From IMG/VR virus record IMGVR_UViG_3300027800_000347, positions 1 to 64,000 of that record: a stretch of DNA of 64,000 nt. One strand, 5' to 3'. A program made the translations under genes and the position numbers. Below, piece after piece: positions 1 to 64,000 of this stretch. The notes under the pieces were generated by a model that was not told where the DNA came from, searched no databases, and saw only the letters and a list, made by a program, of their open reading frames with translations. The stretch is from a virus. Each line of letters begins with the position of its first letter. The stretch's first letter is position 1.

Positions 1-1014
1 TCAGCCGTCTAGGTCAACCGGCCCGAATCGGACCTTGTTGACGGCGTTCTGCAGGTAGGCCTGTGCGGTGTGCGTGTAGATGGCGGCAGTCGAAACCTGG
101 GCATGCCCCAAAAGGTCGGCAATCGCTTTTTGGCCCTCGCCGGACATGGCCAGGGCCGATGCAAACGAGTGGCGCAGGCTGTGCAAGTGGAGATGCCCAT
201 ACCCACCGGCTACGAGCGCGGCTTTGATATGATGCGAAATCGTGTCCGGATGCTCCCAGCGCGTAAAGACCCTCCCGCGCCCGGCGGACATCGAGCGCAG
301 AACAGCGGCAAACGTGTCCGATAAGGGAAGCCAATCCCACCGCTTGGACTTTTGCCGGTAGACCCGGAACCTTCTGCCCTCGAAGTCCACGCCCTCCCAT
401 GTGATCGTCAGGAGTTCCGCGCGCCGGACGCCCGTTGAAAGATAGGCCAGGGCCATGCGGCGAAGATCCATGTCCTGGATCGTCGCCAACCATCGGGCGC
501 AGTCTTCCGGGGCCATGAATGCGGGCGCTTGCCGGGCGGTCCGGACTTCTTTGACCCCGCGTAGCGGATTCGTGGACAGATAGCCCCAGGCCACGGCCTG
601 GTTGAGCGCGGCCCGGGCGTGACGCACGTAGACGTTGATGGAGCGCGGGGAAAGGTGTTTGTGGGAGGCCTTGATTTCGTCGAGATGCTTGTGGGTGATC
701 CGGTCGAGTCGGCACGTTCGGCCCGCCACGATGATGAGCTTTTCCAGGGCCAGCCGGTTGGCCCGGTATGTCGCCGGGGCCTGCGTGTTTGAGGCCAGCT
801 CCACAAATTCGTCGTAAAACTCGCCCAAGGATTTCGTGCATTCGCCCGTGATTTGGCTGATTCTCCCGGAAAGCCACTGGCGACGGACGGCCGTGTAAAG
901 CCTTTTGGCCTCGGCCTTGTCCTTCGTCGCAAGGGACTTGGACTTGCCGCGCTCAAATTCGACGTACCAGACGCCGGTTTGGGATTTTTGCCACAGCCGC
1001 ATGTGCCAGTTCAT
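1..1014 (-). CDS. int: Tyrosine recombinase (phage integrase)
   Basis: Site-specific recombinase that would insert and excise the prophage. The 337-aa product has the usual two-part build: an N-terminal SAM-like core-binding region (about 60-150) and a C-terminal catalytic domain (about 165-325). Catalytic residues are visible: Arg197 in TGVRRAE, a Lys near 222-224, His278/Arg281 in HSLRH, His304 in LLGHA and nucleophile Tyr313 in AIYTHT. It is the last gene of the leftward early operon and its start overlaps the upstream excisionase-like gene by 4 bp (ATGA). The stop codon is the first three bases of the window, so the attachment site is probably just outside to the left. All catalytic positions are present, so it looks functional. 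Confidence 0.95.
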   Translation of the reverse strand: MNWHMRLWQKSQTGVWYVEFERGKSKSLATKDKAEAKRLYTAVRRQWLSGRISQITGECTKSLGEFYDEFVELASNTQAPATYRANRLALEKLIIVAGRTCRLDRITHKHLDEIKASHKHLSPRSINVYVRHARAALNQAVAWGYLSTNPLRGVKEVRTARQAPAFMAPEDCARWLATIQDMDLRRMALAYLSTGVRRAELLTITWEGVDFEGRRFRVYRQKSKRWDWLPLSDTFAAVLRSMSAGRGRVFTRWEHPDTISHHIKAALVAGGYGHLHLHSLRHSFASALAMSGEGQKAIADLLGHAQVSTAAIYTHTAQAYLQNAVNKVRFGPVDLDG

Positions 1015-1220
1015 GCACGCTTCCCGGCCAGGATGGCAAGCGCCTTCTGGTCATCTTGTCCAAAGAAGGCGTCGATGGACTCCCGGTCAACGCGCCAGTC
1101 TCCCCGGCTGTTGATCTGGCTTGCCGCCAACGCCCCGTCTCGGATCAGCTTCGCCAGGGTGTTGCGGCAAACGCCAGCGTACTGACAGGCGTCACGGGTC
1201 TTGAGCCAGCGGGGAGCCAT
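1011..1220 (-). CDS. Excisionase-like helix-turn-helix protein
   Basis: Small basic 69-aa protein with a MerR/excisionase-type helix-turn-helix: a motif like LKTRDACQYAGVCRNTLAKLI followed by a short wing (RVDRESIDAFF). Proteins of this kind bind att sites and direct integrase towards excision. The 4-bp stop/start overlap with int and the placement directly upstream fit that role. The assignment rests on fold pattern and position; a general DNA-binding regulator is the alternative. Confidence 0.7.
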   Translation of the reverse strand: MAPRWLKTRDACQYAGVCRNTLAKLIRDGALAASQINSRGDWRVDRESIDAFFGQDDQKALAILAGKRA

Positions 1221-1223
1221 GGC

Positions 1224-1412
1224 CTACCTCGCCACCAGATTTCCGCACGGCACCACCACCATGCGGCCGTCGATGCTCACGAGGTGGTTGCGGGGCCTGC
1301 CACGGCCCGAGATGACCACTATGGCGTCCCGGCCGTACCAGGGCATCCAGGGGGCGTATGCGGCAGCGTAGTGGACGCGGACGCGTTGTCCGGGGCGGGG
1401 GGAGGATATCAT
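1224..1412 (-). CDS. Small hypothetical protein
   Basis: A 62-aa basic protein rich in Val, Arg and Gly, with no recognisable domain. The pattern of short beta-like segments (RVRVHYAAAYAPW, AIVVISGRGRPR, MVVVPCGNLV) suggests a small beta fold. Its start overlaps the stop of the preceding leftward gene by 4 bp and 3 bp separate it from the excisionase-like gene, so it belongs to the same translationally coupled operon. Function unknown. Confidence 0.5.
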   Translation of the reverse strand: MISSPRPGQRVRVHYAAAYAPWMPWYGRDAIVVISGRGRPRNHLVSIDGRMVVVPCGNLVAR

Positions 1413-2005
1413 GGGCGCGCCCCGTCCAGTTCGGCCAGGGCGTCGCGCAATGCTCTTATCAAAAGCGACGAAAAATTTTTATGCCCAAGGCCAATTTTTG
1501 ATATTCTCTCGCTTGCATCCCAGAGGGCCATATCTTGACCACCAAGATACATGTCCCCTATGAACGCTGCCGGATCATATGACATAAAACGCAAGTCATC
1601 TCCCATGCGCAGGCCAAGTTCTACAGCATCTAGATTGTTTAAGTAACACCGCGCCGCCTCGACCACCTTGCGGAGCCGGTCGATTTCGGCCAACATTCCA
1701 CCGAATGTCCCCAGAGCATCGCTTCCGTCTTGCAGGGTTATGCCGTGAACCTCTTGAAATTCAGCGTAGAACCGCTTCACCTCGTTGAATTTGCTTTCCA
1801 CGTCGCGAAGCCGGACAACCTCTGCTTCTTTGGTGGCATCGCGTGATAGGGCGTTCCATGCGTCAATGGCATCCTGTGCATGGATTTCACGATGACAATC
1901 ATTACACCACGCGCAGGGCAAATGAGTCCAAGGCCGGTCAGTATTATCATCGGAAAGGACATCGTTGCTTTTACACCATGGACAGGGAAGCAGCTTCTCG
2001 CTCAT
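1409..2005 (-). CDS. Lar-like zinc-finger protein with C-terminal unknown region
   Basis: The 198-aa product begins with a treble-clef/zinc-ribbon like that of Lar restriction-alleviation proteins: CPWC at residues 7-10, then CAWCNDC near 30-36, followed by the typical DAIDAWN motif. Lar-type proteins modulate host type I restriction; other phage proteins with this finger have unknown roles. The rest (about 60-198) is helical with a short coiled coil. I chose the start preceded by GGAGG at proper spacing rather than the longer upstream reading frame. It overlaps the next leftward gene by 4 bp. Confidence 0.65.
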   Translation of the reverse strand: MSEKLLPCPWCKSNDVLSDDNTDRPWTHLPCAWCNDCHREIHAQDAIDAWNALSRDATKEAEVVRLRDVESKFNEVKRFYAEFQEVHGITLQDGSDALGTFGGMLAEIDRLRKVVEAARCYLNNLDAVELGLRMGDDLRFMSYDPAAFIGDMYLGGQDMALWDASERISKIGLGHKNFSSLLIRALRDALAELDGARP

Positions 2006-2037
2006 GACTTGTCCTCCTTCGCCAAGGCGGCGGCTCA

Positions 2038-2919
2038 TTACGGCCTCTGGTCCCACACCCGGCCGTCCAGGATGGACATCTTCGTCACGCGCCCGTCGTC
2101 GCCCGGACCCTGCTTGTAGAAGAACGGCACGCCCGCCTCGACGCACTGATCCTTGAGGGAACGCGCCCACTCGATATCTATGGGGCGCGCGCCCGGGCCT
2201 GACTCGGAACCGCAGATGATCCAATCCACCAGTGGAGCGCCACCCACGTATTCGTGCAGACCGCCGTAGGATACTCCGGTCATTTCCGGCGGCGACAGCA
2301 ACTCGCCGCAGTCCACCGCCCCCAACATCGGCTCCACGCTGACAAACCGCTTTGCCGCCGGGGTGTCGAGCAGGATGGGGGCGCGGTAGTCGAACATGGC
2401 CTGGTTCTCCGCCGTGACGCCAAGCCAGACGTTGGGGAGGGGCCATGGGACGTGTGCCGGGGCACCTGTGCTGCCAGATGGTGCGCCCATCAAATACGCA
2501 AAGTTCACGCCGGTAAACGCCGGTTTTTGAACTCTGGAGGTTATGTACTCCCTCATCCCATCCGGCCTCTTCGTCAAAAGCAAAAAGGTGTGCTGCTGGC
2601 ACAGGGCCATGACCGCGAAAATGCGGTCCAGCCATTCGTCGGGCGTCTCCCGGTGGAAAAGGTCGGTCATGGACCCGACGAAAATGCGGCAGCCCTTGCG
2701 CCACGTGAGCGGCTGCTCCAGTGCGCTTTCGACCAGCCGCGTCTTGCCGTTCCATGACTTCCCGTCCAGGCTCGTCACGTCCTGGTACTGCGGCGTCTGC
2801 GGGTTCAGCGCCAAGCGGCACGCCATGCGTTCTGCATAACAGTTGTCGCAGCCGGGAGAGACTTTTGAACAGCCGATGATAGGGTTGATCGTGCGGTCTG
2901 CCCATTCAATTTTGGTCAT
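2038..2919 (-). CDS. Phage Gp37/Gp68 family protein (DUF5131)
   Basis: The 293-aa protein starts MTKIEWADRTINPIIGCSKV and carries the diagnostic Cys cluster GCSKVSPGCDNCYAE, followed by LTKRP and WLGVTAENQ segments and a C-terminal CGSESG/FYKQ stretch. This is the DUF5131 (Gp37/Gp68) family common in temperate phages; the Cys cluster and barrel-like pattern recall radical-SAM or photoproduct-lyase-like folds but no reaction is established. The start at 2919 has a GAGGAA ribosome site; longer upstream readings have none. It lies in the leftward early operon. Confidence 0.85.
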   Translation of the reverse strand: MTKIEWADRTINPIIGCSKVSPGCDNCYAERMACRLALNPQTPQYQDVTSLDGKSWNGKTRLVESALEQPLTWRKGCRIFVGSMTDLFHRETPDEWLDRIFAVMALCQQHTFLLLTKRPDGMREYITSRVQKPAFTGVNFAYLMGAPSGSTGAPAHVPWPLPNVWLGVTAENQAMFDYRAPILLDTPAAKRFVSVEPMLGAVDCGELLSPPEMTGVSYGGLHEYVGGAPLVDWIICGSESGPGARPIDIEWARSLKDQCVEAGVPFFYKQGPGDDGRVTKMSILDGRVWDQRP

Positions 2920-3148
2920 GATGTTCCTCGAATTTATACAATTCACCCAACAGCGAAAACTCTCCCACGGACAGCTTCCGCAAAGACACCCATTGCCCGT
3001 CAGGATGTTTGTAAAGCAGCCAGCCATAGAATCGCGCATCTTTGTTCACCCCGACTGCGTACTGATCGGGAACGACTTCGCGAACATCGCCGCTTGCGAC
3101 GGGATCATAGCTCAGGCCCAGGGGATCAACAGATTGGGAATCAGCCAT
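2906..3148 (-). CDS. Small hypothetical protein
   Basis: An 80-aa acidic protein beginning MADSQSVDPLGL, with a segment (AGVNKDARFYGWLLYKHPDG-like) that reads as a small beta-rich domain. GGAGGAGC lies directly upstream of the start. It overlaps the downstream Gp37/Gp68 gene by 14 bp and the upstream ASCH-like gene by 8 bp, so all three are coupled. No family recognised. Confidence 0.6.
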   Translation of the reverse strand: MADSQSVDPLGLSYDPVASGDVREVVPDQYAVGVNKDARFYGWLLYKHPDGQWVSLRKLSVGEFSLLGELYKFEEHHDQN

Positions 3149-3851
3149 GATGCTCCTCCGTCCTCCCGGCCTGCTCGACGGCGTAGGCCCAACACCAGGG
3201 GTTTCCCGGGACTCCAAGTCCCCGGTGAGAGTGGTGGAAGTTCCAAATGGCGTGCGCGTTATCAAGAAGACTGTCGCCTTCGGGGAACGAGTGCTTTGCG
3301 CCGGGCCAGTTTTTGAGGATGCCCCACGCCTTCGCATCCTCTTCGGTCATCTCCTGGACCCGCTTGACGGTCACGGCCAGGGTCTTGACGTAGGAGCGGA
3401 CGGCCCACGCGGGCATCGTGGCCGGGGAGCGCCAATACAACGGGGCTTCCCCTGGTTCCCATCTGTGTGTCCCGTCAGTGGGCAGGATTCCCTTCATCCC
3501 GAGTTCAAACAGCGTCTGATTTCGCAAGCCCAGCGCCTCACTCTCGTCCGGGCATAACACCCATGGCGTCCGCTTCAATTCCGGGCTTGCCTTGTAGTCC
3601 AAAGCGAAACGAGAATCGTCTCTCCACGCCCCAATGCGCCACGCCTCCCGGCACGCCAGCACGTCGCCGGGATCGTAGTCCGGGCATGCGTATCCAGTCT
3701 CTCCGTTGTGCCACACCTTGAGCCGGACACCGTCCCAATTTATTACATGGTCAGGTTGTACAGGTAGGGGCCTCCAAATCTGCCGCAGCGTCCCTGTTGC
3801 GGCGGCGCGCGCCTCGTGCGGGAAGAGGATAACTGTACGTGTTTTTTCCAT
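3141..3851 (-). CDS. ASCH-like phage protein
   Basis: A 236-aa protein with the layout of a widespread phage family resembling ASCH (PUA-related RNA-binding) domains: an N-terminal strand (RTVILFPHEARA), a GD...ACREAW segment (DPGDVLACREAW), a MPAWAVR segment, and the characteristic V..V..MTEEDAKAWGI near residue 185. ASCH proteins are thought to bind RNA or act as small RNases or amidohydrolases; nothing catalytic is provable here. The start at 3851 has AGGATG upstream and overlaps the stop of a 59-aa gene (TAATG). Confidence 0.65.
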   Translation of the reverse strand: MEKTRTVILFPHEARAAATGTLRQIWRPLPVQPDHVINWDGVRLKVWHNGETGYACPDYDPGDVLACREAWRIGAWRDDSRFALDYKASPELKRTPWVLCPDESEALGLRNQTLFELGMKGILPTDGTHRWEPGEAPLYWRSPATMPAWAVRSYVKTLAVTVKRVQEMTEEDAKAWGILKNWPGAKHSFPEGDSLLDNAHAIWNFHHSHRGLGVPGNPWCWAYAVEQAGRTEEHHG

Positions 3852-4030
3852 TACAACATCCTGGCCTGACTGATTGTGAACGGCCCGAATCGCAAAAACC
3901 ACATAGTATGACCGTTTTCTTTCGCTGCCTCTGTCAATTTGTGGTTATGAAACCGCATTCCCCAACAAAATGGATGGAATCTTACGGACACCGAAAACGC
4001 ACTGACCGGATACTTGATGGTCTTACCCAT
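3851..4030 (-). CDS. 59-aa hypothetical protein
   Basis: A short gene filling the space between two neighbours: its ATG at 4030 has GGGGGAAG just upstream and overlaps the end of the upstream gene, and its stop TAA overlaps the start of the ASCH-like gene (TAATG). The 59-aa product begins MGKTIKYPVS and ends FTISQARML, with an aromatic-rich middle (RFHPFCWGMRFHNH). Coupling at both ends is the main support. Function unknown. Confidence 0.6.
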   Translation of the reverse strand: MGKTIKYPVSAFSVSVRFHPFCWGMRFHNHKLTEAAKENGHTMWFLRFGPFTISQARML

Positions 4031-4262
4031 GATCTTCCCCCAAGAATGGCTTCATGGCCGTGTACAGCACGTCGGCCAGCGGTTCGGGGCCATAAGCGTT
4101 GTGGAGGTGCTGATGTGCAGTGGAATACGCAGACACTACGCAGTCCATCTCGCCTCCCATTCCGCCAGCGGACATGTACTGGATTTGCACAGCAAGCCGA
4201 TGCTCACTCGCCAGTTGGAAAAGCTCCCCCAGGCCGTAGGGTGACTTCGTGATCTCATTCAT
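4023..4262 (-). CDS. Small hypothetical protein
   Basis: A 79-aa protein starting MNEITKSPYGLGELF, preceded by GGGGAGGA at good spacing. Mixed helix and strand composition, no motif recognised. It overlaps its neighbours by 8 bp on each side, consistent with a tightly packed early operon. Confidence 0.55.
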   Translation of the reverse strand: MNEITKSPYGLGELFQLASEHRLAVQIQYMSAGGMGGEMDCVVSAYSTAHQHLHNAYGPEPLADVLYTAMKPFLGEDHG

Positions 4263-4488
4263 GGCTGTCCTCCCCGACCATTTTGCCCGGCTGGGAAAGA
4301 TGGTCCGTTGCCTCGCGGTAAGCCTTAGTTTTCTTGCACCGCGCACATGTGACATTTTTAGCCAACAACGCGACCAGCAACCGGGGAAACTTGTTGCGGT
4401 TCCAAAATGTGCCACACGCGACCCGTTCCATCCTGCCGATGTCAAAATGCACCACGGGCACGGGGTTGGGGGATGGTGAGATGGTCAT
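4255..4488 (-). CDS. Small Cys-containing protein
   Basis: A 77-aa protein starting MTISPSPNPV with a pattern CGTFW...CARCKKTKAYREA that resembles a minimal zinc knuckle. It overlaps the upstream gene by 4 bp. No function assignable. Confidence 0.5.
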   Translation of the reverse strand: MTISPSPNPVPVVHFDIGRMERVACGTFWNRNKFPRLLVALLAKNVTCARCKKTKAYREATDHLSQPGKMVGEDSHE

Positions 4489-4904
4489 TTTTTGGCCGCC
4501 TCCTTCCACTGCTTGCTCTCCAGGCAGGCCGGGCACGTCACGGCGGTGTGAACGTAAGTTGTGCGTCCCGACGTGCCGCCAACAACCTGCTGGCACAGAC
4601 CGTTATTATAGTGCGAAAGTAGGCCGCATGCCGTGTAGCAAGAATATCCATGAAGAAAGTGTGTCGTATTTACGTCGTCAAGCTCGTCCCCCGGTAACGA
4701 TACTATATTCGCCCCGTCAGCGATGGAGAATCCAATGTGACGGCACACCGTTCGGAACGCCGTGCAAAACTCGTTGTCGTTCTGCTCACACCACAGGTGA
4801 TGCTCAATCCCCATCATCCATCCTGCGCACCACGTCTCTTCGCTGTACTGTGACGCAGCGGCACCCAGGATCACGGCGAATGCCTGCTTTTCGGCATCGG
4901 TCAT
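4485..4904 (-). CDS. Hypothetical protein with zinc-ribbon-like end
   Basis: A 139-aa acidic protein starting MTDAEKQAFAVILGA. The N-terminal half is helical; the C-terminal third contains CYTACG and CPACLESKQW, possible metal-binding pairs. Coupled by 4-bp overlaps to both neighbours. No recognised family. Confidence 0.55.
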   Translation of the reverse strand: MTDAEKQAFAVILGAAASQYSEETWCAGWMMGIEHHLWCEQNDNEFCTAFRTVCRHIGFSIADGANIVSLPGDELDDVNTTHFLHGYSCYTACGLLSHYNNGLCQQVVGGTSGRTTYVHTAVTCPACLESKQWKEAAKK

Positions 4905-5311
4905 GACTTCTCTTCCTCCTTCCGCTCTCCTATGACTCGCTGAATCTCTTCAACTGTCGGAAGATCGTCTCCGGTGAAAGTGAACAGCTTTTCAACATCC
5001 ACAATGTGTTTGTCTGGCGGGGAGCTATAAATACTTATATCGGTGATACGCAAAACGAAAAATATAGTAGGCAGGTTTGGAAACCATTTGTATTCTGGCG
5101 CTATTACAAAATCACCGATTTTCGGTATTTGTGCGCTTACCATTTGCACCACGTCTTCAAACATGGCCTGGAATATACGCCCGTGTGTATTCCACCTGTG
5201 GTCATGCACGGCAGAATGGCGCGTGGGCGGCTCTTCCTTGCGGAAGAGGTTTGTGACCTTGCGGAGCAGGCTTACCTTGGGTGGTTTGTACAAAACGCTA
5301 ACGATCTCCAC
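4901..5311 (-). CDS. Hypothetical protein, GTG start
   Basis: A 136-aa protein that probably begins at the GTG at 5311, which has GGGAGG six bases upstream; an ATG at 5326 lacks a good ribosome site. It starts MEIVSVLYKPPKVSLLRKV and has a strand-rich middle (KIGDFVIAPEYKWFPNLP) suggesting a small beta barrel. It overlaps the upstream Cys-rich gene by 14 bp. Function unknown. Confidence 0.5.
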   Translation of the reverse strand: MEIVSVLYKPPKVSLLRKVTNLFRKEEPPTRHSAVHDHRWNTHGRIFQAMFEDVVQMVSAQIPKIGDFVIAPEYKWFPNLPTIFFVLRITDISIYSSPPDKHIVDVEKLFTFTGDDLPTVEEIQRVIGERKEEEKS

Positions 5312-5573
5312 GGGTCGCCTCCCCATCCATCTTCTTCTCCCACCTTTCGGCGCAGTCCGGACACAACGGCCCACCAGGATGCCTGACGTAGTATAGGTGC
5401 TCACTACAAAAATACTCATCACAGTAGTCGTCACCGTCGCCGTGCATCCCGCCGCATGCGTTGTCCAGGCCTCGGTGTATGGGCTTGCCGCATCCCGGGT
5501 AGTCACACGTCCCGGGGTGGTTGTACCCGATTGGCCTGCCTCGGCTGTCTTCTCCGCAGTTTCCCCATCCCAT
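5298..5573 (-). CDS. Cys/His-rich small protein
   Basis: A 91-aa protein with a dense set of metal-ligand candidates: CDYPGCGKPIHRG, CGGMHGDGDDYCDEYFCSEH and CPDCAERW. This reads as two zinc-binding modules of LIM/treble-clef type. Phage early operons often carry such adaptor-like proteins of unknown function. The start has AGGAGG-like sequence upstream. Confidence 0.6.
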   Translation of the reverse strand: MGWGNCGEDSRGRPIGYNHPGTCDYPGCGKPIHRGLDNACGGMHGDGDDYCDEYFCSEHLYYVRHPGGPLCPDCAERWEKKMDGEATRGDR

Positions 5574-5639
5574 GCCATCCTCCTTTGTCCTCGCCTCATC
5601 CCGCCCCAGGACATTCCCGGGGCGAGGGAGGGGAGGGCG

Positions 5640-5774
5640 CTACCGCAAATCGTCGCGCAGGGCCGAAGCGGCGGCCGCCAGGGCGAAATATTTCGCCTTG
5701 TCGCCGGGGTTGTCGGCCCGCTCGTGGGCGTTCAGGGCCTTCGACTCGATGTCGCGGATTTCTTCCTGGGACAT
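5640..5774 (-). CDS. 44-aa helical hypothetical protein
   Basis: A very short gene starting MSQEEIRDIESKALNAHE and ending ALRDDLR, with AAGGAG at ideal spacing from the ATG. The product is predicted as one continuous charged helix. Strong ribosome site, fit between neighbours and typical codon use support it; function unknown. Confidence 0.55.
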   Translation of the reverse strand: MSQEEIRDIESKALNAHERADNPGDKAKYFALAAAASALRDDLR

Positions 5775-5804
5775 GATGTGACTCCTTGGTTGAGGTTGGG
5801 GGCG

Positions 5805-5960
5805 CTACCGCTGCCCGCAAAACGGACATTCCTTGAACCGATGCGCGGTCTTGCAGTGCTTGCAGGCGTGCGCCCTGGACTTGCCGCCTTTCGGCCCCAT
5901 CTTGACGGCGTTGATGCGCGCGAAGTCCTTTTGCTTCCTGGGCTTGGCTGGCTTGCTCAT
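5805..5960 (-). CDS. 51-aa basic zinc-ribbon protein
   Basis: Starts MSKPAKPRKQKDFARINAV; a Lys/Arg-rich N-terminal tail is followed by a single zinc ribbon CKHCKTAHRFKECPFCGQR at the C-terminus (two CxxC pairs, residues about 33-48). Small basic zinc ribbons commonly bind nucleic acid. It begins 3 bp after the stop of the larger upstream gene. Confidence 0.65.
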   Translation of the reverse strand: MSKPAKPRKQKDFARINAVKMGPKGGKSRAHACKHCKTAHRFKECPFCGQR

Positions 5961-5963
5961 GGA

Positions 5964-6815
5964 TCACGCCGCCCGCTTGGTCCCGTTGGCGGCGAAACGG
6001 ATCTTCGTCGCGTCCGGACCTTTGCCCACGGTGATTTCGCTGACGCCCTTCGCGCGCAGCGTCTCCTCCAGGACCTTCCCGGCGATGCCGAAGGCCTCTT
6101 CCATGGGGTCCGGGGTGGGTTCGACCATTTTGAGCTGGAACGCCTGGGCGCACTCGCGCTGCGTGATGACCGTGCCGTCCGTGGCCAGATGCAGGCGGCC
6201 GCCGGTTGCCTGGGCAGGGACTTCGGCCGCGACCTCGGCGCAGATGACCATGGCGTCGTAGTCCGCCTGATCCTCGGTGCAGGCCAGTTTGACCTTGACG
6301 TTGCCCTTGTATTTGTTGCCCCGGCGCGACTTGAGGTCGTAGGCCACGGTTTGCAGGGCCTGGGCGATGGCCGCCACGGTTTCGCCCTTGTCGATGTCGA
6401 GCAGGACCAGGATGTCCCGGGCTTTGCAGGACAGGTCCGGCGGCAGATTGGCGCGCTTGAGTTCATCCAGCAGTTCGCCAAGCTCCCCGGCGTAGTCCAT
6501 GACCTCGGCCTCGAGTTCGGAAACCCGTGCTTTCATGGCGTCCATGGCCCGGGAGGCGTCGGCGCGGTCCATGACGGACTCGACCAACGCGGACGTGGCC
6601 ACTTCGGCCTCAAAGGGGGGCGTGGCGTACACGCCAGCGGCGAAGCTGGCCAGGGGTTGGGCCGGAGACGCAGGCGCGATGCGGGCCGTCTGCGTGGGTT
6701 TGGGCGCCGTCTGGACGTTGCCCTTGACGGCGGTCGTAGGCCTGGCTTTCGTGGCCCTGGTGATGGCGTGCAGGGGCGGGGCCTGCGGCGCGGGACTCGG
6801 TTCGGTGTTCAGCAT
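5964..6815 (-). CDS. Phage protein with central coiled coil
   Basis: A 283-aa protein: a Pro/Ala/Thr-rich disordered N-terminus (1-80), a coiled coil (about 85-120, MDAMKARVSELEAEVMDYAGEL), then a mixed alpha/beta C-terminal half with a strand-rich region (NKYKGNVKVKLACTEDQADYDAMVI). No catalytic motif seen. It lies between the HU gene and the zinc-ribbon gene in the DNA-metabolism part of the operon, so a DNA-associated role is only a guess from context. Confidence 0.6.
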   Translation of the reverse strand: MLNTEPSPAPQAPPLHAITRATKARPTTAVKGNVQTAPKPTQTARIAPASPAQPLASFAAGVYATPPFEAEVATSALVESVMDRADASRAMDAMKARVSELEAEVMDYAGELGELLDELKRANLPPDLSCKARDILVLLDIDKGETVAAIAQALQTVAYDLKSRRGNKYKGNVKVKLACTEDQADYDAMVICAEVAAEVPAQATGGRLHLATDGTVITQRECAQAFQLKMVEPTPDPMEEAFGIAGKVLEETLRAKGVSEITVGKGPDATKIRFAANGTKRAA

Positions 6816-6883
6816 GGTTTTTCCTCCTGGATTTTTGTCTTCCTTCCCGGCCAGGAGGTTCCCGGCCGGTTGGAAGGCAGGGG

Positions 6884-7168
6884 CTACTGCCCCAGGGCTT
6901 CTTTGCCCGGTTGAAGGACCGTGATCTTCAAGGCCCGCTTGGCCGGAACCTGGACTGGCTCCCCGGTGCGCGGATTTCGCCCGGCGCGGGCCTTGCGCTC
7001 GATGACCTTGATCCTGGCGAGGCCGAACAGGTTGATCTCTTCGCCGCCACGGATGGCGTCGCTAAAGATTCGGCCCAGGGCGTCGTAAACATCGAACGAC
7101 GCCGGGACGGTCATCCCGGTCTTGGCGCGCAACTCATTGGCGATTCCCGCTTTGGTATTGACGTTCAT
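6884..7168 (-). CDS. HU/IHF family DNA-binding protein
   Basis: A 94-aa histone-like protein starting MNVNTKAGIANELRAKTGM. The fold is clear: two N-terminal helices, then GEEINLFGLARIKVIERKARAGRNPRTGEPVQVPAKRALKI, which contains the DNA-embracing beta arm with the signature RxGRNPRTG. Such proteins bend DNA and may assist integration, replication or packaging. The start at 7168 has AGGGGGAAGG upstream; longer upstream readings are spurious. Confidence 0.95.
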   Translation of the reverse strand: MNVNTKAGIANELRAKTGMTVPASFDVYDALGRIFSDAIRGGEEINLFGLARIKVIERKARAGRNPRTGEPVQVPAKRALKITVLQPGKEALGQ

Positions 7169-7176
7169 CCTTCCCC

Positions 7177-7392
7177 CTATCTCCCGGACCTCAAGGCCCG
7201 GAGGTTGATGTTCTCCCGGTAAAAGCCCGGGCAGTGGCCTAAGTGAATTTTCCCGCACACCGGGCACCGATACGGCTTCTGCCCCCATGTCATTTCCGCT
7301 GGCAGGCTGTTCAGGCACTTCCAGGCCCCCTCGATGGTCTGGAAGGTCCGCTTGCGGCCGCACTTACGCCGCTTGTGACGTTTGCTGGCCAT
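7177..7392 (-). CDS. Basic zinc-ribbon protein
   Basis: A 71-aa very basic protein (MASKRHKRRKCGRKR...) with CPVCGKIHLGHC near residues 43-54, giving a probable single zinc site together with C11. It ends 8 bp before the HU start and overlaps the upstream 42-aa gene by 29 bp. Probably nucleic-acid binding. Confidence 0.6.
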   Translation of the reverse strand: MASKRHKRRKCGRKRTFQTIEGAWKCLNSLPAEMTWGQKPYRCPVCGKIHLGHCPGFYRENINLRALRSGR

Positions 7393-7492
7393 GGGCTTCC
7401 CTCCGTTTGGCCTCGGCCTCTGCCCGGGCCTTGTCGAAGATCCTTGCGATGCGCACGGCGGCTTGGTCGATTGTGATGGGGCGGCGCTTCAT
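7364..7492 (-). CDS. 42-aa hypothetical protein
   Basis: Starts MKRRPITIDQAAVRIARIFD; basic, almost entirely helical. Its ATG overlaps the stop of the helicase gene (ATGA) and its tail overlaps the next leftward gene by 29 bp. Evidence is the coupling and composition only. Confidence 0.45.
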   Translation of the reverse strand: MKRRPITIDQAAVRIARIFDKARAEAEAKRREAHGQQTSQAA

Positions 7493-9315
7493 AGCCATGC
7501 CTCGGCCACGAACCGGGACACCGGGGACTCGTACAGGCGCATCTGGCCGTCATGGCCCGGCTTTTCGGACCGCTCCGGACGCACCGCCATAAGCAGCACG
7601 TCCCGCGCGCGGGTGATGGCCACATAGGCAAGCCGCCGTTCTTCCTCGATGTCTCCGGACCTCACGGCGCGTTCGCTCGGCAAAATGCCCTCGTTGCATC
7701 CGGCCAGGATCACGCACGGCCATTCCAGGCCCTTGGCGCCATGGATGGTGGCCAGGGTGACGACGCCGGGGCCTTCGGAGTCAGAGGGGGGGATTTCGTC
7801 CTGCACGTCGTAGGTGGAGAGCCAGTCCAGGTAGGCGGACACGGATTCGTGGCCCATCGGCGCGCCCTGACTCCATTCTTCAATGAAGACGAAAGCCGGG
7901 TGCGGCGGATTATCCTGGCCGGAACAAAGAAGATCGTCGAGCGTCGCGGCCACGTCGAAGGCGTCGGCGTCCGGACCATCTATCCCGGCAAAGAACAGGC
8001 TGTGCCGCCCATCGCCGGAGTTCGCCAACCACGCCTCCAGGTGGCCGATGTCCAGTTGCACGGCCAGGGCCCGGACGGCGGAATACTCCTCGGGCGAAAG
8101 CCCGATGGCGTCCTTGATGAGCATGAAGGCGAAATTGTCCCTGGGGTTCACGACCAGCTTGAGGAAGGCATGGAACCGCCGGAACTCTTCGGAGTTGGTC
8201 AGGGCGGCCTTGCGCCCCACGTAGAGGTACGGCACTCCCAAAGCGTCCAGTTCGTCGGCCACGCGCCCGAGCAGGGCATGCTTGCGGGCCAGGACGGCGA
8301 TGTCGCGGGGAGCACTTCCTTCTGCGATGGTCAGGCCGACACATTGGGCGGTACGGGCGCTATCCATCCCGGGAGCACGGCCAATCCGCGTGGACGCCTT
8401 CCGGCACGCCTGCATCGTCACCGGAAGCCGCATCAGGTTGTGCTCGATCAGCCTGTTTGCCGATTCGACGATGCCGACACCGGAGCGGTAATTCCGCTCC
8501 AGCCTCAAAACATGGAAGGTGTCAGCATTCTCAAGGAGGTATTCCGGAGCGGCCCCACGCCATTGATAGATGGCCTGACTGGTATCTCCGACCGCAAACA
8601 GCGTGGCCGGAAGGTCGCGGGCCATGGACTCCAGGAGGCCCCATTGCAGCCGGTCCAGGTCCTGCACTTCGTCCACCAGGACGTGCCGCCAGCCGAGGTA
8701 TTGCTTGACCAGGGGCAGAAGCAGCATGAAGCCGGTCAATATGCCGCCGTAGGTCAGGGCGTTATTCTCGCGGCAACGGCCCATGAAGGCGTTGAACAGG
8801 TTGAAGGCCGGATCAAATTCGGCCGGTTCGATGCCCGTGGCGTAGAAGTCCGAAAAGGCCTTATCCACGGCCTTTTTCGGGGTCTTCCAGGTCTTTCCCT
8901 TGAGGGCACCGACCTCCGTGGCCACCGTGCGCAGCAGGAAATCCTCTTCCCACTCCGAATAGACGGTGATCTGCCCGGGGCGCAGACCGATCAACTCCCC
9001 GAACCGCTGGAGCTGATGCAGGGCCAGGGCGTGCATGGTGCCCATGGTCACCCGGTAGGCGGCGCTGCCGATGCGGGCCACGAGGCGCTCCCGCATCTCG
9101 CCAGCGGCTTTCCGGGTGAAGGTGACGGCCACGATTTCGGACGGCGAGGCGTGGCATTGCTCGATCAGGGAGGCGATCCGTTCCGTGAGCACGCGGGTCT
9201 TCCCGGAACCGGCCCCGGCCAGGACCAGGGCGCGCCGGGCGTCCGTGGTCACGGCGGCAAGCTGGTCCGGGTCCAGGCTTGGGCGGGTCGGGCACGAGGG
9301 ATTAAGCGTTTCCAT
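7489..9315 (-). CDS. UvrD/Rep-type SF1A DNA helicase
   Basis: A 608-aa ATP-dependent 3'-5' helicase of the UvrD/PcrA/Rep superfamily. Motifs in order: Q-motif (LDPDQLAAV), Walker A GAGSGKT (34-40), TFTRKAAGEM, Walker B LVDEVQD (213-219), GDTSQAIYQWRGA (243-255), RNYRSG, VVTLATIHGAKGLEWPCV and EEERRLAYVAITRAR. All helicase motifs are intact; it is slightly shorter than cellular UvrD (about 720 aa). It sits directly after the split Rad50-like genes, suggesting a phage recombination or replication unit. The start is METLNPS; it overlaps the upstream gene by 14 bp. Confidence 0.93.
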   Translation of the reverse strand: METLNPSCPTRPSLDPDQLAAVTTDARRALVLAGAGSGKTRVLTERIASLIEQCHASPSEIVAVTFTRKAAGEMRERLVARIGSAAYRVTMGTMHALALHQLQRFGELIGLRPGQITVYSEWEEDFLLRTVATEVGALKGKTWKTPKKAVDKAFSDFYATGIEPAEFDPAFNLFNAFMGRCRENNALTYGGILTGFMLLLPLVKQYLGWRHVLVDEVQDLDRLQWGLLESMARDLPATLFAVGDTSQAIYQWRGAAPEYLLENADTFHVLRLERNYRSGVGIVESANRLIEHNLMRLPVTMQACRKASTRIGRAPGMDSARTAQCVGLTIAEGSAPRDIAVLARKHALLGRVADELDALGVPYLYVGRKAALTNSEEFRRFHAFLKLVVNPRDNFAFMLIKDAIGLSPEEYSAVRALAVQLDIGHLEAWLANSGDGRHSLFFAGIDGPDADAFDVAATLDDLLCSGQDNPPHPAFVFIEEWSQGAPMGHESVSAYLDWLSTYDVQDEIPPSDSEGPGVVTLATIHGAKGLEWPCVILAGCNEGILPSERAVRSGDIEEERRLAYVAITRARDVLLMAVRPERSEKPGHDGQMRLYESPVSRFVAEAWL

Positions 9316-9895
9316 GGTCAACCCCCATCTCCACCACGTCCCAGCCCTCGGGAACAACGGACGGCACATGACAGGTGTTGACGATCAGCGCCGCCCCGGG
9401 GTTGGTGGCAGCGATGTGTCCCAGAGCCCCGGCCAGCCGGGCTTGATCCAGTTCGGCCGCCTCCAGGATCAAGAGCCTGTGCGGGGCCGCGCCAAGCAGG
9501 GCATGGGCCAGGGCCGCCTCAAAAAGCACCTTTTCCCCGCCGGAGAGCCCGGCATGGGGCGTGACCCGGCCTTCCAGTTCCCATGCCAGGGTGACGCCGC
9601 CGTCTTCTTCGATGCGCAGAACGGCTTTCCCGTCCGGCAGGATGGCGCCCATGGTTTCCGCCAGCTTGGCGCACGATCCGGCCACGGCCCAGTCCTTCTT
9701 CTTCCGCAGTTCCTCAAGGGCCTCTTTGGCCTCGCGTCCGGCTTTCGCGGCGGCTTCGGCGTTGACCCGCTGGGTTTCGGCGGTTTCGTCCATCCCCTTG
9801 GCCTTTTGGAACAAGGCGAGTTCCCCGCGCAGGGTGCGCAGGCGCTCATCCATGCCCTTGGTCTGGGCTTCCATGATGTCGGTGTCAGCGATCAT
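9302..9895 (-). CDS. Rad50/SbcC-like ATPase, C-terminal half
   Basis: A 197-aa protein that looks like the second half of an SMC/Rad50-type ATPase: a descending coiled coil (about 10-75), then the ABC signature LSGGEK (117-122) and a Walker B-like strand LLILEAAELD (141-150) followed by a D-loop-like stretch. The canonical acidic pair of Walker B (DE) reads EA here, which is unusual and could weaken ATP hydrolysis. ATGA overlap with the upstream N-terminal-half gene means both are made together. No Mre11-like nuclease gene is visible nearby. Confidence 0.75.
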   Translation of the reverse strand: MIADTDIMEAQTKGMDERLRTLRGELALFQKAKGMDETAETQRVNAEAAAKAGREAKEALEELRKKKDWAVAGSCAKLAETMGAILPDGKAVLRIEEDGGVTLAWELEGRVTPHAGLSGGEKVLFEAALAHALLGAAPHRLLILEAAELDQARLAGALGHIAATNPGAALIVNTCHVPSVVPEGWDVVEMGVDHGNA

Positions 9896-10881
9896 GCCGC
9901 GACCTCCCGGGGCTGGCCCTGGCGGGCCTTGGCCAGTTCGGATTTGATGACCATGCGCGCCGCGCAGACCTCGCACCCGGCCCGGGCCATGGCGGCAAGG
10001 ATGCGCTCAAGGATGGCCGCCACGTCGGGGGCGTCGGAAGCGGAGGGGGCGGGCTTGGCGTAGGATTCGAGCGGCGGCGGAGGCGCTATGGTCGAACGGG
10101 CCTGCCCCCGCCATGCGTCGGGCGACTCGGCGGCCGGGGCCGCTTGCTGCGGCGTAGGCGCCATGGATCCTTGCTGTGCAGCCTGCCGCTTCGCGGCCTC
10201 GGCCTGTTCGTCGGCCCTGGCCGCTTCGATCCTGGCGGCGTGCAGGTCTTCCCTTGCCTGCTTCAGTTCCGCTTCGACCGTCGCGACTTCGGCGGCCTTG
10301 TCGGCCAGGGTTCCGGCGGGCAGTTCAAGGCGGGCCTTCTGCGCCTGGATGGCCGAAATGACGGACAGGGCCTCGCGCTCCTTGCGTTCGGCCTCGTTCG
10401 CCCTGGCCGTGGCCGCAGCGATCTTTTCCCCGATGTTCTTCACGTCGCCGTCCGGCGGGAAGAGGCGGAAGAGCTCGTCCACTTTCCGCTGGTCCGACAG
10501 GGCCAGGAAGACAGACAGGTCCACCACACCCACCCCGGCAAGCTCCCTGGCGAAATCGGCGGGCTTGGCCTTGGTGCCGCCTACGAAAAGCTCCTGCGAA
10601 ACGGCGCCGCTTTTCGAGCGCGTGAAGCGGCGTTCGAGCTTCATGCCCCCGTCCAGGGTGATGCCGACGCGCATGTCTCTCCCCTTGCCGTCAAAGAATG
10701 CGTCCATGATGTCGGGGTTTCTTTTACCCGCGCCCGGCACGTAGCCGAGCACGGCGAGTTGCAGGGCCTGGGAACGGCTGGACTTGCCCGCGCCGTTCGG
10801 GCCGACCACGATGGCCCGCGCCCCCAAGGGGGCCGTGAATGTGGCCCCCTTGAAGTTGTGCGCATGGACGGCGGAAATCAC
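9892..10881 (-). CDS. Rad50/SbcC-like ATPase, N-terminal half with zinc-hook-like CxxC
   Basis: A 329-aa protein starting MISAVHAHNFKGATF, typical of Rad50/RecF N-termini. Walker A is GPNGAGKSS (27-35) and a Q-loop-like FLALSDQRKVDEL follows near 125-137. An ascending coiled coil covers about 150-230, a Pro/Ala linker follows, and near the end lies CEVC (303-306), placed as in the Rad50 zinc hook. The protein stops about 20 residues later and the next gene supplies the second half. I infer two subunits that pair through ATPase heads and hooks. It overlaps the upstream gene by 4 bp. Confidence 0.75.
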   Translation of the reverse strand: MISAVHAHNFKGATFTAPLGARAIVVGPNGAGKSSRSQALQLAVLGYVPGAGKRNPDIMDAFFDGKGRDMRVGITLDGGMKLERRFTRSKSGAVSQELFVGGTKAKPADFARELAGVGVVDLSVFLALSDQRKVDELFRLFPPDGDVKNIGEKIAAATARANEAERKEREALSVISAIQAQKARLELPAGTLADKAAEVATVEAELKQAREDLHAARIEAARADEQAEAAKRQAAQQGSMAPTPQQAAPAAESPDAWRGQARSTIAPPPPLESYAKPAPSASDAPDVAAILERILAAMARAGCEVCAARMVIKSELAKARQGQPREVAA

Positions 10882-12167
10882 GACTCGCCCCGGTCCACGC
10901 GGGCGCTGATCGAATGGTAGAGGGCGCGGGCCTGCGCCGGGGTCACGGCAGCCTCGGGGCGGATGCCCATTTCAATCCGGGACACGCGGTCCAGGTCAGG
11001 GAACATCTCCTTGGTGCTCTCGTAGTTGGTCAAGTCCTTGCGGTCTTCGGCAGAGAGCGGGGCGGCCGTGGGCGCCGGGCCGGTCATGTCCTCGGGTTCG
11101 GGTTCCGGCTCCGGGGCCTCCGGCTGTCCGTATGTGCCGGTTTCACCAGGGGCCATGTCGATGGTGGCGGCCATGGGTTCGGGCGGCGCGGTTTCTTCGT
11201 CTTCGGCCGCGATGCCCGCCATGTCGTCGTCCATGCGCTCGACGCCCTTGCGCACGTCGATGGTCATGCCCGGGGCCTGCCCCTGCGGGAGCGCGAAGTT
11301 TTGGCCCTCGGAAAGGGACTTCACCCGGTCCTGGACGCTGGCGTAAACGCTGGTGTCCCATTTCATGAGGCTGCCGTTGGTGGGCCGCCAGCAAATGACG
11401 GCCAAGTCCCACCGGGCGCCAGGGGCCTTTTGCAGGCCGGAGAGGTGTTTGCATGCGTTGCGGCGGGCGAAGGTCTGGGCAAAATCCAGAGCCTTCTTTT
11501 CGCGGTTCAGGATTTCGCCGTACCACTTCAGGGCTTCGTCGTGCTCCGAGTTGACCCACAGGACCATGGTTTCGTCGAACGGATATTTGCCCCACGTTCC
11601 GTCCCCTTTCGGCTTGTCCATCTCGGCCGGAAGCAGCTTGAACGCCTGCGGGGTCTTCTTGGCCTTGGCCACGAGGTCGATGAGCCTATAACTTGGCACG
11701 TCATAGGCCGTGGTCCAGTCCGCCACCATGGGCAGTCCCTTCGAGGAAAACCGAAAGGCGATGGCCCGGGCGTAGATGTTCAGGATGCGGCGATTGTTGG
11801 GGTCGCGGATCACGTGCGGGTTGGTCTGCTCGATGCCGTCCACGATCACGGAGCGGGGGAAGATCACGCACGTGCCCGCTGCCTCGGCCCACATCTCATA
11901 GCCCTGGGCGGAAACCACGAAGGGGCCGTTGAAAACGGGCTGCACCAGCCCGCCGTTTTCGACGGTCAGGGTCAACCGTTGTTTGAAAGCCTTGATCTGC
12001 CCGTCCTGGCTGCGCAGGGCAAAGGCTTCATCCTCGGCCAGGGCCAGCACGCTGTGCTTGTGAATCCCGGCGAGGTAAGAGGAAAGGGCCTTGCCTTCCT
12101 CGGGCATGGTGGCCAAAACCTTATCCAGGGCGGTCTTCGCCTGGTCCTGTAGCGATTCGTAGGACAT
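10878..12167 (-). CDS. Unknown phage DNA-metabolism protein (429 aa)
   Basis: Starts MSYESLQDQAKTALDKVLA after a strong AAGGAGGG. The N-terminal about 290 residues form an alpha/beta domain with conserved-looking stretches (ARAIAFRFSSKGLPM, FARRNACKHLSGLQK); residues about 300-385 are an acidic Pro/Glu-rich linker; the C-terminus is helical. Gene order (this gene, Rad50-like pair, helicase) resembles phage recombination operons in which a single-strand annealing protein takes this place, but I see no RecT, Erf or Rad52 signature, so this is only a contextual suggestion. Confidence 0.55.
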   Translation of the reverse strand: MSYESLQDQAKTALDKVLATMPEEGKALSSYLAGIHKHSVLALAEDEAFALRSQDGQIKAFKQRLTLTVENGGLVQPVFNGPFVVSAQGYEMWAEAAGTCVIFPRSVIVDGIEQTNPHVIRDPNNRRILNIYARAIAFRFSSKGLPMVADWTTAYDVPSYRLIDLVAKAKKTPQAFKLLPAEMDKPKGDGTWGKYPFDETMVLWVNSEHDEALKWYGEILNREKKALDFAQTFARRNACKHLSGLQKAPGARWDLAVICWRPTNGSLMKWDTSVYASVQDRVKSLSEGQNFALPQGQAPGMTIDVRKGVERMDDDMAGIAAEDEETAPPEPMAATIDMAPGETGTYGQPEAPEPEPEPEDMTGPAPTAAPLSAEDRKDLTNYESTKEMFPDLDRVSRIEMGIRPEAAVTPAQARALYHSISARVDRGES

Positions 12168-12208
12168 GATCCCTCCTTGTTGACTCCACAGCCCGGCGGG
12201 CTTAGGGG

Positions 12209-12385
12209 TCAGTTTGTGGTTTGTTTTTGCTCCCCGCAGGAGCTTGTTGCCGCCCCGGTGTTCGCGCACCGGGGCTTTTCAATCCGGATTCCGAGTTTCT
12301 CCGCCAGAACAGCGTTTTCCAGCTTGTTCAGGTCATCCATGAGCCGGGCAAATCGCCTGTCTGCACGGCCGTTGATGGTCCTCAC
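12209..12385 (-). CDS. Small hypothetical protein, GTG start
   Basis: A 58-aa protein starting at a GTG that overlaps the upstream stop (GTGA) and is preceded by GGAGGG. It reads MRTINGRADRRFARLMDD with a short amphipathic helix and ends in a Cys/Gln/Thr-rich tail. No family recognised. Confidence 0.5.
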   Translation of the reverse strand: MRTINGRADRRFARLMDDLNKLENAVLAEKLGIRIEKPRCANTGAATSSCGEQKQTTN

Positions 12386-12627
12386 GCCCTCACCCTCCCT
12401 CCCTCCACGGGACTGATGTCGATGACCGGGAACGGGGCCGGGATGTCCAAATCCATGGTCAGGCGGTAATGCCGCCCCGGCATGGGGTCGATTCCGCCGT
12501 GGTCCTCCCGGTATTCGTCTACCCATTCGTCCAAGGCTTCGCGCGCCTCTTCCCTGGTGCCGTAGGCCATGATCTGATCCCACCCGGTATTGGTGGGGTT
12601 GCGCTCCCAGATGGCGTATGCTTCCAT
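12382..12627 (-). CDS. Small hypothetical protein
   Basis: An 81-aa acidic protein starting MEAYAIWERNPTNTGWDQ, with a pattern of one strand, a helix (REEAREALDEWVDEYRED) and two further strands, a compact alpha/beta fold common in phage early genes. It is coupled to the downstream GTG-start gene. Function unknown. Confidence 0.55.
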   Translation of the reverse strand: MEAYAIWERNPTNTGWDQIMAYGTREEAREALDEWVDEYREDHGGIDPMPGRHYRLTMDLDIPAPFPVIDISPVEGGRVRA

Positions 12628-12629
12628 GG

Positions 12630-12764
12630 CTATTTCCCCACGCTCGGATCGTTGATGGCCGCCACCAGAATCAGGGCCGCGACCATGAGGCACATCAGGA
12701 TGATGTCTTTGGTTGCCTGCTTCCAATCGGAAGAGGTCATGGGTTCGTCGTCGCGGTAGCACAT
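12630..12764 (-). CDS. 44-aa single-pass membrane protein
   Basis: Starts MCYRDDEPMTSSDWKQAT, with one hydrophobic helix (about 18-36, IILMCLMVAALILVAA). AGGAGC lies at good spacing before the ATG. This is the first gene of the early-left operon after the long structured leader. Tiny membrane proteins at this position can modify the host envelope or inhibit host proteases, but nothing specific can be said. Confidence 0.55.
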   Translation of the reverse strand: MCYRDDEPMTSSDWKQATKDIILMCLMVAALILVAAINDPSVGK

Positions 12765-12780
12765 GGCCCGGCTCCTTTTG

Positions 12781-12808
12781 AGGCCCCCAAGTAGGCACTT
12801 AGGGGCCT
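12781..12808 (-). other. Hairpin just upstream of first early-left gene
   Basis: A 12-bp stem with a four-base loop (AGGCCCCTAAGT, loop, ACTTGGGGGCCT on the minus strand, one G-T pair) ends about five bases before the ribosome site of the 44-aa membrane protein. No T-run follows on either strand, so it is not an ordinary terminator. It may control translation or processing of the leader RNA. Confidence 0.5.
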
Positions 12809-12899
12809 CCTGATGTTGCACCACCACGGCCAATCCGCGGGGCGTCTCACATGCCGCGTCTTTTCGTGCCGCTACGGCGCGCGGGTGGTGAGATATTCT

Positions 12900-13044
12900 G
12901 TCGAGCCTGGGGCGCGGGGGCGGGCTGGCGCTGGATTTGAACCAGCCGCAATCGATCCCCCCAGCGTGGAGTCACGGGCCACCGATTCCCCGGATTCGAA
13001 CCGGGCTGTGTGCGTCCTTGCCGCCCCCTCGTTCCAAGCTCGAC
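12900..13044 (-). ncRNA. Structured leader element with two T-arm-like hairpins
   Basis: The ends pair over 11 bp (12900-12910 with 13034-13044, one G-U), and inside this 12916-12923 pairs with 13021-13028 over 8 bp. Enclosed are two hairpins with tRNA T-loop character on the minus strand: GCTGG-TTCAAAT-CCAGC (12930-12946) and CCCGG-TTCGAAT-CCGGG (12989-13005). I could not build a full cloverleaf with an acceptor stem, so it is not called a tRNA. It lies within the predicted early-left transcript leader. Function unknown. Confidence 0.4.
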
Positions 13045-13045
13045 G

Positions 13046-13387
13046 TTCAATGATCTGATGGAGGGGAAGGGATTCGAACCCTTGCACCCTGGGGGCCGCC
13101 ACCCCCGTCGGGTGTCCTCGCGTCACCACCACGGCGGTGGTATCGGCAACGCGGAGATGCCATTGGCCTGCCTCGGCCACCCCTCCAAATTCAATGATCC
13201 GCACTTCCGAAATCTTCCCGCCTTCCGCGTCCCTGGCCCCTTCATTGTTCCGGCTGTGCCGTGGATGTTCACCCTCGCGGGGCTTATCCTCCGGGTCCGT
13301 ATGGTTCGCTTCCGGCTCTTGCCGCCTTAGCCCCTACTTGCGCCCGTAAGCGCGGTGTTCGGGGTTGCTGCGGCTTTTCAATGATCC
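13046..13387. repeat. Three copies of TTCAATGATC in the early-left leader
   Basis: The 10-mer TTCAATGATC occurs at about 13046, 13190 and 13377, separating the tRNA-like element (13059-13186) from the other structured segments. The 187-bp interval between the second and third copies is GC-rich, holds several complementary stretches, and has no credible gene. The copies could be spacer remnants of a duplicated RNA unit or protein-binding sites. Confidence 0.45.
13059..13186 (-). ncRNA. tRNA-like element with enlarged variable region
   Basis: Read on the minus strand it has a perfect 7-bp acceptor-like stem (GGAGGGG / CCCCTCC), a perfect T-arm directly next to it (AAGGG-TTCGAAT-CCCTT), T8 and a short D-arm (GCC / GGC). 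The 3' end reads ATCA rather than NCCA. At 128 nt it is far longer than any normal tRNA; the extra part forms two hairpins (ACCACC/GGTGGT and GGGGG/CCCCC). No anticodon arm is convincing: the best candidate has loop CTCCGCG with a mismatched closing pair. A tRNA relic or tRNA mimic. Confidence 0.4.
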
Positions 13388-13419
13388 GGCCCGGGCGGGC
13401 CGTGTTCGTCGTTGATCCA

Positions 13420-13448
13420 AGAATATATCTTTTTGATTTATCATGCAA
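13420..13448 (-). promoter_or_regulatory. Early-left promoter (pL-like) with internal operator
   Basis: On the minus strand: -35 TTGCAT, 17-bp spacer, -10 TATTCT. The spacer contains ATCAAAAAGAT five bases after the -35 and one base before the -10, exactly the geometry found in the rightward promoter at 15641. Transcription would start near 13413 and run through about 650 nt of structured leader into the early-left genes. Repressor binding in the spacer would shut it off. Confidence 0.7.
13427..13437. promoter_or_regulatory. Repressor operator OL1
   Basis: 11-bp near-palindrome ATCTTTTTGAT (ATCAAAAAGAT on the other strand), identical to the core in the rightward promoter spacer at 15652. It lies between the -35 and -10 of the early-left promoter. 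Confidence 0.65.
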
Positions 13449-13460
13449 GCCAAAAAGTAA

Positions 13461-13471
13461 ATCTTTTTGAT
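13461..13471. promoter_or_regulatory. Repressor operator OL2
   Basis: Second identical ATCTTTTTGAT, 34 bp from OL1 (about three helical turns) and upstream of the -35. The minus-strand sequence ATCAAAAAGATTTACT here is shared over 16 bp with the rightward promoter region, pointing to a duplicated regulatory module. Confidence 0.6.
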
Positions 13472-13485
13472 CGCGCGGTGAGCAC

Positions 13486-13506
13486 AAAAAAACCGCCTTT
13501 CGGCGG
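13486..13506 (-). terminator. Rho-independent terminator (second of a tandem pair)
   Basis: On the minus strand CCGCC-GAAA-GGCGG is followed by seven T. Together with the terminator at 13547 it closes the repressor/Rex-like transcript before the early-left promoter. Confidence 0.75.
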
Positions 13507-13546
13507 CGGGTGGAGGGGCGCGAGGTGCGCCCTGGCGGGAGGGCAA

Positions 13547-13570
13547 GAAAAAGGCCCGCCGAAGCGGGCC
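13547..13570 (-). terminator. Rho-independent terminator
   Basis: Minus-strand hairpin GGCCCGC-TTCG-GCGGGCC followed by a T-rich run, starting five bases after the stop of the membrane-protein gene at 13576. Clear end of the immunity operon. Confidence 0.8.
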
Positions 13571-13575
13571 GTTCA

Positions 13576-14163
13576 TTAAGGGGTCGTTGGCGGTGGCTGC
13601 TTGTCTGTAATCTTTTTTATTTCCGACCACTGCCTTTCTGACTCTTTAGTCATCTGCTGCCACTGCGTGTCTATTGACCTTCGCATTTCTTCTCTTGAAT
13701 CACTCAGGGAACCATAAAATAAAGACAATGCAGCGATGATTATCCCTGCCAGCGCCACAATCCCTGCCCCCGTAGCGGCCCAAACTTGTCGTCGCGTTGC
13801 CTTGTTGTCGTCTATAACTTTTGAGGAATCTTTTCTCATTTCAGAAATATCCTCGCGCATCTGACGCACACCATTGTCAATGTGGTCAAATTTTGCTTCA
13901 AGATATTTCTCAAAAAAATCCATATATTCCTCGTTTGCATGAAACTTAATTGGACTATGAATACTATCCTCGCCAGTGTCAAGGGAGGCATTGGAAATAA
14001 TTGACCCAAGTATTTCCTTGACTTTTTCAGGGGACATCGTGGCCGACGAGTCCATTGCCTCGCCGGTAACACGCGGGGGGCTAGCTTTACTACTAGGACG
14101 CCCCGCCGCCGCGCTTTCCGTTTGTTCGGCGGCAGTTTTTTTTAATGGGGTAATATTTTTCAT
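13576..14163 (-). CDS. Membrane protein of Rex-like pair (RexB position)
   Basis: A 195-aa protein: a Ser/Ala-rich disordered start (1-45), an acidic helical region with a coiled coil (about 75-120), one strong transmembrane segment (127-149, VWAATGAGIVALAGIIIAAL) and a charged C-terminal helix. AT-rich compared with the phage body. It overlaps the upstream soluble-protein gene by 4 bp and is followed by two terminators, so it is the last gene of the repressor transcript. No sequence similarity to RexB (multi-pass) is claimed; the parallel is gene order and a soluble plus membrane pair. Confidence 0.7.
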   Translation of the reverse strand: MKNITPLKKTAAEQTESAAAGRPSSKASPPRVTGEAMDSSATMSPEKVKEILGSIISNASLDTGEDSIHSPIKFHANEEYMDFFEKYLEAKFDHIDNGVRQMREDISEMRKDSSKVIDDNKATRRQVWAATGAGIVALAGIIIAALSLFYGSLSDSREEMRRSIDTQWQQMTKESERQWSEIKKITDKQPPPTTP

Positions 14164-14834
14164 TTTAAGTATTTATTTAGAGTGCTACACAATTTATGTT
14201 CCAAAAATTCATTTGCAAATTCCATCGTGGTTTTGAATGTATCCGGCGCAATCCCATCAGTTTGGTTTTTGTTGTTGATATCTACCGTTATTATAATTGT
14301 CTTATCTTGAAAGGCCGGTGATTCTCCGTCCTTATTTCCTATAATAGATAGATGTACGTTGTGCTGCCCATCTATAATGACACCCTTCGTCTCGAACGAC
14401 AATAGAACCTCTTCCGATAAAAAAGATAACTTATGTGAAAGAAATTTTGCCGAATCTTCTTCTATCTTGGCCATGTATGTAACTATTTGGCCGAGAAGCT
14501 TAAAGTCTTCCAGTTTGACGCCTAGTTTTTCGGTATAAAGCTGATAGATATTTTTCGCAATAACGATGAAGTCTGAGCACGTTCTTGAGTTTTCTGTGTA
14601 TTGTGCAAAATCTTTTGCGAGGAGGATGCTTCGACCCGTGCTTGATTCGGCTAAAACCCGTATGTCTTTATCCTGGTCTACCTGCCCGATTGAATCAAAT
14701 TTTTTGGGGGCAACAATCCTTATGTTTCGATAAAAATCTTTAAATGTTTCATTTGGTATCTCGCTTAACAATGGTATGTTAAATTTAATTCCAAAAATTT
14801 TATTTACAAATTTAAGGTTTTCAGTGCTAAACAT
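14160..14834 (-). CDS. Soluble protein of Rex-like pair (RexA position)
   Basis: A 224-aa protein starting MFSTENLKFVNKIFG, with AAGGCGA before the ATG. Marked AT-richness and A-ending codons contrast with the surrounding GC-rich genes, suggesting recent acquisition. It contains a segment LLSFETKGVIIDGQHNVHLSI and a strand TIIITVDINNKNQ, reading as an alpha/beta fold. No membrane segment, no recognised domain. It lies 69 bp after the repressor stop on the same strand, so it is likely expressed in the lysogen; superinfection exclusion is the leading guess from position alone. Confidence 0.65.
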   Translation of the reverse strand: MFSTENLKFVNKIFGIKFNIPLLSEIPNETFKDFYRNIRIVAPKKFDSIGQVDQDKDIRVLAESSTGRSILLAKDFAQYTENSRTCSDFIVIAKNIYQLYTEKLGVKLEDFKLLGQIVTYMAKIEEDSAKFLSHKLSFLSEEVLLSFETKGVIIDGQHNVHLSIIGNKDGESPAFQDKTIIITVDINNKNQTDGIAPDTFKTTMEFANEFLEHKLCSTLNKYLK

Positions 14835-14903
14835 AATTATTCGCCTTGTATTGTTTTTATAATAACAATCTGTTTGGCTACTATGTTATTTCTTTAGTTA
14901 CAG

Positions 14904-15626
14904 TCAATCAATCTCCCTGGCCGCCCAAATGACCCTGCCAATAATTTCAAAATCGTCTCCCTCCACAACGGGGGCCGGACGTGTCTGGTCCGCGTCGGAA
15001 ACGATTGCGATTGCCCCCGCTGTCCCGGTGAGTCTTTTTACATACATCTGCCCGTTATGCCTGATGTAGTATATTTTCCCATCCGAAAACGAAGCCCGGG
15101 CCGGAGAAACGAGTACCAGGGATCCATCCGGAATGGTCGGGTGCATGCTGTCGCCAAAGGCTTTGACGCAGAACAAATCTCTGTCGCTCGACGCCTTTGA
15201 AATCAGCCAGTCGCGGCGAAATTGCAGGTGGTATTTGACCGTGCGCCCGGTCTCCATGGAACCGCCCCCCATGGATCCTGTGGCTTCGCGCAAAGGGACG
15301 CTGACGAACTCGCCGTATTCGCCCGACGCCTCGGCGACGACAACGGGAGACGGGATGGTTACGTCACCGGCCGCGTACTGGTAAAGGTTGCGCGCTTCCA
15401 TCCCTAGAGCGGCAGCCACCTTGAGGGCGAAATTTCGGCTGATCGTTTTCCTGCCGCGCAGCGCCGCGTTGACATGCTCCTTCCGATAGCCCGTCAAATT
15501 GGCCAATTCCAATTGGGTAATCCCGCGCTCATCCATGATGGACAGGCAGTTTCTCCGAAAAATGTCGTCCGACTTGTCTTCCATGGTTTTTTTCACCACT
15601 CGCCGCTGAAATTCGCAATAAGTCAT
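14904..15626 (-). CDS. CI-like repressor (XRE + S24 peptidase domain)
   Basis: A 240-aa lysogeny repressor. Residues about 15-80 form an XRE helix-turn-helix (GITQLELANLTGYRKEHVNAALRG); about 140-235 is an S24/LexA-type self-cleavage domain with catalytic Ser in FGDSMHPTIPDGSLVLV and Lys in YVKRLTG. Self-cleavage stimulated by RecA would make the prophage SOS-inducible. I place the start at 15626 because GAGG lies five bases upstream; an earlier ATG at 15656 would fall inside the operator. Its operators are inferred to be the ATCAAAAAGAT sites at 13427, 13461, 15652 and 15685. Confidence 0.93.
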   Translation of the reverse strand: MTYCEFQRRVVKKTMEDKSDDIFRRNCLSIMDERGITQLELANLTGYRKEHVNAALRGRKTISRNFALKVAAALGMEARNLYQYAAGDVTIPSPVVVAEASGEYGEFVSVPLREATGSMGGGSMETGRTVKYHLQFRRDWLISKASSDRDLFCVKAFGDSMHPTIPDGSLVLVSPARASFSDGKIYYIRHNGQMYVKRLTGTAGAIAIVSDADQTRPAPVVEGDDFEIIGRVIWAAREID

Positions 15627-15640
15627 TTTGACCTCGTTCG

Positions 15641-15669
15641 TTGACAGGGAAATCAAAAAGATTTACTGT
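15641..15669 (+). promoter_or_regulatory. Early-right promoter (pR-like)
   Basis: Perfect -35 TTGACA (15641-15646), 17-bp spacer and -10 TACTGT (15664-15669). The spacer contains ATCAAAAAGAT five bases after the -35 and one base before the -10, the same layout as in the leftward promoter. The expected start point is about 15676, the A of the Cro-like start codon. Confidence 0.85.
15652..15662. promoter_or_regulatory. Repressor operator OR1
   Basis: ATCAAAAAGAT within the pR spacer, identical to both left operators. Confidence 0.65.
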
Positions 15670-15675
15670 GCGCAC

Positions 15676-15882
15676 ATGAAAGAAATCAAAAAGACTCAGC
15701 GGCAGGCGGCCCATGCCTTGGGGGTCTCTTATGTCTATCTCAACTCTGTCCTCTGCGGACGGCGACGCCCGTCCGCCGTTCTTGCCAGGAGAATTGAGGA
15801 AGAGATGTCCATCCCCAAGGAAACCTTGCGGCCAGATGTCTTCGCGCCCGCCCCCGCCCAGCCCCAGGAGGCCCAACCGTGA
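15676..15882 (+). CDS. Cro-like helix-turn-helix regulator
   Basis: A 68-aa DNA-binding protein with a single XRE-type HTH (TQRQAAHALGVSYVYLNSVLCG, about 8-29) and a basic recognition region followed by a Pro-rich tail. It is the first rightward gene, divergent from the repressor, as cro is in lambdoid phages. There is no Shine-Dalgarno site, and the -10 of pR ends only six bases before the ATG, so the message is probably leaderless. The operator-like ATCAAAAAGAC at 15685 lies inside its first codons. Confidence 0.8.
   Translation: MKEIKKTQRQAAHALGVSYVYLNSVLCGRRRPSAVLARRIEEEMSIPKETLRPDVFAPAPAQPQEAQP
15685..15695. promoter_or_regulatory. Repressor operator OR2 (variant, inside Cro-like gene)
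   Basis: ATCAAAAAGAC, one mismatch from the core, 33 bp downstream of OR1, mirroring the 34-bp spacing of the left pair. It overlaps codons 4-7 of the Cro-like gene. Confidence 0.5.
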
Positions 15883-16100
15883 CCGTCCTGGATTGCCGCA
15901 CATGCTCCCATGCCCAGGAATGGGCACCGGGGCATTTCAACTGCCAAGTCGAGTTCCCGGCATGGGCCTTGGCCCGGCGTCGGCCCGTTCCGCATATCTG
16001 GGTTGAGGGCGGCCGTGTCCTGTTCGACCGCGCCGACTATGGGCCTTCCGAGATGACCCGCTGCGGGCTGCATCAGCCGCGGCATGAGGAACAGCCGTGA
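15879..16100 (+). CDS. Small Cys-containing protein, GTG start
   Basis: A 73-aa protein starting at a GTG that overlaps the Cro-like stop (GTGA). CRTCSHAQEWAPGHFNCQV plus a Cys/His near the C-terminus (CGLHQPRHE) suggests one zinc site. Early-right operon member of unknown function. Confidence 0.55.
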   Translation: MTVLDCRTCSHAQEWAPGHFNCQVEFPAWALARRRPVPHIWVEGGRVLFDRADYGPSEMTRCGLHQPRHEEQP

Positions 16101-16354
16101 CCAGCATTCTCACCTGTGTCGTCTGCGGCGGCCCGCCTCCCGGTGCGCGCATCGTCCATACGCTGTTCGTGTGCCGGGCCTGCCTGGAGAAGATCGAGGA
16201 TTTTCCGGACGCGGCGGTCTGCTTCTGGTGCCGCGAGGATACGCAGGTCCACCATTTCCCCGGGGTTCGCGGGGCTGGCGGGCTTCCGACGTGCCGGGCC
16301 TGCCGGGACAGTTTCGTGAAGCTGGCCCGGGAACTTGAAACCACGAGGGTATGA
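16097..16354 (+). CDS. Double zinc-ribbon protein, GTG start
   Basis: An 85-aa protein with four CxxC pairs: CVVC, CRAC, CFWC, CRAC at about 7-10, 26-29, 42-45 and 65-68, plus a His-His-Phe-Pro between them. Two interleaved zinc sites are likely. It starts with GTG overlapping the upstream stop. Role unknown. Confidence 0.6.
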   Translation: MTSILTCVVCGGPPPGARIVHTLFVCRACLEKIEDFPDAAVCFWCREDTQVHHFPGVRGAGGLPTCRACRDSFVKLARELETTRV

Positions 16355-16357
16355 ACC

Positions 16358-16636
16358 ATGACCACCACAGAACTCCTGCAGGAACTCCTCGCCGTGGCGA
16401 AGGGCATCCGCGCCGACCTCGCCGAGATCAGGCGAAGCACGCAAATGAGCGCCGGGGAGGCGACGGAACATTTCATCGGGGTCCAGCCGTCGCAGCCGTG
16501 GCCCAGGGCGAAGATGCAGGGCGAGGACAATCCCTCCGCGTGCGGGCTGTCCCGGTCTGATTTTGCCGAGCTTTGCCAGGACGTGAAGGACATCCATTTG
16601 GAACTCGTCGAGATCAGGCGCGGAGGGAGCCGGTAA
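16358..16636 (+). CDS. Hypothetical helical protein
   Basis: A 92-aa protein starting MTTTELLQELLAVAKGIRADLAEIRRS; the N-terminal helix motif is repeated at the C-terminus (LCQDVKDIHLELVEIRRG), which suggests an internal duplication giving an antiparallel coiled coil. It overlaps the next gene (TAATG). No known family. Confidence 0.55.
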   Translation: MTTTELLQELLAVAKGIRADLAEIRRSTQMSAGEATEHFIGVQPSQPWPRAKMQGEDNPSACGLSRSDFAELCQDVKDIHLELVEIRRGGSR

Positions 16637-16818
16637 TGACCTCCATCACGATCAAACTGGACAGGGCGCTGCGGGAGGAACTGCGGGAGGCCCAAAACCA
16701 CGCCTTTGGTGGAGAAGTGTCCCGCGCCCTTAGGGGGGCATTTCCGGAATATTTTAATCGTTACAATAAGTTGTCCTTGGCCCTGGACCTTTCCACGGTC
16801 ACTTTTTCCCGGGACTAG
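16636..16818 (+). CDS. Small DNA-binding-like protein
   Basis: A 60-aa protein starting MTSITIKLDRALREELREAQN: a beta strand followed by an amphipathic helix, the opening of a ribbon-helix-helix fold. The second half is less typical. The start overlaps the upstream stop. A transcriptional regulator is possible. Confidence 0.45.
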   Translation: MTSITIKLDRALREELREAQNHAFGGEVSRALRGAFPEYFNRYNKLSLALDLSTVTFSRD

Positions 16819-16821
16819 CTT

Positions 16822-17136
16822 ATGCGCCACGACCGCACCGGACGCATCTATCACGACCCCGTTTCCTGCCCGGCCCATGTCGTCGAGTCCGGAGACATGC
16901 ACCGCTGCACGGTCTGCGGGGCCGAGACGAGGGCAGAAGGCCGGTTGCTCAAGACGTGGTTTGAATATCATGGCCTGTGTCCACTCCGGGCAGCGCAAGC
17001 TGGTACATCACGCCCCCTGGCCATCGCTCCAATACCATCCCGGAAGCCCGCGCAAGCATCGCTTCCAGGCTTGTGCCCGGCGGGGCATGGAACCGGCGCC
17101 AGAAAATTTCGGCGGCGCGAATCACGCGCATCGTGA
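16822..17136 (+). CDS. Zinc-ribbon-like protein (C-terminal part uncertain)
   Basis: A reading of 104 aa starting MRHDRTGRIYHDPVSCPAH. Residues 1-55 look genuine, with CTVCGAETRAEGRLL and a final HGLCPLR forming a zinc-ribbon-like pattern. The remainder is Pro/Arg-rich and coincides with a credible gene on the opposite strand (16949-17188). Either the two genes overlap tail to tail or one of them is not expressed. Confidence 0.4.
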   Translation: MRHDRTGRIYHDPVSCPAHVVESGDMHRCTVCGAETRAEGRLLKTWFEYHGLCPLRAAQAGTSRPLAIAPIPSRKPAQASLPGLCPAGHGTGARKFRRRESRAS

Positions 17137-17188
17137 CCAGCAGGCACCCAGGCTCACGCTCGACGGTAACGGATAGGCTGTTGTCCAT
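16949..17188 (-). CDS. Small hypothetical protein on opposite strand
   Basis: A 79-aa reading with normal protein character: MDNSLSVTVEREPGCLLVTMRV, an amphipathic centre and a hydrophobic strand (MVLERWPGGVMYQLAL). It lacks a clear ribosome site and opposes the early-right operon. It may be a small independently transcribed gene or a fortuitous frame. Confidence 0.35.
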   Translation of the reverse strand: MDNSLSVTVEREPGCLLVTMRVIRAAEIFWRRFHAPPGTSLEAMLARASGMVLERWPGGVMYQLALPGVDTGHDIQTTS

Positions 17189-17247
17189 GGTGAGAGCGTA
17201 GGGGCTAAAATGGCCCCTTCAAAAGAAAAAATACCGGGGAAAGTTCC

Positions 17248-17748
17248 ATGGAAGGCAAAGAAGATCGGGAAGAGCGCAAAAAGCATTTCAGGCTTTCGGC
17301 GCATATTCTCTACGACATTTTCCGCATCCGCAAGATCGTGAACCCCTACGAAGCCGAGGACGCAACGGGGATTCCGGCATCAACATGGAATAAATACATC
17401 TTGGGCGAGACTCCTTGCCCGCCGGAGGCGTTTGCGTTGCTCTATGCATCATTTCCGCCTGCCCGCCCGGCGCTTTATCGCATCATCTGCCCGGCTGGGT
17501 TTGCACTCATCAAGAGCGGCGAAGATCGCCCGGCGCTTACCGAGTTGCGGGCTTGCAGCACCATGACGGACATAGCGTCATCCCTTGGGAAGGTGGCTGA
17601 CAAAATCAAGTCCGCGCTCGACGACGACGGGAGGCTTTCTCGGAAAGAACTCCTGGAAATCATGGAATCCACCGTGGGAGTGCATGAGGTCATCGTGGGG
17701 CTTTTACATGGAGCGGAGAACGCCATCACAGCGCAGGCACGGCGATGA
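17248..17748 (+). CDS. Phage regulatory protein, CII/CP76-like (tentative)
   Basis: A 166-aa protein with an N-terminal HTH-like region (YEAEDATGIPASTWNKYILGETPCPPEAFALL, about 34-65) and a long helical C-terminal half (TDIASSLGKVADKIKSALDDDGRLSRKELLEIM). Length, layout and location in the early-right operon resemble the phage CII/CP76 regulatory family; sequence support is moderate. GGGGAAAG lies upstream of the ATG. Confidence 0.5.
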   Translation: MEGKEDREERKKHFRLSAHILYDIFRIRKIVNPYEAEDATGIPASTWNKYILGETPCPPEAFALLYASFPPARPALYRIICPAGFALIKSGEDRPALTELRACSTMTDIASSLGKVADKIKSALDDDGRLSRKELLEIMESTVGVHEVIVGLLHGAENAITAQARR

Positions 17749-18734
17749 TCGGCCAGCAGATGCCCGCGTCCTTCGACACGGCCCGTGGACGTGAGCCGAC
17801 GCTATGCCGGGCCGGGATCGCCGCAGAAAAAAACGGGCTCAAGCTGGCCACGGGCAGCCGGTTCCTGTGCCCACGCCTCGGACCGATGACGCGCGAGAAG
17901 TGTCTTGGGAATTTTCAGGCCGGGCATTCGGCCTGCACCACGGGCTTCGTCTGCGGGATTGGCAGACTTGAGGCCGAAAAGGAGGGATTGGACGTGGGCT
18001 ACAACACAAAGAAAGGCGACTGCGCGTGCGGCACCAAGGATGTGCAACTCGACAAGCACGGACGGTGCTACAAATGCCAAGCTGCTATCCGGGAAGAGGC
18101 CCGCAGGCTTGCCAGGATGACGCCTGCCGCTTCCGAGGACGCTACGCCGCCCGTTGCCCCGAGCGAGGCCGCGCCGTCCATTCAGGCGGTGCAGGGCGGG
18201 TGTCCGGCGGACCTGCAGGACGATCCGGACCTGTCGGACGATCTGGATTTGCCGGACGCGGGCTATGCGCCGGGCGTGACGGCAGTGGTCGAGACGCTGC
18301 CGCCTGAGGGCCAGCTTGTCGGGGACGAAGATCCGGTGCCCGGGGACTGCCAGGGTTGGCCGGAAACGGCCGGCACGCTGGTCATCGACGGGATGGAGTT
18401 TGAGGTCATCCCTTCCGGTAAAAACGCCAGCATCGGGCGTCCTGTCGTTTCCTTCCGGTCTGCCGCCATCGCCTTTTCCGCCGACGCCGTGCGCAAGCAT
18501 GGCCTGGACAAATACAGCCACGTCCGCATGCACAAGGCCCCTGGCGCGGTCTGCTTCGAGGTCATGGCCAAGCCCGGGGCGAATGCCCGCAAGCTGCACC
18601 GCCAACAAAAAGACGCGGCGTCCCTCGCCTGCACGATCCACAATCTCAAGGACATTTTCCCGGGGCTGACCGGGAGGCGGTTTGATCTGGAGGCAACGGG
18701 TCGGCCGGGCTTCTTTCTGGCGAGGGTGGGATGA
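17745..18734 (+). CDS. Unknown protein with zinc ribbon
   Basis: A 329-aa protein. The first 60 residues carry scattered Cys (FLCPRLGPM, EKCLGNFQAGHSACTTGFVC), followed by a compact zinc ribbon CACGTKDVQLDKHGRCYKC near 93-111, an acidic Pro/Asp-rich linker (about 125-200) and a globular C-terminal domain that ends FLARVG. It overlaps the C5-methyltransferase gene by 4 bp, so an associated role is possible. No family recognised. Confidence 0.5.
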   Translation: MIGQQMPASFDTARGREPTLCRAGIAAEKNGLKLATGSRFLCPRLGPMTREKCLGNFQAGHSACTTGFVCGIGRLEAEKEGLDVGYNTKKGDCACGTKDVQLDKHGRCYKCQAAIREEARRLARMTPAASEDATPPVAPSEAAPSIQAVQGGCPADLQDDPDLSDDLDLPDAGYAPGVTAVVETLPPEGQLVGDEDPVPGDCQGWPETAGTLVIDGMEFEVIPSGKNASIGRPVVSFRSAAIAFSADAVRKHGLDKYSHVRMHKAPGAVCFEVMAKPGANARKLHRQQKDAASLACTIHNLKDIFPGLTGRRFDLEATGRPGFFLARVG

Positions 18735-20551
18735 TGCTGGATCTGTTCGGCGGACAATACGGCGGCCCGGGCCATGGCGACGAGCTCATCATCGATTCGT
18801 TCGCCGGGGGCGGCGGGGCGTCAACGGGGATCAAGTCCGCTCTCGGGCGCGATCCGGATGTGGCGCTCAACCATGACCCCATCGCCCTGGCCATCCACCG
18901 GGCCAACCACCCCGGCAGTCGCCACTACTGCCAGGACATCTTTTCCGTCGAGCCGAACCACGTCACGAACGGCCGCCCGGTGGGGTTGTTGTGGGCCAGT
19001 CCGGACTGCACTCATTTTTCCAAGGCCAAGGGCGGCGCGCCGAAGCGGGATGCAAAAATCCGCGACCTCGCGTGGGCCGTCGTGAAGTGGGCCAAGCAGG
19101 CCCGGCCCCGGGTCATCATCTTGGAAAACGTGGAGGAATTCGCCACCTGGGGACCGCTCACCGACCGGGGCGAGATCATCAAGGGCCGGGCGGGCGAGAC
19201 GTTCCGGGCTTGGCTGCGGCAGTTGCGACGCCTCGGATACCGGGTTGAGTACCGGGAGCTTCGGGCCTGTGACTACGGGGCCCCGACGATCCGCAAGCGG
19301 TTTTTCCTCATCGCCCGTTGCGACGGTCAGCCCATCGTCTGGCCGAAGCCGACCCCTCGGCCGGAAGCCGTGAACGAGGACGGGGTTGTCACGAAATGGG
19401 CGACAGGTCACGGCCTCACGTTGAAAGATTTGCAGCGGCTTCCTTCGTACCGCACGGCGGCGGACATCATTGACTGGTCCATCCCGTGCCCGTCGATCTT
19501 CGAGCGCAAGCGGCCGTTGGCTGAAAATACCCTGCGCCGCATTGCCGAGGGCATCAGGCGGTACGTCATCAATGCGGCCGAACCGTTCATCGTGACCTAC
19601 TACGGGCCGAAGCGGGTCGGGGATTTTCGGGGCAACGGCATCGAGGAGATGCTTGGGACGCAAACCACGGAAAACCGGCACGCCCTGGTGACGCCGTACA
19701 TCGTCAAGCCGAACCACGCATACCCGCATTTTCGGGGGAACTCGGTTGATGAGCCGCTGCGCACCGTGACCGCGAGCGAACCGGGCTTTGCCCTTGCGGC
19801 TCCGGTTTTGGTTGGGGCGGGAGGCCCGGTCTACGGGGGAAAACCCCACCCGGTAGATCGGCCCATGAACACGCTCATGACCGAAAATCACCACGCCCTG
19901 GTGTCCGCCTTCCTGGCCCAGCACAACGGCGGCCCTCGCAACGACCGGTTGGCCGGGCGCCCTGCGGATGCGCCCATGTCCACGATCACGGCCACGGGCA
20001 GCCAGCAAGGCCTTGTGGCGGTCCATGTGCAACGCGATTTCGGCAACAGCGTCGGGCACCCGGCGTCCTCCCCATGCGGGACGGTGACATCCGGGGGTGG
20101 CGGCAAGTCCAGCTTGGTCGCTTCGCACCTGGTCAAGTTGCGCGGCACATGCCGACACGGCCAGGCCGCAACCGACCCCATGCCCACGGTCACGGCCGGG
20201 GGGATGCACATCGGCGAGGTGCGGGCGTTTCTGGTTAAGTATTTCGGGTGCGGCATCGGGCAGGATGCGCGCGATCCGCTCCATACGGTCACGACCAAGG
20301 ACCGCTTTGGCCTCGTGACCGTCCAGGGCGAGGACTACATCATCGCGGACATCGGCCTGCGCATGCTCACGCCCCGGGAGCTGTTTTTGGCCCAAGGATT
20401 CCCGCCGGATTACGTCATCGATCCCGTCTACAACGGCAAGCCGCTCCCGAAGTCCAAGCAGGTCAGGGCATGCGGAAACTCTGTGTGCCCGCCGCTGGCG
20501 GAGGCCCTGGTGCGCGCGAACTGCCACGACATGGCGGAGGTTGCGCCGTGA
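18731..20551 (+). CDS. C5-cytosine DNA methyltransferase with repeat-built recognition region
   Basis: A 606-aa SAM-dependent cytosine-5 methyltransferase. Motif I is FAGGGGAST (24-32), motif [17 protein letters not shown] with nucleophile Cys93, motif VI ENVEEF (132-137), and the late motifs ([30 protein letters not shown]) close the C-terminus. Between about 290 and 550 lie roughly seven imperfect 35-45-residue repeats, each with P-x-x-TVT-like and (A/G)LV-like elements, where a normal enzyme has its target-recognition domain. Phage methyltransferases protect DNA from host restriction. It overlaps both neighbours by 4 bp. Confidence 0.88.
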
Positions 20552-21597
20552 CCACAATCCACCACGGCGACGCCTTGTCCGTCCTACGGACACTGCCGGC
20601 CGAATCCGTCCAGTGCGTCGTGACCAGTCCCCCTTACTGGGGGCTTAGGGATTACGGCGTGGACGGGCAGTTGGGCCTGGAGTCCATGCCGGACTGCCAC
20701 GCCCGGGCCACGGGGCAGCCCTGCGGCAGGTGCTACGTGTGCCGGATGCTGGACGTGTTTCGCGAGGTCCGGCGCGTGTTGCGGCGGGACGGCACGGCCT
20801 GGATCAATATGGGGGACAGCTATTCGGTGGGCACCAACGACAGCAAGTCGTTTAGACGCGACAAGATTCAATCCGTGCCGCCGTATCGGAAGGCCTTGGG
20901 TCTCCCAGCTAAAAATTTGATCGGGATGCCCTGGCGACTGGCCTTGGCCATGCAGGCCGACGGCTGGATTTTGCGCAGCGACATCATCTGGCACAAGCCC
21001 ACGGCCATGCCCGAGGCGGTTAAGGACCGGCCAACGACGGCGCACGAGCATTTGTTTCTACTCTCACGCTCGGCATCCTACCACTACGATGCTGCCGCTA
21101 TCCAGGAACCGGTGACGGGCGGAGCGCAGTCTCGCGGCAACGGACTCCATAAAAAAGTCCAGAAAGTCCCCGGCGGTTGGGACACTGCGCCGGGAGCGCA
21201 CGGCACGGTCCACCGCGAGGGCCGAAGCGCCCCGGAATACCGGCCGCGTCAAAACGCATCCTTTTCTGCGGCCGTTTGCGGGCTGGTGGAGACGCGCAAC
21301 CGGCGCACGGTCTGGACGATCCCGGCCGCTAGGTTTTCGGAAGCCCATTTCGCCACATTTCCTTCGGACTTGGTCACTCCCTGCATCCTGGCCGGGTGCC
21401 CGGCGGGCGGCGTGGTGCTGGACCCGTTTTGCGGCAGCGGCACCACGGGTCTGGTGGCCCGGCAGCTCGGCCGGGAGTTTGTCGGCATCGAACTGAACCC
21501 GGACTACGTCCGTATGGCCGCGGCCCGCATCGAGCGCGAGACGGGTTTGCTTGGCCCGGTGCGGGTTGTAGCGGAAAAGCAGGAGGCGACGGCATGA
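20548..21597 (+). CDS. Beta-class N4-cytosine/N6-adenine DNA methyltransferase
   Basis: A 349-aa enzyme starting at a GTG that overlaps the C5-methyltransferase stop. It reads [17 protein letters not shown] and has catalytic motif TSPPYWGL (26-33) before the SAM-binding motif [12 protein letters not shown] (about 295-306), the beta-class order. Between them lies a target-recognition region with Cys pairs ([16 protein letters not shown]). SPPY occurs in both N4-C and N6-A enzymes, so the modified base cannot be fixed. With the neighbour it gives the phage two modification specificities. Confidence 0.88.
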
Positions 21598-21707
21598 GAC
21601 GGCAGGGTAGACAACAACGCCGGGGGAGCGCCGGGCGCTACCGGGTGGAGAAAAACCCCATCCTGCGCCTTTTGGCGCGGATGATGGAGTGGTGCAGGGG
21701 GAGATGA
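21594..21707 (+). CDS. 37-aa basic protein
   Basis: A short Arg-rich reading ([21 protein letters not shown]...) coupled to both neighbours by ATGA overlaps. Its extreme basicity suggests RNA or DNA contact. Support is coupling only. Confidence 0.4.
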
Positions 21708-22066
21708 TGAGCGAAACAGGGGCCAAGCAAGCAGAAATGCTTGAACAGTTTTTCGGAGACTATGACGTGCCGCAAGAGCCATTTCAGAAGGCGCTTACCG
21801 TATCTACTCCGATACGACAGGTATACGCCAAGTGGCTGACTTGCGCGTCCAGGTTTTACGAAGAAATCATAGGCGCAAATCAGTGGGTTGTGTGGTGGAC
21901 CGATATGGACACGCCGCTATATGAAGAAATTTCAGCAGAGGACTTTTCTTCCCGGTTCGTTCTTGAGTCGCAAGCCCCGCCATCCATGAAACACGTGTAT
22001 GACGCCATGCCGACTTATGAACAATGGTGCGACATGCACAATACGGATGAAGAGTCTCCGCAATGA
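21707..22066 (+). CDS. Hypothetical protein
   Basis: A 119-aa acidic protein starting [19 protein letters not shown] with GGGGG at good spacing. Aromatic-rich middle (NQWVVWWTDMDTPLYEE). No family recognised. It overlaps the MazG-like gene by 4 bp. Confidence 0.55.
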   Translation: MSETGAKQAEMLEQFFGDYDVPQEPFQKALTVSTPIRQVYAKWLTCASRFYEEIIGANQWVVWWTDMDTPLYEEISAEDFSSRFVLESQAPPSMKHVYDAMPTYEQWCDMHNTDEESPQ

Positions 22067-22461
22067 GTGATTCCGACGCCGAACGCATTTCCCGCCTTGA
22101 GCGGCAAATAACCGACCTTCAGGACCGGAACACCGAACTCGTGGAGCGGCGCCGTGAACTCAAGCGGCAGCTTCACGGGCCGAGCGAAATCTACGAGGCC
22201 GCCATTGCAGTCTTTGGGGCCGACGCGCAGCTTGAAATAGCCGTCGAAGAGTGCGGGGAGGTCATCGTGGCCATCAAGCACCATGGCCGCAAGCGCGTCT
22301 TGCCATCTATCGTCGCCGAAGAGATTGCCGACGCCATGATAGCCCTGGGGCAGGCACGGCTGATCGTCGGGACCGTGCTTGTGGATGCCTTCACAGAATC
22401 GAAGCTGCGGCGGCTACAGGCCAGGGTGAAGGAAGCTGGAGGGGGGAAGGCGAATGGCTAA
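22063..22461 (+). CDS. MazG-like nucleotide pyrophosphohydrolase
   Basis: A 132-aa protein: an N-terminal coiled coil (1-40, RISRLERQITDLQDRNTELVERR) and an all-helical MazG-type core with acidic metal-binding signatures ECGEVI (about 62-67) and EEIADAMI (about 86-93). MazG-like enzymes hydrolyse NTPs or dNTPs and phage versions can alter nucleotide pools. The coiled coil is an addition to the usual small core. Confidence 0.7.
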   Translation: MSDSDAERISRLERQITDLQDRNTELVERRRELKRQLHGPSEIYEAAIAVFGADAQLEIAVEECGEVIVAIKHHGRKRVLPSIVAEEIADAMIALGQARLIVGTVLVDAFTESKLRRLQARVKEAGGGKANG

Positions 22462-23401
22462 GGCCCCGGCGTTTCAGTTCTACGCCAAGGACTGGCTCGA
22501 CATGCGTGTCATGCGCATGAGTTTTGAGGCCCAGGGCGTCTACATCCGTCTCTTGGCCCACATCTGGGCCGACACGGACACGCAATTTTCCATCGAGAAC
22601 AACTCAAAAATGCTCTCCAGAATGATCGGAATAAGTGAGAAAAAATTCAAAAAAATCTTCGCGGAGATTCAATGGCCGAATGACCCAATTTTCATTTTAG
22701 AGGGCGGGCTTCTGGTGTCGAAACGACTCCGAAAAGAGAAGGAAAAGCAAGTAAAAATAAGCATTAAGCGTTCTGCGGCCGCCCAAACTAGATGGGAGCC
22801 AGACGATGCAAATGCATATGCAAATGCAAAGCAAATGGAATGCAAACGGCATGCTCTTCAGTCTTCCTCTTCTTTTTCAGAGAAAGAAAAGAATAAAGAA
22901 ACACCCCCCCCTCCCCCCTCGCGGGGGGTGACGCGACCGCCTGCGGCGGATCGCGAGTTTGACGAATTTTGGCAGGCGTACCCCAAGCGAAAGTCGAGAG
23001 GGCAGGCCAAGAAGACTTGGGACAAGCTTCGGCGCGAGAAAAGGCTACCGCCGCTTTCCACGATCCTACACGCCATAGCAGCCGCAAAGGCGGGCCATGA
23101 TTGGCAAAAGGACGGCGGACAGTACATCCCGCACCCCTCGACCTGGCTTAACGACGAGGGTTGGGAGGACGAGCACACTTCGGCGCTGGTTGCTCAAGTC
23201 GCTCGTCAGGGATCTTTCCCTTTGACCCCACGGCAACAGCAAACAGAGCGACTCAGGGGAATGGCTATCGCCCTGAAAAACAGAGAGGCGAACGGAAATG
23301 GCGCAAATCACGCGGGAGGATGTGGCGGCGATGCTGATGCGCTTCTCGGTGTTCTACCGGGACCAGGATGTGAACGAGGAAACCCTGGCGATCCTCGTTG
23401 A
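22454..23401 (+). CDS. DUF1376-type replication initiator-like protein
   Basis: A 315-aa protein with an N-terminal DUF1376 winged-helix domain (APAFQFYAKDWLDMRVMRMSFEAQGVYIRLL, about 4-95), a variable Ser/Pro-rich linker encoded by a C-homopolymer tract near 22906, and a C-terminal DnaD/O-like module (FDEFWQAYPKRKSRGQAKKTWDKL ... GGQYIPHPSTWLND, about 173-240). Such proteins serve as phage replisome organisers analogous to lambda O. The final 35 residues are low-complexity and overlap the next gene by 104 bp. Confidence 0.75.
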   Translation: MAKAPAFQFYAKDWLDMRVMRMSFEAQGVYIRLLAHIWADTDTQFSIENNSKMLSRMIGISEKKFKKIFAEIQWPNDPIFILEGGLLVSKRLRKEKEKQVKISIKRSAAAQTRWEPDDANAYANAKQMECKRHALQSSSSFSEKEKNKETPPPPPSRGVTRPPAADREFDEFWQAYPKRKSRGQAKKTWDKLRREKRLPPLSTILHAIAAAKAGHDWQKDGGQYIPHPSTWLNDEGWEDEHTSALVAQVARQGSFPLTPRQQQTERLRGMAIALKNREANGNGANHAGGCGGDADALLGVLPGPGCERGNPGDPR

Positions 23402-23666
23402 GGACTACTTCGAGGATTTGAGCGGCATGGATGTCGGGACATTCCGGGCCGCAATCAGCGAGGCCAGGAAGGTCTGCCGGTTTTTCCCGAAAACCGTGGA
23501 CCTGATCGAGGCGTCAAGGCGCGTGACGCCGACATACCGCGAGTTCCCGCCGCTTCCCGCCGGGGATGACGACGACGCCCGGCGGCGCGAGATAGGCAAG
23601 GCCTGGATCGCGAAAATCAGGGAATCGCTGTCCGGTTGGCAGTCGCCCGCCCAGAGGCCGAATTGA
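23298..23666 (+). CDS. Helicase-loader-like replication protein
   Basis: A 122-aa helical acidic protein starting MAQITREDVAAMLMRFSVFY. The pattern (a helix bundle, then FRAAISEARKVCRFFPKTVDLIEA) resembles the N-terminal fold of phage helicase loaders or inhibitors such as G39P, and the position directly after the initiator-like gene fits lambda P. The family assignment is tentative. Confidence 0.55.
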   Translation: MAQITREDVAAMLMRFSVFYRDQDVNEETLAILVEDYFEDLSGMDVGTFRAAISEARKVCRFFPKTVDLIEASRRVTPTYREFPPLPAGDDDDARRREIGKAWIAKIRESLSGWQSPAQRPN

Positions 23667-23848
23667 AGCCCTGCGACAAGATCCCCGGCATCCCCTGCGC
23701 TCACAACGGCCGTTGCTTCGGCGCCGTGATGTGGGACGGGAAGCGCGAAGAGGCGCAGCCGCTGGCCCAGGTCCAGGAGTGCAAACACGTCGAGGAATGC
23801 CGCGAATGGTGGCGGCGGGAGGGGAAAGATGGCCGGATCGCTCAATAA
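23663..23848 (+). CDS. 61-aa Cys-rich protein, TTG start
   Basis: Starts at a TTG overlapping the upstream stop (TTGA) with AGAGG upstream. The product contains CDKIPGIPCAHNGRCFG and CKHVEECREWW, two Cys pairs that could bind a metal. It overlaps the remnant of an ssb start at 23829. Confidence 0.5.
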   Translation: MKPCDKIPGIPCAHNGRCFGAVMWDGKREEAQPLAQVQECKHVEECREWWRREGKDGRIAQ

Positions 23849-23888
23849 AGTCATCATCGGAAGGATTGGGAAGGCGTCCAATGCCTAG
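23829..23888 (+). pseudogene. Remnant of an ssb 5' end
   Basis: Twenty codons with a strong ribosome site (GGGAGGGGAAAG) encode [19 protein letters not shown] and stop. The first eight residues are identical to the intact SSB at 24459 and the following IGRIG matches LIGRLG; the DNA matches with one 3-bp deletion. Homology ends at the start codon of the HNH gene, so this looks like the leading edge of an ssb copy interrupted by the endonuclease gene. Confidence 0.7.
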
Positions 23889-24459
23889 CGCAAAGGTCGA
23901 AGTGATATGCCCAGAGTGCGGCGGCTCGTTTATGCGTCGGCCATCAGACATTAAAAAAGCGGTTTCCAGGTCTGGTATATGGAGATGTCAACCTTGCGCG
24001 CTGTCGATGCGGAACAAGGCCAATCAGCAGCCGACAGGGGCAAGACGAAACAACTGCAAAGGTTATGTGGAAGTCAAGACTGAATATGGGTGGGTATTCG
24101 AACACCGGCTTGTTTACGAAAAGGCATCGGGCCGCAAGCTGCTTCCAACAGAAATTATCCACCATCTGAACGGCGACATTACAGACAACAGGATTGAAAA
24201 CTTGGCCGTCATGCTGGCCGGGGCGCACACACAGCACCACAAGCGCGGGACCATCTTGAAGGCAGAGACCAAGGCAAAGCTCTCTGCGGCCAAGATAGGC
24301 AAACCAAGCCCGAAGAAACTAACGGCCGAACAAGTTTTGGCAATCAGGGACGCATACACAAAAGGCAAGGGTGGACGATCCGCCATAGCGGACGCCTACG
24401 GCATCACGCCGTCTATGGTGAGCCATATAACAACCAGAAGGGCCTGGAGGAACGTGTAA
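23881..24459 (+). CDS. HNH homing endonuclease with HTH domain
   Basis: A 192-aa protein. An N-terminal zinc ribbon (CPECGGSF ... CQPC, about 10-40) is followed by an HNH_3 core with [15 protein letters not shown] and [17 protein letters not shown] (about 75-120), a NUMOD3-like [15 protein letters not shown], and a C-terminal HTH ([18 protein letters not shown]). This is the design of free-standing phage homing endonucleases. It is sandwiched between an ssb remnant and the intact ssb, whose start overlaps its stop (TAATG). Confidence 0.88.
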
Positions 24460-24935
24460 TGGCCGGAAGCCTCAATAAGGTCATTTTGATTGGGAGGCTT
24501 GGTCAAGATCCACGTCTGCAATACCTCCCGAGCGGCCAACCCGTGGCAAATTTCAGTGTCGCCACAGATGAAAGTTACAAAGACAAGAGCGGCAACAAGA
24601 TTGAGAAAACCGAGTGGCACAACGTGGCTGTGTTCGGCCGTTCAGCCGAGTTTTGCGGCCAATACCTGGGCAAGGGGCGGCTGGCCTACATCGAAGGGAC
24701 ATTGCGCACCAGGAAATGGCAGAAGGACGGCCAGGACCACTACACCACGGAAGTAACCGTGAGCGCCCCGGGGCATCGCGTGCAGGGCCTGGATAAGAAT
24801 CCGGACTCCAACCAAAGCGCCGGGAACTCCGCTCAAAGCCGGGGCAACTCTGGACGGGGTTCGTCCGACGGGGACCAAGACACAGGCCCGGCGTTTCCCT
24901 CCGAAGCATCCGGCATGGACGACGTTCCCTTCTAG
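24459..24935 (+). CDS. ssb: Single-stranded DNA-binding protein
   Basis: A 158-aa SSB with a complete OB fold ([36 protein letters not shown] ... [20 protein letters not shown] ... VYIEG-like strand, about 1-110), a Gly/Ser/Gln-rich linker and the conserved acidic tip MDDVPF that recruits replication partners. It functions at phage replication forks and in recombination with RusA next door. Confidence 0.95.
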
Positions 24936-24950
24936 CAAGGAGCGGACAAT

Positions 24951-25403
24951 ATGAAATTCACGATATACACCCGTCCTGTTGGGCAGATGAGGGCCAGGGC
25001 AACAATCCGAGGCCGTCACGCCACGGTCTATAAGGCCGCGAAACAGGAGCAGAACGAGCAGACACTTGCCGCGTTGATGGTGGCGCATCGGCCATCAACG
25101 CCAATGGATGGGCCTGTATTGCTCTACGTCAACGCTGTTTTTGCATGCCCGGCCAGCAAGTCGAAGAAGTGGAGACAAGAGGCGCTGTGCGGGAGGATAC
25201 GTCCCACAACAAAGCCTGACGCCGACAATTTGGCGAAGCATATCAAGGATGTCATGACGCAGTTGCAATTTTGGAACGACGACAAACAGGTTGTCGAATT
25301 GGCGGTGCGTAAGTGGTATGGTGTCCGAGATCATATCGCCATCGAAGTGCGCCCGGCCGATGTCGCCCCGCTCGGGCTGTACGAGGACGGGGAAGCAGCA
25401 TGA
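24951..25403 (+). CDS. rusA: RusA-type Holliday junction resolvase
   Basis: A 150-aa endonuclease of the RusA family. The catalytic acidic cluster is seen as KPDADNLAKHIKDVM (about 88-102) and FWNDDKQVVEL (about 107-117), with the usual N-terminal strand. RusA dimers cut Holliday junctions symmetrically and here would process replication intermediates for packaging. It overlaps the next gene by 4 bp. Confidence 0.92.
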   Translation: MKFTIYTRPVGQMRARATIRGRHATVYKAAKQEQNEQTLAALMVAHRPSTPMDGPVLLYVNAVFACPASKSKKWRQEALCGRIRPTTKPDADNLAKHIKDVMTQLQFWNDDKQVVELAVRKWYGVRDHIAIEVRPADVAPLGLYEDGEAA

Positions 25404-25708
25404 AAGCCCTCGCCCTCGGCCTCCTGGTCATCACCGCTTACACCCCGGGCGAAGGCGGCGGCCACGGCATCGGCGCCATGGGCCACGAGGTGCGCCCGGG
25501 GCTGACCGCGGCTGTGAGCCGGGACCTGCGGCACCTCATGGGCCAGGAAATCCATGTGGAGGGCGTGGGTTGGGTTTTCGTCCAGGATACAACTGGCCCT
25601 GACGCCCGGCGTACCGTGGATCTGTGCGTCGAGGACGAAGCCACGGCCAGGGAGTGGGGAAGGCGAGAGCGCCATGTGATCATCCGGGATCAAAAAGGCG
25701 ACAACTAG
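25400..25708 (+). CDS. 3D-domain protein
   Basis: A 102-aa protein with a hydrophobic N-terminus (MKALALGLLVITAYTPG) and a 3D (Asp-Asp-Asp) double-psi-barrel pattern: AYTPG, AVSRDL..LMGQEIHVEGVGWVFVQDTTG, VDLCVEDEATAREWG. 3D domains are catalytic cores of lytic transglycosylases and related cell-wall factors. A single short domain could act in cell-wall passage, although it lies among replication genes. Confidence 0.65.
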   Translation: MKALALGLLVITAYTPGEGGGHGIGAMGHEVRPGLTAAVSRDLRHLMGQEIHVEGVGWVFVQDTTGPDARRTVDLCVEDEATAREWGRRERHVIIRDQKGDN

Positions 25709-25796
25709 GAAAATATTTAACAATCTAAAAGTGTTGCGCATGTGATCAATGTGTACCAGCATGCGTTGAAACCAACCAACCGGGGAGATAGAAGAG

Positions 25797-26210
25797 ATGA
25801 CCAGAGAAGAGGCATTGAAAGAGGCATTGGAGATCGTGAAGGCCCAGGCCAGCGTCAGGGCGATGAGCGCCGAAGAGCTGACCGTCATGGTCGGGAACGT
25901 GGCCCGGGGCATCATGAGCCTGGACGGCCCGGGCCAGTCGGAAGAGGGCGGCGCCCAACCCCCCGCCGTGGACCCCGCGAAGGCTATTAAAGAAAGCTCC
26001 GTGACCTGTCTGGAGTGCGGCAGGGCCATGAAGATCATCACCAAGAAGCACCTGGCTTCCCACGGCCTGACTCCGGACGGCTATCGGTTTAAGTGGGGCA
26101 TGAAGAAGGGCGTGGCCCTGGCCTGCAAGGCCCTGGTCCGGGAGCGCCGCAAGAAGATGAAGGACATGAAGCTGTGGGAGAAGCGGGGAGCCGCCAAGCC
26201 CGGCGCGTAG
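25797..26210 (+). CDS. MucR/Ros-family zinc-finger regulator
   Basis: A 137-aa protein with the MucR/Ros signature: CLECGRAMKIITKKHLASHGLTPDGYRFKWGM (about 71-102), a prokaryotic C2H2 finger (C-x2-C ... H-x3-H). Such regulators bind AT-rich promoters. It has its own 5' gap of 88 bp with an AT-rich stretch. A late-gene regulator role is possible because two matching 42-bp promoter elements (27656 and 42309) lack an assigned activator, but that is inference. Confidence 0.85.
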   Translation: MTREEALKEALEIVKAQASVRAMSAEELTVMVGNVARGIMSLDGPGQSEEGGAQPPAVDPAKAIKESSVTCLECGRAMKIITKKHLASHGLTPDGYRFKWGMKKGVALACKALVRERRKKMKDMKLWEKRGAAKPGA

Positions 26211-26293
26211 ATGAATAACATCGTGCGCCTCGGATGGCCGGGGCGCTGGGGAGATGTGTAAATACAATGGATACGTCCAGGGAGCGACAAGCG

Positions 26294-26554
26294 ATGGAAG
26301 ATAAACGCATTTTGAATCCAGAGTTTCAAAACGAAAAGGACGACAACACACCTGTGCCATGCAAAAGGTGCGGATCGTCAGATATTGGGTTTTTTGGTGA
26401 CGGACTTGGCGTCTGGTGCAAGTGCTTGGCTTGCGGAAGCACCGGGAAAAGAGGAACCACGAATATGGTGCGGGCTGGCGACGATGAACTATGGTGGACG
26501 GCCGCAGATGCCGCGCTTGTGTCTTGGGATGACGCCAACGAAAAGCAGGAATAG
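26294..26554 (+). CDS. Lar-like zinc-finger protein
   Basis: An 86-aa protein with CKRCGSSDIGFFGDGLGVWCKCLACGSTG (about 22-50), the restriction-alleviation Lar-type finger, and a C-terminal AADAALVSWDDAN that matches the usual A..A..W.. ending. A second Lar-like protein after that at 1409-2005. The start was chosen at the ATG with GGGAG upstream. Confidence 0.65.
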   Translation: MEDKRILNPEFQNEKDDNTPVPCKRCGSSDIGFFGDGLGVWCKCLACGSTGKRGTTNMVRAGDDELWWTAADAALVSWDDANEKQE

Positions 26555-26581
26555 GCCAGCGATGCGCTGAAAGGGGGAACC

Positions 26582-27004
26582 ATGCGCACCATCACCATGA
26601 TCGTCACGGTTGTCGTTTTGTCCCTCCTAGCCTTCCCGGTCCGGGCCCGGCATCTGCATCCCGAGGCGTGGTATCAGGCCCGTTGGTGCGAGGCCCAGGG
26701 CGGGGAGATGGAGCACCGCTTGCCTGACATGGCCCGTGTGGACTGCCTGTTGCCCGACGTGGCCGTGGAGTTCGACTTCGGCCACAAATGGGCCGAAAGC
26801 GTCGGCCAAGCCCTGTACTACGCCACCATGACCGGCCGCCGCTGCGGGATCGTGCTGATCCTGGAGGATAACGGCCCGGTCTTTATGACGCGGCTCATGC
26901 GGACGATTGAGGGGCACAGGCTGGGCTGTCAGGTGTGGTTGATGGGCCGGGAGGGGGAAGAGCTTGGAACCGGCGAGATGACGCGCGGGGAGGAAAGGCC
27001 GTGA
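26582..27004 (+). CDS. Secreted PD-(D/E)XK-nuclease-like protein
   Basis: A 140-aa protein with a signal peptide (MRTITMIVTVVVLSLLAFPVRA, cleavage about 22). The mature part has VDCLLPDVAVEFDFGHKWAESVGQALYYATMTG, where D-x(n)-E-F-D-x4-K and the following GQ..YYA helix fit a small PD-(D/E)XK nuclease fold. Related periplasmic proteins are widespread and uncharacterised. A periplasmic nuclease could attack incoming DNA, but no activity is shown. Confidence 0.6.
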   Translation: MRTITMIVTVVVLSLLAFPVRARHLHPEAWYQARWCEAQGGEMEHRLPDMARVDCLLPDVAVEFDFGHKWAESVGQALYYATMTGRRCGIVLILEDNGPVFMTRLMRTIEGHRLGCQVWLMGREGEELGTGEMTRGEERP

Positions 27005-27267
27005 ACCTCATCGCCATCATCATCCTGGCCCTATCCGCCTCCTGCGCCATGGCACACCCGGGAACCGGCGAGGTTCCGCGTAGCTACTCCACCGTCTACG
27101 ACGCCCAGGGCCGCTACCAGGGCCGAATCCACGACGGCCGGGTTTTCGATGCGAAAGGCCAGTTCCGGGGGCGCCTCCAGGACGGGAAGGTCTTTGACTC
27201 CCGGGGCAATTTCATGGGCCGGATCAAGCAGGACCGGCCAGGGGGACAACAGGATGGAACTCGATAA
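27001..27267 (+). CDS. Secreted beta-flower repeat protein, GTG start
   Basis: An 88-aa protein: signal peptide (MNLIAIIILALSASCAMA) and three tandem 16-residue repeats, VYDAQGRYQGRIHDGR, VFDAKGQFRGRLQDGK and VFDSRGNFMGRIKQDR. This is the pattern of small 4/5-fold beta-flower proteins. The GTG overlaps the upstream stop. It is coupled to the secreted nuclease-like gene, which suggests a shared periplasmic job. Confidence 0.7.
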   Translation: MNLIAIIILALSASCAMAHPGTGEVPRSYSTVYDAQGRYQGRIHDGRVFDAKGQFRGRLQDGKVFDSRGNFMGRIKQDRPGGQQDGTR

Positions 27268-27490
27268 GGCACCGGCCGGCACATCCGGCGTGGTCGCGGC
27301 CTACGATCTGGAGACGGCCGCGCAGGTCGCGGACTTCCTGCGCGTGTCCGACCGCACCTTGCGCCGGATGCTCCAGGAAGACGATCCGCCGCCTGTGCAT
27401 CGGTACAGCGGCCGGGGCGTCATGCGCGCTCACCGGGCAGAGCTTGCGGCGTGGCGCGCGCGCAGGGAGCAGGGGCAGCGCAAGCAGTAG
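27254..27490 (+). CDS. Excisionase-like HTH protein
   Basis: A 78-aa protein with TAAQVADFLRVSDRTLRRMLQED followed by VHRYSGRGVMRAHRAELAAW, the layout of HTH_17/MerR-type excisionase-fold DNA-binding proteins. It closes the early-right operon. A regulator of late expression or a second recombination directionality factor are both possible. Confidence 0.6.
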   Translation: MELDKAPAGTSGVVAAYDLETAAQVADFLRVSDRTLRRMLQEDDPPPVHRYSGRGVMRAHRAELAAWRARREQGQRKQ

Positions 27491-27789
27491 GCCAGGACGG
27501 CAAGGCGCGCCAGCCCTCGGGAGGCGTCGGGAGGCGGAAAGCTCTCGCGCGCGAGGGGGAGGGGGGGGGTAAAACCCTGCCGGGGTATAGTTGGCAACCG
27601 AGTGTGCTCATTCACACAGAGTTTCGGCCACATTTTCGTGAAAAAGTGCCCGCCTGATTTGTCCGCAAATGTCCGGATATGGCCGCAAATGTCCGGCCTG
27701 CATCTCTTGATTTCCCGGTAAGATGCTCTCCCAAAAGGGGCCGCCCGTCGTCATCACGAGGTCGCGGCGGCCCTCCCTTGGGAGGCCAC
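27491..27789. promoter_or_regulatory. Intergenic region before lysis genes
   Basis: About 300 bp without a credible gene. It holds a G8 tract near 27560, the 42-bp repeat element at 27656-27697 with a -10-like hexamer TAAGAT at 27719, and two GC-rich hairpins (27737-27785) just before the endolysin ribosome site. It is read as the late promoter region for lysis genes. Confidence 0.55.
27656..27697 (+). repeat. 42-bp late-promoter element, copy 1
   Basis: Identical over all 42 bp to 42309-42350. Internally it contains CCGCAAATGTCCGG twice with a 20-bp period (two helical turns). A TA-N3-T hexamer (TAAGAT, 27719-27724) follows 22 bp after the second box, the same distance as TATGCT after copy 2. 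This fits an activator site replacing the -35 box. Confidence 0.65.
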
Positions 27790-28800
27790 ATGTCCACGCC
27801 CGTCACGCCGGAATCAATCAAGCAGACCTTCCCTGTCGCCGTTTCCCTGGTCCAGGCCGAAGAGGGGTTCAGGGCCGAACCCTACAAGTGTTCCGAGGGA
27901 TTTTGGACCATCGGCTATGGATACAATCTCCAGGCCCACGGCTACACCACGGCCGACTTCACCGGCTGGAGGTGGACGCGCGATCACGCCGAGGCAGTGC
28001 TTCTCGACGAAATGGTGGACGTTGTTTCCTCCCTGGACGCCCGCTACCCGCTGTGGCGGGAGCGACTGAGCGAGACGCGCGAGGCCGTGGTTATCTCGGC
28101 GGTTTACCAGATGGGGATAGCTGGGGCCTCGAAGTTCAAGGACACCATCGCCGCGATCCGCAGACAGGACTGGCCGGGCGCCGCAGCCTGCATGATGCGC
28201 AGCAAGTGGGCCTCGCAAGACGCCGAGCGCGTCTCGCGCAACTGCGAAATACTCATCACCGACACGATGCCCACGGAGGTGCGCGGTGCGAAAATCCTCC
28301 AGCCCTCACAGCCCTCGCCCCCGTCTCCCGATCCGTCGCCGGTTCAGGATGTGGATGCAGCACCGGCTGAACCCCATGCACCTGCAATGCCGACTCCTGG
28401 ACCTAGGGTTGGACAAGCCCCGGGCGAAGCGGTGGGCCAAGAAATGGGAACGCCTGTACCGGAAGATGTTCCCGCAGGCCCTCCCACCGGCCTGACGCCC
28501 GCGACATTCGCCCTCTCCACGGCCTGGGACGCCGCAAAGCTGATTCTCTCCCGGGTCGGCAACGTCTCCGCGCTCATCGGCAAGTCTCCGGCCAGCTACG
28601 GCGCAGGCGGCATGCTGGCCATGCTGGTGGGCAAGGTGTCCATCGAAGGCAACATCAGGATTTTCGACCACACTTTTTACTACCAGGACGGCGACATCCT
28701 GGCCGCCTTGGCCGCCCTGGGCCTTGTCCTGTGGGGCGTGGCCGGGAAGGCCATCCGGGCGCAAATCGGCGAGATCAAGAAGGAGAATCCCCATGCGTAA
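27790..28800 (+). CDS. Endolysin (T4-type lysozyme) with C-terminal membrane segment
   Basis: A 336-aa muramidase of glycoside hydrolase family 24. The catalytic triad has the spacing E-8-C-5-T (AEEGFRAEPYKCSEGFWTIGYGYN, about 22-45): Cys takes the place of the common Asp, a known natural variant. After the enzyme (1-165) comes a long Pro/Ala/Glu linker (170-245) and a C-terminal domain ending in a hydrophobic helix (about 305-325, ILAALAALGLVLWGVAG). No N-terminal signal is seen, so export would depend on the holin. The C-terminal anchor is unusual. GGGAGG precedes the ATG. Confidence 0.88.
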   Translation: MSTPVTPESIKQTFPVAVSLVQAEEGFRAEPYKCSEGFWTIGYGYNLQAHGYTTADFTGWRWTRDHAEAVLLDEMVDVVSSLDARYPLWRERLSETREAVVISAVYQMGIAGASKFKDTIAAIRRQDWPGAAACMMRSKWASQDAERVSRNCEILITDTMPTEVRGAKILQPSQPSPPSPDPSPVQDVDAAPAEPHAPAMPTPGPRVGQAPGEAVGQEMGTPVPEDVPAGPPTGLTPATFALSTAWDAAKLILSRVGNVSALIGKSPASYGAGGMLAMLVGKVSIEGNIRIFDHTFYYQDGDILAALAALGLVLWGVAGKAIRAQIGEIKKENPHA

Positions 28801-29149
28801 GCTCATCGTCCTGGTGCTCGTGGCCTCCCTGGCCTGCGCCTCGTGCCTGCCGTCCGTGCTCACCGGAGGGTCCGGGCCTCCCACCCTGGGGCCTGACGCC
28901 CCGGCCGATTCCGAGACCATCGCCCCGCCCGAAGAGAAGTCCGGTTCCAAGATCAAATCCGGCGTGGCCTGGCTGTGGGCCTGCGTAGTCGCGCTGAAGG
29001 CGCGTGGCGTGGCCCACGATGCCCTGGCCGAGCTTCGGGCCACGATCATGGACATCGGCCGACTGGCCGCCGAGGGAAGCGCACAGGCCGCCCTGGCGCT
29101 TTTTGATCGTGCCCGCGATCTGGCCGCCAACCTCCGGGGAGGCGAATAG
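28793..29149 (+). CDS. Small lipoprotein-like lysis-cassette protein
   Basis: A 118-aa protein with a secretion signal (MRKLIVLVLVASLACASC) that ends in a lipobox-like Cys, a Pro/Gly-rich stretch, a hydrophobic helix (VAWLWACVVALKA) and a helical tail. Its position between endolysin and patatin genes and its small size make an outer-membrane spanin subunit or a lysis accessory plausible; no partner spanin is identified. Confidence 0.55.
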   Translation: MRKLIVLVLVASLACASCLPSVLTGGSGPPTLGPDAPADSETIAPPEEKSGSKIKSGVAWLWACVVALKARGVAHDALAELRATIMDIGRLAAEGSAQAALALFDRARDLAANLRGGE

Positions 29150-29151
29150 CC

Positions 29152-30075
29152 GTGGCTTCCTGCATCGTCTCCATCGACGGCGGGGGCATCAAGGGCTACC
29201 TCCCGGCGCTTGTCCTGGCCGGGATCGAATCGCAGGCCGGGAAGAAAGTCGGCGACATGGCCGGGGTCTTGGTCGGGACATCAACCGGTGCGATCCTGGC
29301 CCTCGGGCTTGCCGCCGGGATATCCGCCTCCGACATGGCCGAGTTCTACCGCCTCAAGGGTCCGGCGATCTTTCGCAAGCCCCTGGGCAAGCGCTTGACC
29401 TCGCTTTTCGGCCTTGCCGATGAGCAATACGGCAATGAGGGCTTGCGCCGGGGCCTGGATGAGATTTTCGGCGACCGCATGTTTTCGCAGCTTGGCCCAT
29501 GCTGCATGGTCTGCGCCTATGATATCGAGGCGCGCAAAACCCGCTTCTTCGCCTCCTGGGAAGCCGAGCGTGATTCGTCCCGGGATTACCGGCTGGTCGA
29601 TCTGGCCATGGCCTCAAGCGCAGCCCCCACCTATTTTGAGCCTGTCGAGATCGTCAGCGCCAGCGGCGACCGCATGTCCTGCATCGACGGCGGCGTCGCC
29701 GCCAACAACCCCGCCCTGGCCGCCCTGATCGAAGCCAAAAAGGCCGGGTGGAATCTCGACGGGACACGCCTTGTCTCCCTGGGAACGGGCCGCGAGGACC
29801 GGCCGTATCTGGCCACCAAGGCCCGGGGCTGGGGCCTGGCCAAGTGGGCGCGCCCACTGCTCGACGTGCTGTTTTCGGCCGCTTCCGAGGTCACGGACCA
29901 TCAGTGCCGGGCGCTTTTGGGCGACAGGTACGCGCGGCTGCAACAGGACTTCACCGAACCCGTGGGGATGGATGACACGAGCGCCAGGGCTTTCACGGTC
30001 ATGCGCATGTGCGCGGGCAAGATCCTTGAACGGCCGGAGGCGACCCACGCCTTGCGGCTTCTGGAGGGGGAATAG
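29152..30075 (+). CDS. Patatin-like phospholipase
   Basis: A 307-aa lipid acyl hydrolase. Starting at GTG, it has the oxyanion-hole motif DGGGIKGY (9-16), nucleophile elbow GTSTG (42-46, Ser44), and the catalytic Asp in CIDGGVAANNPA (about 180-190), completing a Ser-Asp dyad; no signal peptide. Enzymes of this shape occur in cell-to-cell toxins, bacterial lipid turnover and as CBASS effectors (CapV). Here it lies between endolysin and holin, which suggests membrane disruption during lysis. The lack of a nearby nucleotide cyclase argues against CBASS. Confidence 0.9.
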   Translation: MASCIVSIDGGGIKGYLPALVLAGIESQAGKKVGDMAGVLVGTSTGAILALGLAAGISASDMAEFYRLKGPAIFRKPLGKRLTSLFGLADEQYGNEGLRRGLDEIFGDRMFSQLGPCCMVCAYDIEARKTRFFASWEAERDSSRDYRLVDLAMASSAAPTYFEPVEIVSASGDRMSCIDGGVAANNPALAALIEAKKAGWNLDGTRLVSLGTGREDRPYLATKARGWGLAKWARPLLDVLFSAASEVTDHQCRALLGDRYARLQQDFTEPVGMDDTSARAFTVMRMCAGKILERPEATHALRLLEGE

Positions 30076-30078
30076 GCC

Positions 30079-30426
30079 ATGACCCCGATGTCCCCCGAAA
30101 CCCCGACACCGGAAAAGGTTGACTGGATCGTGCAGTGGCTTGACGCCGTTCCCGCTGTGGCCCTGGCCTGTATGGGCGGCGTGGTCCGCGCCCTGGTGGC
30201 CCGTCGAAAGAAAACCTGTCGCCCCATCGTCATCGTCATGGACTTGGCGGTTTCGGCGGTTGTGGCCGCCTTCGCCGGGGCCGTGACCTACTTCTTTCTC
30301 GACAGCGCGGACATCTCCCAAGGCGTCAAGGCCGGGCTGTGCGGCATGGCCGGATATTCCGGGACGGAACTCCTGCGGGTGTTCTCGCGGCGGATGCTGG
30401 TCGCGGCCGGGGACTGCGACGTTTAA
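30079..30426 (+). CDS. Holin
   Basis: A 115-aa membrane protein with three hydrophobic stretches (about 20-40, 50-75 and 82-100), a basic loop RRKKTC between the first two and a YSGTELLRVFSRR tail, as in phage holins of the LydA/holin-4-like type. It would form the inner-membrane hole that times lysis and releases the endolysin. Confidence 0.75.
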   Translation: MTPMSPETPTPEKVDWIVQWLDAVPAVALACMGGVVRALVARRKKTCRPIVIVMDLAVSAVVAAFAGAVTYFFLDSADISQGVKAGLCGMAGYSGTELLRVFSRRMLVAAGDCDV

Positions 30427-30623
30427 CGCCCACATGGCCGTGAAGGCGGCCGGGGGCTGATATTTGGTCGTCCGGGCGCCCCTCCACGCCCAAGGACGGC
30501 CTCTGCCGGGGGGAGAAGTCCCCCTGGCCAGATTTTGCCCGGCTACTGCGGCCACAGGAAAAGACGTGATGCCTCCACGTCCTGCCGGGCAAGAAACTTA
30601 CGAGGCTGCCGAGGCATGGCGAT

Positions 30624-31124
30624 GTGGCGAAAAGACCAAACGTAAACATCATCCTGCAGGACGCCATTTTCAAGGCGCAAGACCTGACCACACCGGAGAA
30701 GATCGTGGCCCTTTGCTTGGTCTGGCACAGAAACCAAAAAACCGGGCGGTGCGACCCGGGACAGGCCCGGATATGCCTGGAGACTGGCCTTAAAGAACGG
30801 GCCGTCCGGGACGCCATCCACGGTTTGACCGAAAAACAGGTCATCGTCACGACCAGGACGCAGAAAACGACGCGCTACGAATTTTGCGCGCGCAATGGTT
30901 CTCTTGATGGTTTACCGGCATCTGGCGCCGGTCCAGACCGGCGTTTAATGCCGGTCGGAAAGCCTCGCAAAAAGCCCCGCTATCCCAAGGTCAGGCGGGA
31001 AATCACGTCCAGGGCCGACGACGGGTGCGCGACGGACGAACACGAGCGGGTGAACGATATCGAGTTCATGGAGGCGGTGCGGCGGGACAGCCGGGAGAAA
31101 CGAGAAAGAGCGGGGGGAAGCTGA
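30624..31124 (+). CDS. Winged-helix-like phage regulator, GTG start
   Basis: A 166-aa basic protein with an N-terminal winged-helix pattern (DLTTPEKIVALCLVWHRNQKTGRCDPGQARICLETGLKERAVRDAIHGLTEKQVI, about 20-75), the design used by phage replication or regulatory proteins, and a basic disordered C-terminus. It lies between lysis and packaging genes and could control late transcription. The 197 bp before it show no gene. Confidence 0.55.
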   Translation: MAKRPNVNIILQDAIFKAQDLTTPEKIVALCLVWHRNQKTGRCDPGQARICLETGLKERAVRDAIHGLTEKQVIVTTRTQKTTRYEFCARNGSLDGLPASGAGPDRRLMPVGKPRKKPRYPKVRREITSRADDGCATDEHERVNDIEFMEAVRRDSREKRERAGGS

Positions 31125-31657
31125 TGCCCATACTCATTGGAGAGGGAAGGATATTTATGGACGGTCAAGAAATAGACCACGGGATACGCAAAGCGATGGA
31201 CGTCAACGGCAAAGAAACAACGATGCTTTGCGCCTGCGGGGACACTCATGGCTTTGCCTGTGGCGGCATCGTGAGAAAGGAGACGCTGGAGAAAGTTTTG
31301 CGCCTTCAGGTATGGCCGCACGCTGGACTGCCGTTCCCTTCCTTGCTCCCGGACATGGACATCGACTTTGGGAGAAACAGGGCCGTGATGGAGAAAGAAA
31401 GCCATGCGCTCATGGAAGAACTCAAGGCGATACGGGCCGAGGCTTTGCGGGCCTCCCGCCGCACGCCATACTTTCACCGCCCCAACACGAACCGCAACAC
31501 GCGCCGCAGGATGATCCTGGCCGAAAAGCGGCGGGAAGAGATCAGGAGGGAAGGCTCGATATTTCGCGAGGGGGAGGCGGCAACCAGGGCCGATCATACA
31601 GGGTTTCTACGGGTGAGCTGCGCCCTCTGGCGTACACGATTTCCCGCACGAATTTGA
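31124..31657 (+). CDS. Hypothetical protein with Cys cluster
   Basis: A 177-aa protein. Its N-terminal half has MLCACGDTHGFACGGIV (Cys/His-rich, about 33-49) and the C-terminal half is a long, Arg/Glu-rich helix, consistent with RNA or DNA binding. It starts at an ATG following GGGGGGAAG and overlaps the upstream stop (TGATG). Confidence 0.5.
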   Translation: MPILIGEGRIFMDGQEIDHGIRKAMDVNGKETTMLCACGDTHGFACGGIVRKETLEKVLRLQVWPHAGLPFPSLLPDMDIDFGRNRAVMEKESHALMEELKAIRAEALRASRRTPYFHRPNTNRNTRRRMILAEKRREEIRREGSIFREGEAATRADHTGFLRVSCALWRTRFPARI

Positions 31658-31682
31658 ACGTAAAACGAGGAGGTGATGACCA

Positions 31683-31835
31683 ATGGCGATTCCGAACAGG
31701 AGAGGTGTGGCGAGGGTGACGGGACAGGCAGCCGCCAGAACGGGTGGCGCCCGTGGCGCGAACCTCGTTCGTGCGACGGCGAAGCGCAGCGGAGGCAGCC
31801 CCACGACCACGAGGGGCAAGAAGTTCCGCCGTTAA
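31683..31835 (+). CDS. 50-aa arginine-rich protein
   Basis: A tiny, extremely basic protein (MAIPNRRGVARVTGQAAART ... RGKKFRR) with one of the strongest ribosome sites in the window (GGAGGTGA). It contains almost no acidic residue, resembling protamine-like or ribosomal-type nucleic-acid binders. Its stop overlaps the end of the convergent PP-loop gene by 4 bp. Confidence 0.55.
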   Translation: MAIPNRRGVARVTGQAAARTGGARGANLVRATAKRSGGSPTTTRGKKFRR

Positions 31836-33217
31836 ACCACAAACGCTTCGAGCTTGGCGTCAGGCCTCGCTTCCGGCCGGTAGAAATATGTGGTCGGCGG
31901 GAGGTCAACGCCAAGCCGGGGCGCAAGATCATGGCCCCAGAGGCGGCCGTTGCAATGCAGATCAAGCCAGCCAGCTTTTTTCAAAAACCGCTCGGCGAGG
32001 GAACCCGAAAGGGGAGTGGCCCTGGGGAACGCCTTGAGCAGCGCCTCGTAGTCCGCGAGGCATTCCGTTTCCGGGTCGCCTGTGGCCTCCAGGTCGGCCA
32101 AGGGATTCGGGGTCTTCACGGGGCGGCCTGCAAGCCTGGAATATTCCAGGCCCGGCACCTTCAGGCCCATCTTTTGAGCCACAAAGCCGCCGTTCAGGAA
32201 CATATCCCCATGGGAAACGAGCTTGAGCGCCCCCAAGAAGTGGTCTTTTTGCGCCCGATCCTCAAACACGATTTCAAATCGGGAGGCATCGGAAAAATAG
32301 ATGGACACCCAAAAAGACGGCTCGGTCATCGAGGCGTCCTTGTTGGCCATTTGCTTGGCCTGGGCATTCAGGCGCGAATAGCGGTCGGCCGTGGGCATGG
32401 CGTTCGCCGCAGCCTTTTTGGGCTGGGGCCTGGAGAACGTGAAGCGTTTTTGCGGCTCGGCCTTTGGCGCATCCATCGCGGCCAGGGACTCGGCCTTGGG
32501 CAGCGCCGCCATGGAGCCGTATCGCTCAATCGCCCGCTCCAGGCGAAAAATCTCCAGATCCATCATCGGGAAAAATTCCAGGCACCGGGCATAGTCCCTG
32601 GGGAAGTGCTTTTTGAGGCCCCACGCATACAGCAGATACAGGCCGTCGAACGTGCGGCCGAAGGCCTTGTACTCCGGGGAAAGTTTTACGTCGTTCGCCT
32701 TGAGGGCGCCGAGGATGTCGGGCTTTTTCCAGTCCCAAATCGGGTAGAAAACCCGGCGCCCATTGTTCCAGGCCCCGTGCTTCTTGATCGCCGATGCGCG
32801 CTGGATCGAGTCGGCCGCACGAACCCCGATGGCGGTCCAGGAGTTTTCCGGGATGCCGGCCGAAATTTCAGCCAACCGGCTCACATCGTCCCAATGAAAC
32901 TGCGGCAGGGCGGCCGCGTGGAGCACCGGATATCTCTCCGGGGCCTGAAAAACCATCCCGTCCAACGCCATGTGCAGCACGGGCGAGGGCAGGCGAACGA
33001 TCCGCGCGCCCATCTTTTTCTCGCAGTAGGCCAGGTATTCCTCAACCACCTCAAGCCCGGGCACCATATAGTAATAATACGGAACGATTTCAAAGTGTTC
33101 CCGAAGCGCAAAAAAGCATCCCCAAGCGTCCTTGCCTCCGGAAAACGAGAGCAGGCACTTCTTTGGGTCCGGGCTATTAGCCCGAACATGCTGGATTATT
33201 GCGTCTAACGATTGCAT
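31832..33217 (-). CDS. PP-loop ATPase / PAPS-reductase-like protein
   Basis: A 461-aa protein on the strand opposite to its neighbours. The N-terminal half (about 1-260) is an adenine-nucleotide alpha-hydrolase of PAPS-reductase type with the PP-loop SFSGGKDAWG (24-33) and a later IGVRAADSIQRA. The C-terminal half (about 310-461) is unrelated and unassigned. Phage and island members of this group (IbrA-like, DndC-like) are linked to sulphur or DNA-modification chemistry; no ParB-like (IbrB) or Dnd partner gene is visible. Placement between lysis and terminase genes suggests cargo. Confidence 0.75.
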   Translation of the reverse strand: MQSLDAIIQHVRANSPDPKKCLLSFSGGKDAWGCFFALREHFEIVPYYYYMVPGLEVVEEYLAYCEKKMGARIVRLPSPVLHMALDGMVFQAPERYPVLHAAALPQFHWDDVSRLAEISAGIPENSWTAIGVRAADSIQRASAIKKHGAWNNGRRVFYPIWDWKKPDILGALKANDVKLSPEYKAFGRTFDGLYLLYAWGLKKHFPRDYARCLEFFPMMDLEIFRLERAIERYGSMAALPKAESLAAMDAPKAEPQKRFTFSRPQPKKAAANAMPTADRYSRLNAQAKQMANKDASMTEPSFWVSIYFSDASRFEIVFEDRAQKDHFLGALKLVSHGDMFLNGGFVAQKMGLKVPGLEYSRLAGRPVKTPNPLADLEATGDPETECLADYEALLKAFPRATPLSGSLAERFLKKAGWLDLHCNGRLWGHDLAPRLGVDLPPTTYFYRPEARPDAKLEAFVV

Positions 33218-33232
33218 AGGCGGTATTTTTAT

Positions 33233-33694
33233 ATGGAAAAAGAAAAAAAGCAAGAAAAAAAGCCAAAGAAAAAGAAAAAAACTAAACGCACTAATCGCGG
33301 TAAGTACAGCCAGTCCAGGGTGATCAAGGCTATCGAAGGGACAGGTGGTATAATAACCGAGATTGCTACGAAGTTGGGTTGTCAACGTGCGACGGTTTAT
33401 GCATACCTTGAAAAATTTCCCAAGGTTAAAAAAGCATACGACGACGAAAGGGACTCCGTAACAGATGTTGCCCGTGGAAACATTGTAGAAGCAATTTTTA
33501 ACGGCGACCTTGAAGTCTCTATGTGGTGGGCGTCAAGGCGTGACCCTGACTTCACGACAAAGCAGCAAATCCAGGCTGATGTCAACAACACTGGCGGCGT
33601 GCTCATGGTTCCGGGCGTCGCCACGGATGCCGACGCATGGAGCAAGGCAGTCCAGGAGCAGCAAGCCGCCATATTGGGAAAGGCGGATGGCTAA
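33233..33694 (+). CDS. Terminase small subunit
   Basis: A 153-aa protein with a Lys-rich N-terminus (MEKEKKQEKKPKKKKKTKR), then a DNA-binding HTH (IEGTGGIITEIATKLGCQRATVYAYLEKFP, about 28-57) and a helical oligomerisation region. It sits directly before the large subunit, which it overlaps by 8 bp. It would recognise the packaging site. The A-runs encoding the Lys tract are potential slippery sites. Confidence 0.8.
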   Translation: MEKEKKQEKKPKKKKKTKRTNRGKYSQSRVIKAIEGTGGIITEIATKLGCQRATVYAYLEKFPKVKKAYDDERDSVTDVARGNIVEAIFNGDLEVSMWWASRRDPDFTTKQQIQADVNNTGGVLMVPGVATDADAWSKAVQEQQAAILGKADG

Positions 33695-35087
33695 GGTCAC
33701 GTGGGCGCCGCAAGCCGGGTCGCAGACGCTCTTCCTGGCCTGCCCGATCTTTGAATGCCTGTACGAAGGCACGCGAGGCCCCGGCAAGACGGACGCCTTA
33801 CTTATGGACTTCGCCCAGCACGTCGGCCAGGGGTTCGGCGCGGCGTGGAGAGGGATTTTGTTCCGCCGGGAGTACAAGGAACTTGCGGACGTTGTAACCA
33901 AGTCGAAGAAGTGGTTTCGCCAGATATTTTCCAAGGCAAGATTCCTTGAGAGCCAGTCTGATTACAAGTGGCGCTTTGCGGATGGCGAAGAACTGCTCTT
34001 TCGCACGGCGAAAGTAAAAGACGACTACTGGAACTACCACGGCCACGAATACCCCTGGATTGGGTGGGAAGAACTTACAAACTGGGCAAGTCCAGGGCTT
34101 TACGAAGATATGACTTCGGTTTGCCGGTCATCGCATCCCGGCGTCCCTCGCAAGTACAGGGCCACGGCCAACCCCTACGGGGCCGGGCATAACTGGGTAA
34201 AAGCCAGATTCATTGACCCTGCGCCGCGAGGGGTTGTTGTCCGGGATGAGCATGGGCGGCCGAGGGTGTGCATCCATGGTTCGATCTGCGAAAACAAGAT
34301 CCTTCTAGCGGCGGACCCGGAATACATCAAAAACATTGAGGCCGTTACGGATGAGAACAAGCGTAAGGCGTGGCTTCACGGGGATTGGAACATCACGGCC
34401 GGAGGCGCGATTGACGACTTGTGGCGCAAATCCGTCCACGAGATTCCGCCGTTTGCGGTCCCAAAGTCCTGGCGCGTGGACAGGTCTTTCGATTGGGGTT
34501 CGAGTCATCCGTTTTCCGTGTGCTGGTGGGCCGAGTCGGATGGAACGGAGGCCACCTTGCGAGACGGAACGAGGAAGTCATGGCCCCGGGGAACCCTCTT
34601 CCTGGTTGCGGAGTATTACGGCTGGAACGGCAAGCCGAACGAGGGATGCCGGATGATCGCCACGGACATCGCCCGGAAGATCGTGGAGGCCGAAAAGGGG
34701 TTCTCGTTCAAGGTCGTCCCTGGCCCGGCGGATGGCGAAATTTTTGAGGCCCAAAATGGCGTCTGCATCGGCGACGACATGGCCCGGGTCGGGGTCCGGT
34801 GGGATCGAGCGGACAAGTCCTCCGGGAGCCGCGTGAATGGGCTTGAGCGGTTCCGGAAATATCTTTCGGACTCGTGCAAGACCCCCATGGAAGAGCCAGG
34901 TTTTTTCGCGTTCGATACATGTCGGCATTTTCTCCGCACGGTCCCGGTCCTGCCCCGCAGCGAAAAGAATTGGGACGACATCGACACTGACGCCGAAGAC
35001 CACATTTACGACGCCACGCGATACCGGATTCTGGAGAAAACCCGCACCTTCAGTTCCCAGCAACAAACCGGGGGGTTCAGGAGATGA
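33687..35087 (+). CDS. Terminase large subunit
   Basis: A 466-aa packaging motor. The ATPase half has a Walker A variant EGTRGPGKTDALL (about 26-38), a Walker B region YPWIGWEEL (about 118-126) and coupling motif (TANPYG). The nuclease half has acidic residues in RSFDWGSSHPFSVCWWA (about 260-276) and a late Asp cluster (DDIDTDAEDHIYDATRY). It translocates DNA into the prohead and cuts concatemers. It overlaps terminase small subunit and portal. Confidence 0.93.
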   Translation: MAKVTWAPQAGSQTLFLACPIFECLYEGTRGPGKTDALLMDFAQHVGQGFGAAWRGILFRREYKELADVVTKSKKWFRQIFSKARFLESQSDYKWRFADGEELLFRTAKVKDDYWNYHGHEYPWIGWEELTNWASPGLYEDMTSVCRSSHPGVPRKYRATANPYGAGHNWVKARFIDPAPRGVVVRDEHGRPRVCIHGSICENKILLAADPEYIKNIEAVTDENKRKAWLHGDWNITAGGAIDDLWRKSVHEIPPFAVPKSWRVDRSFDWGSSHPFSVCWWAESDGTEATLRDGTRKSWPRGTLFLVAEYYGWNGKPNEGCRMIATDIARKIVEAEKGFSFKVVPGPADGEIFEAQNGVCIGDDMARVGVRWDRADKSSGSRVNGLERFRKYLSDSCKTPMEEPGFFAFDTCRHFLRTVPVLPRSEKNWDDIDTDAEDHIYDATRYRILEKTRTFSSQQQTGGFRR

Positions 35088-36634
35088 CCACCATGGCCGA
35101 AATCAAAAAAGTCAACGTCGCCACGCCGCGCGCCGAGGTAGCGGCCTACAGGGATCGCGCCCGGGTCACCAAAGACCTCATGGGCGGGCTCTGTGTCATG
35201 CGCGCCGCCGGGGTCCGGTATCTGCCGAAGTACGACGGCGAGGACGACGCCAAATGGAAAGACCGCGTGCAGGGGGCCACGCTATTCAACGGCTACGAAA
35301 AGACCCTGGCATATCTGGCCGGGCAGGTGTTTTCGCGCGACGTGGCCATGGAGAAGGAAGGGGAGGCCAAGGGTACGGAGTTCGATGCCCTCATGGAAAA
35401 CATCGACGGCGAGGGCAACAACATCACAACGTGGGCGAAGCGGTTTTTCCACGGGTGCCTCAATGACGGTTTCGGCCTGATCCTGGTCGATTCCGAGAGC
35501 GTGAACATGCGCCCCGGGCCGAACGGCACCAGGGAATACCTGTCCAAGGACGATGCCGGGATCGAGGCGTGGAAACCGCTCACGGCCGAGGCAAGCGCCG
35601 TCCTTGGCCTGCGGCCGAAGCTGGTCCGTGTGCTGGCCGAAAACGTCCTGGGCTGGCGCTACGAGGTCCAGGAGGGCAAGAAACGCCTGACGCTGCTGCG
35701 CATCCTGGAAACCTACACCGAACAGGGCGAGTGGGACGCCGGGGACAAGACGCGGCTTCAGGTGCGCGTGCTTCGGCCCGGCGGGTACGAGATTTGGCGC
35801 AAGCAGAACGAGGACAAAGACGAATGGGTCAAGAAAAAGGAGGGCGCCCTTCCTGGCGATGAAATTCCCGGGGCCTTCTACCGGCCCGGCAAACCGCTGG
35901 ATGAAGTGACCTGCGCCCCGGCGCTTGAGGCCCTGGCCGACAAGAATATCGAGCATTGGCAGAAGCAGGCCGAACACAACCAGCTCATGACCTGGGTTCG
36001 CTCCCCGGGCATGTACGCGGCCGGGGCCGGGCCGGATGACAAGGTGCCGTGGGGGCCGGGCACCCTGACGAAGATTTCCGATCCGTCCGGAAGAATCCAG
36101 CCCATCGGCGTTGATGCGCCGTCCGTGGCGGCCTCTCGGCAGGAACTCGAGGATCTGAAGACCGAGATGGCCTTGTTCGGGCTGCAACTGCTTATGCCCC
36201 GCACGGGCGACGTGACGGCCACCGGGTCGGCCTTGTCGTCCGCTGAGTCCGATTCCACGCTAAAGGGGTGGGCACTGGAGCTCAAGGACGCGCTTGAACA
36301 GGCCATGGTATTCATGGGCGTGTTCATGGGCGGCCAAGTCCAGGCCCCGAGCTTGGTGGTGAACACGGAGTTCCGCCCGGCGCTCATGGACGATGCCGTG
36401 GCGCTTCAGGGCCTTTCCGATGACGTGAAAAGCGGCATCATCAGCCGGGAAACCTACCTCAAGGAGAAGAAGCGGCGCGGCATTTTCGCGGATGACTTCG
36501 ACATCGGGAAGGAAAACGAGCGGATTACCAAGGAACAGCGGGCGGGGACATTTCAGGCGGCGGCTACGTCGGCTTTCGGCGGGATGGATCAGCCTCCGGC
36601 GGCGAATCCGGCAAATCAAGGTCAGGCAGCGTAA
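35084..36634 (+). CDS. Portal protein (DUF4055 family)
   Basis: A 516-aa protein between terminase and head morphogenesis genes, with the DUF4055 portal layout: an N-terminal YDGEDDAKWKDRVQGATLFNGYEKTL, central beta region and long C-terminal helical stem (about 350-480), then a Pro/Ala/Gln tail. It forms the DNA entry ring. Start is ATG at 35084 (overlap with terminase stop) or ATG at 35093, which has a better spaced AGGAG. Confidence 0.88.
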   Translation: MTTMAEIKKVNVATPRAEVAAYRDRARVTKDLMGGLCVMRAAGVRYLPKYDGEDDAKWKDRVQGATLFNGYEKTLAYLAGQVFSRDVAMEKEGEAKGTEFDALMENIDGEGNNITTWAKRFFHGCLNDGFGLILVDSESVNMRPGPNGTREYLSKDDAGIEAWKPLTAEASAVLGLRPKLVRVLAENVLGWRYEVQEGKKRLTLLRILETYTEQGEWDAGDKTRLQVRVLRPGGYEIWRKQNEDKDEWVKKKEGALPGDEIPGAFYRPGKPLDEVTCAPALEALADKNIEHWQKQAEHNQLMTWVRSPGMYAAGAGPDDKVPWGPGTLTKISDPSGRIQPIGVDAPSVAASRQELEDLKTEMALFGLQLLMPRTGDVTATGSALSSAESDSTLKGWALELKDALEQAMVFMGVFMGGQVQAPSLVVNTEFRPALMDDAVALQGLSDDVKSGIISRETYLKEKKRRGIFADDFDIGKENERITKEQRAGTFQAAATSAFGGMDQPPAANPANQGQAA

Positions 36635-36857
36635 TGGAGGCGTCCACCTTCGGGCCTTCGACGCCGGGCCTTCCGGCAAGTTCCGGATCGGTCTGCGCGA
36701 CCTCGGATGGCATGTTCTCCATGACCATGAGCCGTCGCCCGAAGGCGGCTTGCGCCCGGCGGCGCGGCGTCATGTGCGTGGAAATGGGCGGCAGCTTGGC
36801 CCATTCGGCGTGTAGGCGGGCAATCTCTTCCGGGTCGGTGATCTTTCCTTCGGCCAT
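36564..36857 (-). CDS. Antisense hypothetical protein at portal end
   Basis: A 97-aa reading on the minus strand that covers the 240-bp gap between portal and head-morphogenesis genes. It has normal protein composition (MAEGKITDPEEIARLHAEW, an acidic Pro-rich tail), unlike the plus-strand frames there. No ribosome site is obvious and its end lies inside the portal gene. A small antisense gene or spurious. Confidence 0.4.
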   Translation of the reverse strand: MAEGKITDPEEIARLHAEWAKLPPISTHMTPRRRAQAAFGRRLMVMENMPSEVAQTDPELAGRPGVEGPKVDASITLPDLDLPDSPPEADPSRRKPT

Positions 36858-36874
36858 GGAGGCGGCATAACACC

Positions 36875-37993
36875 ATGGAAAGGGACTCGCAAGCACTCCT
36901 AGACCTGTACTTTCGCGCCCGGGCCATCGCGTTCCGGTATCGCCTTGACATCTTCGAGGCTTCGGCGCTTGAGCAAATCCTTGCCGCCTTCGACCAGGGC
37001 CGGGCCGAGGTCTTCCGCGAGTTCGCGGCCAAGTTCCAGGGCATGAGCGATTGGAAGGCCGAACGCCTGCAAGCCCTGCTTGAATCCATGGACGATATGA
37101 CCCTAGCGCTGCGGCAAACCTTGTCCGGGCAGTATGTGGCCATGGCCGCCACAGCCGGGGGGCCTGCCCTGGCCGAGGCCGCCGCCATGCTCACCGTGGG
37201 CGGCCTGTCGCATGTGGCGGTCAACGCCGTGGACCTGACGCAAAGCCAGCTTCAGGCGTTTTTCCAGTCCACGCCCTTGAGCGGCAGGCGTATCGACAAA
37301 TGGGTGGACGCCAGCTTTGACGCCACGGTGCAAGCCCAAATCCGGCAGGCCATCAACGTGGGCGTCATCAAGGGCGAGGGCTATCCGGGGCTGGTGAAGC
37401 GCGTGGAGCAGGGCTTCGGTATGGCCCGCAACGAGGCCGTGACCCTGACAAGAACCTTCGTGAGCGCGGCCAACAATGAGGCCCGGAACATGGTTTTCAA
37501 GGCCAACCCGGACGTGGTGAAGGGCTGGAAATGGTTGACCAGCGGCGACAACCTGGTTTGCCCCCGGTGTCTGGCCCTGCACGGCCGCCGGTTCGACGTG
37601 GGCAAGGGGCCGCCTATCCCTTTACATCCCCGGTGCCGCTGCAACCGTGGCCCGGCCACCATCACCATGCGTGAACTCGGCATCCCCATCGATGAGTTTC
37701 AGGGCGAAATGGACAGGTGGGTGGTGCGGGGCAAAAAAGGCGCGGACGGGGAGCTTGTCGTTCGCAACATCGACGCCGGAAACCGAAACGCCGTGGTGCG
37801 CGTCTCCCGGGCCACGGACGCCGATGCGTGGTTTCAAAGTTTGTCCGGTGCCGAGAAGCGGGCTACGACGCTTGGCCCTGGCCGGGTCAAGCTGCTCGAG
37901 GAAGGCAAGATCGGGGTGAAGGATCTTTTGCGAGAGGATTTCACGCAAAGGACGCTTGAAGAACTGCACAGGATTGCGGAGGGGAGATCATGA
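36875..37993 (+). CDS. Head morphogenesis protein (Mu gpF-like minor head protein)
   Basis: A 372-aa protein with a helical N-terminal half and the gpF-type signature: WKWLTSGDNLVCPRCLALHGRRFD ... PLHPRCRC (about 211-252), in which paired Cys and His probably bind zinc. Such minor capsid proteins aid prohead assembly and ejection. The C-terminal 100 residues are an unassigned extra domain. GGAGG lies 12 bases upstream of the start. Confidence 0.9.
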   Translation: MERDSQALLDLYFRARAIAFRYRLDIFEASALEQILAAFDQGRAEVFREFAAKFQGMSDWKAERLQALLESMDDMTLALRQTLSGQYVAMAATAGGPALAEAAAMLTVGGLSHVAVNAVDLTQSQLQAFFQSTPLSGRRIDKWVDASFDATVQAQIRQAINVGVIKGEGYPGLVKRVEQGFGMARNEAVTLTRTFVSAANNEARNMVFKANPDVVKGWKWLTSGDNLVCPRCLALHGRRFDVGKGPPIPLHPRCRCNRGPATITMRELGIPIDEFQGEMDRWVVRGKKGADGELVVRNIDAGNRNAVVRVSRATDADAWFQSLSGAEKRATTLGPGRVKLLEEGKIGVKDLLREDFTQRTLEELHRIAEGRS

Positions 37994-38008
37994 ACCAAGG
38001 GGAACCAC

Positions 38009-38083
38009 ATGCCTGATTCCGGCGACTACGACGTCCCGGCCATGGACGCCGGGCGAGGGGTCGGGGCCGAGGCGCGGGCCTAG
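38009..38083 (+). CDS. 24-aa possible leader-sized gene
   Basis: GGGGAACC precedes an ATG encoding MPDSGDYDVPAMDAGRGVGA and a few further residues. Very short acidic product, ending 3 bp into the convergent XRE gene. May be non-functional. Confidence 0.25.
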   Translation: MPDSGDYDVPAMDAGRGVGAEARA

Positions 38084-38283
38084 TCGTCAAGGAAGAGGTC
38101 TTTTGGGCGAAGATCAAGGGCGCGGGCGATTTTCCTCAATGTCTTTAGGGTGCAGCAATCAATGCCCTCTTCGCCGTTTCGACAGGCGCGAACAAGCGTC
38201 GTTCTCGCCAACCCGGTTTTTCTCTCCATGTCGGACAAGGACAGGCCTTTCACGGCCATGAAGTCGCGGACACGGCTTTGCAT
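38080..38283 (-). CDS. XRE-family regulator next to the repeat arrays
   Basis: A 67-aa single HTH protein: MQSRVRDFMAVKGLSLSDMERKTGLARTTLVRACRNG and a C-terminal helix (LRKIARALDLRPKDLF), a complete XRE domain. It is transcribed away from a consensus promoter (38397-38425) that leads into the repeat array, so it is well placed to control that locus. The start at 38283 is the most compact; upstream in-frame starts exist. Confidence 0.75.
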   Translation of the reverse strand: MQSRVRDFMAVKGLSLSDMERKTGLARTTLVRACRNGEEGIDCCTLKTLRKIARALDLRPKDLFLDD

Positions 38284-38396
38284 CGGTTCCAGGTGGATGA
38301 TTTCCCCGGCCCGGTCAAGGCCGTTTTTATTATTCGTCGCGTGGAGCATGGAGCATAAAAAATCACGCCAGAGAGGAAAAATCAAGCTCGAAGTGG

Positions 38397-38425
38397 TTGA
38401 CGGCAGATAAGCGGTAGTGTAAAAA
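38397..38425 (+). promoter_or_regulatory. Promoter of the TIGR-like array / Tas-like locus
   Basis: TTGACG (38397-38402), 17-bp spacer, TAAAAA (38420-38425). A start near 38432 would put the first recognisable 9-bp repeat (38449) about 17 nt into the transcript. The 113 bp between it and the XRE start also leave room for regulator binding. Confidence 0.6.
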
Positions 38426-38448
38426 GTCATGAACGGCCCGAGGTAGGG

Positions 38449-38655
38449 TGGAACCCAGGATATTCATGCGAGCCATTGGATGGATGAAACCCATATATGC
38501 CGTGCGAGCCACGGTTTCCCTTAATCACAGGCCCGTCGTGCGAGCCAGTTTTGAAGTGAACCCCGGGACCAGAATGCGAGCCAGGTTGCCCATGAAATCC
38601 AAAATAGCATTGCGAGCCACACCACCCTTGAAGCCCACCCCCTTTATGCGCCCCC
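38449..38655 (+). repeat. TIGR-like guide array 1 (18-bp phase, 36-bp unit)
   Basis: Two 9-bp repeats alternate with unique 9-bp spacers in perfect 18-bp phase. Repeat A, TGCGAGCCA, is at 38467, 38503, 38539, 38575 and 38611, with a degenerate last copy TGCGCCCCC at 38647. Repeat B, TGAAACCCA-like, is at 38449, 38485, 38521 (decayed), 38557, 38593 and 38629. Eleven spacers result, e.g. TTGGATGGA, TATATGCCG, GTTTTGAAG. The 36-bp full unit with two short spacers is the TIGR array design. The last copy is followed by the ribosome site of the Tas-like gene. Confidence 0.85.
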
Positions 38656-38671
38656 AAACCCAGGAGGACCA

Positions 38672-39511
38672 ATGAGACCCGACACCCCGGAACGTGAACT
38701 GGCGATTCAGCGGTTGAACAAGTCCATCCGCGACTACGACGCCCTGAACAAAGTCATCACGGGCATGAAGAACCGCCTCCACGCCCTGAACCCGGACGCC
38801 GACCCGAAACACGACCCGTTTTTGAACGGCACAAAGCAGTCCTCCGGGCTTGAACAGATCAAGGCCCGACTGTCCCGGGCCATCGAGAAGGATTTGTTGG
38901 CGTGGCCGATCTACACGGAGTGGATGCAGCACGTTCCCGGCATCGGCCCGGCCATCGCGGGGCGGCTCATCATGTTGTACTACTACAGGTTTACGCCCGT
39001 GTGCGCCTGCGGGGAGGTCCTTGAAAAGAAGGACGGCACTTTCTGGTGCCCGGCGTGCGAGAAGTCGGTCAAGGGCGACGGCGTGACCAAATACCGGATC
39101 GAGCTTCGGGATTTTCCGAACATCTCCAAGTGGTGGGCTTTCATGGGCATGGCTGTCCTGGACGGCAAGAAGCCGCACCGCGAGAAGGGAAAGCAGCAAA
39201 ATTGGTCGAGCGTCGGCCGTGCCACCTGCTACCTCATCGGGGACCAGTTCAACCGCCAGACCACCAAGACCCCCTATGGCGCGTTCCTGCTTGAGCGCAA
39301 GGCCCGTATCGAGCGGCTACAACCCGAGGTCAAGAAGGGGCATCGCCTGAACCGCGCCCGGCATGAGGCGGCGAAACTGTTCCTGGCCCACTTCTGGACT
39401 GTGGCCCGGACGCTGGACGGCCTGACCGTGACGCCTCCCTACGCGGGCACGATCATGGGGCACACCGGGATCGTTGAGCCGTTCCACTTCGGGGTGAAGC
39501 AGGCGGCGTAG
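38672..39511 (+). CDS. Tas-like protein with Nop / IS110-C-terminal-like HhH domain
   Basis: A 279-aa protein between two repeat arrays. After a helical N-terminus (1-80) comes a helix-hairpin-helix HVPGIGPAIAGRLI (87-100), then an inserted zinc ribbon (Cys111, Cys113, Cys126, Cys129), then FPNISKWWAFMGMAV (148-162) and RATCYLIGDQF (183-193), matching the order of elements in the C-terminal domain of IS110 transposases and Nop domains of box C/D RNPs. No RuvC/DEDD or HNH nuclease is seen, so it fits a nuclease-less (TasA-type) RNA-guided DNA-binding protein. CCAGGAGG precedes the ATG. Confidence 0.75.
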   Translation: MRPDTPERELAIQRLNKSIRDYDALNKVITGMKNRLHALNPDADPKHDPFLNGTKQSSGLEQIKARLSRAIEKDLLAWPIYTEWMQHVPGIGPAIAGRLIMLYYYRFTPVCACGEVLEKKDGTFWCPACEKSVKGDGVTKYRIELRDFPNISKWWAFMGMAVLDGKKPHREKGKQQNWSSVGRATCYLIGDQFNRQTTKTPYGAFLLERKARIERLQPEVKKGHRLNRARHEAAKLFLAHFWTVARTLDGLTVTPPYAGTIMGHTGIVEPFHFGVKQAA

Positions 39512-39512
39512 G

Positions 39513-39989
39513 TTTTTGCCAGAGTCCGAGTGAAGCCCATAGACATTGTGCGAGCCACTGGCCCGATGAAACTCATGCGAACGCTGCGAGCCATGTCAAC
39601 GCTGAAACCCAACCCCCGGGTGCGAGCCATGAACTTGATGAAACTCAACGGCGCATTGCGAGCCATCGAGCAGATGAAACCCAGAAAATGATTGCGAGCC
39701 AGTGTTTATGTGAACCCCATGAGTGAAGTGCGAGCCATTGCTCGCGTGAATTCCATCGCTAACGTGCAAGCCAGACATGTTTTGAAGCCTAAAACCGCCA
39801 TGCGAGTCAATTTGTGCCTGAAACCCGTTTTAGGGGTGCGAGCCAGCGGCCAAATGAAATCCATCGGGCATGTGCGAGCCAAAAAAGGAGCGAACCCCAT
39901 TTAGTATTTGCGAGCCAGCGTCAATGTGAAACCTACTCCCCCTGTGCGAGCCATGGCGAAAGTGAAACCTACGCTTCCAGTGCGCCCTT
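39513..39989 (+). repeat. TIGR-like guide array 2 (18-bp phase, about 13 units)
   Basis: Begins two bases after the Tas-like stop and keeps perfect 18-bp phase for 477 bp. Repeat A (TGCGAGCCA) is at 39549 and every 36 bp to 39945, with end copies TTTTTGCCA (39513) and TGCGCCCTT (39981); internal variants are TGCAAGCCA (39765) and TGCGAGTCA (39801). Repeat B (TGAAACCCA, variants TGAAACTCA, TGAATTCCA, TGAAACCTA) runs from 39531 to 39963. Twenty-six different 9-bp spacers lie between. It ends directly at the ribosome site of the 40003 gene, so array and genes share one transcript. Confidence 0.88.
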
Positions 39990-40002
39990 AAAAGGAGAAC
40001 CC

Positions 40003-40629
40003 ATGAAGATCAACCATCTGAAAGCGCAGTACGACAGTAAGCCCATCGCGGACATTGAGGCCGCGATTCGAGCCTGCCAGTCCGAAGAATTGACCTCCCA
40101 CCGGAAGTACATCGGCATTCTGGCCTACCTGGAGCATACCGGGCGCTTCAAGGAGAATCCGGTCTATACCAAGGCCGACTTTGACACCTACCTTCGGGAG
40201 TGCTTCGACATTTCCATGACCAAGTTCCGGGAGTCGAAACTGCTTTACGTCAAGTTTCCGGATCAGGCCGAAAAGTACGGCATCGGCTACGTCTCCCGGG
40301 CGGCCAAGCAGTGCGGGCAGGACAAGCTCCCGACCATCTTCACCGCCCTGCGCCGCGAGGAAGCCAAGCGCAACGCGCCCGTTTCGTCCGAGGTCAAAGA
40401 CGCGATCCTGGACGCGCATGCGAAGCCCAAGAAGCTCATCCAGTATATCAATTGGGAGGCCAGATACCGCGAGGCCGCCGAGGAAATCCAGGTTTTGCGC
40501 GCCGAAATGGCCGAGAAGGACAAGACCATCGAACGCCTGCGGGCGGCCCTGGCGAAGCAGAAGGGCCACGGCGCGGCGTTTGTGCCGGTCACGATGGACG
40601 GCCAGCGGAGGGAGGCCATAGCACAGTAG
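40003..40629 (+). CDS. Unknown protein downstream of guide array 2
   Basis: A 208-aa protein starting MKINHLKAQYDSKPIADIE after AAAAGGAG. The N-terminal 130 residues are helical with a segment (YLRECFDISMTKFRESKLLYVKFP) resembling phage DNA-binding modules; residues about 140-195 form a coiled coil (EEIQVLRAEMAEKDKTIERLRAALAKQ). No nuclease motif is seen. It is cotranscribed with the array and Tas-like gene and could be an accessory partner, or an ordinary phage gene that happens to follow. Confidence 0.5.
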   Translation: MKINHLKAQYDSKPIADIEAAIRACQSEELTSHRKYIGILAYLEHTGRFKENPVYTKADFDTYLRECFDISMTKFRESKLLYVKFPDQAEKYGIGYVSRAAKQCGQDKLPTIFTALRREEAKRNAPVSSEVKDAILDAHAKPKKLIQYINWEARYREAAEEIQVLRAEMAEKDKTIERLRAALAKQKGHGAAFVPVTMDGQRREAIAQ

Positions 40630-40653
40630 TCTTTACGCACAACCGTTCCGCCA

Positions 40654-41847
40654 TCATAGGGGCCACTCCGGAAACAGCTTGCGAACCTCTCCGCTCCCAA
40701 CAGACCGGGAAAACAGCTTGTAATTGCCAGTCTCCCTCCTGACCCTCCCGGCGACAATGGCCGGACTGATCTTGAGAGCTTCTGCGGTCTGAAAGACGAA
40801 TCTCAGCTTGGTTCGATCTTTGGCAGGCGTCGCCTCCCATATTTCAGACGGGATCGCCACATCAGCCGCAAAGGCGTTGGCTTGTTTCTCGACACCATCC
40901 ATGGTCCGCGCGTCGAGGTCATCCACCATAAAGCCGCCCGGCTCGACGTGTCCAAGGGCCAGATGCGCCAGCTCATGGAGCAAGGTGAACCAGAAGTTGT
41001 CCAGGCGGTCGAAGCGCAAGGACAGGCCCACGACGGCCCGACCATCAGGAACGAAGAGAGCCGCCCCATCCTGGTAGGTTTTGGGAAAGTGCTTCAGGAC
41101 GATCATGCAGACGCCGAATCTGGCCAGATAGTCACGGGCGAGGGCCGGGCCGCGAGGATCTGTGCTCAATTCCAAAAGACCCTTGAAAAAGACGTGGTCC
41201 AAGGCCGCCCGGTCGAAAACGCCACCCTGGGGAGTGGCGGAGGCGAGGCAGCGCAGGCCCCCGACCCAAGCCAGGACGCAGGACGCATCGCCACGCATTC
41301 CGAGGCGCGTGGAGGAACGGGCGCAAAAGGCCGGCGCCACAGAGGCAAAGCCGACTTGCTCCAACCATCGCCCTGCCTGTGCGCGCATTTCGTCCGCCTC
41401 GGCAACGGCTTTAAGCCACCCGCGCTTGACCATCTCTTTGGTGGCCGCGCCATTCAGGGCGGAACACGGGTCAGGGTTCGGATCGGGGTCATCGGGTTGG
41501 TCCTGAAACAGCGTATCCAAGGGGATACCAAGCCCGGCATGAAGGCGTCGGATCATCTCCAGGGTTAGCCGACGCTTACCAGCCAGAACTTCGGACACAA
41601 CCCCCTTGCTTCCGATGAAGGGTTCGAGGTCGCGCCGAGAAAGACCCTGCTGGTCCATGGCAAATTCTATGGCAGACAGGGGGGTCGGCTGCGGCATCGG
41701 GTAGTGCTCATCTTCATAGATTTCGACGAGCCGCGACCAATACTCCAGACGATCCAATTCCTCTGTCCCTGCTTTGGCGTGCATAAGGCTTTCAACCTTC
41801 GCCAGCGCCGCCTCATATTCTGCTTCGGTTTTAATCAGACGTTCCAT
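40654..41847 (-). CDS. HigA-like antitoxin fused to ImmA/IrrE-type metallopeptidase domain
   Basis: A 397-aa protein. An XRE HTH lies at about 58-110 (LSAIEFAMDQQGLSRRDLEPFIGSKGVVSEVLAGKRRLTLEMI), and a COG2856-type zinc peptidase near 290-330 has the active site LLHELAHLALGH. Antitoxins of this combined type (HigA-related, with ImmA/IrrE domain) pair with HigB toxins. It would neutralise the toxin encoded just upstream and repress the shared promoter through the palindrome at 42231. Confidence 0.85.
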   Translation of the reverse strand: MERLIKTEAEYEAALAKVESLMHAKAGTEELDRLEYWSRLVEIYEDEHYPMPQPTPLSAIEFAMDQQGLSRRDLEPFIGSKGVVSEVLAGKRRLTLEMIRRLHAGLGIPLDTLFQDQPDDPDPNPDPCSALNGAATKEMVKRGWLKAVAEADEMRAQAGRWLEQVGFASVAPAFCARSSTRLGMRGDASCVLAWVGGLRCLASATPQGGVFDRAALDHVFFKGLLELSTDPRGPALARDYLARFGVCMIVLKHFPKTYQDGAALFVPDGRAVVGLSLRFDRLDNFWFTLLHELAHLALGHVEPGGFMVDDLDARTMDGVEKQANAFAADVAIPSEIWEATPAKDRTKLRFVFQTAEALKISPAIVAGRVRRETGNYKLFSRSVGSGEVRKLFPEWPL

Positions 41848-41880
41848 GATTCGCCCCCTGCTTTTGAGGCATGTTCAATG

Positions 41881-42177
41881 CTAAAGAGAAGATATGTTTT
41901 TTATGCGCCCATACTCTGTATGGGTCATAACCTTCCGCACAAAAGCCTTTTGAGCAGTAAAGTTGATGATAGCTATTAAGCGAAAATTATCACCGATATT
42001 AAATACAAAATGCCCATTCCCCACATCGTCAACAGAACGCGAGAAATATGCCTTCAAGTCAACAAGGCTTCCCCACGCCCTTGAAGAAATCACATTATAC
42101 CAGTTTACCAACGGGGCCTTGGCCTGGGCGTGCCCTTCCCAATACTCCCGCAGGGTCCGCCTGGAGATAACCCGCAT
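41881..42177 (-). CDS. HigB-type toxin (RelE-superfamily mRNA interferase)
   Basis: A 98-aa basic protein starting MRVISRRTLREYWEGHAQAK, the family opening, with AWGSLVDLKAYF, FNIGDNFRLIAIINF and FVRKVMTHTEYG, the conserved HigB fold elements. HigB cleaves translated mRNA on ribosomes. An ATG at 42198 would add seven residues and would coincide with the predicted transcription start. The antitoxin gene follows 33 bp downstream. Confidence 0.88.
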   Translation of the reverse strand: MRVISRRTLREYWEGHAQAKAPLVNWYNVISSRAWGSLVDLKAYFSRSVDDVGNGHFVFNIGDNFRLIAIINFTAQKAFVRKVMTHTEYGRIKNISSL

Positions 42178-42204
42178 TTTCTTTTCCGCCCCGTTCATGG
42201 CTGT

Positions 42205-42232
42205 ATATTACCATCCGGCCCGGCCTTGTCAA
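42205..42232 (-). promoter_or_regulatory. higBA promoter
   Basis: Minus-strand -35 TTGACA (42227-42232), 16-bp spacer and -10 TAATAT (42205-42210). It overlaps the start of the 35-bp palindrome, fitting autoregulation by the antitoxin complex. Confidence 0.75.
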
Positions 42233-42265
42233 TGAAAAAGTTCTCAAATTGAGAACTTTTTCATT
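42231..42265. promoter_or_regulatory. 35-bp perfect palindrome (probable HigA operator)
   Basis: Two 17-bp arms around one central base; inner core GTTCTCAA-A-TTGAGAAC. It abuts the higBA -35 box. A/T tracts on the outer arms would also make it a bidirectional terminator for the plus-strand operon upstream. Confidence 0.7.
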
Positions 42266-42308
42266 GCAAGCGCCGAGCGCCGGAGCGGGGAGGGGCAGGG
42301 GGCATGAC

Positions 42309-42350
42309 GATTTGTCCGCAAATGTCCGGATATGGCCGCAAATGTCCGGC
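42309..42350 (+). repeat. 42-bp late-promoter element, copy 2
   Basis: Identical to 27656-27697. The 20-bp-period double box CCGCAAATGTCCGG ends 22 bp before a -10-like TATGCT (42372-42377). It precedes the scaffold and capsid genes. Confidence 0.65.
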
Positions 42351-42378
42351 TTCAAAACCAGAAACCCTTGCTATGCTT

Positions 42379-42415
42379 GCCGCATCTCTCAAGAGAATGC
42401 GGCTTTTTCATTTTT
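42379..42415 (+). terminator. Rho-independent terminator overlapping late start point
   Basis: GCCGCATCTCT / AGAG-A-ATGCGGC hairpin (42379-42403) followed by TTTTTCATTTTT. It would stop read-through from upstream plus-strand genes. The -10 of the inferred late promoter ends one base before the hairpin, so transcripts starting near 42384 would lack part of the stem and escape it. Confidence 0.75.
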
Positions 42416-42464
42416 CAACATCTACCGCCCTGCCTGGGGCCGGGCGCACTCCCCGGAGGGGATC

Positions 42465-43253
42465 ATGGGCTTGCAATTCAGAGTGACCGATTTGAACACG
42501 GTGCCCGAGGCGCTGCGTTCGGCCTACGTCCCGAGGGACGGGGCGTTCGTTTTGGACGTGGACGGCGGCGTGGTGCCCGAAGCCGATGTGAAGGGGCTCA
42601 AGGACAAAAACTCCGAGCTTTTGGGCGAGAAGAAAAAAGCCCTGGCCGACCTTCAGGCCGTCCTGGACACCGCCAAGATGACCGACGAGGAGCGTACCCG
42701 GCTCAAGGCCCGGGTGGATGAACTCGAAAGCCAGGTCATGACCAAGGAAGAGCTTGCCGCGAAGGCCGTCAAGAAGGCCAAGGAAGAGGCCGAAGGCGAG
42801 AAAGCCAAGGTCAAGGCGCAGGCCGACCATTTCCAGAAGCTTTTCACGGACTCCACCATCAAGGCCACCCTGTTCGGGGCCGCCCAGGAAGCCGGGGCCT
42901 ACAGCGCCGAGCAAATCCACGGGCTTCTGGCCGGGCGCACGGTCCTGGAAGAGGTCCGCGACGACGAAGGCAAGCCCACCGGGCAGTACGTCCCGAAGAC
43001 CACGGTCACGGTCCTGGACGGTGACAAGCGCATCGAAAAGACCCTGCCCGCCGCCGAGGCGGTCAAGGCGTTCTTGGGGCAGCCCGAGAACAAGAATCTT
43101 GTGAACTCGACGGCCCACCCCGGGGGCGGGGCCAGACAAGGCGGACAGGCGGCCAGCGGGGCCGGAAAGTCCATTTCCCGTCAACAGTTCGAGGCCCTGA
43201 GTCCCCAGGCGCAGATGGATCACGTCAAGGGCGGCGGGGTTCTCCACGATTAA
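42465..43253 (+). CDS. Scaffolding protein
   Basis: A 262-aa, highly charged, mostly helical protein directly before the major capsid gene. It starts MGLQFRVTDLNTVPEALRS after GGAGGGG and has a long coiled coil (about 45-125, LADLQAVLDTAKMTDEERTRLKARVDELESQ) and a Gly/Ala-rich tail ending in a short helix. Length, composition and position are typical of phage scaffolds that chaperone capsid assembly. Confidence 0.8.
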   Translation: MGLQFRVTDLNTVPEALRSAYVPRDGAFVLDVDGGVVPEADVKGLKDKNSELLGEKKKALADLQAVLDTAKMTDEERTRLKARVDELESQVMTKEELAAKAVKKAKEEAEGEKAKVKAQADHFQKLFTDSTIKATLFGAAQEAGAYSAEQIHGLLAGRTVLEEVRDDEGKPTGQYVPKTTVTVLDGDKRIEKTLPAAEAVKAFLGQPENKNLVNSTAHPGGGARQGGQAASGAGKSISRQQFEALSPQAQMDHVKGGGVLHD

Positions 43254-43269
43254 GAAGGAGCTTTGAGCC

Positions 43270-44421
43270 ATGGCCAACACCCTGACCAAACTCGTCCCCG
43301 ACCTTTACGAGGCCTTGGACACCGTCGCCCGGGAGCAGACCGGCCTGATCCCGGCCGTCACCATGGACGCGCAGGCCGCGCGCGCCGCCAAGGACCAGGA
43401 CGTGACCGTCCCCATCTTCCCCGCCGCCGCGGCCGAAGACATCGTCGCGGGGACCAACCCGCCCGATACCGGCGACCAGGAGATCGGGACCACGGTCATC
43501 AAGATCACCAAGTCCAGGGCCGTCCCCTTCCGGTGGACCGGAGAGGAGCAGCGCGGCGTCAACAGCGGCCCGGGCTACGGGAATCTTCGTCAGGGCCAAA
43601 TGGCCCAGGCCATGCGCACCCTGGTCAACGAAGTGGAAGCAGACGTGGCCGCGCTGTACTACAACGCCTCCCGCGCCTACGGCACCGCCGGGACCGTGCC
43701 CTTTGGCGGAACCACCGGGTTTGAAGACCCGGCCTATACCCGCAAGATCCTTGCCGACAACGGCGCGCCCATGACCGACCTCCAGATGGTCGTGGACACC
43801 CTCGCCGGGGCCAAGATACGCACCCTGGCCGCGATGAACAACGCCAACCAGGCCGGAACCGACGCGCTGCGGGCGCAGGGCATCTTGCTTCCGCTGCACG
43901 GGTTCGACGTTCGCGAGTCCGCGCAGATCAAGCGGCACACCGCCGGGACCGGCGCGGCCACCTACGACACCAACGCCTCCGGCGGGTTCGCCATCGGCGC
44001 GCAGACCATCGCCGTGGACACCGGGTCCGGGACCATCCTGGCCGGTGACGTGATCGACTTCGCGGACGACTCCCCGGACAACAAGTACATGGTCAAGACC
44101 GCCCTGTCCGGCGGCTCCCTGGTCATCCAGAAGCCGGGCCTCATGGCCGCCGTTGCCGACGGGAAGGACGTGACCCTGGCCGCCGCTTACCGCGCCAACA
44201 TGGCCTTCCATCGCTCTGCCCTGGTCCTCGCGACCCGCGCACCGGCCATCCCCGACGAAGGCGACGCCGCCGACGACCGTATGGTCATCACCGATCCGCG
44301 CACCGGGCTGTCCTTCGAGGTGGCCATTTACCGGCAGTATCGCCGGGTTCGGTACGAAATCGGCCTTGCCTGGGGCGTGGCCTGCGTGAAGCCCGAATTC
44401 CTGGCCATTCTGCTCGGATAA
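43270..44421 (+). CDS. Major capsid protein, P22 coat-like
   Basis: A 383-aa HK97-fold coat protein related to P22 gp5: an N-terminal helix (MANTLTKLVPDLYEALDTVAREQTGLIPAV), the E-loop region (TVPIFPAAAAEDIVAGTNPPD), a long spine helix (QMAQAMRTLVNEVEADVAALYYNAS), and an inserted I-domain-like section with SAQIKRHTAGTGAATYDTNAS and GAQTIAVDTGSGTI. Coat subunits form the icosahedral head. It follows the scaffold gene by 16 bp. Confidence 0.9.
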   Translation: MANTLTKLVPDLYEALDTVAREQTGLIPAVTMDAQAARAAKDQDVTVPIFPAAAAEDIVAGTNPPDTGDQEIGTTVIKITKSRAVPFRWTGEEQRGVNSGPGYGNLRQGQMAQAMRTLVNEVEADVAALYYNASRAYGTAGTVPFGGTTGFEDPAYTRKILADNGAPMTDLQMVVDTLAGAKIRTLAAMNNANQAGTDALRAQGILLPLHGFDVRESAQIKRHTAGTGAATYDTNASGGFAIGAQTIAVDTGSGTILAGDVIDFADDSPDNKYMVKTALSGGSLVIQKPGLMAAVADGKDVTLAAAYRANMAFHRSALVLATRAPAIPDEGDAADDRMVITDPRTGLSFEVAIYRQYRRVRYEIGLAWGVACVKPEFLAILLG

Positions 44422-44438
44422 CCTTCAAGCGACTTTGC

Positions 44439-44468
44439 GTGTGGCCGTGGCACCGGCTGCGGCCACAC
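44439..44468. other. Hairpin after major capsid gene
   Basis: GTGTGGCC ... GGCCACAC forms an 8-bp stem with a 14-base loop. No T-run follows on the plus strand, so it may act as an mRNA-stabilising or processing hairpin downstream of the most abundant late message. Confidence 0.45.
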
Positions 44469-44484
44469 ATCTCCGGGGGATGTA

Positions 44485-44805
44485 ATGGGCGACGAAATTA
44501 TCTTGACCCGAATGAGGCGCGATGCGCCGATGCACCCTGGCGGGCCAGTCACGGCGGACGTGCATCCGGCTGAAGTCGAAAACTGGCTGGCCTGTGGCTG
44601 GCGCGAAGATACTTCCCCGCCCGCCGCACCCGGCCCGGAAACGTCTACCTCGGCCGACCCGCTGGACGGCATGAGCCTCAAGGAGCTTCGGGCCTACGCC
44701 GGGAAACACGACATCACCATCGGGGCCAAGGCGACGAAGAAAGACGAAATCCTGGCCGTGATCCGGGCCGCCGTGGGGGAATCCATGCCCCCGGCCTCTG
44801 CCTGA
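44485..44805 (+). CDS. SAP/HeH-like small virion-module protein
   Basis: A 106-aa protein with a short N-terminal strand region, a Pro/Ala/Ser linker and a C-terminal helix-extension-helix (MSLKELRAYAGKHDITIGAKATKKDEILAVIRAAV, about 63-97), the SAP/HeH fold. Such small proteins occur after capsid genes in many siphophages. GGGGG lies upstream of the start. Confidence 0.7.
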   Translation: MGDEIILTRMRRDAPMHPGGPVTADVHPAEVENWLACGWREDTSPPAAPGPETSTSADPLDGMSLKELRAYAGKHDITIGAKATKKDEILAVIRAAVGESMPPASA

Positions 44806-45260
44806 TCGTCGGCGATGCACCGGGGGCGCGACATGACCTTGAAGCTTTTTGGAACCTTCGTCCGGGGCCGCATGAGGCCTGTTGCGTCAACCGCGCCGGG
44901 CTTTGGTATCCGCAAAATTTCCGCTTCTGGGTTTCGTGGCACGCGGACCTTCTCCCCGGCTGGGGGAGCAAGCGTCCCGGGCCTGAACTGTGGTCAACCC
45001 AGCCGTGGCCCGGCGTCAACGTCGCGCCGGTTCGGCACCTTTATGGAAGTTCGGCCATGATCGGATTGCAGCTTGCCCTGGACGTGTGGGGATATGCCCG
45101 GGCCGCCATCGTCGGCGTGCATCTTACGGGGCCGTATGACGGATACCGGGCCGGGTGGACGCCGGTAAAAAACGAGATGGGCGACCGCATCCGGGCCATA
45201 GGCGGCTTCGCGGAAGACCTTTTCGGGCGGCCTGACGCCGCCTTTGTGGGGGCCGTATGA
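44802..45260 (+). CDS. Hypothetical protein with probable CTG start
   Basis: A continuous open frame of 152 codons that has clear protein character: LIVGDAPGARHDLEAFW, VNRAGLWYP, FRFWVSWHADLLPGWG, GSSAMIGLQLALDVWGYARAAIVGVHLTGPYDGYR. No ATG, GTG or TTG lies at its head; the CTG at 44802 overlaps the previous stop (CTGA), as other genes here do with ATGA. The pattern LIVGDAPG and later GSSA..GLQLAL resembles a small Rossmann-like family in phages. Calling only the ATG at 45057 would lose two thirds of the conserved part. Confidence 0.65.
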   Translation: MIVGDAPGARHDLEAFWNLRPGPHEACCVNRAGLWYPQNFRFWVSWHADLLPGWGSKRPGPELWSTQPWPGVNVAPVRHLYGSSAMIGLQLALDVWGYARAAIVGVHLTGPYDGYRAGWTPVKNEMGDRIRAIGGFAEDLFGRPDAAFVGAV

Positions 45261-45766
45261 GCCTGATCATCGAAACAGGGGCCGTGGTCCCCGGGGCCAA
45301 CACCTACGCCGCCATTGCGGCCGTGACCGCGCATTGCGCCGCTCTGGGCTACGCCGAATGGGCGGCCACGGGCGTGACCGACGCACAGCGCGAAGCGGCC
45401 ATCCTGCGGGCCATGGCCTACATCGAGGCCTTGCCCTGGTGCGGCATCAAGACCGCCCGGGACAACCCGTTGTCCTGGCCCCGGTCCAATATGTACGACC
45501 GCGAGGGCTACGCCTTGGACTCCAATGCCGTGCCCGCCGTGGTGGTTAAGGCCCTGTGTGAGGCCGCGCATCGAGAGCTGAAAACGGCCGGCACCTTACA
45601 GCCCGACGAAACCCGCGACGACTCTTTGACCTCGCTGTCCGTGGCCGGGGCTGTGAGCCTGCAATGGGGCGCCGGGGCGCCGTCGAGAACGAATTTCCGC
45701 GTGATCCGCGACTTGCTGGCCGGGCTGATCCAGGCCGGGGGCGGGATCAAGTTGGTGAGGGGGTAG
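45257..45766 (+). CDS. Head-tail connector protein (DnaT-like fold)
   Basis: A 169-aa protein with the pattern of head-tail adaptor proteins annotated as DnaT-like: IETGAVVPGANTYAAIAAVTAHCAALGYAEWAA, REAAILRAMAYIEALPWCG, PLSWPRSNMYDREGYALDSNAVPAVVVKALCEAAHREL. It follows the capsid region and precedes tail-neck genes. The start overlaps the upstream stop. Confidence 0.75.
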   Translation: MSLIIETGAVVPGANTYAAIAAVTAHCAALGYAEWAATGVTDAQREAAILRAMAYIEALPWCGIKTARDNPLSWPRSNMYDREGYALDSNAVPAVVVKALCEAAHRELKTAGTLQPDETRDDSLTSLSVAGAVSLQWGAGAPSRTNFRVIRDLLAGLIQAGGGIKLVRG

Positions 45767-45770
45767 GGGC

Positions 45771-46139
45771 GTGGCCATCGACATCCGCACCCTGGCCGCA
45801 AGCGCCGTCGCCAAGGGCTTCGGGGCCACGAACGCCCCGCAGGCCATGGCCATCATGCGCACGCCGACCACGGACACCTATAGCCCCGTCACGGGCACAG
45901 TCACTCCGGGCACGCCCGTGGACAATACCTGCACAGGCATCGTCACCACCTACGGGCAGCGTGAGGTTGACGGGACATCGATCCTGACCACTGACCGCAA
46001 GGTCATCATCCCGCAGTCCGAGCTTTCGATTTCGCCGACCACCGCCGACAAGGCCGTCATCGGCGGGGCGGCCAAGGCCATCATCCATGTGGGCCAGGAT
46101 GCCGTGGGCGCAACGTGGGTTCTCCAGGTGAGGGGGTAG
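45771..46139 (+). CDS. Head-closure / neck protein
   Basis: A 122-aa protein, GTG start, rich in beta strands (TSILTTDRKVIIPQSELSI, AIIHVGQDAVGATWVLQV). Length, order and fold pattern match siphophage head-closure (stopper) proteins that seal the capsid after packaging. Confidence 0.6.
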   Translation: MAIDIRTLAASAVAKGFGATNAPQAMAIMRTPTTDTYSPVTGTVTPGTPVDNTCTGIVTTYGQREVDGTSILTTDRKVIIPQSELSISPTTADKAVIGGAAKAIIHVGQDAVGATWVLQVRG

Positions 46140-46142
46140 GCC

Positions 46143-46580
46143 ATGTACGCCGACATCCAGCCGAACGCGGACGCCTTCGCCAGGGCGCTTGAGGAATTGG
46201 GGGAGAAGATCGAGCAGGACGTTTTCGAGAAGGTCATCGTCAAGGCGATTTGCGATGTTTGGCTTGAGATTATGGAGGAAAACCCCACGGAAACGTGCCG
46301 ATGCCGAAACTCTTGGTTGCTCGACAAGGATTTCAGTGAATGGGCGTTGCCGGAAGGGGATTACAAGAATGTCGATTTTCGGGCGGCGGTAAGCGCCGTA
46401 ATGGCCAATTTGCCAATATCCGACCACTACGTGCTTTTCAACAACATTGAATATGTCCAGGCCCTTGAAGAGGGCCATTCCACGCAAGCCCCGGCCGGGT
46501 TCGTGGCGAAGGCCCTGGCCGCGATGACGGAATTTTTGAGCCAGGCCGCCAAGTCCGTGGGCTACGAGGTGACGGCATGA
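46143..46580 (+). CDS. HK97 gp10-like tail component
   Basis: A 145-aa protein with an N-terminal helix (NADAFARALEELGEKIEQDVFEKVIVKAICDVWLEIMEENP), RNSWLLDKDFSEW, and a C-terminal YVLFNNIEYVQALEEGHSTQAPAGFVAKALAAM. This is the gp10/minor-tail pattern with the conserved Y..LE.G.S.QAP..F segment. It acts in head-tail joining. Confidence 0.85.
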   Translation: MYADIQPNADAFARALEELGEKIEQDVFEKVIVKAICDVWLEIMEENPTETCRCRNSWLLDKDFSEWALPEGDYKNVDFRAAVSAVMANLPISDHYVLFNNIEYVQALEEGHSTQAPAGFVAKALAAMTEFLSQAAKSVGYEVTA

Positions 46581-47014
46581 CCGTAAACGAGGTCCGTGCC
46601 GCCCTTGAGGGGCATCTGGCCACGGCCGTCTCCACGGTCCCTGTGGCGTGGCCCGGTGTGGCCTTCACGCCCCCGGAAGGGGCGACCTGGATTCGCCCGG
46701 CCTTCCGGCCCGGGCAGAGCTTTGAAGCCGAGATCGGGCGCGAGGGGCTTTCCCGGCGCACAGGCGTCTTCATCGTCCAGGTCTTTGCGCCCAAGGGCCT
46801 CGGATCGGGCGCGGCCCTGGCCCTGTCCGGGCAGATCGAGGCGGCTTTTCGCAGGCAGGATGTGGGCGGTGTGGAGTGCGGAGAGCCGTACTCCAACGAT
46901 ATTGGCGAGGATGCCGGGGCGCTCGTTTCCCAGGGTGGCGGCGGAAGCATAGGACTTTCGACTAGCTATCAAGTCAACGTCGCCGTGCCCTGGTGGGCCT
47001 GGATCGGGGAATGA
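46577..47014 (+). CDS. Tail terminator protein (DUF4128)
   Basis: A 145-aa protein that begins with a helix (VNEVRAALEGHLATAV) and continues with strands typical for lambda gpU-like tail terminators in the DUF4128 group (GVAFTPPEGATWIRPAF, RTGVFIVQVFAPKGLGSG). It caps the growing tail tube. It is coupled to its neighbours by 4-bp overlaps. Confidence 0.8.
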   Translation: MTVNEVRAALEGHLATAVSTVPVAWPGVAFTPPEGATWIRPAFRPGQSFEAEIGREGLSRRTGVFIVQVFAPKGLGSGAALALSGQIEAAFRRQDVGGVECGEPYSNDIGEDAGALVSQGGGGSIGLSTSYQVNVAVPWWAWIGE

Positions 47015-47211
47015 CCATGGACCATTTTTCCGACTTCGCCACCATGCCGCCTCCGGCCGCCGTGCTGGTCAAGCACCTATGCCCGGCGTGCGGCAAACTG
47101 ATCGAAGAGTCGGAACCCAAATTTGCCCGCATCGTCTGCCCGAGATGCAAGCAGCGCATCGTTTTCAGGGGGGGCGTGGCCGTCGAACATCGGCCCAGAC
47201 GCCGACAGTAA
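47011..47211 (+). CDS. Com-like zinc-finger protein
   Basis: A 66-aa protein with LCPACGKLIEESEPKFARIVCPRCKQRIVF (about 23-52), the two-CxxC layout of Mu Com, which activates translation of the mom DNA-modification gene by binding its mRNA. The short basic tail RPRRRQ supports RNA binding. No mom homologue is visible; the target here is unknown. Confidence 0.65.
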   Translation: MTMDHFSDFATMPPPAAVLVKHLCPACGKLIEESEPKFARIVCPRCKQRIVFRGGVAVEHRPRRRQ

Positions 47212-47298
47212 CCGCGCCCCGTCCCGTCGCGCCCCGGAGCCTCTTGAAGGCCGGAGGGCCTGGAACAACCAGGAACTTCCGCCCAAGGAGGCCCAAAA

Positions 47299-48669
47299 AT
47301 GTCCACCGACATCGCCAAATCCAAGCGCGTCAAAGTCTTTGCCGTTCCGGAGGTGACTCCCGGGACCCTCGTTTTTCCCTCCGCCGAGCACTTCATTTGC
47401 CCGGCCGGGGAGCCGTCGCTGAACCAGGTCCCCACCTACACGGATTCCAAAGAACTGGCCGACACCCTGGACGTGCTTGACCAGTTCCCGGATGCCATGC
47501 CCCCGGCAGAGTTCTCGCTTCCCATGTACCTGCGCATGGCCGGTTCCGGCACCGCCCCGCAGGGCGACATCCTTTTCCAGTCCATGCAGGGCAGCAAGCA
47601 GGAATCAGGGGCCGTGACCGCCGCCGTCAACGCCGTGGCCGGGATCGACGCCGATGACGTGACCATCCCCTACGATACCGTCGCTGGCGGAGAGCTCCCC
47701 CCGGCGGGCGTCATCCAGATCGGGGCCGAGAAGATCCGTTACGCCGCCAAGTCCGCGACCAACTTCACCGGTTGCACGCGGGGCTACGCCGGGACCACCG
47801 CTGCGTCGGCGCTGGATGACGCAAGCATCACCTTGCTTTCCCAGATCTACAAGCAGGCCACGGCAAGCCCGTCGTGCTCCCTGTGGATCATGCGGGATTG
47901 GTTCATCCTGTTCTGCTCGGGCGTCACGGTCAACAACGCTGGCGCCGGACTCAAGAACGAGGACGCCATCCTGTTCAACCTCAAGGGCCAGGGCATGCGC
48001 ATGGGGTGGGCCGGGCAGTCCGCCTTGACCGAAGGTGCGTCGGCTGCAGCCACGCAGATCGTGGTTGCGAACGCCAAGATGTTCACCGTCGGCGCGCGCA
48101 TCCAGAACGTGACCAAGGGGGCCAATAACGCCGGGGCTGGCTTTGCGGTCACGGCCGTGAACGTGGCCACCAAAACCTTGACCCTGTCCACGGCCGTTCC
48201 GTCCGGAGGGTGGGCCGAGAACGACGTGATTCGCGGCTACCTGCCCGACGCCACACCCATCGGAACGGCCGTCAAGTGCCGGGACACCAAGGTTTACATC
48301 GGAGGCGTCGAGGGGCGTATTCGCTCCACCGACCTGACCATCGACGTGCCGAAGACCTACCTGACGGATGTGATCGGGACCCAGTACCCCGAAGAGTACG
48401 TCGAGGACACCCGCAAGATCACCACCAACCTGAACGTCTACTTCAAGAAGGCCGACGCCGAGAAGTTCTATGCGGGCTTCAACGGCGAGGAAACCACCGT
48501 CGAGTTCATCCTTGGCGACACGCCCGGCTACAAGTGCAGCCTGTTTTACCCCCGGGTCAAGCTCACCATGCCGACCCTTCGGTCCGAAGGGCCGACCGCC
48601 GTCCTTGAAATCCCCGTGACCGCGCTCGGCACGGCTGGCGAGGACTCTTTCTACATGTGCCTGGAATAG
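47299..48669 (+). CDS. Major tail tube protein
   Basis: A 456-aa protein starting MSTDIAKSKRVKVFAVPEVTPGTLVFPSAEHF, the typical opening of long tail-tube proteins in this phage type, with beta-rich tube domains at both ends and an inserted Ig-like middle (about 215-320, ASAAATQIVVANAKMFTVGARIQ). It polymerises around the tape measure. AAGGAGG precedes the start. Confidence 0.85.
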   Translation: MSTDIAKSKRVKVFAVPEVTPGTLVFPSAEHFICPAGEPSLNQVPTYTDSKELADTLDVLDQFPDAMPPAEFSLPMYLRMAGSGTAPQGDILFQSMQGSKQESGAVTAAVNAVAGIDADDVTIPYDTVAGGELPPAGVIQIGAEKIRYAAKSATNFTGCTRGYAGTTAASALDDASITLLSQIYKQATASPSCSLWIMRDWFILFCSGVTVNNAGAGLKNEDAILFNLKGQGMRMGWAGQSALTEGASAAATQIVVANAKMFTVGARIQNVTKGANNAGAGFAVTAVNVATKTLTLSTAVPSGGWAENDVIRGYLPDATPIGTAVKCRDTKVYIGGVEGRIRSTDLTIDVPKTYLTDVIGTQYPEEYVEDTRKITTNLNVYFKKADAEKFYAGFNGEETTVEFILGDTPGYKCSLFYPRVKLTMPTLRSEGPTAVLEIPVTALGTAGEDSFYMCLE

Positions 48670-48761
48670 CCCAAACGCGGGCCGGATAGGGCGCGCGCCC
48701 GACAAGCGGACACCCCGGCCGCTTCCGGCCCGCACAAATCGGGGACCAAGGGGAAATTATC

Positions 48762-49124
48762 ATGAAGTTTTCGCTCAAGCCGAAGCAGCGCACCATCCGG
48801 GTTGTGTCCGCCCCGGGCGTCAAGTGGGCCGTCGTGCCCATGACCACCACCGAGGAGACGGAACTGGCGCGCGGATACCAGGAGTACGACGCCCGCACCA
48901 AGACCTATCAGCTCAAGGATTTCCCGGGCTTCCTGAAGGCCAAGGCCCGCCAGGTCATCCGGGGCTGGTCCGGTCTGCCCGGCGACGACGGCAAGGACAT
49001 CCCGTACTCGACGGCGGCCCTTGAGGCCATGTGCGAGATGCACAGCGGCGTCATCACGGAAGTGCTGGCCGAGTCCGGCCGCGCCGACGCCATCGAGGCC
49101 GAGGCCGACGAAAAAAACTCCTAG
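48762..49124 (+). CDS. Tail assembly chaperone G
   Basis: A 120-aa acidic protein (MKFSLKPKQRTIRVVSAPGVKWAVVPMTTTEETELA...) between tail tube and tape measure, the lambda gpG position. It ends GAAAAAAACTCCTAG, with the slippery heptamer A-AAA-AAC in frame just before the stop, so a fraction of ribosomes should shift -1 into the downstream frame. Confidence 0.8.
   Translation: MKFSLKPKQRTIRVVSAPGVKWAVVPMTTTEETELARGYQEYDARTKTYQLKDFPGFLKAKARQVIRGWSGLPGDDGKDIPYSTAALEAMCEMHSGVITEVLAESGRADAIEAEADEKNS
49112..49118 (+). promoter_or_regulatory. -1 programmed frameshift site
   Basis: A-AAA-AAC in the zero frame of the chaperone gene, two codons before its stop. After the shift the ribosome reads CTC CTA GCG TGG into the T frame. 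Confidence 0.8.
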
Positions 49125-49480
49125 CGTGGTGTGAGCGGGTCAAGCCGGGGGGGCAGGAGGCGACGCAGGATGAATGCTTCGACATCTACAACAACTCCCC
49201 TCCCTGCGAGACATGCCCACGCCGCGAGATTTGCGAGGCCGACCTTTTCCCGACCAACGCCCTGGCCTGGAAGGTCTGGCGAATACTGAGCGAGTTTGAC
49301 CGCCCCATGGGGGCCATGGGCGGGGCAGGACACATCCCGTCCAAGGTGGTCCGGGAAGAGGTCCAGGCCTTGGGCGGCACAGAACGGGACTTCGAGAAGG
49401 TGCTCTTGATCGAACGCACGCTGTACCCGGCCCTGGTCGAAGCCTGGGAGGCCGCCAGGGAAGCCAAGAAGAAAAAATAA
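49118..49480 (+). CDS. Tail assembly chaperone T part (made as G-T fusion)
   Basis: The downstream frame entered by the -1 shift encodes 120 residues: LLAWCERVKPGGQEATQDECFDIYNN, a possible zinc site CETCPRREICEAD, then a helical ERDFEKVLLIERTLYPALVEAWEAAREAKKKK. It has no start codon with a ribosome site of its own, as expected for gpGT-type fusions that bring tube subunits to the tape measure. Confidence 0.75.
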   Translation, partial: LLAWCERVKPGGQEATQDECFDIYNNSPPCETCPRREICEADLFPTNALAWKVWRILSEFDRPMGAMGGAGHIPSKVVREEVQALGGTERDFEKVLLIERTLYPALVEAWEAAREAKKKK

Positions 49481-49606
49481 GCCGGGCGGTTGCGCGCCGC
49501 CCGCAAAATTTCCGGCCAAGCAGCATCGGCCGAGGATCTTTGAAAACCGAGTATGTGTGGATGCGGAAGGGGGGCCGGAATGGACCGGTCCCCCTTGGAC
49601 CACATG

Positions 49607-50005
49607 TTATTCTTGAAGCTGCCGCAGCAACTGCCGGGCTCCTGCCGCCAAGAATCCGGAGCGGGTCATACCCTCATGCTTGGACTTCCGGTCTATCTCG
49701 GAAAGCAGCTTTTGGCTGATTGAGACACTAATGCGAACCGGGGCCGGGTCTGCCTCGTTTCTCGGCGCCGGGACCAGGGCCAGGAATCCGCCGGAAGGAA
49801 CGGAGATGCCCGACAACGGCGACGGCGCGGGGACATCCTCCCCGTTTGAGCGCATAAGGCCCAAATATCCGTCCATGGCGTCCACGGCCATGGCCATGGC
49901 CTCGTCCTCGGTATCCCCCTCGGTAAAGCATCCCGGGAGATCAGGGAACGAGACCACGAATCCCCCTTTTTCGTTTCGCTCGAAAATCGCGGGGTACGCT
50001 TTCAT
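49607..50005 (-). CDS. hicB: HicB-type antitoxin
   Basis: A 132-aa protein with a degenerate RNase-H-like HicB domain (MKAYPAIFERNEKGGFVVSFPDLPGCFTEGDTEDEAMAMAVDAM, 1-48) and a C-terminal ribbon-helix-helix (APVRISVSISQKLLSEIDRKSKHEGMTRSGFLAAGARQLL) for operator binding. It follows the HicA gene on the same strand; the longer upstream reading frame is not used because AAAAGGAG lies before the 50005 start. Confidence 0.92.
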   Translation of the reverse strand: MKAYPAIFERNEKGGFVVSFPDLPGCFTEGDTEDEAMAMAVDAMDGYLGLMRSNGEDVPAPSPLSGISVPSGGFLALVPAPRNEADPAPVRISVSISQKLLSEIDRKSKHEGMTRSGFLAAGARQLLRQLQE

Positions 50006-50074
50006 ATCCGATGCTCCTTTTATATTTTTCATCCGGCCAGGGGGACGGCGGGGGTTGTTGCCCCCGCCCCCTCT

Positions 50075-50266
50075 CTACCTAAGCCCCGTCCCCGCTTGCC
50101 TCTCTATTTTCTTCACGAGGTCTATGCTTAGGTCTTTTGCTGGATGTTTTACGGTCACTTTTCCGGGTTTCTCTGGGTGCTCGAAGTGGTGGTGGTCCCC
50201 CTTCGCGTTTTTCAACACCCACCCGGCCGCCTTGAGCCTCTTGATGATTTCCGTGCTGCTTGGCAT
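50075..50266 (-). CDS. hicA: HicA-type toxin
   Basis: A 63-aa double-stranded-RNA-binding-fold ribonuclease: MPSSTEIIKRLKAAGWVLKNAKGDHHHFEHPEKPGKVTVKHPAKDLSIDLVKKIERQAG. The catalytic His lies in GDHHHFEHP and the rest matches HicA closely. GGAGG precedes the ATG and its own promoter lies at 50295-50323. Confidence 0.92.
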   Translation of the reverse strand: MPSSTEIIKRLKAAGWVLKNAKGDHHHFEHPEKPGKVTVKHPAKDLSIDLVKKIERQAGTGLR

Positions 50267-50294
50267 ATCCTCCTTCCCGTTCGTCGTTGAAAGT

Positions 50295-50323
50295 AAAGTA
50301 CGCATTTTTTGTGTAGTTGTCAA
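50295..50323 (-). promoter_or_regulatory. hicAB promoter
   Basis: Minus-strand -35 TTGACA, 17-bp spacer, -10 TACTTT. A 9-bp inverted repeat (GCATTTTTT at 50302 / AAAAAATGC at 50336) spans the promoter and may be the HicB operator. Confidence 0.75.
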
Positions 50324-50346
50324 CAAAAAATGTATAAAAAATGCAC

Positions 50347-50370
50347 AAAAAAGCCGCCCCGAAGGGCGGC
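50347..50370 (-). terminator. Rho-independent terminator of antirepressor operon
   Basis: Minus-strand GCCGCCC-TTCG-GGGCGGC followed by six T. It separates the antirepressor operon from hicAB. Confidence 0.85.
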
Positions 50371-50396
50371 CTTGAGAGATTTCGGGGCTTCCCCGG

Positions 50397-50564
50397 TCAT
50401 TCTCTTTGGTTTTCGGTTCTGGCCTCGCGCGAGGCTTGGCGCAGAACGCGCCGAACTTCCATCATCCCATAGGCCACGGCCTTGGCCGATCCGGGCACGA
50501 TCTGTTCCATGGTTTCCAGGGTGAGCGGGGCCTTGCCGACGATGCGGTAGTCTGTGCGCGTCAT
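50397..50564 (-). CDS. Small hypothetical protein after antirepressor
   Basis: A 55-aa protein (MTRTDYRIVGKAPLTLETMEQIV ...) with a strand, a helix and an Arg-rich helical tail. GGGGG lies seven bases before this ATG; another ATG six bases upstream is too close to it. It is the last gene before the terminator. Function unknown. Confidence 0.5.
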   Translation of the reverse strand: MTRTDYRIVGKAPLTLETMEQIVPGSAKAVAYGMMEVRRVLRQASREARTENQRE

Positions 50565-50576
50565 GGTCATGCCCCC

Positions 50577-51605
50577 TTATCCCTTTACCAGCAGCCGCCA
50601 CGCGGCGGCCATGCCGTGGATGCCGTCGGCAAGCGCCCGAAGCGCGAGGTGCGCGTTGTCGCCAGCCGTGCGCATCATCTCCCGCGAGGGCTTGATAACC
50701 TCATCGAAGAAGTTGCCCACGTTCGAGGCGCGGCGCTCGTGGAACGGCGCATAGGCGGCCTTGTGGATGGCCAAGACCTCATCACGGAACGCCTCGTAGG
50801 CCACGCAGGCGCGGTGTTCGAGCTTGTTCCAGGCCTCATCCGTCTCGGGCAGATTGCCGTAGAATCGGGCGTAGTCGCGCAGGGTCACGGTATCGCTTCC
50901 CGGCGGCAGGGCCTTCTGGGGTTCACCCTCAATGGCCAGGGCGTTCTTGACGGTCATAGCCACGATGTACTCCACGGCCTCGGGGAACTGCCCGGCCGGA
51001 ATCTGATCGTACTTGGCGACCTTGAAGCGGTTGTGGACGCGCGACCAGATTTGCGCCCGGATGCGCCCGATGGCCTCCTTCGGAAACGCCGAGGACTTGG
51101 CCGCGACGATGTTTTGAAGCTCTTGCTGTTGGGCCGGGGCCAGGGGGCCGGTGGGGAGGGCGGCCTGGGCCACCTGATACTGCCCGGTCCTACGGATCGC
51201 CGGGATGACCTCCGAGGCAATCCAGTTCGTGAAGCGGTCGGCCTCGGGCTTGTTTGAGCGGAAGGCCAGCTTGTAGACGGCGGGTTCGGAGATGAGGGAA
51301 ATCGCCCCGCGCAAGCCGCCTTTTTTGGGGTGCGGAGATTCCGACCCGCAAGTTTTTGGGATGTCGTTTTGCGACACCCCAGGAGTACGGGCCGGGAGCT
51401 TCCCTACCCGCTTCCAGTCCTCTGGAACTGAGCGAAGCGTATTCCCGCTCCACGTCAGTCCAAGCGCGGCGCAAACGTCCTTGGCGACGAACCAGGGGAA
51501 GAAGTCGTCTTTCACGGTCCTGATGTTGTGCCCCTCGAAAACGAACGGGGGCAGGACGGGCGCGTTGCCCGTGACGGTGGGATCGGTTACAATGGCTTCA
51601 GCCAT
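50577..51605 (-). CDS. BRO-type antirepressor (Ant-like)
   Basis: A 342-aa protein with an N-terminal BRO-N domain (FEGHNIRTVKDDFFPWFVAKDVCAALGLTW ... LISEPAVYKLAFRSNKPEADRFTNWIASEVIPAIRRTGQY, about 23-142) and a C-terminal ORF6C/P22-AR-like region (LAPAQQQELQNIVAAKSSAFP ... RIRAQIWSRVHNRFKVAKYDQIP, about 153-205). Such antirepressors bind and inactivate phage repressors. It follows an RHH gene on the same strand, as ant follows arc in the P22 immI region. Confidence 0.88.
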   Translation of the reverse strand: MAEAIVTDPTVTGNAPVLPPFVFEGHNIRTVKDDFFPWFVAKDVCAALGLTWSGNTLRSVPEDWKRVGKLPARTPGVSQNDIPKTCGSESPHPKKGGLRGAISLISEPAVYKLAFRSNKPEADRFTNWIASEVIPAIRRTGQYQVAQAALPTGPLAPAQQQELQNIVAAKSSAFPKEAIGRIRAQIWSRVHNRFKVAKYDQIPAGQFPEAVEYIVAMTVKNALAIEGEPQKALPPGSDTVTLRDYARFYGNLPETDEAWNKLEHRACVAYEAFRDEVLAIHKAAYAPFHERRASNVGNFFDEVIKPSREMMRTAGDNAHLALRALADGIHGMAAAWRLLVKG

Positions 51606-51689
51606 GGCGGAAACCTCCGGTGGTTTCGGTTGTGGTTAGGCCCTGGTCGGAAGGTGCGAACTTCTGGCTGGGGCCGTTTCATCGCCTCG

Positions 51690-51845
51690 TCAGTTCTTTT
51701 TTCTTTCTTCCTCCTCTAAGAGACGGTTCAGGCACCCGACGAACAGGCCCTTAACGGTCGTGTCTCTCTCAACCGCCAGCAGCTTGATTCGTTTGTGAAA
51801 ATCCTTGTCAAGCCTGATCGTTATGCTGGTTTTTCCCTTGTCCAT
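51690..51845 (-). CDS. Arc/Mnt-like ribbon-helix-helix repressor
   Basis: A 51-aa RHH protein: MDKGKTSITIRLDKDFHKRIKLLAVERDTTVKGLFVGCLNRLLEEEERKKN, covering the strand, two helices and the turn. It would control the antirepressor gene downstream. The start is at 51845 rather than 51887 because the promoter lies between these two positions. Confidence 0.85.
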   Translation of the reverse strand: MDKGKTSITIRLDKDFHKRIKLLAVERDTTVKGLFVGCLNRLLEEEERKKN

Positions 51846-51847
51846 GC

Positions 51848-51881
51848 GTATTGATGTATTGATTTGTTGCCGGGTTGTCAA
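51848..51881 (-). promoter_or_regulatory. Promoter and operator of RHH/antirepressor operon
   Basis: Minus-strand -35 TTGACA (51876-51881), 17-bp spacer, -10 TACATC (51853-51858), with the ATG seven bases after the -10, implying a leaderless or nearly leaderless message. A direct repeat ATCAATAC-ATCAATAC overlaps the -10, as expected for cooperative RHH dimers. Confidence 0.7.
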
Positions 51882-51970
51882 CCCCAAATTTTGGCCCGCT
51901 CAAAAAAAGTCAAGAAGAATTTGCCACCAGCAAAATCTTTGCGTACCTCCGAACAAAAAGGAGATACGAC

Positions 51971-52597
51971 ATGGAAATAGACGGGTTGCGCGACGCCATA
52001 GAATTTTTCCTGCTCCACCTGGATCGGCTCCACCCCCAAGACAAGGGGATGGCCATGACTGTTTTGATCGGCGAAGGAACAGGGGTTCTCCCCGAGGCGG
52101 CGATAGATGAAATTTGCGAGAAACCGGCCACTGTGCGCGCCCCTGATTTTTATGATGACTCTGGGCGGCCAAGGCTTCGCATAAAGACTATCGTCCAAAT
52201 GACAGGGCTAAACCATGAATATTTTCTTCGTGAGTTAGAGGGCGGGCTAAATGAAAATTTTGTCGATGCCCTTGACTTTATCTCATTGAATAAAGAGAAT
52301 TTCGTAAAGGGGAATGGGGACAAGCGAGTCTTTCAGTCGGCCCATGCAGCAATAATTGATTACGGCCCGCCCAAGGTTCTTCAAGCATTTAGAGAGAAAT
52401 TCAGAGAAGTGTTTGGCCAGATACCATTTGACTACATTGATGAAAATGGCGAGGAATACATTACAACGGAGACATTAGCGAGATTCATGGGCGTCGCGGT
52501 GGAAGAAGTTAAAGAGAGTGCGGAAGAGGCTGTAAAGCTTGGGCACGCGAAAACTGTAACGATCCCCCCAGACCCAGAGGACGGGACAGTGCATTAA
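51971..52597 (+). CDS. Unknown accessory protein (208 aa)
   Basis: Starts MEIDGLRDAIEFFLLHLDRLHP after AAAGGAG. An acidic protein of moderate AT-richness with several helices and a terminal helical pair (TTETLARFMGVAVEEVKESAEEAVKLG) that resembles an HTH. It is divergent from the RHH/antirepressor operon and alone on its strand, with a weak promoter candidate TTGCCA-17-TACCTC at 51921. No known family; it may be a lysogenic cargo gene or a counter-regulator. Confidence 0.5.
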   Translation: MEIDGLRDAIEFFLLHLDRLHPQDKGMAMTVLIGEGTGVLPEAAIDEICEKPATVRAPDFYDDSGRPRLRIKTIVQMTGLNHEYFLRELEGGLNENFVDALDFISLNKENFVKGNGDKRVFQSAHAAIIDYGPPKVLQAFREKFREVFGQIPFDYIDENGEEYITTETLARFMGVAVEEVKESAEEAVKLGHAKTVTIPPDPEDGTVH

Positions 52598-52615
52598 AAA
52601 ACCCGCCGAAGCGGG
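52596..52615 (-). terminator. Rho-independent terminator
   Basis: Minus-strand CCCGC-TTCG-GCGGG followed by six T. It ends the leftward antitoxin-like / membrane-protein unit and sits at the end of the convergent 51971 gene. Confidence 0.75.
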
Positions 52616-52646
52616 CTTGTGGCTGAACGATAGCGCAGGTCATTCC

Positions 52647-52817
52647 CTAAAGGCCAAGTTCGGCCTTGATCTTTTCCCAGGGGACAAATTCCATTTCTTC
52701 GGGCTGGGCGTTTTCGATAGCCCGAAGATCCTCGGCATCTTCTGCCAGGAAAGTATCGGCTTCGTGAGGATGCTCGTCAATGACGAGAAATACGCTTTTT
52801 TCAGGTGCTGGACTCAT
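52647..52817 (-). CDS. Orphan antitoxin-like protein
   Basis: A 56-aa acidic protein: MSPAPEKSVFLVIDEHPHEAD ... PEEMEFVPWEKIKAELGL. The C-terminal VPWE.IKAELGL motif is typical of RelB/ParD-family antitoxins that wrap RelE-type toxins. No toxin gene is adjacent; instead it follows the zinc-ribbon membrane-protein gene. No good ribosome site precedes the ATG, so it may be a decaying antitoxin. Confidence 0.45.
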   Translation of the reverse strand: MSPAPEKSVFLVIDEHPHEADTFLAEDAEDLRAIENAQPEEMEFVPWEKIKAELGL

Positions 52818-52897
52818 GATGAACCCGTAATCCTCGGGCAGTTGACAGTCAAGGGAAAAGCCCCGCGAGAAATCCACGGGGCTATGGGCCAGGGGCT

Positions 52898-53452
52898 TCA
52901 CCGGGCCTGAACAGCTCCCGTGACTTCGCAAATTGTTGTCGCCACCTGAGAATGAATAAACCCCATGTTAAATTTATCAATCACCTTTGGTTCTTTTGGG
53001 TAAAAAGTATCATAAATTGTCCTGGTGTTTGAGTCTATCTCCGTTCCGCTTTTTGCTTTATGCACGCATTTTATTGTGACGTCTTTCACTGGGTATTTGT
53101 TGTAGTTTGTGATTTCAACTGTAATGACAAGTATTGAATCAAGCGCACTCGGATCAAGTGAATTTTTCGTAATTTTCACAAGTTCGTAAGGCTTTCTTTG
53201 CGGTTCTTCTTTAGCCGCGCCTTCGCTGCCTACCGTCGTATTTTGCTTTGTTCGCGGCCCAAGAACATTTGCCAAGATAAACCCAAGCGCGACAAAAAGC
53301 GCGAATCCAAGTAGCAGCCGTTGCAGGCACCCCATTTTCTTTTTTTGTATGGGTTGCGAAGAATTTTTAGCAATCGACATTCCGCAGTGCGGGCACGATG
53401 CCGCCTTATCAGAAATCTCCTTGCCACATTCAGGGCAGTCTACCAAGGACAT
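52898..53452 (-). CDS. Zinc-ribbon single-pass membrane protein
   Basis: A 184-aa protein: a rubredoxin-like zinc ribbon at the N-terminus (CPECGKEISDKAASCPHCG, about 6-24), a basic linker, one transmembrane segment (about 42-62, LLLGFALFVALGFILANVL), then a C-terminal beta-rich domain (SILVITVEITNYNKYPVKDVTIKCVHK), probably outside the cytoplasm. AT-rich relative to flanking tail genes. AAGGAG precedes the ATG. Such proteins are common as prophage cargo and could modify the envelope or act in superinfection exclusion. Confidence 0.7.
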   Translation of the reverse strand: MSLVDCPECGKEISDKAASCPHCGMSIAKNSSQPIQKKKMGCLQRLLLGFALFVALGFILANVLGPRTKQNTTVGSEGAAKEEPQRKPYELVKITKNSLDPSALDSILVITVEITNYNKYPVKDVTIKCVHKAKSGTEIDSNTRTIYDTFYPKEPKVIDKFNMGFIHSQVATTICEVTGAVQAR

Positions 53453-53483
53453 TCCGTAACTCCTTAACAAGAGAGGGTTTCGC

Positions 53484-53693
53484 ATGCAGTCCGTAACCGT
53501 TGAAATCGACGCCACCTACGCAATGAACCTGATGGATCGCATCCGGGACCACACCGCAAAGGCAAAAATGCACGGCGTTTCGGATGAATACCTTGGGGAA
53601 GAGCAAGAATTGCTGCTGGAAATGATTCACCTCTCCCTTCGGCTCATTGGGGCCACGGTAAAGCCGAAAACGCCCAAAGGGGACGCCAAGTAA
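53484..53693 (+). CDS. Small hypothetical protein before tape measure
   Basis: A 69-aa helical protein (MQSVTVEIDATYAMNLMDRIRDHTAKAK ...) with a good GAGAGGG ribosome site. It starts divergently from the membrane-protein gene. Probably a cargo or tail-region accessory; no family recognised. Confidence 0.55.
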   Translation: MQSVTVEIDATYAMNLMDRIRDHTAKAKMHGVSDEYLGEEQELLLEMIHLSLRLIGATVKPKTPKGDAK

Positions 53694-53794
53694 CACTCCG
53701 CCCCTCTTTCCCCGCCCCGATATCAGAAACATGATCTGACGGGCAACCCTCCGCATCCACGCATTCTCGGTTTTCGCCAACAAGGGAGACGAGA

Positions 53795-56700
53795 ATGCCC
53801 GGCATCCGCATAGACGTTGACACCTCTCGCAGCATCAAGAGCTTGGCCGACTTCCGGAAGTCCCTCAAGGACACCGGGGCGGACGCCAAGCTTTCCGCGT
53901 GGGAAATCAAGCAGCTTGAGGATCGCGTCAAGAAGAACCTGGAAGCCGACAAGGCGGCCAGGGCCGCCGACAAATACGCCAACTCGATCCGTTCCATGGG
54001 CAAGGCCGCCGGGCTTTCGGCCCGCGAAATGGGCGACCTTGAGCGGCGGCTTGGGTCGATCCGCCGTGAAGCCGAAAGCACGCACGCCGGTTCGTCGTCG
54101 CTGTCCGGGGGGGTCACAACCCTGGCGGGCGCGTTCGGCCGGTTCGCACCGCAAGTCCTGGCGGTTACGGGGGCTTATCTGTCCCTGAGCAAGGCCATGG
54201 AGACGGTATCGAACTTCGTCAGCCGAGGCTTCGATTTCAACCGGACCATGGAGACGGCTTCGCTCGGCATCGCCTCTATCCTGACTGCCACGCAAGACCT
54301 TGTGACCACCGAGGGCCGCAGGCTCCAGGGTGTTGAAAAGCTCAACGCCGCGCAGGCCATATCCCGGGGACTGATGAAAGACATCCAGGTCATGGGTCTT
54401 CAGACCACGGCCACCACCAAAGACCTGGTTGACGGGTTCCAGATGATCCTTGGCCCGGCCACGCAAGCGGGCATGAGCCTGGACCAGACCAAAAAGACCA
54501 TGATTGGGATAGTCCAGGCCTTCGGGGCGCTCGGCATCCCGCTTGAACAGTTGAGCGCCGAAGCCCGTTCCCTCTTCGACGGCGATATCAAGATGGGCCA
54601 AGACCGCTTGGCTGGTTTCCTTGGGATCACCAAGGAACTGGTCCTGGAATGGCAGAAGCAGGGCGTCTACTTCGACAAGCTCAACGAAAAGCTTGAGGCG
54701 TTCCGGGTGGCCGGGGATGCCACGGCCAAGACCTGGACCGGACTTTCGTCGAACTTGGCCGAGTCCTTTGACGTGATCGCCGGGCGCTCCACAGAGGGCC
54801 TTTTTGAGGGCGCGAAAACGGCCGTGGCCGAGATCACCGGGCTTCTCATCGACACCAAGAACCTTGGCCTCGGGCAGGACATCCAAAACATCGCCTCCCT
54901 GATTCGGGAGATGGGTGACGACTTTGGCAGCCTACTGGTTTCCGGGGCGCGGGCGCTTGTCGAAAACATCAGAGATTTTGACAAATGGCTTGGGGAGAAC
55001 CGGGGCAAGGTCGAATCCATCTACGAGAAATTCAAGTCCATCGGTTCGCAGCTCTTGGAGATCGTGGGCAAGGTCTTCAGCATCGCGGAGGCGTTCGCTC
55101 AGGCCGAAGTCGCCACAGGGAAGATGAATTTTACAATGGGGGTCGTCAAGGCGTCCCTCACGGTCATCAATGAGCTTGTCGGGTATGTCGAGGTTGCCTT
55201 TTGGGCAGTGTCCACGGCCATTACCACCGGACTTCTTGGGCCGTTGGCCGCTGTTCAGAGGTCAATTGCCGCTATCGGCGGAACGAGCATCGGAAGTAAG
55301 TTGATCGACGCCGACACCGTGGCCGCTCTTGAAAAGTATGCGGCAAGCAATGAGGCGACGGTTGAAGGCATGCAGCAAAGGCTTTCCGGGGTCGCCTCAC
55401 GATACAAAAACACCCCATTCCCGTCCGTGAAGGCGGCGTACAATCCAGACCAGACGACAAAAACCAGGGACGAGCTTTTCCGGGAAGAGCATAGCCAGGC
55501 ATACAAGGACAATCTCAAAAGCGGGATCGAGCTTGAGAAGCTTCAAGGCCAGGAGCTTGCCAAGCAGCTTTCCCTTATGGGGCAGATCAAGGAGGCGAAC
55601 AGCGCGGCCCTTTCCGTCGAACAGCGCCGGGCAGACGTTACGCAAAAGTGGACCGAACAGCGGACGAAGGCCGAAGAGGCTATGGCGTTTGCCCAGAAGA
55701 CCGGCAACGCCAAGTTGATGGAAGAAGCCACGGCCATGAAGAACTTGGCCGACTCCGGGGCGGTGAAGGCTTTTGATGACATCGCCAAGTCTGCCGCAAA
55801 GGCCGGAGGTGGCGCCGCCAAGTCCGCGCAACAAGCGGAGAACCTCTTCGCGTCTCTGAACGACCAGATTGTCGCCGCCGAGGCCGCGCTATCCGGCGAT
55901 ACCCTGCAAACCAAACTGGCGCAAATCGACAAGAAATGGGGCGAATGGACCCGGAAAGTCGAAAACTCAAAGCTGGCCGCCGAGGAAGTCAAGGCGGCAC
56001 TGGCCAGCATTGAAAAAATCCAGGCGCTTGAAACACAGGCCGCCCAGGCCGAAGCCGCAGCGGACGCCCTTGCGCGCATGTCGCAACTGCTTTCCGACAT
56101 CGCGGACGCCTCCGGCTCCCCCGACCTCAAGATCAAAGCCGGGATGATGGACGTGGATGCTTGGTATCAGCAATCCCGGCAGGCCATCGAACAGGCCACG
56201 CAGGACGAAGCGCAGCGCGCCGAATTGGTGGCCGCCCTTGACCAGGGCGTGGCGCTCAAGCGGCTTGAAGTCACCCGCGACGCCTACGAGTCCATGTCCG
56301 CCGTCTCCCAAAAGTATTGGGACGCCGAGAAGGCCCTGATCGAACAAAAGCTGTCCGTGGTCAAAGAGAACGCCGACGACGAACTTGCCTACAAGATCTC
56401 TGCCGCCCAGGAATGGGACGACTTCAACCGCCGCAAGCTCGAAGCCAAGGCCAACGCCCCGCGTTCCCAGGGCGAGGCTATCCAGGCCGTGTTCGCCCTC
56501 GACTCCGGTTCCTACAAATCCCAGATGGGCCAGCTTCAGGACTCCTGGAAGTCCACGGCCGACGGCATGCTTAACCTGACCGACGATCTTTCCTCGGGCA
56601 TCGCGCAAAGCCTCGGGGATGCGCTTCGGGGCATAGCCCAGGGCGACTTCGAGAGCTTCGAGACCATTTTTCGCTCCATGCTCTTGCGTATGGCCGATGC

Positions 56701-59700
56701 CTTCATCTCATTTTCCGAGGACATGCTGGCGCAGGCGCTCAAAGGCGGCCTGTCGTCGCTTTTCCAGGGCGGCGGATCGACGGCCGGCACGGCGCAGGCC
56801 GGGGGCCAGGGTGGCGGCATCGCGTCCGTTCTCACTGGGCTTGTGGGCAACATCGCCACGCACAGCTTTTCCTCCCTTTTCAATTCTTCGTCTTCCAGCG
56901 AGATCACGCCCGCCATGGAGATGACCGGCGGTGGCGACGTGGCCGGTGCGCCCTGGGCGAACGCCGCTACGGGGATTGTTGGAGGCGCGATTGCTGGAGC
57001 AATGGCCGGGTCTGTTGTTCCCGTCATCGGAACCCTTGTGGGCGCTGGCTTGGGGCTTCTTGGGGGGCTTCTCACCCAGGAAGAAGAGAAGGAGCAAGCC
57101 CCCTCGGAAGCGTGGCGTGGCAGTTCGATCATGTTCTCTGGTGGGAACTTTTCGGGTTGGAACGAAACGAAAATGAGCGACGGCACGTCGCGCTATGACC
57201 CGGCTGACCCGATGGAGATGGAGGAAGAGCGGAAGCGGTTCAAGTCCACGGTCAAAGACCTGAACGACTCCATGAGAACCCTGGAGATAGATTTCGCGCC
57301 GAATTGGGAGCGGAACTTCTCCTTCCAGGCCATGGGCGTCCCGGACGCGCTCAAGGGCATCCTTGAGCGCAACATGAAGGATTCCGCCGCCGCGCAGGCC
57401 ATGGGCAACGTGTCGTGGACGGCCAATTTGTTCAAGGAGGGCCTTGAAAGCCTGGACGAAACCGTGCGCCGCCTCGCCACGGCGTTCGGGACAGTGCAGC
57501 CCCTCATCGGCCCGCTTGGTATCGACTTCGAGAAGATGGGCGGGGTTACGGAAGGCGTGTTGCTGGCCTTTGCCTCAATGGCCACGGGGTTCTCCTCGGG
57601 CGCCGGGATCGTCACGACCGCAATGCTCGACGGGGCGGAATCAGCCGAAGAACTCGCGGAAAGGTTCGCCGCCGCCGGGGAATCAGGCCAGGTCGTGCTG
57701 AACTACCTTGAGCAGTACCGAAAGCAAATCAGCAACATGATCCTCGCGTCCTATTCCGAGCAGCTTATAGACGCGGTTGGCGGCGAGGATGCCTTCCAGC
57801 AGGCAATGACGGTTTTCAGCAACTACGCAATGGGCGACAAGGAACGGGCCACTGCAAGCGTAAATTACTCACGTTCGCAATTCCAGGAAGGCCTTTCGAG
57901 CATAACCACGCTCCTTCCAAATTTCAATCAAGACTGGATTGGAGACAATACAGATGCTTTTTGGGCGGCCTACGCTGCCGCCATGGGCGAGTCAATGCCC
58001 CCTTCGGTGTTTGACGAATGGGCCGCCATCGCGCAGCACGTCGCAAATCTTGAAGACTCCCTGCAAGACCTCGCGGATATCGAGTTCGCGGAATGGGCGT
58101 GGGATGAAGAACTGAAGTACCGCAGACAGGTTGCGTCAGAGCAGACGACCGGCGCGGAAATCACGCGCTGGAGCATCACAATGGAGCAGGAGCTTGCCGA
58201 CGCCCGTAAAAACGGCGCGTCCTATGCGCAGCAGGCCGCGCTCGTGGAGACGCAGATTTACGAGATGCAGGCCAAGCTGGCGAAGCTCCAGGGCACCGAG
58301 ATTGAGCCGCAAGACATGGAATCCGTGGTGGATCGCCTGGGCGACGCCGTGTCCCGGCAGGTTTCTGTTCTTCAAGAGCTTGCGTCCGAAGCGTCCGCCG
58401 CAGCAACGGCTTTTGAATCCCTTGGCGAATCTCTCCGGGATACCATTGAAGGGCTGTCGGACGACATCAGCAACCCAATGGAAGACTTCCTGAAGTACAG
58501 GGCTTCTTTCAACGAGCAATTCTCTCTTGCCATGAAGGACTTCGACGCCGACTCGCAAGAGGCTATGGGCGAACTGTCCGGCATAGCCGAGGACATGCTT
58601 GATGCTGCCAAGAAAAGCGTGAGCTACGAGGAATACCGGATTTTACAGGCCCGGACTGTTTCACGGCTTGGCAAGGCCGCGACCCGGGCGGAACTCCAGG
58701 GCGAATACGGCGCCGTGGCGTCCGACCTTTACACCACGGAAAGCGGCCTGCTCTCCCGCGTGCAGGAAGACCTTTCCAGCGGCGCTCCGGATGCGGTTTT
58801 TGTCGCACAGGCCAACGAGCTTTTTGAAAAGCTGTCCTTGGTGTCAGACGCCGCCAAAAGCGTGGCCGAGGGCGGCATGAGCGAAAGCGCGTTTGCCGCC
58901 ATGGCGAAGAAAACCGAAACCGACATTTTGTCGGACGGCAACATAAAGAAGCTCCTGGCCGGAACCCTTGACCTTGGGAACATCGACCAGAATCAGGCCC
59001 GGATGCTCCTTTCATCCGTGGACGCGCTTGAATCCCTGGAAAAATATACCGGCCACGATGTGGACCTGGCCGACAAGATGCGTCTCCAGCTTGAAACCAT
59101 CGCGGCCGGTGTCACGGACCAGTCGCAGTGGTCCGCCCTCGTGGAACAAATCGAATCGGGCCAGGACGAATACATTTCGTGGCTCAAGACCAACATTGAA
59201 GAGCGCCGCAAGGAAGCCGACAGGCTGTATGCTTTGAGCGAAGGAGAAGCAGACTCTTCGGAACAAATGTCCGCGTATTTCAAGGCCGTTTCGCAGTATC
59301 TTTTGAAGCAAACAAGCATCGAAACGCTGTCGAAGCAGATCACGTCGCTGAACTCGCAGTCTGCGTCTTTGAGTGCTCTTGCGAACCAAGCGGCAATTCA
59401 AAGGAATTTGCAGGCTTTCAACCAATACATGCAGCAAGTTCAGCAAATCAATAACCAGGTAAGCGCCCTAGAGCGACAATTAAACTACTGGCTGAATTTG
59501 CAGGTCGATATCCCTGAATTTGCTACGGGCGGCATCGTCGCCCAGCGGACCCTGGCGACGATTGGCGAAGAAGGGCCAGAGGCTGTCGTCCCTCTAAACC
59601 AGTTTTTCGTGGCTATGGATGATGTCCGGGAAGAGATTGTGGAGCTTCGGAAGGAGAACAAGGAACTGCAAAAGCAGATTGCGGATAACACGGAAGCCCT

Positions 59701-59770
59701 CGTTCATTATGCCCATGTGCAGCTTAACGAGACCAGACGCCCGAGGCTTGAGCCTGTGGAGGCCGCATGA
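53795..59770 (+). CDS. Tape measure protein
   Basis: A 1991-aa protein, the longest in the window. N-terminal coiled coils (1-120), hydrophobic helices around 400-430, 450-480 and a Gly/Ala-rich membrane-like stretch near 1060-1090 (GIVGGAIAGAMAGSVVPVIGTLVGAGLGLLGG), long helical regions and a C-terminal FATGGIVAQRTLATIGEEGPEAVVPL motif, the hallmark end of many tail tape measures. It sets tail length and helps DNA cross the membrane. A length near 2000 aa predicts a tail of very roughly 300 nm. Confidence 0.95.
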   Translation: MPGIRIDVDTSRSIKSLADFRKSLKDTGADAKLSAWEIKQLEDRVKKNLEADKAARAADKYANSIRSMGKAAGLSAREMGDLERRLGSIRREAESTHAGSSSLSGGVTTLAGAFGRFAPQVLAVTGAYLSLSKAMETVSNFVSRGFDFNRTMETASLGIASILTATQDLVTTEGRRLQGVEKLNAAQAISRGLMKDIQVMGLQTTATTKDLVDGFQMILGPATQAGMSLDQTKKTMIGIVQAFGALGIPLEQLSAEARSLFDGDIKMGQDRLAGFLGITKELVLEWQKQGVYFDKLNEKLEAFRVAGDATAKTWTGLSSNLAESFDVIAGRSTEGLFEGAKTAVAEITGLLIDTKNLGLGQDIQNIASLIREMGDDFGSLLVSGARALVENIRDFDKWLGENRGKVESIYEKFKSIGSQLLEIVGKVFSIAEAFAQAEVATGKMNFTMGVVKASLTVINELVGYVEVAFWAVSTAITTGLLGPLAAVQRSIAAIGGTSIGSKLIDADTVAALEKYAASNEATVEGMQQRLSGVASRYKNTPFPSVKAAYNPDQTTKTRDELFREEHSQAYKDNLKSGIELEKLQGQELAKQLSLMGQIKEANSAALSVEQRRADVTQKWTEQRTKAEEAMAFAQKTGNAKLMEEATAMKNLADSGAVKAFDDIAKSAAKAGGGAAKSAQQAENLFASLNDQIVAAEAALSGDTLQTKLAQIDKKWGEWTRKVENSKLAAEEVKAALASIEKIQALETQAAQAEAAADALARMSQLLSDIADASGSPDLKIKAGMMDVDAWYQQSRQAIEQATQDEAQRAELVAALDQGVALKRLEVTRDAYESMSAVSQKYWDAEKALIEQKLSVVKENADDELAYKISAAQEWDDFNRRKLEAKANAPRSQGEAIQAVFALDSGSYKSQMGQLQDSWKSTADGMLNLTDDLSSGIAQSLGDALRGIAQGDFESFETIFRSMLLRMADAFISFSEDMLAQALKGGLSSLFQGGGSTAGTAQAGGQGGGIASVLTGLVGNIATHSFSSLFNSSSSSEITPAMEMTGGGDVAGAPWANAATGIVGGAIAGAMAGSVVPVIGTLVGAGLGLLGGLLTQEEEKEQAPSEAWRGSSIMFSGGNFSGWNETKMSDGTSRYDPADPMEMEEERKRFKSTVKDLNDSMRTLEIDFAPNWERNFSFQAMGVPDALKGILERNMKDSAAAQAMGNVSWTANLFKEGLESLDETVRRLATAFGTVQPLIGPLGIDFEKMGGVTEGVLLAFASMATGFSSGAGIVTTAMLDGAESAEELAERFAAAGESGQVVLNYLEQYRKQISNMILASYSEQLIDAVGGEDAFQQAMTVFSNYAMGDKERATASVNYSRSQFQEGLSSITTLLPNFNQDWIGDNTDAFWAAYAAAMGESMPPSVFDEWAAIAQHVANLEDSLQDLADIEFAEWAWDEELKYRRQVASEQTTGAEITRWSITMEQELADARKNGASYAQQAALVETQIYEMQAKLAKLQGTEIEPQDMESVVDRLGDAVSRQVSVLQELASEASAAATAFESLGESLRDTIEGLSDDISNPMEDFLKYRASFNEQFSLAMKDFDADSQEAMGELSGIAEDMLDAAKKSVSYEEYRILQARTVSRLGKAATRAELQGEYGAVASDLYTTESGLLSRVQEDLSSGAPDAVFVAQANELFEKLSLVSDAAKSVAEGGMSESAFAAMAKKTETDILSDGNIKKLLAGTLDLGNIDQNQARMLLSSVDALESLEKYTGHDVDLADKMRLQLETIAAGVTDQSQWSALVEQIESGQDEYISWLKTNIEERRKEADRLYALSEGEADSSEQMSAYFKAVSQYLLKQTSIETLSKQITSLNSQSASLSALANQAAIQRNLQAFNQYMQQVQQINNQVSALERQLNYWLNLQVDIPEFATGGIVAQRTLATIGEEGPEAVVPLNQFFVAMDDVREEIVELRKENKELQKQIADNTEALVHYAHVQLNETRRPRLEPVEAA

Positions 59771-60723
59771 AGGTCATAAAGCCCAAAGAGATGACCTCTG
59801 CGGTCATTCTGGCGTGCAGCATCCCGGCCCTGGATATCAACTCCCCGGCCAGGGATTCCGACGATCCGCCGGAGTATGTAGCCAGTACCATATACGCCGC
59901 CGGGACTCGTTGCACGGTCCTGTCCACGGTCAACACCATCTACGAATCTCTTGAGGACGGGAACACCGGCAATTATCCGCCTACCGACGTTCTCGCGGAA
60001 ACTCCGAAATGGGCCGTAGTTTGTCCGACGAACCGGTGGAGGGCGCTTGACGACTACATCAACACCCGGGCTTCCGCTCCGGACGCAGCTTCCTACACCC
60101 TGGACGCAACGCGGACTTCGAGCGTCGCCCTGTTCGGGCTTAATGCTTCCGAGGTAATCCTGGAACTCTACACAGGGGCTGATGTCCTCATAAGCTCTGA
60201 AACAATAAAGCTCTTGGACCGCAACGTCACGGACTGGTATAGTTATTTCTTTTCGGAGTTCACCAACGCCGACAGGTGCTTTTGGGATTACCCAATTGGC
60301 TTTGGGACGAAGCTCAAAGTCACAGTGAACGCCCCTTCCGGCACCGTGGAGATCGGGAAGATATGTCACGGCTTAGACCGCTACATAGGGAAGACCCTGC
60401 GCGACATCACCAGGACATTTGCTTCATACGGAACAATGGAAACAAACTCATACGGATTCACAAACGTAAAGAAAGGATTTGTGGCAGAATTGACGGATTC
60501 CGTCATCCTGGTTGACCATGTGGTTTCAGATGCAGTGAACAGCTACATAAAATCAATACTTGAAACTCCTGTCGTAGTAATCGGGGACAACTCGCTTACA
60601 TTTAGAAACTCTTTACAGTCTCTCATATCTTACGGAGTCGTCAAGGATATCTCGTACATCTACCAGAGCGGCGTGCAAAACTCGAAAGACAAGATGAATT
60701 TTTCCTTCCAAGGGATAATTTAG
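59767..60723 (+). CDS. Tail tip / baseplate-associated protein
   Basis: A 318-aa protein overlapping the tape-measure stop. The N-terminus (MKVIKPKEMTSAVILACSIPALDINSPA) and a beta-rich middle with alternate aromatic residues (RWRALDDYINTRASAPDA, WYSYFFSEFTNADRCFWDYPIGFGTKLKVTV) look like a carbohydrate-binding-like distal tail module. Position immediately after the tape measure fits the distal tail role. Confidence 0.6.
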   Translation: MKVIKPKEMTSAVILACSIPALDINSPARDSDDPPEYVASTIYAAGTRCTVLSTVNTIYESLEDGNTGNYPPTDVLAETPKWAVVCPTNRWRALDDYINTRASAPDAASYTLDATRTSSVALFGLNASEVILELYTGADVLISSETIKLLDRNVTDWYSYFFSEFTNADRCFWDYPIGFGTKLKVTVNAPSGTVEIGKICHGLDRYIGKTLRDITRTFASYGTMETNSYGFTNVKKGFVAELTDSVILVDHVVSDAVNSYIKSILETPVVVIGDNSLTFRNSLQSLISYGVVKDISYIYQSGVQNSKDKMNFSFQGII

Positions 60724-60735
60724 AGGAGGCTCGAC

Positions 60736-62154
60736 ATGGACTATGTGGTTCCCCAGATACCGGCGCTTCCGGCTCCGCCCTCCACCGCCAGCCCGGAGAC
60801 GTTTGCCGACCTGGCTGATGCCTTTTTGAGCGCATTGCCAACATTCAGGAACAACCTCAATGCGGTAAGCGCGCTGATTTCCGCCTGGGTTGCAGCGGCT
60901 GTCGCCGGAGGGGGTGCGGGAATAACGGCATATTCGTCAACGTCCCAGACCGTTGGGGTGGGGTCGAAGTCTTGGACAGTTCCGAAGGGCAAGGAGTTTG
61001 TCCCCGGGCAAACCGTGGCAATCTACAATCCCGGCGGACTGTCCATGTACGGAACGATCATCTCGTATTCCGAGGACCTTACCGCTTCGCTGGCCGTGAA
61101 TGTGTCCTATACGGAGGGCGTGGGCAGCGCATCGGGGTGGAACATCTTCATCTCTCCCGTGGTTGATTTGCGCATCCGGTTCATGTCCTGGATCAGAGAA
61201 GTCACCGGGCATTTTATCGGCATGCCGGACGCGGCCATAGATATGCATTTGGAGAATCTCTTCTTGCCCGCCGAGTGCGCGTTCACCCGGGCATCTGCCG
61301 GGTATTCCTACACCTCCGTTGGCGGCATCGAGCTTTACGCGGCGAACGAGGAACGCTACGATTTCGACAGCAACACCGGTAACTGCGATGGACTGCTTCT
61401 GGAGAGCGAGAGAAACAACTACCTCGACAACCCAGGAACTCCAGCCACGCAATCCAAGACACTCGCCGCCGGGACGTACACCTGTTGGCTGGATGGAACC
61501 GGGACCGTCACCTTGTCCGGAGGCGCCACGGGCGTCGTCTCCTCGGCCGAATCGATCACCTTCACGCTTTCGACATCGACTTCTGTGACCTTTACGGTTG
61601 CGGGCACGGTCACGCGCATGCAGTGCGAGAACACGTCCTACAGGACTTCGTTTATCGGTGGCACCACCGCGCCGATCAACCGTAAAGCCGACATCCCGGT
61701 CATCTTGTTTTCCGCTGTCAGGTTGCGCCGGGTGTCGGGCACCATCTTTCTTCATGCCAAGACCGCCAGGGGGGCCGGAACCGGAAACCAGGTCTTGCTC
61801 CAGATTGACGACGGCACCGATAATAACCGGATCGTCGTTCTCCGGGATCAGAATCGCTACATGTTCTTCAACATCTATTCGGCCGGGGCGCTGGTCCTGT
61901 CCCTTAATCTGGGGGTTGTCGCCGACGCCGCCACGGTCCGCATTATGGTGCAGTGGCAGGACGGGGCGTTCTCGGCGTCCATCAACGGCGGAGGCGATGT
62001 GACATCGGTCGCAGGGGGAATCCCGACCGCACTTACGCATATCAGGATAGGCCACAACCTTTACGGGGCGTCGAATTGGGATGGAACGCTGCGGCAGTTG
62101 ACCGCATGGTCTCTTGCCGCAATCAACGTCTCGCCGTCGAACATGACCAAATAA
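60736..62154 (+). CDS. Tail fibre protein with concanavalin-like domain
   Basis: A 472-aa protein. Its start (MDYVVPQIPALPAPPSTASPETFADLADAFLSALPTFRNNLNAVSALISAW) is a helical phage-tail attachment region; residues about 75-150 are a beta-rich carbohydrate-binding-like module (WTVPKGKEFVPGQTVAIYNP); the C-terminal about 240 residues look like a LamG/concanavalin fold (GTIFLHAKTARGAGTGNQVLLQIDDGTDNNRIVVL ... ITHIRIGHNLYG-like). Probable receptor-binding component. Confidence 0.7.
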   Translation: MDYVVPQIPALPAPPSTASPETFADLADAFLSALPTFRNNLNAVSALISAWVAAAVAGGGAGITAYSSTSQTVGVGSKSWTVPKGKEFVPGQTVAIYNPGGLSMYGTIISYSEDLTASLAVNVSYTEGVGSASGWNIFISPVVDLRIRFMSWIREVTGHFIGMPDAAIDMHLENLFLPAECAFTRASAGYSYTSVGGIELYAANEERYDFDSNTGNCDGLLLESERNNYLDNPGTPATQSKTLAAGTYTCWLDGTGTVTLSGGATGVVSSAESITFTLSTSTSVTFTVAGTVTRMQCENTSYRTSFIGGTTAPINRKADIPVILFSAVRLRRVSGTIFLHAKTARGAGTGNQVLLQIDDGTDNNRIVVLRDQNRYMFFNIYSAGALVLSLNLGVVADAATVRIMVQWQDGAFSASINGGGDVTSVAGGIPTALTHIRIGHNLYGASNWDGTLRQLTAWSLAAINVSPSNMTK

Positions 62155-62170
62155 CCCAGGAGGCGACAAG

Positions 62171-62782
62171 ATGCTCCCCCTCAAGCCAGGATATATCCCT
62201 CTCGCCACCTCGGACCACATGGGGGCCTTGACCCACCCGGGCCGAGTCATTTCGCCGTATCTGCTCGGGCTGATCGTCTCGGCCGCTGGCGGTAACAGCA
62301 AGCTCGTCAAAACCGACGCCGACGGGAACTTGGTTCTCGCCAGCGGCGATGGCCTAAAGCTCAACGGAAGCACGGCCGTTTTTGGCCGATACGATGTCGG
62401 GACATGGACCCCCGTGCTTCAGGGTGTGACGACCGCAGGGACGCAGACTTACGACACGCAGAGCGGCAAGTATTGGCGCATTGGCGGCCTATGCTTCCTG
62501 GTCGGCCACATCGCCCTGTCCGCCAAAGACGCCGCCATGGCCGGGCAAGCCATGGTTACGGGCCTGCCGTTTATGGCCGTGACCGCAAACCCAAATGGCG
62601 GCGCAGCCTTCGCTTGGTATTCGAACCTTACCGGCCTCACGCAGATGCAGGTGACGGGACGGTTCAACGGATCTGGGATGCTGCTTTTTCAAAACGGAAA
62701 CGGGTCAGTCGGACTGGTGGGGGCGACCAACATCACCAACACCACGATTCTGGCTCTCGCCGGGTTCTACGAGTGCTCGTAA
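62171..62782 (+). CDS. Tail fibre tip-like protein
   Basis: A 203-aa beta-rich protein: an N-terminal attachment-like segment (MLPLKPGYIPLATSDHMGALTHPGRVISPYLLG), a short SKLVKTDADGNLVLASGDG repeat-like loop and a C-terminal domain (GTWTPVLQGVTTAGTQTYDTQSGKYWRIGGLCFLVGHI) seen in small phage tail-fibre tip proteins. Likely host-range determinant. Confidence 0.65.
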   Translation: MLPLKPGYIPLATSDHMGALTHPGRVISPYLLGLIVSAAGGNSKLVKTDADGNLVLASGDGLKLNGSTAVFGRYDVGTWTPVLQGVTTAGTQTYDTQSGKYWRIGGLCFLVGHIALSAKDAAMAGQAMVTGLPFMAVTANPNGGAAFAWYSNLTGLTQMQVTGRFNGSGMLLFQNGNGSVGLVGATNITNTTILALAGFYECS

Positions 62783-62792
62783 GGGAGGAATT

Positions 62793-63404
62793 ATGATTGC
62801 CACGCTGGTCGGTGTAGAGATTCTGGGAGACGGGCATATCCAGGTGCTCAAGCATCTGGACACGGTTGACGATTCCGGGGCCGCCGTGAGCCGCGACGAC
62901 TGGCGCGCCACCATCGCCCCCGGCGATCACGAGACGGCCCGGGCCGTGTTGGGCGAGGACTATGCGCGCGTCATGGCCGAGGCCGGGGACCGGTTTACGG
63001 CGCCACCGAAGCCCGCTGTCAACCTGGACGATGTTGTGGCCACCAAGATGGCAGCTATCCAGGCCGAAAAATGCAGGGTCAGGGACGCTGGGTTCATGGC
63101 TGGCGGCGTGCTGTGGGATTCCGACCAATCCGCCCGGACCAGCTACTTGGAACTTGCCATGCGCCTACAATTCTCCCCGGCTCTCCAGGTCCCCTGGAAG
63201 GCCAGCGCCGGGGTGTGGGTGGACATGAACGCCAATCTCTATGCCCAGGTGGACGCAGCCGGGACCGCGCACATCCAGGCCGTGTTTTCCTGGCAGGCCT
63301 CCCGGGATGCCGAGGTGGCGGAAATCCTGGCCGGGGAGGGGACGGACACGGAGAAGGCCGAGGCGATCCAGGCCATGCGGGTGGGGTACGAGATGCCGGG
63401 ATAG
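62793..63404 (+). CDS. Tail fibre assembly-type protein (DUF4376)
   Basis: A 203-aa protein whose C-terminal half (about 75-190) matches DUF4376: DVVATKMAAIQAEKCRVRDAGFMAGGVLWDSDQSARTSYLELAMRL ... PWKASAGVWVDMNANLYAQV. DUF4376 is found at the end of tail-fibre operons. It is the last phage gene before the tRNA. Confidence 0.75.
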   Translation: MIATLVGVEILGDGHIQVLKHLDTVDDSGAAVSRDDWRATIAPGDHETARAVLGEDYARVMAEAGDRFTAPPKPAVNLDDVVATKMAAIQAEKCRVRDAGFMAGGVLWDSDQSARTSYLELAMRLQFSPALQVPWKASAGVWVDMNANLYAQVDAAGTAHIQAVFSWQASRDAEVAEILAGEGTDTEKAEAIQAMRVGYEMPG

Positions 63405-63535
63405 CAGTTCGCAGATGGTTCGCAAGCAGTTCGCAAAATGCGAACCATCGTGAGCAAAAATGGGCAGATTTGAGCAAATCGAATTTGCCCTTGACGCCCC
63501 GCGAGGCCGCGTGTATCAAGCATTTCCGCCATTCG

Positions 63536-63608
63536 GCCAGCATAGCTCAGTTGGTAGAGCAGCTGATTCGTAATCAGCAGGTCTGGAGTTCGAGTCTCCA
63601 TGCTGGCT
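63536..63608 (+). tRNA. tRNA-Thr (anticodon CGT)
   Basis: Complete cloverleaf: acceptor GCCAGCA / TGCTGGC, D-arm GCTC-AGTTGGTA-GAGC, anticodon arm GCTGA-TTCGTAA-TCAGC with CGT, T-arm TGGAG-TTCGAGT-CTCCA. Discriminator T and an encoded CCA follow (63609-63611). It decodes ACG. Being at the prophage edge it is a candidate attachment locus, although orientation relative to the phage is not the classic one. Confidence 0.95.
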
Positions 63609-63621
63609 CCAGAAAGTTCAA

Positions 63622-63653
63622 GGGCTTGGGATGTTAAAATCCTAGGCCCTTTT
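63622..63653 (+). terminator. Rho-independent terminator after tRNA
   Basis: Stem GGGCTTGGGAT / ATCCTAGGCCC (two G-T pairs) with loop GTTAAA, followed by TTTTGATTTT, located just downstream of the tRNA CCA end. Confidence 0.8.
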
Positions 63654-63659
63654 GATTTT

Positions 63660-64000
63660 CCGCCCGGTTCCCCATCCATTCCCCAATGAATGTTGCAAAT
63701 GGCAAGCCCAAAAATGGTCCGTTTTGGGGATGGGTGCGTTTGCGTCTTTCCGGTATGATTTTCGAGAGGCGCCCTCCCCTTGGATATATGCATCCGCCGC
63801 AGAAAATCCGGTCCAGGTGAGAACCACCGCCCCGTTCTCTGCCGTCTGCGGTTTTATCCGAGCATTATGCAGGAGATTTCGCATAAATAGGCCGAGTAAA
63901 GCGCTGGAACTGGGAATTTACCCGGCTCCGTTGGTTTTCTGGGCCAATCCAGTCCGCCTCACCCGCTCGGCCTATATATTCAAGGCCCTAACTATTTCTT
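63660..64000. other. Right flank without recognisable gene
   Basis: No frame here has convincing coding character or a ribosome site. The AT content is higher than in the phage. It probably contains the right prophage/host junction or host intergenic DNA; the matching left junction lies outside the window, so the att core cannot be identified. Confidence 0.4.

What the first reader, a model, noticed from the sequence alone, without database searches (positions are those of the whole stretch)
38397..40629. Phage-borne TIGR-Tas-like RNA-guided system: promoter, array, Tas-like gene, second array, accessory gene
Seen directly: two arrays with alternating 9-bp repeats TGCGAGCCA and TGAAACCCA, each separated by a different 9-bp spacer, in unbroken 18-bp phase over 207 and 477 bp. 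Between them is a 279-aa protein whose HVPGIGP helix-hairpin-helix and downstream elements match the C-terminal domain of IS110 transposases and Nop-type RNA-binding domains. Known (from memory): TIGR-Tas systems have tandem interspaced guide RNA arrays with 36-nt units carrying two short spacers and Nop-domain Tas proteins, some with RuvC or HNH and some without nuclease. The 36-bp unit, two 9-nt spacers and Nop-like protein all agree. Inference: a nuclease-less (TasA-like) dual-spacer RNA-guided DNA binder used by a siphophage.
Basis: partly seen in the sequence, partly recalled or inferred. Interest (0 to 1): 0.95.

Follow-up and report, generated by a model that had tools for sequence, protein, structure and literature searches.

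The report
Two-protein RNA-guided system in a provirus
A virus lodged in the chromosome of a Desulfovibrio-like bacterium carries a TIGR-Tas system, a recently discovered kind of RNA-guided DNA binder that here has no DNA-cutting part, and it belongs to a branch in which the guide-binding protein has a zinc-ribbon and almost always travels with a second, undescribed protein.

Summary
Two arrays of alternating 9-bp repeats (edge TGCGAGCCA, loop TGAAACCCA) with 9-bp spacers encode 19 tigRNA units, and they flank a 279-aa nuclease-less Tas protein (TasA). TasA matches the solved TasR by sequence (E = 6e-30) and by predicted fold (E = 1e-10). All testable defining features of dual-repeat TIGR-Tas are met, so this is a member of a known kind.

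Beyond the finding:
(1) TasA belongs to a clade with a four-cysteine zinc-ribbon insert (23/23; 0/17 at this site in other array-linked Tas).
(2) The gene at 40003-40629 ("Acc") accompanies this clade in 21/23 records and 0/17 others. It matches no family or fold searched, and all 8 hits of a blind scan lay in TIGR loci.
(3) The arrays fill the gaps between genes, from a stop codon to the next ribosome-binding site.
(4) A phage with 95% identical TasA shares only two of about 19 guides.
(5) None of 578 guides matches its own record (0-1 mismatch).
(6) Spacers A and B of one unit show opposite strand composition, as dual-strand targeting predicts.

The record is a provirus beside tRNA-Thr in a Desulfovibrionaceae host. 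Natural targets remain unknown.

The parts
38397..38425 (+). candidate promoter TTGACG-17-TAAAAA ahead of array 1
   Evidence: read from sequence; weak, not reported by the consensus scan; stronger TTGACA-17-TATTAT in L003 at 9617
38431..38653 (+). TIGR array 1: six edge-spacerA-loop-spacerB units, 5'-truncated edge (38431) to 3'-truncated edge TGCGCCC (38647-38653)
38512..38538 (+). guide a1_3 (CGGTTTCCC-TTAATCACA-GGCCCGTCG), conserved in phage L003/G001 (17 of 18 spacer bases); T2-A7 replaces the usual G2-C7 box C/D pair
38672..39511 (+). tasA: 279-aa nuclease-less Tas protein (coiled coil, helix-hairpin-helix, Nop-type C-terminal domain)
   Evidence: phmmer to TasR 9mty 6e-30 and TasH 2.9e-8; AF2 pLDDT 84.6; Foldseek 9mty 1e-10, IS621 1e-2
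39002..39058 (+). zinc-ribbon insert of TasA (residues 111-129, CAC...CPAC), four cysteines invariant in the clade
   Evidence: alignment A3; 23/23 clade members, 0/17 others at this site; beta strands in the model
39513..39987 (+). TIGR array 2: thirteen units, 5'-truncated edge TTTTTGCCA to 3'-truncated edge TGCGCCC (39981-39987), begins 2 nt after the tasA stop
39738..39764 (+). guide a2_7 (TTGCTCGCG-loop-TCGCTAACG), diverged homologue in L003/G001 (15 of 18 spacer bases)
40003..40629 (+). acc: 208-aa all-helical protein with a long C-terminal helix, clade-specific partner gene of zinc-ribbon TasA
   Evidence: present in 21/23 clade records, 0/17 others; 8 of 8 scan hits in TIGR loci; no Pfam/PHROG/NCBIfam/PDB match
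38080..38430 (-). divergent Cro/C1-type HTH gene next to the array promoter (start codon uncertain), possible regulator
   Evidence: Pfam HTH_26 1.8e-8; a homologue only in G001, 1.4e-17, same place

Best explanation
This is a dual-repeat TIGR-TasA system of a temperate phage. Shown by sequence and fold: homology to Tas, array anatomy, no nuclease. Inferred from the published family: array 1, tasA, array 2 and acc are read as one transcript; TasA dimers bind the box C/D-like ends of the repeats, a host RNase cuts the edge repeats, and 19 36-nt tigRNAs result. Each tigRNA guides TasA to an 18-bp site, spacer A pairing with one strand and spacer B with the other. Without a nuclease the complex acts by binding and bending DNA, most likely blocking transcription or replication of foreign DNA such as rival phages or plasmids rather than the phage's own genome. 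Acc is proposed to bind TasA, perhaps at the zinc-ribbon, and to help it hold or spread on DNA. Identity is near certain; the biological role and the action of Acc are inference (about 0.4).
For: Sequence and fold homology to TasR/TasH. Array anatomy as published: UG...CCA repeats, A-rich loop, 9-nt spacers, truncated ends (PMC12045711). 43 of 47 records fetched for such arrays or for Tas encode a Tas. Box C/D pair 2-7: G-C in 598 of 648 loops, T-A in 7, including the conserved guide. Within a unit spacers A and B are less alike than shuffled pairs (z = -3.9) and anticorrelated in purine content (r = -0.14, z = -3.1); pairs across the edge repeat are not (z = -1.5 and +0.9). That is expected if A and B pair with opposite strands of one site, and it supports the edge/loop register. 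No self-targets: 0 of 578 guides match their own record with at most 1 mismatch. Near-complete guide turnover between phages with 95% identical TasA. Acc and TasA distances correlate, r = 0.83.
Against: No natural target was found: cross-matches among 42 virus records are at control level; a conserved guide has no exact site in 288 Desulfovibrionaceae genomes and only chance-like sites in viral contigs. Expression, processing and binding are not tested. The published nuclease TasR gave no protection against phage or conjugation in E. coli (PMC12045711), so a competition role is unproven. Spacer coupling could have another cause.
Confidence: 0.75

Rival explanations
1. TIGR-TasA acts on the host chromosome: tigRNAs silence host genes during lysogeny or infection.
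For: Two guides are conserved between two phages with otherwise different arrays, as expected for a constant target.
Against: The better conserved guide (a1_3/b1_6) has no exact dual-spacer site (gap 0-2) in 288 genomes of the host family, including three of the host's genus. The other 18 guides were not searched in host genomes.
Confidence: 0.2
2. TasA is an RNA-guided DNA bender that helps the phage's own recombination or integration (suggested in PMC12045711).
For: Temperate phage with an integrase at 1-1014, next to a tRNA-Thr locus that is an integration hotspot in related hosts; TasR bends its target by about 180 degrees (PMC12045711).
Against: No guide matches the phage genome, where an attachment or recombination site would be expected; array-bearing Tas records are diverse and the guides turn over, unlike one fixed att site.
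Confidence: 0.1
3. The arrays serve mainly in cis: they are mRNA leaders whose cutting by TasA and a host RNase controls tasA and acc expression, and the spacers are largely free to drift.
For: Arrays start a median 4 nt from a tasA/acc stop (25 of 41) and end with a truncated edge a median 31.5 nt before a tasA/acc start with an RBS-like motif (24 of 24); spacers differ almost fully between close relatives.
Against: Spacer lengths are kept at 9 nt, A and B of a unit are statistically coupled, and characterised Tas proteins use the spacers as guides (PMC12045711). A cis role may coexist with guiding.
Confidence: 0.15
4. Acc is the TasParB protein already described by Faure et al., so nothing in the locus is new.
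For: Same gene neighbourhood: a gene in operon with tasA, arrays upstream, between and downstream; both are said or predicted to have a C-terminal helical part, which in TasParB serves dimerisation.
Against: No ParB-type Pfam or NCBIfam model matches any of 21 Acc proteins. The model is entirely helical whereas the ParB/Srx domain is alpha/beta (own knowledge), and no ParB structure is found. TasParB loci are described with 10-nt repeats, here they have 9.
Confidence: 0.25

Closest known systems
TIGR-TasA, dual-repeat type (Flavonifractor plautii FpTIGR; Faure et al. 2025, PMC12045711)
   Same: Nuclease-less Nop-domain Tas; edge/loop repeats; 9-nt spacers; 36-nt units; arrays beside tas; viral or proviral location
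   Different: Zinc-ribbon insert with four invariant cysteines; [quoted passage not shown] arrays here end at ribosome-binding sites rather than at a predicted terminator
TasR of Thermoproteota archaeon LB_CRA_1 (PDB 9mty)
   Same: Best sequence and fold match; coiled coil, HhH and C-terminal domain; UG/CCA repeat boxes
   Different: TasR has an N-terminal RuvC nuclease; this protein has none and has the zinc-ribbon after the HhH helix
TasH of Salicola phage CGphi29 (PDB 21kl, 9w04)
   Same: Phage-borne Tas, homologous C-terminal domain, array downstream in the same repeat class (L009)
   Different: TasH has an N-terminal HNH nuclease
[quoted passage not shown]
   Same: Nop-type fold (Foldseek to IS621 E about 1e-2)
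   Different: No DEDD/RuvC domain, no single bridge RNA, guides come from arrays; no fibrillarin or L7Ae partner seen
TasParB-TasA operons (Faure et al. 2025, fig. S14)
   Same: A second gene in operon with tasA and arrays around both
   Different: Acc shows no ParB domain by HMM or fold; whether it is the same family could not be checked because the supplement is not held

Membership tests
TIGR-Tas (dual-repeat) | Tas protein with Nop/IS110-type RNA-binding domain | tested here: met
   phmmer 6e-30 to TasR and 2.9e-8 to TasH; profile 6e-41; Foldseek 1e-10
TIGR-Tas (dual-repeat) | Array of two alternating 8-12-nt repeats with 9-nt spacers next to the tas gene | tested here: met
   9-nt repeats and 9-nt spacers in 18-bp phase, 6 + 13 units
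TIGR-Tas (dual-repeat) | Repeats begin with UG (box D) and end with CCA (box C); loop repeat A-rich | tested here: met
   TGCGAGCCA edge, TGAAACCCA loop; pair 2-7 kept, with G-C to T-A replacement
[quoted passage not shown]
   TTTTTGCCA start of array 2 and TGCGCCC ends of both arrays; array 1 start is less clear (GAACGGCCC)
TIGR-Tas (dual-repeat) | Predicted rho-independent terminator after the array (typical, not universal) | tested here: not met
   Both arrays run into the RBS of tasA or acc; terminator scan at chance level. Not a defining requirement
TIGR-Tas (dual-repeat) | Array processed into 36-nt tigRNAs bound by Tas | not testable with these tools
   needs small-RNA sequencing or pull-down
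TIGR-Tas (dual-repeat) | tigRNA directs DNA binding, spacer A to one strand and spacer B to the other | tested here: inconclusive
   Indirect support only: strand-composition coupling of A and B within units; no natural target found
TasA (nuclease-less subgroup) | No RuvC or HNH domain | tested here: met
   279 aa; no Pfam nuclease match; the fold model shows coiled coil, HhH, zinc-ribbon and C-terminal domain only
TasParB-associated TasA | Operonic protein with ParB-like domain | tested here: inconclusive
   No ParB model in Pfam or NCBIfam for 21 Acc proteins, all-helical model, no ParB structure by Foldseek; HHpred-level search and published sequences not available
IS110 transposon | DEDD/RuvC catalytic domain and mobile-element ends | tested here: not met
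   no catalytic domain; arrays instead of a bridge RNA

The most novel reading that the evidence does not exclude
Zinc-ribbon TasA plus Acc is an undescribed two-protein subtype of TIGR-Tas. Acc is a dedicated DNA-binding or oligomerising partner, the zinc-ribbon is its docking site or a second nucleic-acid contact, and the guide arrays sit between the genes so that guide maturation also controls which messages are made.
Probability: 0.45. Interest if true: 0.75.

Novelty: new variant of a known kind. Interest (0 to 1): 0.6.

Why it matters
TIGR-Tas was published in 2025, and the role of the common nuclease-less TasA form and its natural targets are open questions. This locus places such a system in a temperate phage with an identifiable host family, shows a conserved protein partner and an extra domain for a TasA branch, and gives large-scale sequence evidence (648 units in 42 virus records) that guides avoid their own genome and that the two spacers of a unit behave as opposite strands of one site. 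Two guides kept between phages whose other guides differ give concrete target candidates, and the Acc gene gives a handle for finding out what TasA does once it is bound.

Tried and rejected
Self-targets in the window phage and in each of the array-bearing records: none. Cross-targets among 42 virus records: at control level. The one near hit in the window (a guide of G291, 1 mismatch, at 18944 in a methylase gene) is at the rate of the control pairings. Conserved guide a1_3/b1_6 in 288 Desulfovibrionaceae genomes: no exact site. Patterns for both conserved guides in viral contigs: scattered chance-like hits, no exact match to a2_7 or b2_8. Palindromic (operator-like) targets: rejected, since A and B within a unit are less alike than shuffled. 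Degenerate loop of a1_3: rejected, because T2-A7 is a compensatory pair also seen in G291. Acc as ParB: no support; a weak resemblance to DUF3102 phage proteins (Foldseek E 0.5) is only a lead. Close relatives of TasA or Acc in other collections: TasA not found in genome contigs, plasmids or the 288 host-family genomes (with no positive control in that set); in annotated phages only distant TasA relatives and no Acc.

Full report
Observation. The alternating repeats, the 18-bp phase, the array lengths (207 and 477 bp) and the 279-aa gene are all as described. An edge-9-loop match occurs 17 times in the window against 0.09 expected, with no shuffle near it. Reading the truncated ends as in the published systems, TGCGAGCCA is the edge and TGAAACCCA the loop repeat; array 1 holds 6 units and array 2 holds 13.

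What it is. The 279-aa protein matches the solved TasR (9mty, 6e-30) and TasH (2.9e-8) by sequence. Its AlphaFold2 model (pLDDT 84.6) finds TasR, TasH and then IS110-family recombinases (IS621, ISCro4) as nearest structures. No nuclease domain is present. Together with the repeats, which start UG and end CCA with an A-rich loop, this meets the testable definition of dual-repeat TIGR-TasA given by Faure et al. (PMC12045711).

Where it is. The window is part of a 65,547-bp virus record with integrase, terminase, portal, capsid and tail genes. Its right end, from about 63,430, is host chromosome: tRNA-Thr(CGT) and flanking genes, up to 92% identical to G035 and 87-88% to G036, two genomes of one genus of the family of the Desulfovibrionaceae MAG in L014. 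So it is a provirus. Copies of the tRNA 3' end in G035 and G036 mark the locus as a likely integration hotspot; the exact attachment site of this phage was not found.

Relatives. Scans of IMG/VR for the repeats and for TasA gave about 90 loci. 43 of 47 records chosen encode a Tas. For 42 virus records (40 of these plus the window record and G001) the full sequences were read and 648 units parsed. A second phage (L003/G001) with a different terminase carries the same cassette: divergent HTH gene, array, tasA (95% identical), array, acc (89% identical). Its guides are almost all different. Two are shared: a1_3/b1_6 (17 of 18 spacer bases) and a2_7/b2_8 (15 of 18). The odd loop of a1_3 (TTAATCACA) keeps the box C/D pair as T-A instead of G-C, a replacement also seen in G291.

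A zinc-ribbon TasA clade with a partner. 23 of 40 Tas genes in these records carry a C-x1-2-C...C-x2-C insert directly after the HhH helix; 0 of the 17 more distant Tas have it there. In 21 of the 23 records, and in none of the 17, the gene called Acc here lies on the same strand as tasA, most often within 0.6 kb. A blind scan with an Acc alignment returned 8 loci, all beside TIGR arrays, one of them new. TasA and Acc distances correlate (r = 0.83, 0 of 5000 permutations as high), which shared descent alone could also give. Acc has no Pfam, PHROG, NCBIfam or PDB match beyond generic coiled coil. Its confident model (pLDDT 87.8, pTM 0.59) is entirely helical and finds no solved fold. The paper reports a ParB-like partner for some TasA; by these tests Acc is not an evident ParB, but the published sequences could not be compared.

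Array placement. Within the clade, 25 of 41 arrays start between 21 nt before and 11 nt after the stop of tasA or acc (median 4 nt after), and 24 end with a truncated edge a median 31.5 nt before the start of tasA or acc, all 24 with an RBS-like motif. In the window both arrays run into the ribosome-binding site of the next gene. The same interleaving appears in the more distant Tas loci. Guides and messages thus probably share a transcript, so edge cleavage should also separate the messages (inference).

Targets. With the published rule (5'-spacerA-rc(spacerB)-3', gap 0-2; the order was derived here from the 8-nt 3' overhangs in the paper, and the reverse order was tested as well), none of 578 guides matches its own record with 0 or 1 mismatch. 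Across the 42 records the counts equal control pairings. The best conserved guide has no exact site in 288 host-family genomes. Natural targets stay unknown; the phage's own genome is disfavoured.

Signal in the spacers. Within a unit, spacers A and B are less alike than shuffled (mean identity 2.29 of 9, z = -3.9), their purine contents are anticorrelated (r = -0.139, z = -3.1), and composition matches that of opposite strands (z = 3.0). Spacers on either side of an edge repeat do not show this (z = -1.5, +0.9, +0.6). It holds without the largest record. This is what one expects if A and B come from opposite strands of one natural site, and it supports the edge/loop register independently of the repeats. 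The effect is small, several statistics were tried, and units within an array may not be independent, so it is support and not proof.

Mechanism. Shown: homology, anatomy, absence of nuclease, partner linkage. Inferred: one transcript, processing to 36-nt tigRNAs, dual-strand binding, silencing or bending without cutting, action on foreign DNA, and a supporting role for Acc. The likeliest role is competition with other mobile elements, with rapid guide replacement; host gene control, help to recombination, and cis control of the operon remain open.

Verdict. A true TIGR-TasA system, of a variant with zinc-ribbon and partner that the main text of the founding paper does not describe (no mention of zinc; [quoted passage not shown]).

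Noticed in passing
window 63430-64000 and L013: Right end of the record is host chromosome with tRNA-Thr(CGT); in related hosts 60-bp copies of the tRNA 3' end suggest an integration hotspot.
   Followed up: partly
G291 (L032, L045, L057, L059; contig IMGVR_UViG_3300036863_000086): One 72-kb virus record holds 118 tigRNA units in many arrays, with several loops of the T2-A7 type and some similar guides within it.
   Followed up: partly
L003 11259-11441: In the related phage a small ORF that looks Arc/ribbon-helix-helix-like sits between array 2 and acc, with array 2 ending just before its start.
   Followed up: no
window 31832-33385 (-): Phosphoadenosine phosphosulfate reductase-like gene inside the structural region of a phage from a host family known for sulfate reduction.
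   Followed up: no
window 40654-41847 (-): HTH + IrrE-type metallopeptidase gene directly after acc, opposite strand, a candidate lysogeny or stress regulator; absent from the other TIGR records.
   Followed up: no
L052 734-841 and L043 7797-7868: Exact or near-exact tandem duplications of whole tigRNA units, suggesting that arrays can grow by duplication followed by divergence.
   Followed up: no
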